In this document: positions 1 through 32,084 of the stretch, one piece after another
How positions within the stretch are numbered: the stretch's first letter is position 1
Layout: each line of letters opens with the position of its first letter
Source of the DNA: a virus
IMG/VR virus record: IMGVR_UViG_3300046466_000080
Location: 1-32,084 of that record
Direction: 5' to 3' (one strand)
DNA length: 32,084 nucleotides
The notes under the pieces: generated by a model
Told to the model about the DNA's origin: nothing
Databases searched by the model: none
The model's input: only the letters and a program-made list of their open reading frames with translations
Program-made: the position numbers and the translations under genes

Positions 1-99
1 TATTGTAATACCTCCTAAATCAGCTTTTGCTTTTACAACTAAATCTGGCGAAAAATAACTTGAAGGTGATGTTTCATTAATTCCTACGTTTCCTGAACT
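1..99. repeat. 99-bp exact direct repeat, copy 1 (window edge)
   Basis: Bases 1-99 are identical to 31643-31741 and the copies diverge at base 100 (g against a). Both encode the same fibre motif, INETSPSSYFSPDL and following residues. The window begins exactly where the shared sequence begins, which is what a repeat-broken assembly looks like. Confidence 0.9.
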
Positions 100-2850
100 G
101 TCTATACTCATTTTTGCATCACCAGAAGCATTAATAAAAGCTAAATTGTCATTACCATCTAAACCAATATTATATTTTTCTACATCATTTCTTTGTAATT
201 TGAACATTGGACTAACTGCTGCTCCTGCAAGTAAATTTGCAGTAAACATATCCCCACCCCCTTTAGTGAAAAACGCCCCTTGAGATATAGTAGTATATCC
301 TGCTGTTGAACCGACTTGTACACTTCCTGCAAAAGTTGAGTTTCCATCTACTATTGATAAAACGTCAGTTGCAGTACCCGCAATACGTTGTCTTAATCTT
401 AATTCGCCATCATCAGTATCGTGTCTTAATATATCAAAAGAACCATAAAAAGTAGAATCTCCATATCCAAAAGTTCTCATAACATATTCGCCATCAGAAG
501 CCCCTGTATGAGTACCTTGAATATAAGAGTAATCTGTACTTGATAAATCAATATTTCTTCCTACTGTTAAATTTCCTGCAAAAGTTGCATCTCCAGTATT
601 TGTAAATTGTAATGCAGTAGTTGTTGTAGTTTCATTTCTAATTGCAAAACCATCATTACTAACTCCAGAAGTTCCTGACATTATACTCCACGCATTACCT
701 CCACTACCTGTATTATTTATTCTTATTCTTGAATGTGATTGGTCTGCTGAATTAATTATTAAACCATAAGCTACACTTCCATCAGTTGTAACATTTAAAT
801 AGCCACTTGGCAAAGTTACATCTCCTGCAACTAAAGTATTTCCACTTGTAGCATTTACTGTAAACTTATTTGTGTTTATTGCTAAATCTCCTGTAAAGGC
901 AGTATTTCCACTTGAAGCAGCTACTGTAAATTTATCTGTATTTACTGCAAAGTTACCTGTTGAACTTAAAAAACTATTTGTTGCCAAAGAACCATCTACT
1001 GTAATTGCTGTTCCTGATTCTGAAACTATTGAATCTGATATTACACTTGTTGATGACCATTTAGTTAAGTTACCTGTTGTTCCTGTTCCGTCTACTTGTG
1101 AATGATCTAATTTAGTCCATTGATTGTTTGCACCTGCTATAACCCAGTCTCCTACAGTCCAGTTAGAAACACCATTTAATGTAGTAGTACCTCCAACACT
1201 TACAACATAATAATGACCTTGTGTTATAAAAGGACTATTGTCTATTGTATAGGCTTCTCCTGTTAACATTATGTCTGCACTTAAAGAAAGTGTTGTATCA
1301 CTATCTACGTTTGATACTAATGCAGTTTGTCCGTCTACTTGATTTACTACTTGATCTCCTACCGTTACTGTACTTGTAAAACTTGCCGAACTATCTACTA
1401 ATTTATTTGCTGTTGTTGAAGTTGTTGTTCCGTTTGCAGCTTCTCCACCCCCAGAACTTAATACTGGAGAATTAGTATCTGCATCCCAAGAACCCATAAA
1501 TCTTAAACCACCTGCTAAACCGTTTACTTGTGATTGTAGTTTACCAAATCCTTCAACTATTGTATCTGTTGCTAAAACAGAACTTGCAGAAGGAGAAGTT
1601 AATCCTGTTAATACTTTACTTGTTACTGAATTATTGTCTAACGTTACTGCACCACTTACATTACCTGTTCCGTCTACACTTGATATTGTACCTGTCGCTT
1701 GACCTGTTAAAGATAAATCTCTTGCAGTTTCCCAAGCTGTAGCTGTATCTGCGTTTCCTGTTAAATCTCCAGTTACATTTCCAGTAACATTCCCTGTCAC
1801 GTTTCCAGTAACATTCCCTGTAAGATTACCAGTTACATTTACATTTACTGTACTTGGTAAACCTATTGTTACTGCTTGACCAGAACCTGATGTTTCTATT
1901 TCATTTGTTGTTCCTAAAACACTAAATGTTTGTGAATTTAAAACTACTGCACCACTTCCTGAATCTGTTGTAAAATCTAAATCACTTGCATTGTTTAAAC
2001 CTTTTACATAAGCAGTTGTCGCTACTTTTGTTGAATCGTCACTTGATGCTTGTGTTGTTGCAGTAACACCATTAGCTAATACAGATGTTGCAGTTACATT
2101 ACCTGTTAAGTCTCCTGTAACGTTACCCGTTACGTTTCCTTGTAAGTCTCTATGTACTGTTGCAGGTAAACTTAAACTTAATCCTTGACCCGAAGCTGTA
2201 GTTGTTATTTGGTTAGTTGTTCCTGTTATTGCAAATGTTTGAGTATTTAGGTTTACATCTCCTGTTCCACTATCTCCACTAAAGTCTAAATCAGACGCAG
2301 CATCTAAAGTATCTACATAAGATGTTGTAGCTATTTTTGTTGAATTATCTCCAGCACTTTGTGTAGTTGCAGTTGAACCATTAGGTAAAACAACACCACT
2401 TGAATTTAAAGAAATAGTAAGTTTTTGATTTAATGCTACTGTTGTTATTTCGTTTGCAGTTCCTGCAATGTCTAATAATTGGCTATCTAAATCTACAGAA
2501 CCATTACCAGTATCTCCTTCAAAGTCTAAATCCTGCAATGTAACGTGACCTTGTACATAATCTATAATAGCAGCAGTTGTTGGTATAGAGGTATCGTTAT
2601 CGTTGTTTAAAACGCCATCTGCAGCATCTACAAACTTGCTAATTATAATGTTTTCGCCTGTATCTTTTAAAGAGCCAAATTCTAATATAGCAGTAACTTT
2701 AAAATCTCCTGCTGTATTCATAAATACCCCACTTGCTAATCCCGAACCGTCTGTTAGCTCTTTTAAACTTGAAGTTAAAGCGGCATTATCAATAGTTTTG
2801 ATTAAACCTGAATAAGTATCTGATATTCTTGTGTTAAATAGACTTGCCAT
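1..2850 (-). CDS. Giant tail fibre protein, N-terminal part (runs off the window)
   Basis: The minus-strand frame is open from the ATG at 2850 to base 1, exactly 950 codons with no stop, so the 3' end is missing. Residues 1-105 form a non-repetitive head that probably attaches to the virion. Three copies of an about 45-residue module follow (residues 107-155, 187-232, 290-335), each beginning DLDF and containing a D-S/T-G-x-G then T-x-N-x-I pattern, typical of marine phage fibres. Runs of the pentapeptide GNVTG lie at about 238-253 and 337-366. The last residues carry the IDSSGNVGINETSP motif that recurs in the fibre C-terminal piece at 30254-32084, so I infer both are parts of one gene. Role: host receptor binding (family knowledge). 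It follows the head adaptor gene. The start is supported by an A-rich leader and by the adaptor gene ending at 2926. Confidence 0.85.
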   Translation of the reverse strand, partial: MASLFNTRISDTYSGLIKTIDNAALTSSLKELTDGSGLASGVFMNTAGDFKVTAILEFGSLKDTGENIIISKFVDAADGVLNNDNDTSIPTTAAIIDYVQGHVTLQDLDFEGDTGNGSVDLDSQLLDIAGTANEITTVALNQKLTISLNSSGVVLPNGSTATTQSAGDNSTKIATTSYVDTLDAASDLDFSGDSGTGDVNLNTQTFAITGTTNQITTTASGQGLSLSLPATVHRDLQGNVTGNVTGDLTGNVTATSVLANGVTATTQASSDDSTKVATTAYVKGLNNASDLDFTTDSGSGAVVLNSQTFSVLGTTNEIETSGSGQAVTIGLPSTVNVNVTGNLTGNVTGNVTGNVTGNVTGDLTGNADTATAWETARDLSLTGQATGTISSVDGTGNVSGAVTLDNNSVTSKVLTGLTSPSASSVLATDTIVEGFGKLQSQVNGLAGGLRFMGSWDADTNSPVLSSGGGEAANGTTTSTTANKLVDSSASFTSTVTVGDQVVNQVDGQTALVSNVDSDTTLSLSADIMLTGEAYTIDNSPFITQGHYYVVSVGGTTTLNGVSNWTVGDWVIAGANNQWTKLDHSQVDGTGTTGNLTKWSSTSVISDSIVSESGTAITVDGSLATNSFLSSTGNFAVNTDKFTVAASSGNTAFTGDLAINTNKFTVNATSGNTLVAGDVTLPSGYLNVTTDGSVAYGLIINSADQSHSRIRINNTGSGGNAWSIMSGTSGVSNDGFAIRNETTTTTALQFTNTGDATFAGNLTVGRNIDLSSTDYSYIQGTHTGASDGEYVMRTFGYGDSTFYGSFDILRHDTDDGELRLRQRIAGTATDVLSIVDGNSTFAGSVQVGSTAGYTTISQGAFFTKGGGDMFTANLLAGAAVSPMFKLQRNDVEKYNIGLDGNDNLAFINASGDAKMSIDSSGNVGINETSPSSYFSPDLVVKAKADLGGITI
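1753..1842 (-). repeat. Tandem GNVTG-coding 15-base repeats in fibre gene
   Basis: About six imperfect 15-base units encode GNLTG, GNVTG and GDLTG pentapeptides in a row. A shorter run lies near 2090-2140. Silent changes between units suggest selection on the peptide rather than recent slippage. Such short glycine-rich repeats are common in the triple-helical shafts of phage fibres. Confidence 0.8.
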
Positions 2851-2929
2851 ATTTTTTATTTTTTATTTCTTGTTTCTTTAAAAACGTTTTCAGTTTTTCT
2901 ATATTTTTTTGTTTTGGTTTATATCTCAT
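2834..2929 (-). CDS. Tiny basic peptide, 31 aa (doubtful)
   Basis: An ATG at 2929 overlaps the stop of the adaptor gene (ATGA junction) and opens a 31-codon frame ending inside the first codons of the fibre gene. The predicted peptide has about one third lysine. It fits the coupled tiny-gene pattern of this genome, but the stretch is simply A-rich and could be open by chance, serving only as the fibre leader. Confidence 0.3.
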   Translation of the reverse strand: MRYKPKQKNIEKLKTFLKKQEIKNKKYGKSI

Positions 2930-3438
2930 AATACCCAGCCATTAAATAATGCATCATAGTCAGGATAAATGTCGTCATTTGTATTACTTGTGTATTCGGG
3001 ATAATCTGATTGATTAAATGACATAAAATCAATAAAACGTCTCGAATAATATTCCATAAATTCACGAGCTTTATCTACTAAATAATCTACTTCGTTCTTA
3101 CTTACTGTTTCGCTTGTTTCTGATCTATGTTTAAATACACCACCATTTTTTATAGCATAACTTGCAAATGGAATATAATATACTTGTGCTGCCCATATTA
3201 ACATTGGTTGTAAATATGTGTTTAATAATGTTTTGTATTTAGCATTAGCTACGTCATCAATTTCTCCATTAGCAATTAATGTAGATATTTTATTATATAA
3301 GTCTGTACCTGTATAGTTTTGTATATCTATTTCTTGAGCTATCTTGATAAACTGTATAAATTTATCAGTATCTACGTTGCCATCTATTATGGAATTTCTA
3401 ACTAAATCAGTTCTGTTTATGAATAATGCTGTTGCCAT
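2926..3438 (-). CDS. Head-tail adaptor-like protein, 170 aa
   Basis: A 170-residue protein starting MATALFINRTDLVRNSIIDG, mostly alpha-helical by eye, with aromatic-rich segments (LQPMLIWAAQVYYIPFASYAI) around residues 76-96. It resembles small head-completion proteins of Bacteroidota phages (the DUF6712-like family, from memory). Such proteins form a ring under the portal in the neck. It starts directly at the portal stop (shared base 3438), so it is translated with the portal, and it is followed by the fibre gene. Neck function is inferred from size, fold type and position beside the portal. Confidence 0.6.
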   Translation of the reverse strand: MATALFINRTDLVRNSIIDGNVDTDKFIQFIKIAQEIDIQNYTGTDLYNKISTLIANGEIDDVANAKYKTLLNTYLQPMLIWAAQVYYIPFASYAIKNGGVFKHRSETSETVSKNEVDYLVDKAREFMEYYSRRFIDFMSFNQSDYPEYTSNTNDDIYPDYDALFNGWVL

Positions 3439-5549
3439 TAGTAAGTATATTTTAATGAGCCGTGATTAGGTAAATCAAATGTTGCTTTTTTAGCTTCTTT
3501 ACTTCCCCACGGATTACGTTTATATGTAGAAGGTATATCTCCAGTTCTTCTATAATTTTTTAGGTTTTCGCTTACATCTGCACCTTTTTTTCTACGATAC
3601 AAAATTTGTTTGAAAGCGTGTCTACAATAACACCCTCCTTTGTACTTAAATAAATCATAAGTTTTTTTCCCTTTAGGAGCAAAATCCCCATTTACTCCAG
3701 CTCTACTTGCTTTATCAATATCTTCTATTGTATATACAACACCACTTTTAGATAATTGCATCATTTTTTCACAAAACTTTCTTGTTTTATATGTGCTTTT
3801 TCTTTTACCGTCTGCATCTTTTTGTATAGACTTTGCACTTGATTTTTTATAGTATTGATATCTTATTTTATAATTTTTAGAATCTAAATCACTATATGAA
3901 CTCCCCTTTTTTTTAGATTTTATCTCATCTGCTAAACCAACTAATTTTTTTATTTTTCCTAAAGTTGTTTCTTTATTTACTATACTTGCATTAACCCATT
4001 CATCATTTGAAACATTTTCTTCATCAACATCTCTGACGTCAGTGATAGCCCACTCATCATTTATTACTTCGCCCTTTAAATGTTCTAAAATAACTTCGCC
4101 TTGTTCGTCTGACATTTTAATAGGAATACAATTAGGCACTAATCTACCGTTCTTAACTTTCATTCCGTATTGTTCATATCCTGCTTGACAAGGTTTTTTT
4201 AAATCTATTTCATCGTGTGATTCACAAGGCATATACCATACCTTATCTCCTTCTTTGTGTTCGTGATGACCAGAACATCCCATTTTTTCAGCTTGTCTTT
4301 CTGCTTCTTCTTTAGTTTCGTAAACCTCTAATCCGTCTATTTCTTTAAGATCAGTAGACATTTTAATTCCAGTTTCTTCTTCTATTTCTTCATCTGTTTG
4401 TACGCTTCTGTCAACATCAGTAAATTCTAATGGCTGTAACGTGATAAAGTAGAGGTTTAAGGCGATATTATTGTAAGCAAGTATATTATCAAAGCAGTCT
4501 ATTAAAAGTTCCTGAAACGGTCTTATAACCGTGTTATCCATTAGCAAAGATGCAGTCTTTATTTCATCTGCATTGTTTCCAAGACCTGTATTGTCTTTTA
4601 TACCTAAAAGCATAGGACTTACTACTCTATGAGCTACTAATACTTTACTTTGTGATTCGTCACTTAAGAATTGGTATTGATTGTGAGCATCTGATAATTG
4701 AACAGGTGTTATTTCTGCTTGCGCTTCTTTATTGTCGTTAAATGATAATATAAATTTACCTGCATTACTTGTTCCACTAAATTTTTGTGCAATACGTTGC
4801 TCTATTAGTTCTCTTTCTTGTGGATTGGGTGTTCCATTATTGAAATTTATAAGCATTGAAGGACTTAAACCATTCATTATATTGTTTAAATGATAGTTAC
4901 TGATCTCCTCCTCAAGCTCTGCATATTGTATTCCACCTTGATAATCTACTGGTGCATAGTAGTAAAAGCCTGATTTATAAGGTTTTACATAATATATTTC
5001 TATGTTTTCTTTTGACATTCCATAAGCTGGTATTCTTAATGGCTTATCACTTGGTTTTAATTTCGACCAATCTTTAAAATAATAGTATGCTGGTATATCT
5101 CCATCTTCATTACATTTTTCTGCTCTTAATGTTTCAATAGGCATATGTTCTATTTGAGCAATTTTAGTTCTGTCTTTAGAATAAATTATTTGCATTGCAC
5201 ATTGACCCATTAGTTTTAGATCATAACATAGTTTTCTTACAATATCCTTTTTAAATAATGTAATCATTTCTGCATACTGTTGTGGTTTTCTGTTAGAGTC
5301 AGTAGCTCCTAAACCTTTACCGTAAATTTGTTGACTTATACCATTAATACAGGCATTGTTTGTTGGACTTCCATTGTATCTGTCTATTAAAAATTGAAAG
5401 TAATTGTTATCTTCCCCGTAACCTACCCATTCTTGGTTTGGAACTTCTGTCACTTCTGGACTTGTATAGGTACTTAAATTAACAAAACTAATTTCGGATT
5501 TAGATTCTTTAACAAATTGACCTAAACTATTTCTTTTTCTATTTTTCAT
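3438..5549 (-). CDS. Portal protein with C-terminal extension, 703 aa
   Basis: The portal is the dodecameric ring at the capsid vertex through which DNA is packaged and ejected. Residues about 40-400 match the portal pattern: GYGEDNNYFQFLIDRYNGSPTNN-type N-terminus, an ISQQIYGKGL segment, then a helical stem region with VAHRVVSPMLLGIKDN and LGNNADEI around 305-330, typical of portals of Bacteroidota phages. Two extra C-terminal segments follow: a Cys/His segment with GCSGHHEH near residue 425, and a basic segment about 555-703 with SGVVYTIEDID, GVNGDFAPKG and YKGGCYCRHAF. I recall similar tails fused to portal or protease proteins in flavobacterial phages; their role is unknown to me. The 703-residue length exceeds the usual 400-550. 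The ATG overlaps the stop of the preceding gene. Confidence 0.85.
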   Translation of the reverse strand: MKNRKRNSLGQFVKESKSEISFVNLSTYTSPEVTEVPNQEWVGYGEDNNYFQFLIDRYNGSPTNNACINGISQQIYGKGLGATDSNRKPQQYAEMITLFKKDIVRKLCYDLKLMGQCAMQIIYSKDRTKIAQIEHMPIETLRAEKCNEDGDIPAYYYFKDWSKLKPSDKPLRIPAYGMSKENIEIYYVKPYKSGFYYYAPVDYQGGIQYAELEEEISNYHLNNIMNGLSPSMLINFNNGTPNPQERELIEQRIAQKFSGTSNAGKFILSFNDNKEAQAEITPVQLSDAHNQYQFLSDESQSKVLVAHRVVSPMLLGIKDNTGLGNNADEIKTASLLMDNTVIRPFQELLIDCFDNILAYNNIALNLYFITLQPLEFTDVDRSVQTDEEIEEETGIKMSTDLKEIDGLEVYETKEEAERQAEKMGCSGHHEHKEGDKVWYMPCESHDEIDLKKPCQAGYEQYGMKVKNGRLVPNCIPIKMSDEQGEVILEHLKGEVINDEWAITDVRDVDEENVSNDEWVNASIVNKETTLGKIKKLVGLADEIKSKKKGSSYSDLDSKNYKIRYQYYKKSSAKSIQKDADGKRKSTYKTRKFCEKMMQLSKSGVVYTIEDIDKASRAGVNGDFAPKGKKTYDLFKYKGGCYCRHAFKQILYRRKKGADVSENLKNYRRTGDIPSTYKRNPWGSKEAKKATFDLPNHGSLKYTY

Positions 5550-5974
5550 ATTACAATGTAATCATTATTATAAGAATTGTCTGTTATGTATTGACCTTGA
5601 TTGATGTTATAGTATAAATTATCCATTTGATCTATTTCTTGGTCTGTACAGAAAATCTTGTCTTTAAATATATCTACAATGTTTGTTGTATCTACATTCC
5701 AAAATTCATTATAAACTTCCCATAAAAAATAATTAGTATTCCAAAAATTTGGGTCTGTATATAATTCTAAATCGTAAAAATGACCTTCAACTAAAACAGG
5801 ACTAAATGCTTGACTAAACGTTAAATAATTACCAGTTGTTGTGGCATTACTTACCTGATATGTTTGTATGTTGTTTGTACTATCGTCTCTTATTGATAAA
5901 GTAAACTCATCCCCATATACTCTTGGGATAACTTCAAAGTTTTGAGCCGAAGTTGTGGTCTTTAATACAATCAT
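5546..5974 (-). CDS. Structural-region protein of unknown function, 142 aa
   Basis: A 142-residue acidic, aromatic-rich protein with no motif that I recognise firmly. The first half looks like beta strands (FEVIPRVYGDEFTLSIRDD, then a YLTFSQAF segment), and the second half contains a DKIFCTDQEIDQMDNLYY segment. Genes like this sit beside the portal in flavobacterial phages as far as I recall. It is preceded by its own strong terminator and a copy of the late-type promoter motif ending only four bases before the ATG at 5974, so it opens the portal-adaptor-fibre transcription unit. A minor virion or connector protein is the likeliest role; this is inference from context. Confidence 0.6.
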   Translation of the reverse strand: MIVLKTTTSAQNFEVIPRVYGDEFTLSIRDDSTNNIQTYQVSNATTTGNYLTFSQAFSPVLVEGHFYDLELYTDPNFWNTNYFLWEVYNEFWNVDTTNIVDIFKDKIFCTDQEIDQMDNLYYNINQGQYITDNSYNNDYIVI

Positions 5975-5978
5975 TTTA

Positions 5979-6008
5979 TATATAACGTAATAAATAAGTT
6001 ATTTTGTG
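5979..6008 (-). promoter_or_regulatory. Late-type promoter motif upstream of the portal operon
   Basis: On the minus strand the site reads CACAAAA, 14 bases, then CGTTATATA, ending four bases before the ATG at 5974. The AAAA-N14-CGTT layout is the same at the four other copies (8325, 9438, 16482, 19014). It lies directly after a terminator, where a new promoter is needed. Promoter function is inferred. Confidence 0.6.
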
Positions 6009-6021
6009 AAAATGTTAAAGC

Positions 6022-6049
6022 AAAAAAAAAGCACCCCGAAGGATGCTCT
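6022..6049 (-). terminator. Rho-independent terminator with UUCG loop
   Basis: Read on the minus strand, AGCATCC, a TTCG loop and GGGTGCT form a 7-bp stem (one GU pair), followed by nine T. It lies just after the stop of the tube-like gene (6070) and before the promoter of the next unit. Confidence 0.88.
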
Positions 6050-6069
6050 TAATTTAATATCAATAAATA

Positions 6070-6597
6070 TTAGTTAGGTTCAATTTGTGTTGCGTCTGCA
6101 ACAATTAATCCTGAATCTAAAAAGTAAGGAGCTAATTCTTCTTGACCTTCCATTACTAAAGTAAATCCTGATAAATCTCCTGCTGCAGCTCCAGAAACTA
6201 CTGTTCCTGAAACAAACTCCATTCCGTTTTCAAGTCCACATAAGAATTGATTTCCGTAATAATCTTCAACAACAACATATGGTCTTGCAACTGCAATCTG
6301 TTGTAATTCTGCTTGAGTTTTAGCATCAAGGAATGTTAGTGTTAAATTTAATGTTTGTGTATAAAAAGTAGTTCCATTTTCTCTTGAACTTGTTACAGTA
6401 GTTTCAAGTGAAGAATTACCCTTTACATCAAATTGATACCAGTCAGGTTGTGTTCCTGCGATAGTTGTTACTTGTTTTGTAGTAGAATCTACAGTTACAC
6501 CAGTAATACCTCCGAAGTCTCCAAACCAAACTGTTTTTATGCCACCGAAGGCACTTTTACAAGGTAACTTTCTCCCTGTGTTTAATGTACAAGCCAT
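6070..6597 (-). CDS. Major tail tube-like structural protein, 175 aa
   Basis: A 175-residue protein beginning MACTLNTGRKLPCKSAFGGI, then beta-rich sequence with SLETTVTSSRENGTTFYTQT and LNLTLTFLDAKTQAELQQIA around residues 60-105 and a hydrophobic sandwich-like C-terminal half. This layout matches proteins I recall as structural or tail tube subunits in Bacteroidota phages; the size suits a tail tube monomer. It sits alone between two terminators, just after the major capsid gene, as expected for an abundant virion protein whose level is set separately. No other tube candidate of suitable size is obvious in the tail block. A decoration or other capsid-associated protein is the main alternative. 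Confidence 0.55.
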   Translation of the reverse strand: MACTLNTGRKLPCKSAFGGIKTVWFGDFGGITGVTVDSTTKQVTTIAGTQPDWYQFDVKGNSSLETTVTSSRENGTTFYTQTLNLTLTFLDAKTQAELQQIAVARPYVVVEDYYGNQFLCGLENGMEFVSGTVVSGAAAGDLSGFTLVMEGQEELAPYFLDSGLIVADATQIEPN

Positions 6598-6616
6598 AGT
6601 TTATATTTTATTTTAT

Positions 6617-6652
6617 AAAAAAAGGGTAAGTAGGTTATCCCCACCTACCCCT
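6617..6652 (-). terminator. Terminator or attenuator after the capsid gene
   Basis: On the minus strand a GTAGG/CCTAC stem, extendable by GGG/CCC pairs with a small bulge, is followed by seven T. It lies between the capsid stop (6674) and the ATG at 6597. I see no strong promoter after it, so partial read-through probably expresses the tube-like gene at a lower level than capsid. Confidence 0.75.
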
Positions 6653-6673
6653 ATTTTTGGTTAATTTAATTTA

Positions 6674-7636
6674 TTAAGAATAAAGAACGATCTCGCTTCC
6701 TATTCCGTATTGTACTCCAGCAGTAAATCTCATAATAACTCTTACGTTTTTACTTCCGTCAATATCTGCCATATCAATCAATTTTACAAGATTGTAGTCA
6801 GACATTAATCCAGTTCCAAAGTAAAGGTTACTTCTTTGAGCAGCCATTGCATAATTGTTTGGTAAACCATTAGCAACAAAGATTTTCACACCGTCAATAG
6901 AAAGATTTTCTCCTCCAGCATACCAAAGTGTACCTCTGTTGTCAATACCATTTGCTCCTACAGAACCTACATTTTCAGTTCCTGCAACGTTAGTTATAGC
7001 AGCATATCCACCTAAAGCTCTTACATAGGCTTTAGCAATGTTTTGTGAAACGTAGATGTGTAAATCATCTTTACCATATAAAGTAGATGGAATTGCATCT
7101 ACAATTTTTCCTAATTCAGCAATTACGTTACCAGAATTAACAGTTGTAGCAGCAACATCAATAACATCTCCGTCAGCAGCAGCTAAAGTTGTGAATCCGT
7201 CAAATTCTCCAGCTTGTGCGCCTCCAAGATTTCCTTGCCAGATATTGTTTTCTGTTGAAGCAGATACTTGTTCTGCAACGTGAGCTATTAAGAAACTTGA
7301 AAAATCAGGAGGTAGGTTATCGAAAGCAGAATAGCCCATAGATACAGCTCCCCAGTCTGATTCAAAAGGTGTTTTACATAATTCAAGATTTACTTGAAAT
7401 TGTTCTGGCTGGATAATTCTTTCTGTAAGTGTTACAGAACCAGCAGATGTGAAGTCACAAGAATCATCTGTAATTAAACCAGAAGTAACAACTTTTTTCA
7501 TAACTTCTTTGAACTTAATGTTAGGCTTAATTTCGATAGCACCCTGACTTAATGTGTTACCACTCAAAAGAGCAGCAGCAATGTACTTACCTGCAAATTC
7601 TCCAGCATAAGTAGTAGTAATAGTTGGTTGTGGCAT
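6674..7636 (-). CDS. Major capsid protein, 320 aa
   Basis: A 320-residue protein with features of an HK97-fold shell subunit: N-terminal region with FAGKYIAAALLSGNTLSQGA, a central segment resembling an E-loop to P-domain transition (QFQVNLELCKTPFESDW at about 77-93), a long helix region with SSFLIAHVAEQVSASTENNIW, and a beta-rich C-terminus ending RFTAGVQYGIGSEIVLYS. It follows the XkdF protease and the acidic scaffold-like protein, the usual capsid context, with 12 bases between the scaffold stop and its ATG, and it is followed by a terminator. Codon choice and length suit high expression. No extended N-terminal delta domain is visible, consistent with a separate scaffold. Confidence 0.85.
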   Translation of the reverse strand: MPQPTITTTYAGEFAGKYIAAALLSGNTLSQGAIEIKPNIKFKEVMKKVVTSGLITDDSCDFTSAGSVTLTERIIQPEQFQVNLELCKTPFESDWGAVSMGYSAFDNLPPDFSSFLIAHVAEQVSASTENNIWQGNLGGAQAGEFDGFTTLAAADGDVIDVAATTVNSGNVIAELGKIVDAIPSTLYGKDDLHIYVSQNIAKAYVRALGGYAAITNVAGTENVGSVGANGIDNRGTLWYAGGENLSIDGVKIFVANGLPNNYAMAAQRSNLYFGTGLMSDYNLVKLIDMADIDGSKNVRVIMRFTAGVQYGIGSEIVLYS

Positions 7637-7648
7637 AATTATTTATTT

Positions 7649-8317
7649 TTATTTATTTAATTGATTTAATATATAGTCCATTGTAGAAGGCTTTCTATTT
7701 GGCGAAATTCTAAAATGTTCTTTTTTTGCGTTTCCTGATTCAGGATTATGTTTAATTGGTGCAGCAGCAGGTTGTGATAATTCTTCCTTTAATTGCTCGT
7801 TTACTTCTTCGTTAAATTCTTCTTTAACTGTTCTGGATTTAGGTTGTCTTGAAACTTCTTCTTCCATTTCAACTTCTTCTTCCATATTTTTTTCTCCGAC
7901 TTTAGATTTAAGATCAGCAATAGCATCTTCAAGATTTTTAATTCTTTTTTCCATTCCTGCCCAGTCATCTACTGCAGCTTCTTCTCCGTCATCTACAAGT
8001 TCTTCTTCTTTGTCTTTGTACTCTAAATCTTCGGTTTCATCTTTAGATTCTTCTTCCTTTTGTGGAACTTCGTCAGATACTTCTCTAACGTCATCAATAA
8101 TTCCTTCTTCTGCAACAACTACAAGTCTGCCATCTTCAAGTAGGTATTCTCCTACTGGCATAGCAACTTTTTCGTCATCTGTAAGAATAAATATCTCTTT
8201 ACCTTTTTCAAACGACTCTGCTTCTACACGAGTACCGTTCTCAAGTTTTTGTTCTTCAAGTTTAACTTCTATATTTAGAAGCGTCTTGATTTGGTTTAAC
8301 ATTTCAGTTGATTTCAT
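7649..8317 (-). CDS. Acidic scaffold-like capsid assembly protein, 222 aa
   Basis: A 222-residue protein with a small beta domain at residues about 14-75 (KLENGTRVEAESFEKGKEIF, then PVGEYLLEDGRLVVV), a strongly acidic middle (about 80-150) containing a predicted coiled coil (EKRIKNLEDAIADLKSKV), and a basic C-terminus ending in RKPSTMDYILNQLNK. Scaffolding proteins typically combine acidic coiled coils with a basic capsid-binding tail, and this gene lies between protease and capsid genes, where scaffolds usually are. The role is therefore inferred with fair confidence. A promoter motif ends seven bases upstream of its ATG, so scaffold and capsid are probably expressed as a unit. Confidence 0.65.
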   Translation of the reverse strand: MKSTEMLNQIKTLLNIEVKLEEQKLENGTRVEAESFEKGKEIFILTDDEKVAMPVGEYLLEDGRLVVVAEEGIIDDVREVSDEVPQKEEESKDETEDLEYKDKEEELVDDGEEAAVDDWAGMEKRIKNLEDAIADLKSKVGEKNMEEEVEMEEEVSRQPKSRTVKEEFNEEVNEQLKEELSQPAAAPIKHNPESGNAKKEHFRISPNRKPSTMDYILNQLNK

Positions 8318-8324
8318 AATTATA

Positions 8325-8354
8325 TATATAACGTGGTTAATTAATTTTTTTGCA
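8325..8354 (-). promoter_or_regulatory. Late-type promoter motif upstream of scaffold and capsid genes
   Basis: The minus strand carries TGCAAAA, 14 bases, then CGTTATATA, ending seven bases before the ATG at 8317. The -35-like and -10-like parts and their spacing are identical to the copy at 9438-9467. Confidence 0.65.
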
Positions 8355-8357
8355 TTT

Positions 8358-8507
8358 TCATATTGTTCTTGATATAACTCCTATGCCTTGCGCCCATAAA
8401 GAGCCATCACAACATTTTCTTGAATAAGTATTTTTGTCTTTACATAAACAAGCACGTCTTGAACCTTTAGGGCTTGTATAACTTGGAAAAAATTCTTTTT
8501 TAGGCAT
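8358..8507 (-). CDS. Small Cys-rich phage protein, 49 aa (CLCKD...CCDG type)
   Basis: A 49-codon frame starts at the ATG at 8507, which shares a base with the stop of the protease gene (TAATG). The product contains RRACLCKDKNTYSRKCCDG then LWAQGIG: four cysteines arranged CLC...CC and a C-terminal AQGIG motif. I recall very similar tiny proteins next to head genes in many flavobacterial phages, always unnamed. Its cysteines could bind metal or form disulfides in the virion. The position between protease and scaffold suggests a minor capsid role, but the function is unknown. The stop lies just before the next promoter motif. Confidence 0.7.
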   Translation of the reverse strand: MPKKEFFPSYTSPKGSRRACLCKDKNTYSRKCCDGSLWAQGIGVISRTI

Positions 8508-9433
8508 TAATTAAAATTTATACTTTTTATTTTACTAATATTTTTTTGTACTATTTTAATTCTTTCTTTTAGTTTATTTTTACTTTCGTCTAAATCATCT
8601 AAAACGCCAAAAGTAGAACGGTTTATTCCTATTTCCTGTATTGCTTTTTCTAAAGGTTGTGTGATTCTTTCAACATCTTTTAATTGTTGTTCGTATTCAT
8701 TAAGAGCCTTTTTGTAAATATTTTCAGCATCTACAATAAAATCAAATGCTCTTTCTTCTGTATCCCCTAATTCGCCTTTAACTTTATTAATTATTTTTTT
8801 TGCATCATCTACTAAAGCAAGTTCAACTTTTTCGCCTTTAACGATTTTTTCTATTTGACTTAATAGTAAGTCTGCTTCTTTTTCTTTTGACATATCTTCT
8901 TTTATTGATTCTTTTGGACGTTCCATTTTATCTGCAAAGTAGCCTTCTATAGAAAACCCTTTTACTTTACCTGTTTTTACATAGTCATTCCAGACTTCAT
9001 CATTGTTGACTTTTACAGCTCCCATCCAAGTTCCTACAGGTACATTCATACCATACTTTCTTGATTTGTCGTGTACTTCATCTTCAACAAGCCAAGATTC
9101 TACTAAACTTAAACCACTTAATGAATGTTGGTGTTCTAATGTTGAATTGTTTTGGTTACCTTTTGTCAAATACATTTGGGATGCTTTCAATACCGTATCT
9201 TTAGAGAAGTATATATAATATTCATCTTCTCCATTATTTCGATATATAGGCTTGTTTGGTATTAACAAAGCTCCCATTAATATCTTTTTTTCTTTATCTA
9301 TTTCTGCAAGTTTAATTTCATTACTTTTTAAAGCAATAAAATCTTCTTCAATGGCAGGACTTTCAACTATGGATATTGCTTCGATTCCAGATTCTTCTTG
9401 ATTTTCGTCAAGTATCAATTCAACTATCTTCAT
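8507..9433 (-). CDS. XkdF-like prohead serine protease (Peptidase_S78_2), 308 aa
   Basis: Capsid maturation protease. Residues 1-170 match the XkdF family: IVESPAIEEDFIAL near 22-35, LMGALLIPNKPIYR near 52-65, a catalytic-type histidine in STLEHQHS (H101), VESWLVEDE near 111-119, GTWMGAVKV near 134-142, and the nucleophile region GFSIEGYF (S161). The rest, about 175-308, is a charged helical region that may act as a scaffold or assembly domain. Such fusions are common for capsid proteases. It is expressed from its own promoter motif ending four bases before the ATG at 9433, and its stop is shared with the start of the small Cys-rich gene. The catalytic assignment is from family knowledge. Confidence 0.82.
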   Translation of the reverse strand: MKIVELILDENQEESGIEAISIVESPAIEEDFIALKSNEIKLAEIDKEKKILMGALLIPNKPIYRNNGEDEYYIYFSKDTVLKASQMYLTKGNQNNSTLEHQHSLSGLSLVESWLVEDEVHDKSRKYGMNVPVGTWMGAVKVNNDEVWNDYVKTGKVKGFSIEGYFADKMERPKESIKEDMSKEKEADLLLSQIEKIVKGEKVELALVDDAKKIINKVKGELGDTEERAFDFIVDAENIYKKALNEYEQQLKDVERITQPLEKAIQEIGINRSTFGVLDDLDESKNKLKERIKIVQKNISKIKSINFN

Positions 9434-9437
9434 ATTT

Positions 9438-9467
9438 TATATAACGTTATTAATTAAAAATTTTGCA
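9438..9467 (-). promoter_or_regulatory. Late-type promoter motif upstream of the protease gene
   Basis: TGCAAAA, 14 bases, then CGTTATATA on the minus strand, ending four bases before the ATG at 9433. It occupies the whole gap between the tape measure stop (9469) and the protease. If it is a promoter, transcription would start close to or at the ATG. Confidence 0.65.
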
Positions 9468-9468
9468 T

Positions 9469-11229
9469 TTATATAGTAGCTCCTTCTACAATATTTCTTT
9501 CAAGCCCTTGTGCAGTTGTTACATCATTACTTACAACGTATGCTCTGACTGGTTCTTGTGCTTGTGTTCCTAATACATCTGCTAACTGACTTGTTGCTCC
9601 CTGACCTACTACATTAAAAGCTGGTGGTGCTGCTGGTGTTGGGGGAACAGATGAACCTCCTGTTGAACCACCTCCTGAAAGTCCTGCAGGTGGCGTTGGG
9701 TCAGGCGTTGATGCTATTGTTTTTACATTTGCTAAACCTGCTGCCGTTATTGCTGCTGCACTTATAAAACCAAATATACCTCCTTGAGCATATGCCTTTG
9801 TAGCACCTGCATAAGTATCTCTAATAGCTTGTACTATTGCTATAGCTTTACCAAACTTTGAGTTTTTACCTACAATACTTGCAATGTCTGTTAATGCCTT
9901 CATTGTTAGTTCTGCTTTAGCTTTGTTTAATTGTTTTTCTAAAGAAATTTGTTCATTATTATTTTCTTGTTGAAAGGCAAGTAATTCATTGTTGGCATCT
10001 ACATAGGCTTGTGTTCCTTGTTTGTATTGATCTCTTTTTTCTGTTAATCTTTTAGCTTCTATTTCCCCTTCTTGTTTTGCAATATCTAATTGAGCCTGTA
10101 ATCTTAAATAATCATTTTCTATTTGTTCTGCTGTAAATTCAGATTGTGCTTTATTTCTTTCTGCTTCTGCATCACTTATAGATTGATTTAATTCTTTCTG
10201 TTCACGATCTAATGCTAAATCATTTGCTTTTTGTTCTGATCTAAAACCAGCAACTTGTGCTTGTACTGCTAATACTTCATTTTGTGCTTCTATTAATGCT
10301 ATTTGGTTTTCATCATTTCCGTTCTTTTTAAATTGTGCTTGAGCAGCAGCAAGTATAGCATTAGCATTAGCTAACATAGCTTTTTCTTGCTGATCTAATA
10401 CAGCGTTCAATTCATCATTGGCTTTTTTTCTTTCAGCTATAGTATTTCTTTCTTCATCTCTTACTTGTCTTAATCTTTCTGCTTGTAAGTCATATTTCTC
10501 AATTAAACCTTGATTAGCTACGGCTGCTAATTCTGCTGTTTTAGCAAGATTAACATTTTCTGCTGCAGCTTTAACAGTTTCTTTTACATAGTTAGAAGTC
10601 GCAGTAACTACCTTATCTACTGCTTCTACTGTTTTGTCAAATGAATTATCAACACCTGTAACAACGTCTACTAATTCTTTACCTGCATTTTTAGCTTCTT
10701 CCATAGCACCTGCAAAATCCCCTTCAAAAACTTTCTTTATTGCACTCCCTAAAAACCCAAGAGTATCTAATGCAGAATTAAATCTTTCAATTATATTGTT
10801 TTTAATAGCAACACCAAAGTCAATCATATTTTGTATAGGGTCATCAAACGCTGCTTTGAAAAAGTTTGTTACTGCACCAGTATTACTAAATATAAAATCA
10901 AAGAAATCATTAAATGCTAATGACAATGTTTCAAACGTAATAGAGAAAAAGTCAGCTACCTTTTGGTTTTCATTTAGAACTTCTGTAAACTTTGCAAACC
11001 CAGCTACTATAAGTCCAATACCTAATGCTTTTAAAGCACCACCTATTTTCTTAACACCTCCAGCAGTTTTATCAGATGCTTTTTCAACACCTTTTAAACC
11101 TTTAGCAGTTTCTTCATTTCCTTTTTTGACTTCTTTATTAAGATTAACTATTTCATCAGTTAGGTTATCAACACCTTTTTCTGCTTTTTTAGTTTCTATA
11201 TCTAATTGGACTTGTATTACTTCTGCCAT
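9469..11229 (-). CDS. Tape measure protein, 586 aa
   Basis: A long helical protein that sets tail length and is ejected with the DNA. The N-terminus (about 1-60) is a charged coiled coil, followed by a glycine-rich hydrophobic stretch (IGGALKALGIGLIVAGF, about 62-78) and a second hydrophobic helix zone around 90-125. Alternating coiled coil fills about 215-445, and another hydrophobic zone (FGFISAAAITAAGLANV) precedes a Pro/Gly-rich linker and a C-terminal segment with AFNVVGQG and RAYVVSNDVTTAQ. This composition is characteristic. At roughly 0.15 nm per residue it predicts a tail of about 90 nm. It lies at the end of the tail block, well separated from the tail chaperone gene, which is unusual. 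Confidence 0.8.
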   Translation of the reverse strand: MAEVIQVQLDIETKKAEKGVDNLTDEIVNLNKEVKKGNEETAKGLKGVEKASDKTAGGVKKIGGALKALGIGLIVAGFAKFTEVLNENQKVADFFSITFETLSLAFNDFFDFIFSNTGAVTNFFKAAFDDPIQNMIDFGVAIKNNIIERFNSALDTLGFLGSAIKKVFEGDFAGAMEEAKNAGKELVDVVTGVDNSFDKTVEAVDKVVTATSNYVKETVKAAAENVNLAKTAELAAVANQGLIEKYDLQAERLRQVRDEERNTIAERKKANDELNAVLDQQEKAMLANANAILAAAQAQFKKNGNDENQIALIEAQNEVLAVQAQVAGFRSEQKANDLALDREQKELNQSISDAEAERNKAQSEFTAEQIENDYLRLQAQLDIAKQEGEIEAKRLTEKRDQYKQGTQAYVDANNELLAFQQENNNEQISLEKQLNKAKAELTMKALTDIASIVGKNSKFGKAIAIVQAIRDTYAGATKAYAQGGIFGFISAAAITAAGLANVKTIASTPDPTPPAGLSGGGSTGGSSVPPTPAAPPAFNVVGQGATSQLADVLGTQAQEPVRAYVVSNDVTTAQGLERNIVEGATI

Positions 11230-11360
11230 TTTATTTCTTTTTTAATTTGTTTAAATCCTTCTTTAAAGGTTTCAGCTAATTTATATTTGCCTTGTGCAAT
11301 TCTAATTGTTTCTGTTTCTCCGTCTACGATCTTTAGTAACTCTAATATATTTTTTATCAT
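11217..11360 (-). CDS. Small tail-region protein, 47 aa
   Basis: A 47-codon frame from the ATG at 11360 to a stop inside the first codons of the tape measure gene, filling the only gap between it and the 790-aa gene. The product is charged and helical (MIKNILELLKIVDGETETIR at the start, a lysine-rich end). The overlap by 13 bases suggests translational coupling to the tape measure. I do not recognise a family. Confidence 0.5.
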   Translation of the reverse strand: MIKNILELLKIVDGETETIRIAQGKYKLAETFKEGFKQIKKEIKWQK

Positions 11361-11364
11361 AATT

Positions 11365-13737
11365 TTAAGGTTGACCACATAATATGTTTGTTATAACTCC
11401 TGATGAATTTACTGTCATACTCATAAGATATGAACTATCTGTACATCTTGTTGTTGTTTCGCTTGAACCTGTTTGATAATATGTTCCTGCCGATAATGTT
11501 GTTGTTAATGCTGTATCTGTATATATAACATCTCCATTTGATAAATTTTGTGCAGCTCCTATTTGACTATTATAATAGTAATTAGAATAATTAGGATAAG
11601 TTTGATATACGTCTGTCAAAACTCTAAAGTTTCCTGATACATTTCCAATATAATTATTGTTAAGTAATTCCATTGAGCTTTCTCCTGTTATTAAATTAGT
11701 AGTCATATTGTTTATGTTATAACTCTGATTATTAATAACTACCCTATCATTCATATTTAACTTATAAATAATCTTTAATGGTAAATACGCTTTTAATTTT
11801 GTTAATCTTCTTTTACTATTAAATATGTCTTGTATGTATGTTAAATAGTTTTCTTGAAATAATGTTCCTGTAAAATCTGTTTCTAAACTATATTCATTAA
11901 TTTCTAAATAAAAGTTTATGTTTTTTGTACTTGTTGAAGAACTTAAACTTAAACTATTGCTTGGAACATAATAAGAAGTTAATTCTGAATGAGTACCTGA
12001 CAAGTCATCTTGAAATGATATTGGTGTTGTTCCAGAACCAGTTTGTCTAATAGGATAAAAAATTAATGGTTTACCAAAAAATGCTTCAAGGTTGTCATCT
12101 ACAAAATATCCCCATTGTATCGTTGTCTCATTGTTAGGTGGAGATAGCGTAGTGTTAGCATCTACTAACCTTTCGTATTGTAAATGTTCAAAAGGTAGTG
12201 TTACTTTGTAAACAGGATTAGGAGCATCAAAATTATTACCTATTGTTGCATTACCTGTAAACTGTTCTGCTCCCCAGCGTTTACCTTGTAGTTGTTCATA
12301 TTGTAAAGCCAATAATGTTCCTGTTCCCTCGTAAGCAAACTCTATTTCTCTATATGGCAAAGCTACATTTACTTGACCTGTATTTGTATCTACATATTCG
12401 CTTATATCATAACTTGTTCCTGCTTCATAAAATTCATCTAATTTCTGTACTTTGATCTTGCCAAAGTCAGCATCTTGTGCATCACTAACATAATAAGCTG
12501 TTAGATTAAACATCTTAAATAAGCCTGTAAGAAAGTCTAATATTTTCATATCAGGTATTTGTTCTGTAATGATGAATTGAAGTGTAGCAGTAGCACCAAA
12601 CGAACCTGTATCGTATGTATCATTCCACCCCGAGCCATCTGCAAAACCTGCAAAATCCCATTCTATTTTTGAGAAGGTTATATTGGCACTTACTCTTATT
12701 ATAACTGTATAAACGGCAGCATCCATAAAGCCCATATCTCCAGGGTCGTAAGTATTGTCTCCTGTTTGTTGTGTAAATGATGCCCATACTGTACCGTTAC
12801 GATTTATTATCACATCATAAGGTTCTGATGAAGATGTTTCTATTGTTAGTTGTTGTAGTATAGTAGGTAAATAACCTTGATTAATTATTATACCAGAACC
12901 AGTTACGTTAGTAGTTTTAAAGCTAATTGTAGACAAAGGGAATGTATCTACTAAAGTAGGGAATGTAGTAACTTGTTCAGCAGGTTGCACTAATCCTTTT
13001 TTTCTATGTAACCACATATGTAGATTGTAGAACTCTGCATTACTTGTATTAAAAAAGTCATCTGTGAAAACTAATGAAGGATAATTAACTGTAATAGCTT
13101 CTATTATTTCATATAATCTTATAGCATATTTTAAGTCCTTCCAGTAAACACCATTGGAATTAGTACCTCCTCCTGTATGCCAATATAAATTACCATTGTC
13201 AGTACCGTGTGTTTGTGAATCATAATATAATCTTGATGTTGTTCCACTTGCTCCTGATGTTATTAAAGGACATAATATAGCATCACTTGTATTTTGTAAT
13301 TTTGCTTTTACATTTGTTGCATCATAGTTTAGATTATATTGGTCTAAATCACTTAATGCACCAAGTTTATCATCTCCTAATATGTCTTTTATGTTTACTG
13401 TTTCTCCAAAGAATGTGATACGATAGGCATACGCTTTATTTAGTTTTAAGTCTACGCCATCAAGTCTTATATAACCTTGTTTAAAAGCTACGTTGTTTAA
13501 TTCTATTTTTGCATCTACTTTATTTCTTGCATCAAAACCTCCAGTTATATTAAAGTTGTAATAATGCTTAAATATTTTATTATTAGTTTTAGAAGCTGGA
13601 ACTGTAAACGTTTGAGTAAATTCGGTAAATATCTTTGCAGGGTCTTTTATGTTTTGTATAGATTGATTAAACGAAACTTGTTCATCTTTAAATAAATCAA
13701 TTCTTTCATCACTAATATATAGTTGTAGTTTCTGCAT
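11365..13737 (-). CDS. Large tail protein, probable tail tip or baseplate hub, 790 aa
   Basis: A 790-residue beta-rich protein. The N-terminus (YISDERIDLFKDEQVSFNQS, then KIFTEFTQTFTVPAS) resembles a conserved tail protein that I recall from flavobacterial and cellulophagal phages. The middle has a possible carbohydrate-binding or jelly-roll region (about 260-400), and about 400-480 contains MKILDFLTGLFKMFNLTAYY, common in hub-like proteins. The C-terminal 80 residues (about 710-790) form a separate small domain with GTYYQTGSSETTTRC and a final cysteine. No catalytic motif is visible. Being the largest protein of the tail block, next to the tape measure, it is the best candidate for the tail tip or hub. 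It starts one base into the stop of the preceding gene. Confidence 0.55.
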   Translation of the reverse strand: MQKLQLYISDERIDLFKDEQVSFNQSIQNIKDPAKIFTEFTQTFTVPASKTNNKIFKHYYNFNITGGFDARNKVDAKIELNNVAFKQGYIRLDGVDLKLNKAYAYRITFFGETVNIKDILGDDKLGALSDLDQYNLNYDATNVKAKLQNTSDAILCPLITSGASGTTSRLYYDSQTHGTDNGNLYWHTGGGTNSNGVYWKDLKYAIRLYEIIEAITVNYPSLVFTDDFFNTSNAEFYNLHMWLHRKKGLVQPAEQVTTFPTLVDTFPLSTISFKTTNVTGSGIIINQGYLPTILQQLTIETSSSEPYDVIINRNGTVWASFTQQTGDNTYDPGDMGFMDAAVYTVIIRVSANITFSKIEWDFAGFADGSGWNDTYDTGSFGATATLQFIITEQIPDMKILDFLTGLFKMFNLTAYYVSDAQDADFGKIKVQKLDEFYEAGTSYDISEYVDTNTGQVNVALPYREIEFAYEGTGTLLALQYEQLQGKRWGAEQFTGNATIGNNFDAPNPVYKVTLPFEHLQYERLVDANTTLSPPNNETTIQWGYFVDDNLEAFFGKPLIFYPIRQTGSGTTPISFQDDLSGTHSELTSYYVPSNSLSLSSSTSTKNINFYLEINEYSLETDFTGTLFQENYLTYIQDIFNSKRRLTKLKAYLPLKIIYKLNMNDRVVINNQSYNINNMTTNLITGESSMELLNNNYIGNVSGNFRVLTDVYQTYPNYSNYYYNSQIGAAQNLSNGDVIYTDTALTTTLSAGTYYQTGSSETTTRCTDSSYLMSMTVNSSGVITNILCGQP

Positions 13738-14738
13738 TATCTAATGTTGTTTATGTAATCAAATGACATATCAAAATCAAATGTGTAGTCTATTAGTTTG
13801 TCGTTTAGTGAAGTCTTTTTAACCATACTATTTTTTCTAACATTTACAGGTATTACTTCATCTGTAGTTGGGTCAGTTTCTTTTGGTCTTGTAATCCAGA
13901 CTTGTTCTGATAATAATAATTGTTCAAACCATTGATTTGCCCATTCAGGATAATATCCACTACTTAATGTTACGCTTGTATTTGCTACTGTATTATAGTC
14001 TTGTTTAGTATGTGTATTTATACTATAAGTTCCAGTTGATGTTACAATATTTCTTTGAAACTGTTCTTGTTTTTTTGTTGTTGTATCTACTGATTTTAAG
14101 AAAAACCAAAGGTCTTGTAATGCACCAAACTTATTTACAAATGTAACTTTATGACCATCTCCATATTTTGTGCAATCAACTCTGTTTATATTCATTTTAG
14201 TTCCTGCTGGTGTTCCTGTTAATTCTGTTGCAGTTGCACCAAAACTATTATATACTAACGCTTCTCCTGTTGATATATAAGGTACATATCCAGCTGTATT
14301 ATTAGGAACATAAATGTAATATTCATTGTTTGTAGTACCGTTAGGGTCAGGACTTACAAGCCAAGTAGGGCGTGAACCAAAAGGAACAACAGGATTTGAA
14401 CCCTCCATAAATGTACCATAAGCATCATAGCCTTTGTCTGTTATTGATGAAGTCGTTAATGCAGTACCTGTTCCGTCTGTTGATGCGTGTGAAGTTAAGG
14501 TAGAAATAATGGTTAAAGTATCTGCTGATGAAGCATTATAAGTACCATCAAAACTTATGCTTATATAATCTCTACAAAGTTCTGCTATTTCCCAAAGCAT
14601 AGTAGCTCCTGCCGTTGTACCTTTTACTAATGTATATTGTATAGTTCCATCAATACTAATAGTTAGTTTAGCAGAATTAGCTCCTGTTCCTGCTGTTGCT
14701 GATTTATATTGTGGACTTCTTAATGCTATTGCTGCCAT
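13737..14738 (-). CDS. Tail structural protein, possible distal tail component, 333 aa
   Basis: A 333-residue, Thr/Ser-rich, beta-rich protein with FVNKFGALQDLWFFLKS near residues 205-221 and WANQWFEQLLLSEQVWITRP near 266-285. These two patterns recur in tail proteins of Bacteroidota phages as I recall. It is coupled to the 790-aa gene (shared base 13737), so the two probably act together at the tail tip. A Dit-like role is possible from the order neck protein, this protein, hub-like protein, but I see no decisive motif. Confidence 0.5.
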   Translation of the reverse strand: MAAIALRSPQYKSATAGTGANSAKLTISIDGTIQYTLVKGTTAGATMLWEIAELCRDYISISFDGTYNASSADTLTIISTLTSHASTDGTGTALTTSSITDKGYDAYGTFMEGSNPVVPFGSRPTWLVSPDPNGTTNNEYYIYVPNNTAGYVPYISTGEALVYNSFGATATELTGTPAGTKMNINRVDCTKYGDGHKVTFVNKFGALQDLWFFLKSVDTTTKKQEQFQRNIVTSTGTYSINTHTKQDYNTVANTSVTLSSGYYPEWANQWFEQLLLSEQVWITRPKETDPTTDEVIPVNVRKNSMVKKTSLNDKLIDYTFDFDMSFDYINNIR

Positions 14739-14741
14739 TGT

Positions 14742-15275
14742 TTATTTTTTTGTTCCTAATATTATTCCTTTTTCTATATCTAATATAAAGTCGTTTACTA
14801 ATTCTTGTGGCAGTCTTTTAAAAGCTGCTTCAAATGGTTTAGTAAAAAACATACTTGCTTTTATACCTTTATTTTTTATACTATTTGCAAGAATGTACCC
14901 CATTGTTTCATAAGAACCATATCTTCCTTTTTTATCTCTTGGCTGTAGACCAACACGCCTTGCAAATTTTGAAAACACTCCTGTTTTTTTTTCAAGACCT
15001 ATTAAGTTGCTACTTCTCTTATATGAAAAAGGAGACTTCTTATTTACAATATAATTAGATTTAACACCTTTAACACCTTGATCTTGATATGCACCGTATT
15101 CTTCCATTAAAAAGTTTATAATAAAACCTTTTTCTTCTTCATCAAGTGTATAGGTAATTGAGTTATATAATTCTTTAGATGCGTTATGGTTACCTTTTGT
15201 CAAATTTGTTCTTGACTGTTGGACTACATAATTTCCAAAATCTTTTAATGCCTTATTTATATTTTCAAAGTTCAT
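14742..15275 (-). CDS. HK97 gp10-like neck/tail-completion protein, 177 aa
   Basis: A 177-residue basic protein. The N-terminal helix (INKALKDFGNYVVQQSRTNL), the sequence ELYNSITYTLD and the motif EEYGAYQDQGVKG around residues 58-70 are the usual marks of the HK97 gp10 / tail-completion family, in which the tyrosine-glycine segment precedes a basic loop. A lysine/arginine-rich middle (KKSPFSYKRSS, then RDKKGRYG) and a helical C-terminus with FTKPFEAAFKRLPQELV follow. The family acts at the head-tail junction. The gene shares base 15275 with the preceding tail-terminator-like gene, giving the standard neck gene pair. Confidence 0.65.
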   Translation of the reverse strand: MNFENINKALKDFGNYVVQQSRTNLTKGNHNASKELYNSITYTLDEEEKGFIINFLMEEYGAYQDQGVKGVKSNYIVNKKSPFSYKRSSNLIGLEKKTGVFSKFARRVGLQPRDKKGRYGSYETMGYILANSIKNKGIKASMFFTKPFEAAFKRLPQELVNDFILDIEKGIILGTKK

Positions 15276-15745
15276 TAACAGATTCTTATGTCGTTATAAA
15301 TTACAATATCCATTGTTGCAGTCCATCCAGCTAATTGGTTTTCAAACCTATCATAAAATGGTTCACAATTTACGGGACTATCTAATTGATACTGATCTTT
15401 GTATAAAGTACCCATTCTTAAAACTTGTATTACTTTATTTAATACTGCTAATTGTGTATTAAGTATATCTTGTTCATTATTGTTTCCTATAAATCTATCT
15501 TCTGTTAGTAATTTAGATTGATCTACAATATCCATTGCAAGAATGCTTATGTTAAACGTAAGTGTTTGTTCTTCTTGTGTTACGTTGTTGACTATAATGT
15601 GAGCAAGAGGGAATATGTCTTGCTTGTTAAGGTTAACATCATATAGGTCTCCTGTAGTTACTGTATTACAATTTATGTCAGCTAAAAGCTGGTCTTTTAT
15701 TGTTTCAGTTAATTGGTAAAATCCCCTTATTCCTTGTTGGCTCAT
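15275..15745 (-). CDS. Tail terminator-like protein, 156 aa
   Basis: A 156-residue protein starting MSQQGIRGFYQLTETIKDQL, with the pattern DIFPLAHIIVNNV, LTFNISILAMDIVD and NTQLAVLNKVIQVLR. A helix, a short beta sheet and a long helix in this order are typical of tail terminators that cap the tail tube; I recall similar proteins beside gp10-like genes in flavobacterial phages. The ATG at 15745 overlaps the stop (15742-15744) of the frameshifted tail chaperone, so it is translationally tied to the frameshift product. Assignment rests on position and secondary-structure impression. Confidence 0.5.
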   Translation of the reverse strand: MSQQGIRGFYQLTETIKDQLLADINCNTVTTGDLYDVNLNKQDIFPLAHIIVNNVTQEEQTLTFNISILAMDIVDQSKLLTEDRFIGNNNEQDILNTQLAVLNKVIQVLRMGTLYKDQYQLDSPVNCEPFYDRFENQLAGWTATMDIVIYNDIRIC

Positions 15746-15996
15746 TTAAACTTACTTTTTATTTGTTTCGATTCTAATTCGTTTTTGTCTTTCATAAATG
15801 CTAACATCATTAAACATTTATGCATTTCTAATTTTGTGATATCTTCAAATCTTGTAATATCTCCTCCAGCGAGTCCGTAAAGGCTCGAATACCATCCCCA
15901 CTTTTTTGCAAATCCAGCACGTCCAGAAGTTGTTTCTCCTCCTTGTTCTCCAAATAATTCATCATAGTTTTCGATAATTCGATCCCTAAACGATAA
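15742..15996 (-). CDS. Frameshift-only C-terminal domain of tail chaperone (GT-like), 84 aa
   Basis: After codon 161 of the chaperone, a -1 slip continues as L-S-F-R-D-R and stays open for 84 codons, to a TGA at 15744-15742. The reading contains GRAGFAKKWGWYSSLYGLAG, then GDITRFEDITKLEMHKCLM and a KDKNELESKQIK end. This is a natural-looking protein sequence and resembles the downstream halves of tail chaperones that I recall from other Bacteroidota phages. The frame has no plausible start of its own and abuts the next gene exactly (ATGA with 15745). The fused product would be 245 residues. Family knowledge: tailed phages with long tails widely use such a frameshift to make two proteins in a fixed ratio. 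Confidence 0.78.
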   Translation of the reverse strand, partial: LSFRDRIIENYDELFGEQGGETTSGRAGFAKKWGWYSSLYGLAGGDITRFEDITKLEMHKCLMMLAFMKDKNELESKQIKSKFK

Positions 15997-16478
15997 AAAA
16001 AAAGTATAGAACCGAATACAGCATCCATAGGCATTGTAGTAATTCTGTCCTTTTTATCAGGGTCATAGTCCTCTATTAAATACTTGTTTCCCAGTTTCTG
16101 TTTGATAGGTCGGTATAATACATTCATTGCTATTTCTATATTATCCCAGTCTCCCATATAAGTATCAAGGTCAATATATTCTCCTAATGTAATTTCATCA
16201 AGATCAGGAACAAAACCATACTCTACATTGTTAAGCCAAAAGGACTGTACTAAATCAGGCTTCTGTTCAAACATATCTGATATTATTCTTGTAATACGTT
16301 CTGCATCTGACAATCTTATGTTAAGAGCATCTTGTGGTTTTACCCTACAAAATATCTCAATCATTTTAGTCTGTATGAAGTTATTATCCTTTGCTTTGTC
16401 TTGTGCTTTTAAGAACCTTTGATATTGCTTTAGTGTAATCTCATTAAGTTCGTTAGGAACGTTTATATTAGCTTTCAT
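15828..16478 (-). CDS. Tail assembly chaperone, unshifted product (G-like), 216 aa
   Basis: Lambda-G-like chaperone that would bind the tape measure and help tube polymerisation. The protein starts MKANINVPNELNEITLKQYQ, has a central segment LDEITLGEYIDLDTYMGDW (residues 93-111) and IAMNVLYRPIKQKLGNKY, all typical of the family in Bacteroidota phages. Codons 159-161 are CTT TTT TTT followed by TAT, a T9 run that gives a T-TTT-TTT heptamer in the correct phase for -1 slippage. The last 55 in-frame residues (LEEILQDLKISQN at the end) look unconserved, while the -1 frame of the same stretch encodes a convincing second domain (see 15742-15996). It is headed by a promoter motif and follows a terminator, so it opens the tail operon. 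Confidence 0.75.
   Translation of the reverse strand: MKANINVPNELNEITLKQYQRFLKAQDKAKDNNFIQTKMIEIFCRVKPQDALNIRLSDAERITRIISDMFEQKPDLVQSFWLNNVEYGFVPDLDEITLGEYIDLDTYMGDWDNIEIAMNVLYRPIKQKLGNKYLIEDYDPDKKDRITTMPMDAVFGSILFFYRLGIELSKTMMNYLENKEEKQLLDVLDLQKSGDGIRAFTDSLEEILQDLKISQN
15995..16004 (-). other. Slippery site for -1 programmed frameshift (C then T9)
   Basis: The minus strand reads C followed by nine T and then ATCG. In the zero frame this is CTT TTT TTT TAT, which holds the X-XXY-YYZ heptamer T-TTT-TTT. Slippage by one base connects the chaperone to its second domain. A homopolymer sequencing error is the alternative; the gene family makes programmed slippage more likely. Confidence 0.72.
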
Positions 16479-16481
16479 ACT

Positions 16482-16511
16482 TATATAACGTAATTAAAGT
16501 AGGATTTTAGT
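16482..16511 (-). promoter_or_regulatory. Late-type promoter motif upstream of the tail operon
   Basis: ACTAAAA, 14 bases, then CGTTATATA on the minus strand, ending three bases before the ATG at 16478. A terminator lies immediately upstream, so this is where tail transcription must restart. Confidence 0.62.
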
Positions 16512-16513
16512 AT

Positions 16514-16546
16514 AAAAAAAAAGGTGCTATTTCTAACACCCTTTTT
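16514..16546 (-). terminator. Rho-independent terminator before the tail operon
   Basis: On the minus strand GGTG and CACC form a stem extended by two AT pairs across one mismatch, closed by a small loop, with T9 after it and A5 before it. The flanking A and T runs could make it work on both strands. It ends the transcript of the terminase and tiny-gene unit. Confidence 0.78.
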
Positions 16547-16572
16547 CCAAACAAAACAACTCAATTATATAG

Positions 16573-16848
16573 TCACTCACTATAATATTTATTTTCTTCT
16601 TTTATTAATTCTAAATCATACAAGGCTTCATTCATTCTTTCTCTATATTCACTATTAGCCATTTTAGAAGCTGTAAGATCATTTTGTAAACCTGCAACGT
16701 AAATTGAATTATCAATAAACGCATCTCTTAATTTTAGAATCTCTTTGTTTTTAGGTTTTGCCTTTAACCACTTTTTAATTAATTCTCCAATTAATATTTG
16801 ATTGTTGCTGTATTCTAAATCTTGTATGTTCTGTATTTTGTTTCTCAT
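16573..16848 (-). CDS. Unknown helical protein, 91 aa
   Basis: A 91-residue charged helical protein (KKWLKAKPKNKEILKLRDAF near 26-45, a C-terminal coiled-coil-like end). No family recognised. Its ATG overlaps the stop of the upstream membrane peptide (ATGA), and it is the last gene before a terminator. A regulatory or packaging-accessory role cannot be separated from others. Confidence 0.6.
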   Translation of the reverse strand: MRNKIQNIQDLEYSNNQILIGELIKKWLKAKPKNKEILKLRDAFIDNSIYVAGLQNDLTASKMANSEYRERMNEALYDLELIKEENKYYSE

Positions 16849-17018
16849 ACTGCCATTTCTAACAAATGTAAGAAAAAAAACAATGCAATATAAAATACTG
16901 CCCAGCCAATAGCTGCATAACCTGCAATTTTTAAAAATGTTTCTTTATTTTGTTTTTTAGATATTTTCTTTGCAATGTAATATCTTCTGTTTCCGTTATC
17001 TTCGTAATAGTATTTCAT
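16845..17018 (-). CDS. Small membrane protein, 57 aa
   Basis: A 57-codon frame from the ATG at 17018. The N-terminal 28 residues are polar and basic (YYYEDNGNRRYYIAKKISKK), followed by one transmembrane segment (AAIGWAVFYIALFFFLHLL). Both ends are coupled: the start shares a base with the previous stop, and the stop overlaps the next ATG. It resembles no family I can name. A host-membrane effector or accessory holin-like role is conceivable. Confidence 0.6.
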   Translation of the reverse strand: MKYYYEDNGNRRYYIAKKISKKQNKETFLKIAGYAAIGWAVFYIALFFFLHLLEMAV

Positions 17019-17146
17019 TATAATAAAATTAAATTTATAATAGTAGCAATAACTAATAATACAAATGCTACTTTGATTGCGTTAAACATAGCTTCTTCCC
17101 TTTTAGGATTACGACCTTGATTTGATCTATACTGTCTTTTTTTCAT
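17018..17146 (-). CDS. Small membrane protein, 42 aa
   Basis: A 42-codon frame beginning MKKRQYRSNQGRNPKREEAM, a very basic head, then one transmembrane helix (AFVLLVIATIINLILL) that ends the protein. The orientation would leave the basic head in the cytoplasm. It is coupled on both sides by ATGA/TAATG overlaps. Function unknown. Confidence 0.6.
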   Translation of the reverse strand: MKKRQYRSNQGRNPKREEAMFNAIKVAFVLLVIATIINLILL

Positions 17147-17310
17147 AGTATATCGTTTTGATGTTTAAAATCTAAAATATTTTTATAAGATTCTGCCACC
17201 CAGTCTTTCTGATATTTAGGCAGATCTGAATGTACTAACAACATTTTTAATGTTGCTTCTATGTTTATAAGTTTAAACTTATCTTCTATTGTTATTTTAT
17301 TTATTGGCAT
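17143..17310 (-). CDS. Unknown small protein, 55 aa
   Basis: A 55-codon frame from the ATG at 17310 to a TGA overlapping the next start. Helical, soluble composition (MPINKITIEDKFKLINIEA at the start, a DLPKYQKDWVAESYKNIL middle). No family recognised. It is the first member of a chain of four coupled genes (17310 to 16573). Confidence 0.55.
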   Translation of the reverse strand: MPINKITIEDKFKLINIEATLKMLLVHSDLPKYQKDWVAESYKNILDFKHQNDIL

Positions 17311-17399
17311 TTGTTATGTTTGTTTATATAACTGCTTCATTGCAATTATACTGCAATATATAACTATTTGTTTAATTAACAAAATATTTAATAACTTAT
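17311..17399 (-). promoter_or_regulatory. AT-rich intergenic gap, possible weak promoter
   Basis: An 89-base non-coding gap, very AT-rich. On the minus strand it carries two AGTTATATA words that resemble the -10 part of the late-type motif but lack the CG and the AAAA box at the right distance. A 17-base word in it (17378-17394) recurs at 22343-22359. Promoter function is only possible. Confidence 0.25.
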
Positions 17400-17501
17400 T
17401 TATTCAAACTCTATAATGTCACACTCCCTACAGTAGTAGTAGTCCTTGTTGTCTTTACCTGAATATATTGTCATTGTCTGTTTACATTTTTTACATTCCA
17501 T
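17400..17501 (-). CDS. Mini zinc ribbon protein, 33 aa
   Basis: A 33-codon frame starting MECKKCKQTM, with cysteines at 3, 6, 24 and 27 (two CxxC pairs 17 residues apart) and YYYC before the second pair: a minimal zinc ribbon. The cysteine positions are identical to those of the 40-residue protein at 27674-27796, so the two look like paralogs. It starts two bases after the terminase stop. Zinc ribbons this small usually bind nucleic acid or RNA polymerase; the function here is unknown. Confidence 0.6.
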   Translation of the reverse strand: MECKKCKQTMTIYSGKDNKDYYYCRECDIIEFE

Positions 17502-17502
17502 A

Positions 17503-18708
17503 TCATTGTATATAGTATTTACCCCTATTGGGATTTTGAAGCTGGTAACTTACTGCATATCTAATTGCATCAATAAGATGGTTATGTTTATCTATTGGTG
17601 TATTAGATTTCTTTTCAAGCCAACTATAGTTGTTTAGTTCTTTGATTAAGTTTATGCTTTGTTCATCTACTATTAAATCATAGTCTTGTAATAATGATAT
17701 TCCATAAGTTATAGAACCAGATCCTTTTATTGAAGAAACTATATTACATCCTTTTTGTTTTAATTCATAGATCAGTCTTTTTTCTGCTGCATCTCCAATT
17801 ATTAAATTGTCTGTAGCGTGTTTCATATTTAAACGTGCTATTTCTGTTGTTGTCAAACCATTTAAGTAAAAACATTCTTTTAGATAAATAATCTTTCTTG
17901 TTGTATCTATATTAGTTTCTACTAATGTGTTAGGGTCATTAAATCCAAAGTCTTGACCAAATACACTAACTCCCACTTTTTTAAATTCTCCTATTGACCA
18001 GTTAGTTAATATAACACCCTCTGCTTTATTAAGCCACCCTCCAAGCATTTGATGTTTATATTTTTCAGGTCTACGTTGTTTAATGTTCTCTATTTGATTT
18101 ATATAACTTTCTGATAGATTCTTTAAGTTATCTAAATAGGTAGTGTGTATGTAAGTGATATTATCTTTTGATTCATTTGTGCCTTCTTGTATTCCTTTAT
18201 CTTCAAAGAATCTTTTATATATCCAATGTTCTTTAGTTGTAGGATTTAGTATTAGTATTACTCTATTATGTTTGCCTTGTTGTCTGACTGATAAATCTAT
18301 CTTGTCAAATGTATCTTCATTAGTAAGTTCTTCTGCTTCGTCTAATACAAACGTTGTAACGCCTTGTAATGACTTTAGATTAGCTGTTTGATCTCCAGAT
18401 GATGTTTTGATACCCTTGAAGATTATCTTGCTCCCAGAACGCTTATTTCTTATTTCATCTTTTGTAATATAAAAGTCATCAAAGATTTTAAGCAGTTCAA
18501 GTTTTTCAATAAATTCAGGGATAATAGAAATATAAGTAGAAGATAAAGTGTAACGAGTAAACAGTATAGTATGTCCAGCTTCATAAGTTAAAAGAACTAA
18601 TAAGAGGTTTATGGAGAATGATTTACCAGACCCACGCCCTCCAGTTACAATAAAGTATCTCCCATCTGATTCAGCAATAGGAGCATACTTTTTATTTATT
18701 TCAATCAC
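17503..18708 (-). CDS. terL: Terminase large subunit (PBSX/Terminase_3 type), 401 aa
   Basis: ATP-driven packaging motor and headful or cos nuclease. The ATPase domain has Walker A GGRGSGKS (residues 23-30), Walker B with catalytic acids FVLDEAEE (120-127) and a coupling-motif-like ILNPTTKEHW (153-162). The nuclease domain has the three expected acidic positions: D253 in GQDFGFNDP, D306 in IIGDAAEK and D380 in HLIDAIRYA. The 401-residue length is normal for the PBSX-like group. The ATG overlaps the stop of the small subunit by four bases (ATGA). The headful habit of this group would fit a circularly permuted genome and the cut position of this window. Confidence 0.95.
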   Translation of the reverse strand: MIEINKKYAPIAESDGRYFIVTGGRGSGKSFSINLLLVLLTYEAGHTILFTRYTLSSTYISIIPEFIEKLELLKIFDDFYITKDEIRNKRSGSKIIFKGIKTSSGDQTANLKSLQGVTTFVLDEAEELTNEDTFDKIDLSVRQQGKHNRVILILNPTTKEHWIYKRFFEDKGIQEGTNESKDNITYIHTTYLDNLKNLSESYINQIENIKQRRPEKYKHQMLGGWLNKAEGVILTNWSIGEFKKVGVSVFGQDFGFNDPNTLVETNIDTTRKIIYLKECFYLNGLTTTEIARLNMKHATDNLIIGDAAEKRLIYELKQKGCNIVSSIKGSGSITYGISLLQDYDLIVDEQSINLIKELNNYSWLEKKSNTPIDKHNHLIDAIRYAVSYQLQNPNRGKYYIQ

Positions 18709-18977
18709 TTAAATTTGATTAGGTCTCTAAAGTTTACATTAAAGCCATCACTTGAAGATATGTCTACAGATTCTTTAGGTTTGCCATATCTATAACCAAA
18801 ATATAGATTCATAGCTCTACTGTCTCCTTTTAGTATTTGTTTACCTAAAGTTTTAATTACTTCATCATTATCTATTAAGGCATCAAGTTTTTCAATCAGC
18901 TTTAGTTCGTCTGCTTTTTTAGGTCTCCCTGCAAAGCCTTTTGTCGAATGTCCTCCATTGTTTTTTCTATTATCCAC
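18705..18977 (-). CDS. terS: Terminase small subunit, 90 aa (GTG start)
   Basis: A 90-residue protein with NNGGHSTKGFAGRPKKADE at residues 6-24, a helical middle and KGDSRAMNLYFGYRYGKPK near 49-67. This is the usual pattern of short terminase small subunits in flavobacterial phages; it recognises phage DNA and loads the large subunit. The only fitting start is GTG at 18977 (the nearby ATG is out of frame). The start codon lies inside a perfect DnaA box, and a promoter motif ends 36 bases upstream behind an AT-rich leader. Confidence 0.75.
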   Translation of the reverse strand: MDNRKNNGGHSTKGFAGRPKKADELKLIEKLDALIDNDEVIKTLGKQILKGDSRAMNLYFGYRYGKPKESVDISSSDGFNVNFRDLIKFK

Positions 18978-18978
18978 A
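18970..18978 (+). promoter_or_regulatory. Perfect DnaA box TTATCCACA
   Basis: The nine-base consensus DnaA box overlaps the GTG start of the terminase small subunit and borders an AT-rich, TTAATTAATTAA-containing stretch (18979-19020). The phage encodes a DnaA domain-IV-like protein. A single box in a 32-kb AT-rich sequence may be chance. Confidence 0.35.
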
Positions 18979-19013
18979 ATTAATAAAATATTAATTAATT
19001 AATTCTATATATC

Positions 19014-19043
19014 TATATAACGTAATTTTTAACTTATTTTATT
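19014..19043 (-). promoter_or_regulatory. Late-type promoter motif upstream of the terminase genes
   Basis: AATAAAA, 14 bases, then CGTTATATA on the minus strand. It begins in the end of the Nmad1-like gene and ends 36 bases before the GTG start of terS, the longest leader of the five copies. Confidence 0.58.
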
Positions 19044-19374
19044 CAGTTCCTGAAATGATGTCTTTTTTTGGTCTGTCTTGTAATAAGCTAAAGCCTAATA
19101 ATAAATAGTTAATAGCATCTGCATATCTTGTTTCTAATGGTTCTGCTTGATGCATAGTAGGGTCTCCTGCGTGTGCAAGTATTGATTGTATGTGTTTATT
19201 AAAAAATACTGCCCATACTTCCATTGGTTCTATGCCTATAAATTCTGCAGAACATTTAAAGTTGTGTAGTATATCTAAATTCTTTTGTGTGTATTCAGGT
19301 TGTTTTACATCCATTATTTGTTGACAAATGTCTAATAGATATTTTTTTGTTTCTTCAAATTCGTGTTTAGTCAT
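19039..19374 (-). CDS. Nmad1/DUF1599-like protein, 111 aa
   Basis: A 111-residue protein with YTQKNLDILHNFKCSAEFIG at 28-47, WAVFFNKHIQSI near 59-70 and ETRYADAINYLLLGFSLL near 81-98. The NF..., KH... and D-x-INYL pattern is that of the nucleotide modification associated domain 1 (DUF1599), found in phages and next to DNA modification genes. The biochemical role of the family is not established as far as I know. It ends the DNA-metabolism block, two bases after the DNA methylase stop, in line with a modification role, and precedes the terminase promoter. Confidence 0.6.
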   Translation of the reverse strand: MTKHEFEETKKYLLDICQQIMDVKQPEYTQKNLDILHNFKCSAEFIGIEPMEVWAVFFNKHIQSILAHAGDPTMHQAEPLETRYADAINYLLLGFSLLQDRPKKDIISGTE

Positions 19375-19376
19375 AA

Positions 19377-20891
19377 TTAAAATAATTTTATTTGTGAATC
19401 AGGTTTTTGTTTTTCTTGTTCATATTTAATTCTTGCTTTTGCTATTTCAATATATTCTTTTTCTCTTTCAATACCTATAAAATCAAACCCACCTCTTACT
19501 GCAGCTTTGCCTGTTGAACCAGAACCCATAAAAGGATCAAGTGTTGTTCCTCTTTCAGGAGTTACTAACCTAATAAGATATAACATTAAATCAGTTGGTT
19601 TTACAGTTGGATGATTATTCTTACTCGGTGCTTTTTCACTACCGTACTTGCCACTTGAAGAATTTACATCATTTTCATAATTACCAATTCCACCTCCACC
19701 TCCTACTGTTTGTTTTGTTTCAAACTCATCTAACCCTTCATTTCTATCTCTTTTAGATGTTTTAGGACAATAGAAGAAACGAGATGCACCACCTACATCG
19801 CCAAGACCAGGATTTTCATTTCTTACTTCTCCATTATATCTACCATTCCATATTCCTTCTTTGTTTCCACTTCTACCTCCTGTGGATTTACTAATACCAC
19901 TTTGTTCATCAAGTATCTTACCTGCTTCTTCATCAAAGATAATGTTTGCAGGGAAACGTCCAGATGGATTTCCGTCTCTTGAGGTATTTTGAACAGTTTT
20001 ACTTTTTAAGTAAGAACTACCTCCATAAATATTTTTATTATTGTTTGTTATTCTAATCGCCTTATTTTCATTTTCAATTCTACTCGCATCTATGTTTATT
20101 CCACCAGTTCCCCATTCTAATACATTATTAACTACTGTTCCTTTAAAAGGTTTTCTTGCCATAACAATAGGTTCGTGTGCAGGTTTGAGTGCAGTTCCCC
20201 AACCTTCCCATTCTGAATTGCCTTTTGTTATGTCTATACTTTCTTTTCTTTTTTGTCCTTCTGTATTCCATTGATAACGACCTGAAGAATAAAATCTAAA
20301 ATTGTCATCGTTTGTTTGTTTGCCAATAACTTCTCGTTTAGTTTCAATAATAGGATTGTTTTCTAAATTTAATATTTCTATAAGTTTATTAAATTGTTCT
20401 GGTGTTATACGACCCCTACCAGTTTCCCAATTAGATACAGAGCCTCCGTGATTTGTTTTTCCATAAAATTTACCAAGTTCAGCTAATTGTATAGTAGATA
20501 AACCTATTTCTAATCTTTTTTTCTTTACAAGGTCAGCAACTTCTTTACCAAGTAAATTGCCACCTTGTTTATCTACTGCTTTACCTATGTTGTGTGATTT
20601 AGGAAACCCACTACCATAAACCCACATTATCTGATCTCTAATTTCAAACCCTGCATCTTCAATTCTAACTGCCATTCTATGATAAGTTCTTGAACCTGCA
20701 AACGCTAAAAGATGTCCACCTGGTTTTAGAACTCTCAAACACTCAATCCAAATATCTACACTTGGAACATCATAATCCCACTTCTTGCCCATAAAAGATA
20801 AACCATAAGGAGGGTCAGTAACAATACTATCTACTGAACTGTCATCTAACTCTTTGAGTTTATATAAACAATCTTGGTTATATATTTTCAT
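19377..20891 (-). CDS. DNA methyltransferase (DPPY type) with inserted HTH domain, 504 aa
   Basis: Site-specific adenine-N6 or cytosine-N4 methyltransferase. Motif IV TDPPYGL is at residues 25-31 and motif I DPFMGSGSTG at 452-461; DPPY before FxGxG is the beta-class order. Between them, residues about 110-180 form an XRE-like helix-turn-helix (KKKRLEIGLSTIQLAELGKF, then SVSNWETGRG), a DNA-binding module inside the target-recognition region. The stretch about 270-400 is glycine-, serine- and asparagine-rich, with ASRFFYCPKTSKRDR. The C-terminus has the usual HPTVKPTDLMLYLIR. No matching restriction enzyme is adjacent, so it probably protects phage DNA or regulates expression. Its ATG overlaps the stop of the preceding coiled-coil gene. 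Confidence 0.88.
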   Translation of the reverse strand: MKIYNQDCLYKLKELDDSSVDSIVTDPPYGLSFMGKKWDYDVPSVDIWIECLRVLKPGGHLLAFAGSRTYHRMAVRIEDAGFEIRDQIMWVYGSGFPKSHNIGKAVDKQGGNLLGKEVADLVKKKRLEIGLSTIQLAELGKFYGKTNHGGSVSNWETGRGRITPEQFNKLIEILNLENNPIIETKREVIGKQTNDDNFRFYSSGRYQWNTEGQKRKESIDITKGNSEWEGWGTALKPAHEPIVMARKPFKGTVVNNVLEWGTGGINIDASRIENENKAIRITNNNKNIYGGSSYLKSKTVQNTSRDGNPSGRFPANIIFDEEAGKILDEQSGISKSTGGRSGNKEGIWNGRYNGEVRNENPGLGDVGGASRFFYCPKTSKRDRNEGLDEFETKQTVGGGGGIGNYENDVNSSSGKYGSEKAPSKNNHPTVKPTDLMLYLIRLVTPERGTTLDPFMGSGSTGKAAVRGGFDFIGIEREKEYIEIAKARIKYEQEKQKPDSQIKLF

Positions 20892-21090
20892 AGTTCTGTA
20901 TTGCTTTTTTTATGTATTCGTATATCTCTAATTGATTAATAGCATTGTTAAATTGTAATTCTACTATTTCAAATTCAATGTCATTATCTTTTTCAATGTC
21001 ATCTTCTAATTCTTTTATCAATCTTTTTTGTTCCCATATTTTAGATTGAACTTTTAATAAGGATTGTTCTTTTAGTTTATTCCCCTGCAT
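20878..21090 (-). CDS. Coiled-coil protein, 70 aa
   Basis: A 70-residue highly charged helical protein (KIWEQKRLIKELEDDIEKD in the middle, INQLEIYEYIKKAIQNYENI at the end). It overlaps the DnaA-like gene by 14 bases and the methylase by 14 bases. No family recognised; by position it could be a replication accessory. Confidence 0.6.
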   Translation of the reverse strand: MQGNKLKEQSLLKVQSKIWEQKRLIKELEDDIEKDNDIEFEIVELQFNNAINQLEIYEYIKKAIQNYENI

Positions 21091-21607
21091 AAGCTGTTGT
21101 GCTATCTCTATACTGCCATTCCCACCCCTTAATCATTAATTCAATTCTTGTAATAAATTCTCCTTCTCTTGCTTTTGGAACTTGATTTATTAAGTCTATT
21201 ATTTTAGATTCATTTGGTTTTGTATTTAGTCTTTCTATTTCTGCTTCAAGTTCTTTACATTTAAGTTCTAAATAAGTTTCCCTGTTTATTCCTTTTATGT
21301 TCATAGAGGTTTTTAGAATAATCATTTCTTCTATTTCTTGTATTCTTTTGTTTGTAGATTTATACAGTTCATAGTTTTTTAATGACCATATAATAGTTGC
21401 GTGGTTTATACTTGAAGCACTATCTTCAAAGTATCTTGACATTTCAGTCAATCCCATATCTAATTTGTTTTTTAATATGTAGAAGAATAACGATCTCATT
21501 TCTACTATTTCCCTTTTTCTTGATCTTTCAAATATATTAATACCTGATAGCTCTATTACTTTTTCTGCTATCTCGTTTTGAACAAACCATTTGTTTTCTT
21601 TAATCAT
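21077..21607 (-). CDS. DnaA domain-IV-like DNA-binding protein, 176 aa
   Basis: Residues about 29-82 match the C-terminal DNA-binding domain of DnaA: SRKREIVEMRSLFFYILKNK, then LDMGLTEMSRYFEDSASSIN, followed by HATIIWSLKNY, equivalent to the family HATV-box signature. The AAA+ ATPase part of DnaA is absent. Residues about 105-150 form a coiled coil (YLELKCKELEAEIERL), and a short C-terminal part follows. I infer an origin-recognition or replisome-loading protein that may compete with or recruit host DnaA. It is coupled to the exonuclease gene (overlap at 21600) and followed by a coiled-coil gene. Confidence 0.75.
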   Translation of the reverse strand: MIKENKWFVQNEIAEKVIELSGINIFERSRKREIVEMRSLFFYILKNKLDMGLTEMSRYFEDSASSINHATIIWSLKNYELYKSTNKRIQEIEEMIILKTSMNIKGINRETYLELKCKELEAEIERLNTKPNESKIIDLINQVPKAREGEFITRIELMIKGWEWQYRDSTTAYAGE

Positions 21608-22313
21608 TTCTTAATTTTAATAGGTTATAACATTCTGCGTATTTCTGTCTTGCCTTACCTTTGTATTCTTGTTTAAATAATTCGTATAGTCTTTTAGTAT
21701 ATTGATATTTAGTTTTACAATCTTGAAAATATTTTTCTGCAAACTTTTTACCTTTACCTTTAAAGTAGTTTACGTTGTCTGCTGTATCTCCTACTATCAT
21801 TTGTTCATAGAAGTTGTATAATGCTTCTTCTTCACTTATGTCTAATACTACTCTATGTTTATAGTGATAGTTATACATTAAACAAGGGAATTGTTTATAA
21901 TCCTTGTCTATGCTTACAATCATTACATTATCCCTTCCAAATTCATTTGATAGTGTTTGCCAGTATTTAGCTACAAGATCATCAGTTTCTAATCCATACA
22001 CAAATTTACTATCGTATGTATCTTTAACGTATTGGTGCATATCGTGCAGGAGTGGAGGCAACTCTTGTTTTTTTCTGTTTGCTTTATATACTGGTGTTAG
22101 TATTTTTCTAAAGTTTCCTTTGCTTCCATTAAATGTAATGACTTTGTCTATTTCGTATTGTTCTTCCAGATCATTTACAATCTTCATAAACTGTTCATCA
22201 AACTTTACAATAGAATCTTCTATGTCTCTATAGTAAGGGTCTTGGTTTTCTTCATCTCTTGTTCTGTAACAACTTGCGAAAATTAAGCTGTCTGCGTCTA
22301 TTAACAATATCAT
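21600..22313 (-). CDS. FEN-like 5'-3' exonuclease, 237 aa
   Basis: Removes RNA primers or resects DNA 5' ends. The acidic metal-binding residues of the FEN/PIN-like family are recognisable: IDADS (D6, D8), LETDDLVAK (E109, D111, D112), SIDKDYKQF (D136, D138) and IVGDTADNV (D176, D179), the last followed by a helix-hairpin-helix-like FKGKGKKFAEKYF. The length is typical of T7 gp6-like or T4 RNase H-like phage enzymes. With no DNA polymerase in the window, it probably works with host polymerase and the phage SSB. Confidence 0.88.
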   Translation of the reverse strand: MILLIDADSLIFASCYRTRDEENQDPYYRDIEDSIVKFDEQFMKIVNDLEEQYEIDKVITFNGSKGNFRKILTPVYKANRKKQELPPLLHDMHQYVKDTYDSKFVYGLETDDLVAKYWQTLSNEFGRDNVMIVSIDKDYKQFPCLMYNYHYKHRVVLDISEEEALYNFYEQMIVGDTADNVNYFKGKGKKFAEKYFQDCKTKYQYTKRLYELFKQEYKGKARQKYAECYNLLKLRND

Positions 22314-22352
22314 TTAATAAAAATACTTAATTAAACGATATAAACAAAATAT

Positions 22353-22784
22353 TTAATAAGGTTCGTTAAGATTAATTCTTGTAGCTTGATTTTCTTTGAG
22401 TAAGTAAACAGGTTTAAGTAATCTTTTTTTAGTCCATAGTGTAGTATCTGGACAGTACATATCTACTGGTTCTGGAAGTTCTAATGCATTTAACCAGTAT
22501 AGATAGTTTCCTTTAGGGTCATTAACGAAATATAGTTTGACTACTTTTTTATCCATTTTCATTAATGCATCATATTTATATTTTTCTAACATTTTTTCTT
22601 CATAGTATTTGTTTCTAAATTTCATTTCTATAACACAAGGATTTCCTTTAGGTGTGAATCCACAAGCGTCATAATGTTTAAAACCATCTCCAGTCCATTC
22701 TAAATTCCAGCCATCCATATTTAAGAAAGCTACTAATACTTTTTCAAACTTTTTTATTGTTTCAATTCCCATTGTTCCAAACAA
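22353..22784 (-). CDS. Putative PD-(D/E)XK nuclease-like protein, 143 aa
   Basis: Residues 36-56 read KHYDACGFTPKGNPCVIEMKF: an aspartate, a short turn, then a strand ending E-x-K (D39, E53, K55), as in the PD-(D/E)XK nuclease core, preceded by a helix and followed by a helix with KYKYDALMKMDKKV. The C-terminal half is rich in proline and tryptophan. Neighbouring FEN exonuclease fits a recombination or DNA-processing role. The fold assignment is by pattern only, and the annotation in phages is usually hypothetical. Start could be M1 or M5; M1 overlaps the upstream gene by 23 bases. Confidence 0.5.
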   Translation of the reverse strand: MFGTMGIETIKKFEKVLVAFLNMDGWNLEWTGDGFKHYDACGFTPKGNPCVIEMKFRNKYYEEKMLEKYKYDALMKMDKKVVKLYFVNDPKGNYLYWLNALELPEPVDMYCPDTTLWTKKRLLKPVYLLKENQATRINLNEPY

Positions 22785-22971
22785 TATTTAATTCGCTAAT
22801 CCATTTATTAATTAGTTTGGGGTTACAAGTACAAGGTTCGAAGTATTTATGATCGTAATAGGTTGCGTGGAACTTACATACCATTTTAAATTCTTCACGA
22901 CTAATGGTTGATTTTTTTGAAAGCCTAAATTTTTCCCAGTCTTTGTAATCATATTTATTAAATTTTACCAT
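22762..22971 (-). CDS. Small conserved phage protein, 69 aa
   Basis: A 69-residue protein with EEFKMVCKFHATYYDHKYFE followed by PCTCNPKLINKWISELN. The Cys/His pattern (C33, H36, H42, then C49 and C51 by my count) could hold one metal ion. I recall close relatives in flavobacterial phages, always unnamed. It is coupled at both ends: it starts inside the end of the 48-aa gene and ends inside the nuclease-like gene. Confidence 0.65.
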   Translation of the reverse strand: MVKFNKYDYKDWEKFRLSKKSTISREEFKMVCKFHATYYDHKYFEPCTCNPKLINKWISELNIVWNNGN

Positions 22972-23111
22972 CTTTTTATTTTTATTTCATTCCAGTCTTT
23001 ACGTCTTTTGTCGCAATTACATTCAGTTCCCATATAGTTGTGATATTTGTCTACAAGCCATTTAATGCCTGTATATTTTGTAATGTAGAATACTATGTCT
23101 CCTAGTCTCAT
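22965..23111 (-). CDS. Small conserved phage protein, 48 aa (CNC motif)
   Basis: A 48-codon frame from the ATG at 23111, which overlaps the stop of the sigma-like gene (ATGA). The product reads MRLGDIVFYITKYTGIKWLV, then DKYHNYMGTECNCDKRRKDW: a helical head plus a CNC-basic tail. I recall this tiny family (GDIV...TGIK...CxCxKR) in many Bacteroidota phages and prophages. The function is unknown. Confidence 0.65.
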   Translation of the reverse strand: MRLGDIVFYITKYTGIKWLVDKYHNYMGTECNCDKRRKDWNEIKIKRW

Positions 23112-23587
23112 AATAATTTTTTTAGTTTCTCTTTTACTTTTTTATAAGTATTATAAAGTGAGTAGTAAGGTATCCCAGACTTTCTTGAAAGCTGTGCAAT
23201 ACTTTCGCCACCTTCTATGATCTCAAATATCTTTTTATCATACCAATACATATTGTTTAGTTCGTTTTGTATTGTAGCATAGACTTCTTCATAATTAGCT
23301 GCATCAAAGTCTGCTAAAAAATCCCTCATATTGTCTATAGATAACGTATTGACTTTAGCTTCTTTGCGTTTTAAATCAAGGAACAAAGATTTTAATGTCT
23401 TAAAAATATAGTAATAATTATAGTCATCTCCAAAATCAATATCTAATCCTTTGTTTATTCTTTTTTGAATTTTGATATACATTTCTTGAGTTATGTCTTC
23501 TGCTGTTTCTTTGTTACAGCCAAAGGAGCAAACAATGTCAATCCATACTTGATGCTTTTTATAGATGTCCGATAAGTAGTTTTTCAT
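23108..23587 (-). CDS. ECF-like RNA polymerase sigma factor, 159 aa
   Basis: Residues about 1-70 look like sigma region 2 (VCSFGCNKETAEDITQEMYI, then KIQKRINKG, the core-binding signature), and residues about 115-159 like region 4 (YDKKIFEIIEGGESIAQLSR, then KSGIPYYSLYNTYKKVKEKL), a helix-turn-helix that reads the -35 box. The two-domain build and 159 residues are those of a small ECF sigma factor. Phages of Bacteroidota often encode such a gene. It lies in the early or middle DNA-metabolism block, whereas five copies of an ECF-layout motif lie upstream of late genes, so I infer that it redirects host polymerase to late genes. An alternative is a non-sigma HTH protein with the same fold. Confidence 0.75.
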   Translation of the reverse strand: MKNYLSDIYKKHQVWIDIVCSFGCNKETAEDITQEMYIKIQKRINKGLDIDFGDDYNYYYIFKTLKSLFLDLKRKEAKVNTLSIDNMRDFLADFDAANYEEVYATIQNELNNMYWYDKKIFEIIEGGESIAQLSRKSGIPYYSLYNTYKKVKEKLKKLL

Positions 23588-23590
23588 AAT

Positions 23591-24433
23591 TTAGTTTTCC
23601 AAAGGGTCATATAAATCCCCAATGATTTCAGGTAGTTCCATTTCATTTACCTTAAAACTAAATGTATCAAACGCATAACCTCTGCTTCTTTTGCATTTAA
23701 CTGTTATCCATTCTTTATTAACTGTGTTTGCTTCTAATTGTATTTGTAGTTCTGCTTTTTTTTCTAAAAAACTTCCAAGATGACCTGTAGGTTTATCACT
23801 TCCAAAGTTAGAATGTATCACGCACATAATATGTATGTTATATTTAGATGACCATTCCATAAGTCTTTGAACACAAGCATTAGATTCTTCAATGTTATTA
23901 ACGTCTGCACATAAGTCTGCAATACCATCTACAATAAGTAAACCAGCATTTTTAGCTTTATGTTCTAAACAATAATCTATAAATTCTATTCTGTCTTTAT
24001 AACCAATAGTTCTTAAACCATAAGTCAAGTAGTTGTCTGATGTTCCCGCCATTTCAGCAATTCTTTTAAATACTCTTTGACAATGCCACCGACCTTGTTC
24101 TGTATCTATGTGTATTAACTCTTTGCCTTGTCTATGTCCTTTTAAATTACCTCCGAAATGATTTTGGTCTGATAAGTAAACTGATGCAAGTAATGATATA
24201 AAGAATGTCTTTTTAGTCTTTGGAGGAGCTTGTATAAAACTAAAGTTCCCATAAGTTCCTAAGGGTATTGGTAAAAGCATATCTTTATTTCTTCCTTTTA
24301 TTAGTGTTTCTCCAAAAGACAATGCTACTGGAGGATATTCTAATTTTTCATTTACATCTATTGTACAATCTTCTTCTATTGATTGCATTGCAAGATATTG
24401 TACTGTTTGTTGTTCGTCTAGTCGTAGTTGCAT
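23591..24433 (-). CDS. RepA-like hexameric helicase / RecA-fold ATPase, 280 aa
   Basis: RecA-fold ATPase of the RepA (AAA_25) type. Walker A is QAPPKTKKTF at residues 68-77, a degenerate P-loop with lysines in place of the usual GK, and Walker B is LLIVDGIADL at 165-174. ELIHIDTEQG at about 105-114 matches the acidic catalytic strand, and HIMCVIHSNFG near 206-216 is the sensor histidine motif typical of RepA/DnaB-like ATPases. It lies between SSB and the sigma factor and is probably the replicative helicase or helicase loader. A terminator just upstream separates it from SSB. Confidence 0.75.
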   Translation of the reverse strand: MQLRLDEQQTVQYLAMQSIEEDCTIDVNEKLEYPPVALSFGETLIKGRNKDMLLPIPLGTYGNFSFIQAPPKTKKTFFISLLASVYLSDQNHFGGNLKGHRQGKELIHIDTEQGRWHCQRVFKRIAEMAGTSDNYLTYGLRTIGYKDRIEFIDYCLEHKAKNAGLLIVDGIADLCADVNNIEESNACVQRLMEWSSKYNIHIMCVIHSNFGSDKPTGHLGSFLEKKAELQIQLEANTVNKEWITVKCKRSRGYAFDTFSFKVNEMELPEIIGDLYDPLEN

Positions 24434-24447
24434 TTGTATAAATATAT

Positions 24448-24475
24448 AAAAAAAAGGGGTCGTTTAAAACCCCTT
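24448..24475 (-). terminator. Rho-independent terminator after SSB
   Basis: Minus strand AAGGGG, a loop of about ten bases, CCCCTT, then a run of T, eight bases long on the A-run of the plus strand. It lies between the SSB stop and the helicase ATG at 24433, so SSB and helicase are expressed at different levels. Confidence 0.8.
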
Positions 24476-24502
24476 CAAAAAAATAAATTTTATTTTGTTT
24501 TC

Positions 24503-24796
24503 TTAAAATGGTAGATCATTAGATACTGGAGCTGTAGTATTCTCTTGTTCTCTTTCAGCTAACTTAATAATGTCGTTAGTCCATACTACTTTACCGTTAC
24601 CAAGATAGTTTCTTTGTACTTTGGCATCTCTTTCTTCTTTTGTTTGAGAATCCATTAAAGCCACGTTGTTACCGTATCTTGTATCGTCATTTACTGAAAT
24701 GGTTAAGTTATAATAAACTGCACCATCTTTACCTTTGATAAATTTTTCTTTAGGTAATTTATCTACCCTAATACTCGCATTGATAATTGCACTCAT
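24503..24796 (-). CDS. ssb: Single-stranded DNA-binding protein, 97 aa
   Basis: A short OB-fold-like protein. Residues 1-55 contain the strands of a small SSB (SAIINASIRVDKLPKEKF, then GAVYYNLTISVNDD), and VVWTNDIIKLAERE is near 70-83. The protein ends in NDLPF (93-97), the acidic-hydrophobic tip by which SSB proteins recruit partners. At 97 residues it is shorter than cellular SSB (about 150-180). It precedes the helicase gene across a terminator and follows the nuclease gene, in a replication and recombination context. Confidence 0.78.
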   Translation of the reverse strand: MSAIINASIRVDKLPKEKFIKGKDGAVYYNLTISVNDDTRYGNNVALMDSQTKEERDAKVQRNYLGNGKVVWTNDIIKLAEREQENTTAPVSNDLPF

Positions 24797-24820
24797 AATT
24801 TATTGATTTTATTAATTAAT

Positions 24821-25333
24821 TTATATTTTTTTTAAGCTATCTTTTTTATAAAAAACAAGAGGTTTAAATTTTTTTATACCATTATTATTTTTACCATCCC
24901 AAATTCTATGAACATTATTTAATTTTATAGTATAAAACCCTTCATATTTTCCTTTATGGTTAAATACAATCCAAACTTCTTTTTGTGTTTTTTCTTGTAT
25001 TTTTTTATATTCTTTAAAGTGTTTTAAGTCAAAACCTGTTTCTATTATTCCGTTAGTAGTATTCCATTGTTTTTTACTTTTTACTTCAATATAAATACTT
25101 TCTTTATTTTCGTTATAACAATCTAAATCAGGTAAAGTTATTTTGCCTTTTTTTGAAAGCAAAAAAGGTGCGTGTTCTTTATTAAATTGGTATAAAGGTA
25201 AAACAGTATAGCCAATATCTAATAATTTTAATGCTACTTCTTTTTCTCCTTCTTCCCCAAACTTTAAAAGTTTTTTAAAATTTTCCATCCTCTGCTCCAT
25301 AAGTAAACCAGTTTTCCCTTTTTTCTCTTGCAA
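24821..25333 (-). CDS. PD-(D/E)XK endonuclease-like protein, 170 aa
   Basis: A canonical nuclease core is visible: an N-terminal helix with GEEGEKEVALKLLDIGY (E30 a candidate metal ligand), then TLPDLDCYNENKE and SIYIEVKSKKQW, giving P68-D69 and E83-V-K85. The C-terminal half has strands consistent with the fold. I cannot tell a restriction enzyme from a recombination nuclease. The first possible ATG (25333) overlaps the methyltransferase by 58 bases; starts at M12 or M16 (25300 or 25288) would give a shorter overlap and keep the core. The overlap with an adenine methyltransferase gene suggests linked expression, as in restriction-modification pairs. Confidence 0.68.
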   Translation of the reverse strand: MQEKKGKTGLLMEQRMENFKKLLKFGEEGEKEVALKLLDIGYTVLPLYQFNKEHAPFLLSKKGKITLPDLDCYNENKESIYIEVKSKKQWNTTNGIIETGFDLKHFKEYKKIQEKTQKEVWIVFNHKGKYEGFYTIKLNNVHRIWDGKNNNGIKKFKPLVFYKKDSLKKI

Positions 25334-26390
25334 AATAATCTAATTTATAACCAGCAGTCATATTATCAACTTTAGTGTAAAATGCTTCTGGTTTTCTACT
25401 GTGTTCACGTCTTGGTTCTGTAATAATATCACGTTCTCCTGAACCATTTAAAATAGGATTACCTTTAGTGGCAAGTAAACAAAATTCAACTTGCATTCTT
25501 ATATTTCTACCCATACCCATTTTAACTTTATCCCATACTATTGTTGCTTTATAATTAAATCCCCAAGCATTTAATAAATCAAAAGAATCTTTTAAAAAAG
25601 CGTGAGTAGTCCAAAGAAACATAACACAATCGTTTTTTGCAGGAATTTTTATATTTTTTAATTCTTCTACTGTCATAGTAGGATAATCAACACCCCCACG
25701 ATTTCCGTTATCTTCAAATGATTTAGAACTACTGCCTCCACGTTCTGAATACTCCCAAGGTGGATCAATCGCTATTACATCATATAAACCATTTGGTGCT
25801 TTTAAACCTTTAGAAATTTCTTGTTTTATTTCTTCTATTTTTTCAAGTCTAATTTTCTTTTTTTCTTCTTTCTTAATTTCTTGGTAAGCTGCATTAATAC
25901 TTACTTCGCCTGTAGATAGTTTTGCTTTAACTTCATCTGTAGCTTTTTCTTGTATTTTTTTTACTTTAGCTATTGTATCGTGTCCAACATTAGCAACTTT
26001 ACCTATTTTTTTTATTGTTCTACCCTGTTCTGATTTAAGTACAGGGTTACCACTTAACATTCTTTCTTTAGCCTTGTTACTAAACACTTCTTCAAGTTGT
26101 AATGCTAAAACACTTCTTTGATAGTTGCTTAAATTTCTTCTACCAAATTGGTTTAGAATCATCCATTCTTTTACAGCTTCTTCATCTTTAAAATGCTTTG
26201 TTTCAGTTTGAATTTCTAAATCCCACTTCAAAGATATTTCATAACGGTTATGTCCATCTATAATAAAACCATTCCACACAAGTATTTTTTCTCTTATACC
26301 TTCATCTAAACAATTTTGTTCTAATTGCTTAAATTCTTCTTTAGTTAAAGCTGGTATTAAACTTTTAAATTCTTCTTTTATTTTTATCAC
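25275..26390 (-). CDS. ParB-domain plus MT-A70 adenine methyltransferase, 371 aa
   Basis: Fusion of a ParB/Srx-like N-terminal domain and an MT-A70 adenine methyltransferase. Residues 1-110 contain FIIDGHNRYEISL (42-54), the ParB nucleotide-binding box, and a QFGRRNLSNYQRSVLALQLE helix. About 122-170 holds a helix-turn-helix (IKKIGKVANVGHDTIAKVKK). The catalytic part starts near 203 with VIAIDPPWEY (DPPW at 209-212) and ends YFAREKRENWFTYG. ParB-MT-A70 fusions are common in phages and target N6 of adenine in DNA; the ParB part probably supplies DNA binding. Its stop is inside the nuclease gene, and it follows a 59-aa gene. Confidence 0.88.
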   Translation of the reverse strand: MIKIKEEFKSLIPALTKEEFKQLEQNCLDEGIREKILVWNGFIIDGHNRYEISLKWDLEIQTETKHFKDEEAVKEWMILNQFGRRNLSNYQRSVLALQLEEVFSNKAKERMLSGNPVLKSEQGRTIKKIGKVANVGHDTIAKVKKIQEKATDEVKAKLSTGEVSINAAYQEIKKEEKKKIRLEKIEEIKQEISKGLKAPNGLYDVIAIDPPWEYSERGGSSSKSFEDNGNRGGVDYPTMTVEELKNIKIPAKNDCVMFLWTTHAFLKDSFDLLNAWGFNYKATIVWDKVKMGMGRNIRMQVEFCLLATKGNPILNGSGERDIITEPRREHSRKPEAFYTKVDNMTAGYKLDYFAREKRENWFTYGAEDGKF

Positions 26391-26393
26391 TTG

Positions 26394-26573
26394 TTAATTT
26401 TTATTAATGTTTTCTTTTGTAATCCATTTTCCTTGATGGTCAATAACTGTATAGTTATGTTCCGTTAATAAAACTATAGCTTCATTTATTTCTTTAGCTG
26501 TTTTTCTATAGTGATTAAATATTTGATTCTCAAATGGATGATGGTCTTTTTCTTTATATATTTTGTCAGCCAT
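26394..26573 (-). CDS. Unknown small protein, 59 aa
   Basis: A 59-codon frame from the ATG at 26573, which lies inside the end of the possible annealing protein, to a stop three bases before the methyltransferase. The product is helical and polar: DHHPFENQIFNHYRKTAKEI near 10-29, then a LLTEHNYTVIDHQGKWI tail. No family recognised. Gap-filling position and overlap support it as a real gene. Confidence 0.6.
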   Translation of the reverse strand: MADKIYKEKDHHPFENQIFNHYRKTAKEINEAIVLLTEHNYTVIDHQGKWITKENINKN

Positions 26574-26994
26574 TGTTTTTGATTTTATTTATTAATTCTA
26601 CTTTTGTAGTTTTCTTTTTGAAAGAATCTGATTCATCTTCTCCAAAAACACCCAGTTCATAAAAACCAGTTAATTTTAATACAGCTCTTGACATAGCTCT
26701 TTTTTCTGCCATTTCAGCGACATACCAGCTTTGACAATTACCTTCGTTATAAGAAGCTCCTTTTAAAGCAGAACCAAATGTAATAATCTTTTTATTGTTT
26801 TTTGTGGCTATTGCTTTAAATACTGCAAAGTTAGTTTCACATTTAATTACTTCATAGTCTATAGAGATTTGTTCTATAGCTTGAATCTTGTCAATTCCTT
26901 GTCTTGTAATTATTGTGTAATGTTGATGTTTAAAAAAGTCATCTTTAGATAACTCGTACTTGTGATAAAGTTCTGCTAATTTTTCTTTGTTCAT
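26566..26994 (-). CDS. Possible single-strand annealing protein, 142 aa
   Basis: A 142-residue protein with HYTIITRQGIDKIQAIEQIS near 25-44, a beta strand with KKIITFGSALKG, and WYVAEMAEKRAMSRAVLKLT near 90-109, followed by GVFGEDESD. The last segment resembles the A-E-x-R-A-x-x-R-A helix of Rad52/Erf-like annealing proteins, and the gene sits close to NinG, the nuclease pair and SSB, where an annealing protein is expected. This is a pattern match only; the protein is short for the family and would usually be listed as hypothetical. Confidence 0.4.
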   Translation of the reverse strand: MNKEKLAELYHKYELSKDDFFKHQHYTIITRQGIDKIQAIEQISIDYEVIKCETNFAVFKAIATKNNKKIITFGSALKGASYNEGNCQSWYVAEMAEKRAMSRAVLKLTGFYELGVFGEDESDSFKKKTTKVELINKIKNNG

Positions 26995-27179
26995 AATCCC
27001 ATTAAGTTATTAGAATGTTCAACTTCGAGTTTAGCTTTTAAAACTTCATTTTCTTGTTCAAGTAAATCATTGTTCTTTTTTAACTTTTTGATTTCTTGTT
27101 CTTTGTTTTTAATAAAGTTTTGGTAAAATCCTACCTGAACATAGTGTTGTTCATAGGGTATGGTTCTGTTTTTAGTCAT
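26991..27179 (-). CDS. Leucine-zipper-like coiled-coil protein, 62 aa
   Basis: A 62-residue protein. Residues about 22-52 form a heptad coiled coil (KNKEQEIKKLKKNNDLLEQE, then NEVLKAKLEVE). It is the first gene after a terminator, and its stop overlaps the next ATG. No family recognised; small coiled-coil proteins of this kind often regulate or scaffold recombination proteins. Confidence 0.55.
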   Translation of the reverse strand: MTKNRTIPYEQHYVQVGFYQNFIKNKEQEIKKLKKNNDLLEQENEVLKAKLEVEHSNNLMGL

Positions 27180-27232
27180 ATATATAATTTTAAATGAATT
27201 ATAAATATAAACAATTTTTTTAATAAATAAGC

Positions 27233-27263
27233 AAAAAAAAAGGGCTAAAATAAATTAACCCTC
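27233..27263 (-). terminator. Rho-independent terminator after NinG
   Basis: Minus strand GGGTTAA, a six-base loop and TTAGCCC (one GU pair), followed by nine T. It separates the NinG unit from the genes starting at 27179. The AT-rich 50 bases after it probably hold a promoter, but I see no late-type motif there. Confidence 0.82.
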
Positions 27264-27306
27264 TTTTATACAAGACAAATGTAACAGAACACTATAAATA
27301 TAAAAA

Positions 27307-27696
27307 TTAGTTTAACTCTTTTATTAACATATTATAATGATTTATTAACTCGTGGATTTCAGTTGTGGAGAATTTAGTTATTTGTTTTGCTTTGTAATAA
27401 AGTGATTCTGCACATCCAGCTCCGTATTCTAAATCTAAATTTTTTCCAAATACAAATTGTTCTCCATACTTAAATACATTGCACCCTGCACATTGTACTT
27501 GACAATTTATTTCATCGAAACGAGTAGAATAATATTTACGACTTTGAAAATGACCACATTGTAATTTTTTCCAATGATCTTTTTTGCCACAAGTAAAACA
27601 TTGTGCTATTCCATTTTTAGCATAACGTTGTCTAATATATAAACTGAATACTTTGTCAAGTTTTTTAATTAATTTACTTCTTGTTAATTTTTTCAT
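27307..27696 (-). CDS. ninG: NinG/Rap-like recombination endonuclease, 129 aa
   Basis: Lambda NinG (Rap) family: a zinc-binding, HNH-related nuclease acting on branched DNA. Visible marks are FTCGKK (CxxC near residues 33-38), LQCGHFQSRKYYSTRF around 45-60, and QCAGCNVFKYGEQF near 68-81 with the second cysteine pair and an asparagine. Length is slightly under the lambda protein (about 204) because the N-terminal part is shorter. Its start overlaps the mini zinc ribbon gene, and a strong terminator follows its end. Confidence 0.82.
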   Translation of the reverse strand: MKKLTRSKLIKKLDKVFSLYIRQRYAKNGIAQCFTCGKKDHWKKLQCGHFQSRKYYSTRFDEINCQVQCAGCNVFKYGEQFVFGKNLDLEYGAGCAESLYYKAKQITKFSTTEIHELINHYNMLIKELN

Positions 27697-27796
27697 TTGT
27701 AGGTATAACGTTATTGCATTTACTACACAAGTAATAATAACCGTTTTGATTACTACCTAAATATAGCATTTTGTATTTACATTTTATACAATTCAT
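27674..27796 (-). CDS. Mini zinc ribbon protein, 40 aa
   Basis: A 40-codon frame starting MNCIKCKYKM, with cysteines at 3, 6, 24 and 27 and YYYLC before the second pair. The layout is identical to the 33-aa protein at 17400-17501. It overlaps the first codons of NinG. It lies just downstream (in transcription) of a long polypyrimidine tract. A nucleic acid or RNA polymerase binding role is possible. Confidence 0.6.
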   Translation of the reverse strand: MNCIKCKYKMLYLGSNQNGYYYLCSKCNNVIPTNEKINKK

Positions 27797-27803
27797 AATA
27801 ACT

Positions 27804-27849
27804 AAAAAGAAAGAAAAAGAAAAAAAACAAAAAGAAAAAGAAAGAAAAA
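27804..27849. repeat. Polypurine mirror repeat, 46 bp
   Basis: An A/G tract with a single C (27828). The G positions 27809, 27813, 27819 and 27834, 27840, 27844 are mirror images around 27826.5. Polypurine mirror repeats can form triplex (H-DNA). It lies eight bases upstream of the zinc ribbon ATG on the transcribed strand. Confidence 0.7.
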
Positions 27850-27950
27850 AGCCTACAAAAAAGAAATAATTTAATTACCTGTTCCAAGCACCGTCCATCT
27901 TTATTAGGTTGTGCAAGTTTTGCTATAAGCCAAACAAATATATAAAAATA
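27850..27950. other. Non-coding gap before the zinc ribbon/NinG unit
   Basis: Between the stop of the basic peptide (27951) and the purine tract I find no frame with a convincing start, no tRNA-like fold and no clear terminator. It may hold a promoter for the zinc ribbon/NinG unit. A frame open on the minus strand here (about 27780-27945) lacks a start codon and encodes poly-Phe, so I do not call it. Confidence 0.4.
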
Positions 27951-28085
27951 TTATTTACCTTGACCTTTATATTTCTTAAAATAGTTTTTTGAGCTTTTTA
28001 AGGCACTCATTTTACTTTTAGCGTGTATTCCCTTACGCTTTCTGGATTTGCTCTTATATGTGTTTATATTAATTCCTTTAGCCAT
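27951..28085 (-). CDS. Small basic protein, 44 aa
   Basis: A 44-codon frame that shares a base with the holin stop (TAATG). The product is about one third lysine and arginine: MAKGININ, KSKSRKRKGIHAKSKM and SSKNYFKKYKGQGK. I recall similar tiny basic proteins with HAK and YKGQG motifs in Bacteroidota phages. Nucleic acid binding is likely from its charge; the role is unknown. Confidence 0.65.
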   Translation of the reverse strand: MAKGININTYKSKSRKRKGIHAKSKMSALKSSKNYFKKYKGQGK

Positions 28086-28492
28086 TATTTCTTAATGATC
28101 TTTGCTGTTTTTTCTATACCTCTTGATGTAAAGTAAAACCCTAAACTCATTATAACTATCTGACCAAGCAAGTCTACATACTGATTAGCTATGTTAAATT
28201 CTCCTATGTTACCGTCTATTAAAGCAAATAGAGTATATAGAACTAAAGAAAATATAGTAAGCATAGGGCGTATATTCTTTGACAAGAAACTATCAGATGC
28301 CATATCTGCAGCGTGACGATTTGTTATTTCTCTTTCAAGATCAAGTTCAGCTTTTATAAATATCTCCTCCATCTCTTTTTCAAATTGAGCTTTTTCAACT
28401 TTACTAAAAGTATGTTTGTCTATAATACCAGATATTTTTTCTGCTATACTACCTCCTGCTCCTCCAAATAGTTTTGCTAAAATATTTTTCAT
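28085..28492 (-). CDS. 3TM-type phage holin, 135 aa
   Basis: Holin of the GTA-type 3TM family (PF11351-like). An amphipathic, glycine-rich head (ILAKLFGGAGGSIAEKI, 4-20) is followed by a charged helix with ELDLEREITNRHAADMASDS around 49-68, then hydrophobic helices NIRPMLTIFSLVLYTLFALI (about 73-92) and LLGQIVIMSLGFYFTSRGIE. The arginine-proline entry to the first helix is characteristic. It probably forms membrane lesions that release the M15 endolysin. The order in the operon is endolysin first, holin last, with a single-TM protein between. The start overlaps the preceding stop. Confidence 0.78.
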   Translation of the reverse strand: MKNILAKLFGGAGGSIAEKISGIIDKHTFSKVEKAQFEKEMEEIFIKAELDLEREITNRHAADMASDSFLSKNIRPMLTIFSLVLYTLFALIDGNIGEFNIANQYVDLLGQIVIMSLGFYFTSRGIEKTAKIIKK

Positions 28493-28794
28493 TTTAATTC
28501 TTTTAATATTACATATATTTCTTCTAATTCTTTTTCCATATACTCAATTTTTAAATCTTGTCTACCATCTGCAGGTAATGCTCCTAATTCTCCTCTTGGC
28601 CATTTAATTCTAAATTCATCATTTAAACTTTGATTATATTGTAATCGAACTACATCCATTTGTAGTGTAGCTATTTCTGCTGTTAAAGTAAACCAAACAC
28701 CTGCAATAGATAATATACCAACTATGATTCCAATTAAACTTTTTAAATCAAGTTGTATTTTAGATGATTCTACAATTTCTAAACTATCAGACAT
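28489..28794 (-). CDS. Single-TM coiled-coil protein of lysis block, 101 aa
   Basis: A 101-residue protein with one N-terminal transmembrane helix (LIGIIVGILSIAGVWFTLTA, about 20-39), a short coiled coil (EIATLQMDVVRLQYNQ), a WPRGELGALPADGRQDLK linker and a C-terminal helix. Topology N-in with a periplasmic coiled coil resembles inner-membrane spanins, but there is no recognised spanin motif and no outer-membrane lipoprotein partner is visible. It sits between the structural-domain gene and the holin, coupled to both, so a lysis role is likely. Confidence 0.55.
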   Translation of the reverse strand: MSDSLEIVESSKIQLDLKSLIGIIVGILSIAGVWFTLTAEIATLQMDVVRLQYNQSLNDEFRIKWPRGELGALPADGRQDLKIEYMEKELEEIYVILKELK

Positions 28795-29231
28795 TATTTT
28801 TTGTCAATTTGTTTTAATTTACTTATAGCCCAGTTAATACCAGCAGAACCACCCCACGCATCCCACATAAGACCCCCACATCCTTCTGAATAAGGAACGT
28901 CTTTATGTTGTTGATGTCTTTTAAATGATGCCATTCTTGCTATAGTATCTCTTGTTATTTTTTTTTTGTCTGCTAATTGTCTTGCTCTTACCCAGCCTAC
29001 TTGTGTTCCACATTTAGAACCATTTTTTTCTTTAAATGCTATAGCTCTTTTTGCATTGTTACTTGCACCTTGTGGATAATCGTTATATGATTCTAATTCT
29101 ACCGAACCCTTAAAAGCATCATAACACATTGCTATTGCTTGATCTTTATCGTGGTATTTCATAAGTTCTGGAACACAACGCATCATAAAATTCTTTTGTT
29201 GTTCTCCTTGCTTTTTTTTAGGTATCGGCAT
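28794..29231 (-). CDS. Conserved phage domain protein with GCGGLMWDAWGG motif, 145 aa
   Basis: A 145-residue protein. The head MPIPKKKQGEQQKNFMMRC resembles the start of many phage structural proteins of Bacteroidota; then come a YNDYPQGASNNAKRAIAFK segment near 54-72, GWVRARQLADKKKITRDTIA near 84-103, and ASFKRHQQHKDVPYSEGCGG with LMWDAWGGSAGINWAI near 106-136. This C-terminal domain is, from memory, often fused to portal or protease proteins; here it is a free protein in the lysis block. Its function is not known to me. Start chosen at 29231, overlapping the upstream tiny gene by 14 bases. Confidence 0.6.
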   Translation of the reverse strand: MPIPKKKQGEQQKNFMMRCVPELMKYHDKDQAIAMCYDAFKGSVELESYNDYPQGASNNAKRAIAFKEKNGSKCGTQVGWVRARQLADKKKITRDTIARMASFKRHQQHKDVPYSEGCGGLMWDAWGGSAGINWAISKLKQIDKK

Positions 29232-29379
29232 TATTATAAAATTTAAAATGTAATACTATAAATACTACATAAATGTTTAACTCTGTAAAGTCAGTATGCT
29301 CATCTTCTGGCAAATAACTAAAACCAATTAATATGCCAAGAGCAAACCTTTCAATTATAGCAAATTCTACTTTTTTCAT
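29218..29379 (-). CDS. Small hydrophobic protein, 53 aa
   Basis: A 53-codon frame from the ATG at 29379, which overlaps the endolysin stop (ATGA). The product has a hydrophobic helix FAIIERFALGILIGFSYL (6-23), an acidic turn PEDEHTDF and a second hydrophobic stretch ELNIYVVFIVLHFKFY. Two membrane-associated segments beside an endolysin suggest an antiholin or accessory lysis factor; this is inference. Confidence 0.58.
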   Translation of the reverse strand: MKKVEFAIIERFALGILIGFSYLPEDEHTDFTELNIYVVFIVLHFKFYNNADT

Positions 29380-29849
29380 TTACAGCTTTTACATTCGCCT
29401 GTATAAGTGTAGTATCTGCCTTTGCGTTTTATTTCTAAAACTTGTTTTCTGTTTTTCTTTTTATTCCAACTGACGTGAATCCATTTAGGTTCGCCTTCTT
29501 CGTTAGGATATTCGTTTATTAAAATATCAAAGTCTAAATTGTCTTTAATGTAATGAAGCATTTCTAAATTAGTTTTACCTCCTAAAGAATCTAAATCAAT
29601 AGCTAAACCGTCTTTATGGGCAGATGAAATAGCACCACCAATTCTTGAATTTAATTCTTCTGATCTATAAAAGCTGTTGATTCTTATAGGGTGGTCTACC
29701 CATTCTCTTAATGGCTGAAAGATTTTTTCTGCTATTAACTCCATATTTTCAATATGTTCTTTTTTAGGTTTATTTGATATACCTAAACGTTTTGCTGTTT
29801 CAGAACGTACTGCTTCCTTATAGCTTATGTTTTCGCTTATTTTCTTCAT
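29376..29849 (-). CDS. Peptidase M15-like endolysin, 157 aa
   Basis: Cell-wall peptidase that cuts the stem peptide at the end of infection. Residues 55-88 carry IRINSFYRSEELNSRIGG then SSAHKDGLAIDLDS: the SxHxxGxAxD zinc site (H78, D85), and PKWIHVSW (H125) supplies the third ligand. This matches the M15 (VanY/D-Ala-D-Ala carboxypeptidase-like) endolysins common in phages. There is no signal peptide, so a holin is needed. The C-terminus is basic and ends GECKSCK, a possible wall- or metal-binding tail. It is flanked by two small hydrophobic proteins, and its start lies inside the upstream membrane peptide. Confidence 0.88.
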   Translation of the reverse strand: MKKISENISYKEAVRSETAKRLGISNKPKKEHIENMELIAEKIFQPLREWVDHPIRINSFYRSEELNSRIGGAISSAHKDGLAIDLDSLGGKTNLEMLHYIKDNLDFDILINEYPNEEGEPKWIHVSWNKKKNRKQVLEIKRKGRYYTYTGECKSCK

Positions 29850-29988
29850 ACATTAAATACCATTTGTGAGTTGTGTACAGGATTGTAACTGTAAGTAGTA
29901 TTATTTTTAATACCATATCAATGTTTGTGAAACTCAACGTAAAAGCTGAAAAATTAATTGCATACAATTTCATATCCTGTAAACTCAT
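29818..29988 (-). CDS. Small membrane protein, 56 aa, lysis block
   Basis: A 56-codon frame that shares a base with the stop of the coiled-coil gene (TAATG). A short amphipathic head (MSLQDMKLYAINFSAFTLSF) is followed by one transmembrane helix (MVLKIILLTVTILYTT) and a basic tail (KWYLMYEENKRKHK). It overlaps the endolysin start by 32 bases. It could be a pinholin-like or antiholin protein; no family recognised. Confidence 0.6.
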   Translation of the reverse strand: MSLQDMKLYAINFSAFTLSFTNIDMVLKIILLTVTILYTTHKWYLMYEENKRKHKL

Positions 29989-30221
29989 TATTTATCTTCT
30001 TTGATTTCTTCATATGACCCATCCTTTAGGTCTATGTTTATTTTACCATATTTTTCTTCTAATGATTTCTTTGATTCTTCTTGTTTAGAAATTTCATCAG
30101 CGTACATATGATTTAAGCTATGGATTTGTGTACTTAACAATCCTATGTCGTGCTTAATAGCATTTAGCTTACCTTGTTGTTCTTGTAATTCTTTTAATTC
30201 TTCTTTTGTAATTTTTGACAT
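29988..30221 (-). CDS. Coiled-coil protein, 77 aa
   Basis: A 77-residue, highly charged helical protein. Residues about 5-55 form a nearly continuous coiled coil (LKELQEQQGKLNAIKHDIGL, then STQIHSLNHMYADEIS), followed by an acidic end. It begins 30 bases after the fibre stop and heads the lysis block. Being next to the fibre and coiled-coil in nature, a fibre chaperone is conceivable, but no family is recognised. Confidence 0.6.
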   Translation of the reverse strand: MSKITKEELKELQEQQGKLNAIKHDIGLLSTQIHSLNHMYADEISKQEESKKSLEEKYGKINIDLKDGSYEEIKEDK

Positions 30222-30253
30222 TTTATTAAATTTATGATTAAGATATAAATATA

Positions 30254-32084
30254 CTAATTTTTACATTTACATTCTTGTTTCAATTTGTCTACTTCTGCTT
30301 TTAGCTCTTGTATTGATTTTACAAGTAATGGAACAATTTTAGAATAATCAACAGATTGCATTTCTTCTGCATCTTTATCTCCTACAACTGCTTGAGGTAA
30401 AACTTCTTGTAGTTCGTGTGCCATAACACCATAACTTCTGCTTTCATCTGTTTTCCATTTAAAGTCATAAATAGGTATTTTAGAAACTTTGTTAAGTCCG
30501 TTAAAGTCTTGTAAATCTTCTTTTAATCTATAATCAGAAGTTGTATTATAATTAGTTGTTGTACCTCCAGAAGTTGTAATAGTACCAACAGAAGTTCCTG
30601 CAGAAGTAAAAAACTCTATTTGATAATTATTAGAAGGATTAGCCGACAAGTTTAATCTACCTGCACCTGAACCTGCTTGGTCACCCATATTAATTAACCC
30701 TGAACTGTCTATTAATAACCTTGTAGTTCCAGTTGTTGCAAAAGAAACCTCAGACTGACCTAATGCAGCAATTCTATTACCTGCTGTAATATCCATTATA
30801 GCTAAAACCTCAGCATTACCACCATTACTTTTAAAAGCATAAGTGTTTCCGTTTCCGTGTGTAGATTTTAATTTTAGAAGGCTTGTGGTTTCTCCATTTC
30901 CTGCAACATTAAGTATAGCATCTGTAGTTGCTGATGTACCAATTATTACATTTCCTGCAAAAGTTGCGTTTCCTGAACTGTCTATACTTAAGGGTGTTTG
31001 TTGATTTTGACCATCATTTTCTAATTGAATAAAATCAAAAGTTCCGCGAGCTGTGCCACTCCCCCAAGACCAATATCTAGTACCATTACTAGCATAATCG
31101 ATTGCTGTACCATTATATGTGTAAGTTCCTGCTGAACCTGGCGAAGTTATATCATTAGTTATAAAAACTCCTCCATTCACAGTAAGTTTTTGTGGAGGCG
31201 ATGTTTCTCCAATTCCTACGTTTCCTGAACTGTCTATACGCATTCTTTCATCAAAAACACCAGAATTTCTAGTTAAAAAAGCTAAATCTGCTGAACTTAC
31301 ATTAGAAGTTTGTATAGCTTGAATGGCAGCACCTCCAGTTGTTGAACCTGACCAACCAGTAACAGCAAATCGAATACCAACAGTTTCACCGTTTGTATTG
31401 TCTGTATTTTTTCTTTCTATTAGTAAATCTGATACTGGAGTTGTAGTACTATAAGTAGAAGAATCTGTTTTTAGTACAGATACGTTTCCAGAACTGTCTA
31501 TGGTTAATCTTGCAACTGCTGCTGAACCAAAAGTCATAGAATCAGCAGAATGATTATAATTTACATAACCCCTATATGCTGCATTTCCTGATGTACCATC
31601 AGCAAACATAAGATAGTTATTGTCTGATGTAGCATTTGACCTTATTGTAATACCTCCTAAATCAGCTTTTGCTTTTACAACTAAATCTGGCGAAAAATAA
31701 CTTGAAGGTGATGTTTCATTAATTCCTACGTTTCCTGAACTATCTATACGCATTCTTTCACCCCAAGTACCAGCATTTCTTGTTAAAAAAGCTAAATCTG
31801 CTGAACTTGCATTAGAGGGTTGTATAGCTTCAATAGCAGCACCTCCAGTTGTTGAACCTGACCAACCAGTAACATCAAATCTAATACCAACCGTTTCATC
31901 ATTTGTATTTCCTGTATTTTTTCTTGATAATATTAAATCTGCTACTGGAGTTGTAGAACTATAAGTAGAAGAATCTGTTTTTAGTACAGATACGTTTCCA
32001 GAACTGTCTATACGCATTGATTCTGAACCACCTGTATTTAATATCATTGAATCAGTTGCAGTTAAATACATATCTGCACCTGCA
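30254..32084 (-). CDS. Giant tail fibre protein, C-terminal part with S74 chaperone domain
   Basis: The frame is open to the window edge; the first in-window Met (32071) is probably internal, because four more codons lie upstream in frame. At least 609 residues remain. The protein is built of beta-rich modules joined by the motif RIDSSGNVGI-N/G-ETSP. A 170-residue module is duplicated (DNA repeats 31221-31500 and 31731-32010). The last 94 residues are an intramolecular chaperone of the S74 type: TSDYRLKEDL carries the Ser-Lys catalytic pair, followed by IPIYDFKWK, YGVMAHELQEVLP and a C-terminal coiled coil. Family knowledge: this domain trims itself off after trimer folding. Together with 1-2850 it forms one very long fibre gene; the middle is missing. 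Confidence 0.88.
   Translation of the reverse strand, partial: AGADMYLTATDSMILNTGGSESMRIDSSGNVSVLKTDSSTYSSTTPVADLILSRKNTGNTNDETVGIRFDVTGWSGSTTGGAAIEAIQPSNASSADLAFLTRNAGTWGERMRIDSSGNVGINETSPSSYFSPDLVVKAKADLGGITIRSNATSDNNYLMFADGTSGNAAYRGYVNYNHSADSMTFGSAAVARLTIDSSGNVSVLKTDSSTYSTTTPVSDLLIERKNTDNTNGETVGIRFAVTGWSGSTTGGAAIQAIQTSNVSSADLAFLTRNSGVFDERMRIDSSGNVGIGETSPPQKLTVNGGVFITNDITSPGSAGTYTYNGTAIDYASNGTRYWSWGSGTARGTFDFIQLENDGQNQQTPLSIDSSGNATFAGNVIIGTSATTDAILNVAGNGETTSLLKLKSTHGNGNTYAFKSNGGNAEVLAIMDITAGNRIAALGQSEVSFATTGTTRLLIDSSGLINMGDQAGSGAGRLNLSANPSNNYQIEFFTSAGTSVGTITTSGGTTTNYNTTSDYRLKEDLQDFNGLNKVSKIPIYDFKWKTDESRSYGVMAHELQEVLPQAVVGDKDAEEMQSVDYSKIVPLLVKSIQELKAEVDKLKQECKCKN
31221..31500. repeat. 280-bp fibre repeat, copy A
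   Basis: Similar but not identical to 31731-32010 (period 510 bases, 170 codons). Differences are scattered and include silent changes, so the duplication is not recent. It encodes a module with TVGIRFAVTGWSGSTTGG and DLAFLTRN. Confidence 0.85.
31643..31741. repeat. 99-bp exact direct repeat, copy 2
   Basis: Identical to bases 1-99, same orientation, inside the fibre gene. The sequences differ on the inner side of both copies, so this is an internal gene repeat and not terminal redundancy of the molecule. Confidence 0.9.
31731..32010. repeat. 280-bp fibre repeat, copy B
   Basis: Partner of 31221-31500 in the same frame of the fibre gene. It ends 74 bases before the window edge. Confidence 0.85.

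Follow-up and report, generated by a model that had tools for sequence, protein, structure and literature searches.

A ParB-like methyltransferase gene and its overlapping nuclease gene as a probable exchangeable restriction–modification-like cassette in related uncultured phages

Methyltransferases of phages are usually read as anti-restriction orphans. The locus described here, found in a virus record of IMG/VR, raises the question of whether a phage methyltransferase may instead act together with a nuclease encoded next to it. The original prediction for this locus had noted a ParB-MT-A70 methyltransferase gene directly followed by an overlapping nuclease-like gene and had left two readings side by side, a compact restriction–modification-like unit and a recombination nuclease that is only a neighbor. 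Our analysis indicates that the two genes are probably an exchangeable, phage-borne cassette of the type II restriction–modification-like kind. In the following, the window means the whole stretch of DNA that was analyzed (32,084 nucleotides), and L numbers are our handles for the sequences compared with it.

The two genes and their surroundings in the window

The window is AT-rich, with its long genes on the minus strand, and the Pfam and PHROG annotation of the neighboring genes locates the cassette in the replication region of the genome. The features concerned are as follows.

1-32084: the window, a 32,084-base virus record (IMG/VR IMGVR_UViG_3300046466_000080)
24503..24796 (-): right neighbor, a small SSB-like gene (phrog_24909, unknown; function inferred)
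24817..26396 (-): the whole cassette of 1580 bases, which the empty-site relative L097 lacks
24821..25300 (-): putative PD-(D/E)XK-type nuclease gene of family C, likeliest ATG start at 25300, 159 aa
25275..26390 (-): ParB-like/MT-A70 methyltransferase gene, GTG start, 371 aa
26566..26994 (-): left neighbor, phrog_22961 (PHROG, unknown function), which adjoins the SSB-like gene in cassette-less relatives
27307-27696: NinG-type junction endonuclease gene, upstream of the cassette (Pfam, PHROG)

Downstream of the cassette lie the SSB-like gene, an AAA ATPase gene, a sigma-factor-like gene, and a 5'-3' exonuclease gene (Pfam, PHROG). The nearest cultured relative by terminase was Nonlabens phage P12024L, with an identity of 59%, and a flavobacterial host is therefore likely. 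Bases 1-115 of the window recur with 97% identity at about 31643-31758, inside a repetitive tail-protein ORF, which could mean a nearly circular record or simply a repetitive one. The window also carries, at 19377-20891 (-), a second methyltransferase gene of the N6_N4 type (Pfam, E 4.1e-33), whose product has a weak HTH_3 match mid-protein (residues 123-176); a nuclease-like neighbor was absent by eye, making it an orphan in the same genome, and the corresponding stretch of L002 holds an unrelated-looking methyltransferase-like ORF of 222 aa. A small protein encoded at 22353-22784 (-) has a possible PD-(D/E)XK-like stretch, VIEMKFRNKYY, which was seen by eye also in L002-L005, and a convincing family match for this protein was not found in Pfam, PHROGs, NCBIfam, or PADLOC.

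The expectation of a DPPW methyltransferase with a putative ParB-like part was borne out. The protein matched Pfam MT-A70 at residues 203-367 (E 1.7e-23) and the PADLOC type II methyltransferase model PDLC03262 (E 6.6e-42), and its catalytic motif DPPW (residues 209-212) is intact, so that methyltransferase activity is predicted. The ParB-like part, at approximately residues 1-195, was recognized by PHROG only, with ParB families matching at E 1.4e-6 (phrog_12047, residues 42-192) and 0.0078. Pfam ParB_N did not match the window protein; among the paired relatives, it did match L250 and, below the cut-off, L185, both of which have a different kind of ParB. In L005:3785-4927, the protein is similar at both ends but diverges markedly at about residues 88-150, in the middle of the ParB part, as if that segment had been exchanged as well.

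The predicted nuclease-like ORF with a P-D...E-V-K core was likewise confirmed. Its frame runs from a TTG (24821-25333 (-), 170 aa), the ATG at 25300 being the likelier start, from which the gene overlaps the methyltransferase gene by 26 nt. The motifs stand in the order G-E-E-G-E, P-D, and E-V-K, which is kept in relatives; across an alignment of 15 relatives, no change was seen in the D, in the K of ExK, or in the helix E, and the first position of ExK was either E or D. The protein would thus have a restriction-type active site, judging by motif and model, and may be cognate to the methyltransferase. The nucleases are under purifying selection, with dN/dS medians by family of 0.10-0.39 and a highest single-pair value of 0.66, and dN/dS was lower for the methyltransferase than for the nuclease in most of the pairs printed.

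Library searches gave the window nuclease no name. Pfam, PHROGs, NCBIfam, PADLOC, and PDB sequences yielded chance-level matches only, and no curated resolvase family matched it at E up to 0.1 (Pfam, PHROGs) or up to 1 (NCBIfam). No tblastn match was obtained in 72,556 plasmid records, and the window nuclease and four other families had no match in 50,697 phage records. Library searches with ten nucleases of other families yielded weak or no matches, the best being in family B, with UPF0102 (E 0.0028) and PDDEXK_5 (E 0.077), neither of which reached the Pfam cut-offs; PHROG matches of unknown function were phrog_5018 for family B (E 9e-5) and phrog_13596 for family G (E 1.8e-5). None of the nucleases tested matched a restriction-enzyme model of PADLOC.

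Structure prediction covered two of the 11 nuclease families described below, the window's (C) and A. The AlphaFold2 model of the window nuclease (alignment A4; pLDDT 85, pTM 0.78) is a confident PD-(D/E)XK fold, for which the best match was the Holliday junction resolvase Hjc of A. fulgidus (Foldseek E 2.4e-6), with Z 14.0, an rmsd of 2.1 A over 113 aligned residues, and 12% identity. Further down stood SPARDA nucleases, reaching Z 10.3, then I-Ssp6803I, a homing enzyme (7.9), and NhoI, a restriction enzyme (7.2); the tool cautions that a Z below 8 can mean no more than a shared general arrangement. Family A (the L038 group; pLDDT 85, pTM 0.81) is unrelated in sequence to the window nuclease and occupies the same slot; its nearest folds were DpnI (Z 9.0), Eco15I (7.9), and PvuII (7.2), the last two values again being in the range under 8, and every Foldseek E was 0.001 or higher. 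By eye, a D ... E-x-K-like pattern is present in the consensus sequences of families B, D, E, I, and J; the consensus is less canonical for A, F, G, and H.

These folds bear on the second of the two readings, in which the nuclease would be an Hjc-like junction or recombination nuclease that stands beside an anti-restriction methyltransferase and is swapped with it merely through adjacency. The fold match to Hjc, the replication/recombination-like neighbors, and the existence of lone nucleases (see below) speak for it. However, the identity to Hjc is low and there is no Pfam match; a junction endonuclease of the NinG type is encoded by the phage already; and, as shown in the next sections, the nuclease family tracks the methyltransferase rather than the phage backbone and the pair persists with other front domains. 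Moreover, a plain recombination role fits less well because the unrelated family at the same slot is nearest to DpnI, Eco15I, and PvuII and because close relatives keep the region without the whole cassette. The grouping with recombination enzymes that would have spoken against a unit was thus seen in part, in the best fold match of the window nuclease, and we consider this explanation unlikely.

DpnI and Eco15I, at the top of the family A fold matches, also raised methyl-dependent (type IV-like) cutting. We hold this to be unlikely by reasoning, since the partner would then mark the phage's own DNA for cutting.

Pairing of methyltransferases with nuclease families

Relatives were collected by a ParB-methyltransferase scan of viral contigs, which gave 80 loci; together with the other loci at hand, there were 96 ParB-bearing ORFs, 63 of them distinct. 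Four of these are cut at the 3' end and were left out, as were L046, in whose remaining 202 nt no ORF was seen, and L091 (a ParB part without a methyltransferase). The remaining 57 include L010, found via its nuclease, and L093 (Methanoculleus virus L4768), found via annotated phage records. As a result, every one of these 57 distinct ParB-methyltransferases with room was followed by a small coupled ORF of 112-210 aa, starting at -87 to +4 nt from the methyltransferase stop. They are therefore not orphans in the sense of having no companion, and in the window the companion nuclease gene is adjacent.

The downstream proteins fell into 11 sequence families (E below 1e-10), and the methyltransferase domains behind the ParB part were of several unrelated types, from MT-A70 to N6_N4-like. 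A first clustering had fused families A and H, in both of which some members end in TRGIACIDNTKI, the right junction of the slot read in frame. Because this shared end had joined the two, the clustering was repeated with stricter coverage and E-value, after which profile comparison gave probabilities of 43% for A-H, 97% for B-C, and 93% for B-D; some nuclease families may accordingly be distant relatives of each other, as judged from their profiles.

The next gene changes with METHYLTRANSFERASE across the 57 distinct ParB-methyltransferases and 11 families. On the ParB tree (106 columns), the nuclease label needed 37 changes, against a mean of 40.6 after shuffling, a value as low being reached in 6 of 200 shuffles. 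On the tree of methyltransferase domains, it needed 10 changes, the minimum for 11 labels, against a shuffled mean of 40.7, and none of 200 shuffles was as low. Where the ParB parts were at least 95% identical, the nuclease family differed in 46 of 58 locus pairs. Median methyltransferase identity was 82% within nuclease families and 23% between them; as an exception, the methyltransferases of L015 (family C) and L018 (family J) are 81% identical and their nucleases differ. Thus, in these related uncultured phages, the ParB part is constant, and the methyltransferase domain and the nuclease swap together. This linkage supports a cognate action of the two proteins, short of proof, since adjacent genes also travel together without a functional reason.

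To approach the pairing from the other side, families B, D, and E were used for nuclease-side scans, in which distinct sequences with upstream room were counted. A methyltransferase lay directly upstream in 81 of 91 cases (B/C, 52/59; D, 12/12; E, 17/20), so that, together with the 57 coupled loci, the pair was found to recur in other genomes, and the rare co-occurrence that would have spoken against a unit was not seen. Fifteen of the 81 paired nucleases (B/C, 8; D, 3; E, 4) lacked this type of ParB. Their methyltransferases bear alternative front parts, including a second ParB kind, PF02195 (L185, L250), DUF3102 (L200), and parts unnamed by Pfam (L192, L219, L260); therefore, the methyltransferase-nuclease pair holds across a change of the front domain.

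The pairing is strong, not absolute. Ten distinct lone nucleases, with no methyltransferase of these types directly upstream, were found in families B and E (L194, L195, L199, L203, L204, L209, and L227; L266, L277, and L284), with another methyltransferase ORF lying right behind the lone nuclease in L194. L131 and L132, whose nucleases occupy the slot itself, bring the lone nucleases to 12. Among the 14 lone-nuclease records, which include duplicates and are perhaps fragments, MT-A70 was detected in none and N6_N4 methyltransferases in three, the positive control giving 5/5.

In 11.3 million bacterial and archaeal contigs, there were no relatives of the family B nuclease. The ParB-methyltransferase search of the same contigs gave 37 loci, of which 34 were ParB without a methyltransferase of the types seen here and three were fusions (L286, Ningiella; L287, Vicingaceae; L288, Chitinophagaceae). 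All three fusions have a coupled downstream ORF, that of L287 resembling family A by eye.

Site avoidance was examined as a trace of restriction. In the window, CATG occurs 0 times against 87.9 expected, CTAG 5 against 83.7, CTNAG 3 against 59.6, and GAATTC 0 against 11.5, and many related phage contigs avoid the same palindromes, which suggests heavy restriction pressure from the host. Among 7 lone-nuclease contigs, 12 paired ones, and the window, no palindrome gave a clean contrast of being avoided by lone-nuclease phages and tolerated by paired ones; nearly all of these sequences avoid several of CATG, CTAG, GATC, and GGCC. It is conceivable on this ground that the methyltransferase serves anti-restriction and that the nuclease is a general enzyme, degrading host DNA or countering defense independently of methylation, and the occurrence of lone nucleases would agree with that. 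Such a division of labor does not account, however, for the way in which each type of methyltransferase stays with its own nuclease family when cassettes are swapped, and it appears quite improbable to us.

Gain, loss, and swapping at one site

Comparison with the empty-site relative L097, whose flanks are 97.5% and 98.6% identical to those of the window with a 12-nt AT-rich overlap, placed the borders of the cassette 7 nt before the methyltransferase start and about 5 nt past the nuclease stop, exactly enclosing the two ORFs. We extended the border comparison to 58 loci (the 57 and L091), 33 of which, from families A-I, have both flanks in an empty-site relative. In 23 of these, the borders deviated by no more than 15 nt from the methyltransferase start and the nuclease stop. 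The mobile unit is therefore the two ORFs. For 13 of the 33 loci, the other DNA at this place in the empty-site relative amounts to at most 11 nt, and for 20 to 93-282 nt; some empty-site phages, such as L162:3660-3990, have 263-282 nt of other DNA in the slot. At several nuclease ends, the conserved stretch before the SSB-like gene reads as the same terminal peptide that had misled the first clustering.

The SSB-like gene follows the slot with or without the cassette and served as an unbiased anchor. Among the 80 loci that it gave, a ParB-methyltransferase was present in seven, and in all seven the nuclease lay directly before the SSB-like gene; in the remaining loci, mostly a phrog_22961-type gene adjoins the SSB-like gene, and seven have less than 350 nt upstream. 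Taken together, these comparisons show that the two genes come, go, and are exchanged together at a single site. The same pair was also observed in L004, a 95.7-kb contig, with a nuclease 79% and a methyltransferase 87% identical, among different neighbors: a RecB/Cas4-like ORF upstream (by eye) and a DnaA-like HTH gene and terminase genes downstream.

Precise presence or absence at one site is also what a homing-type mobile gene would produce, the nuclease cutting the empty slot so that the cassette is copied in, with the methyltransferase as cargo or as protection of the new copy. Lone family-E-like nucleases at this very slot, beside the SSB-like gene (L131:1195-1692 and L132:277-768), and the fold similarity to I-Ssp6803I would accord with such a gene. 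It would require, however, that eleven nuclease families all have the same slot as target; pairs also occur elsewhere, as in L004 and in the loci with other front domains, and the shared ParB sequence and right flank can account for the swapping. We therefore regard homing as highly doubtful.

Proposed role and comparison with known systems

The suggestion of a compact restriction–modification-like unit thus gained from the matched swapping, the two-ORF insertion, and the pairing that persists without this ParB; its activity side stands as a prediction. In the restriction–modification-like reading, which we prefer, the methyltransferase domain would place a mark on a short site in the DNA of the phage itself, and the overlapping nuclease would cut DNA without that mark. 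The ParB-like part could serve as an unchanging platform, perhaps as a nucleotide-dependent DNA clamp by which the methyltransferase reaches phage DNA during replication, and it may at the same time be the shared sequence at which cassettes recombine, which is consistent with the data. The main use would most likely be to cut the DNA of phages of a different type, whether they co-infect or arrive later, and host DNA would come second as a target. We favor such phage-phage competition because a changing specificity helps against rivals and is unneeded for host-DNA degradation and because a lone methyltransferase would suffice for escaping host restriction. According to the available part of the source (PMC7019647), the packaged nucleases of chloroviruses break down host DNA and are not the cause of mutual exclusion, which calls for caution about this preference.

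We tentatively put forward, as a possibility, that the slot is a specificity exchange, in which the constant and probably nucleotide-gated ParB platform is joined with any of at least 11 methyltransferase-nuclease pairs. Related phages with incompatible restriction specificities would then destroy each other's DNA in mixed infections, and the polymorphism would be kept diverse by a rare-type advantage. If true, the locus would offer a concrete system for testing phage-phage restriction and a source of small, uncharacterized site-specific nucleases.

CviAII is one of the restriction–modification pairs encoded by chloroviruses. About a quarter of the chlorovirus methyltransferases have an adjacent companion nuclease gene, such as CviJI (PMC7019647), and the pairs described here share with them a virus-encoded methyltransferase with such a gene next to it. 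They differ in that the chlorovirus pairs belong to algal viruses and have no ParB part, and a fixed exchange slot is unmentioned in the available part of that article (PMC7019647). For phage genomes, only 9 restriction–modification systems in 831 are given in the accessible text of PMC4176335; a marine phage clade with a dedicated slot for at least 11 swappable methyltransferase-nuclease pairs would, if true, alter this picture of near absence.

Fusions of the ParB-CTPase fold are known from phages, where the partner is an N6_N4 methyltransferase, and from archaea, where it is MT-A70; they are thought to serve anti-defense or phage-host interaction (Kaljevic et al, 2025, PMC12704722). A linked nuclease is unmentioned in the available part of that article, whereas the methyltransferases described here are not orphans and are swapped with a nuclease. 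A ParB domain fused to an adenine methylase has also been described, its ParB part being reported to be a nonspecific nicking endonuclease (as cited in PMC5512222). There, as far as the accessible text goes, the nuclease is the ParB domain itself, whereas here it is a separate downstream PD-(D/E)XK protein. Unlike archaeal Hjc, its closest solved fold, the window nuclease is genetically linked to a DNA methyltransferase. In the open-licence full-text literature (PMC, by title), we found no description of linked nucleases of ParB-methyltransferases. The genes are thus of known kinds, and the arrangement, a constant ParB platform with swapped methyltransferase-nuclease pairs, was not found in print in that literature and is new as an arrangement.

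The cassette can also be compared with type II restriction–modification systems. It shares with them the adjacent genes for a methyltransferase and a PD-(D/E)XK nuclease, co-inherited and exchanged as a pair, as well as fast-diverging nucleases unlike any library model. It differs in that the methyltransferase bears a ParB-like or other front domain, that restriction and specificity are putative, that lone nucleases occur, and that the cassette lies in the replication region of lytic-looking phages.
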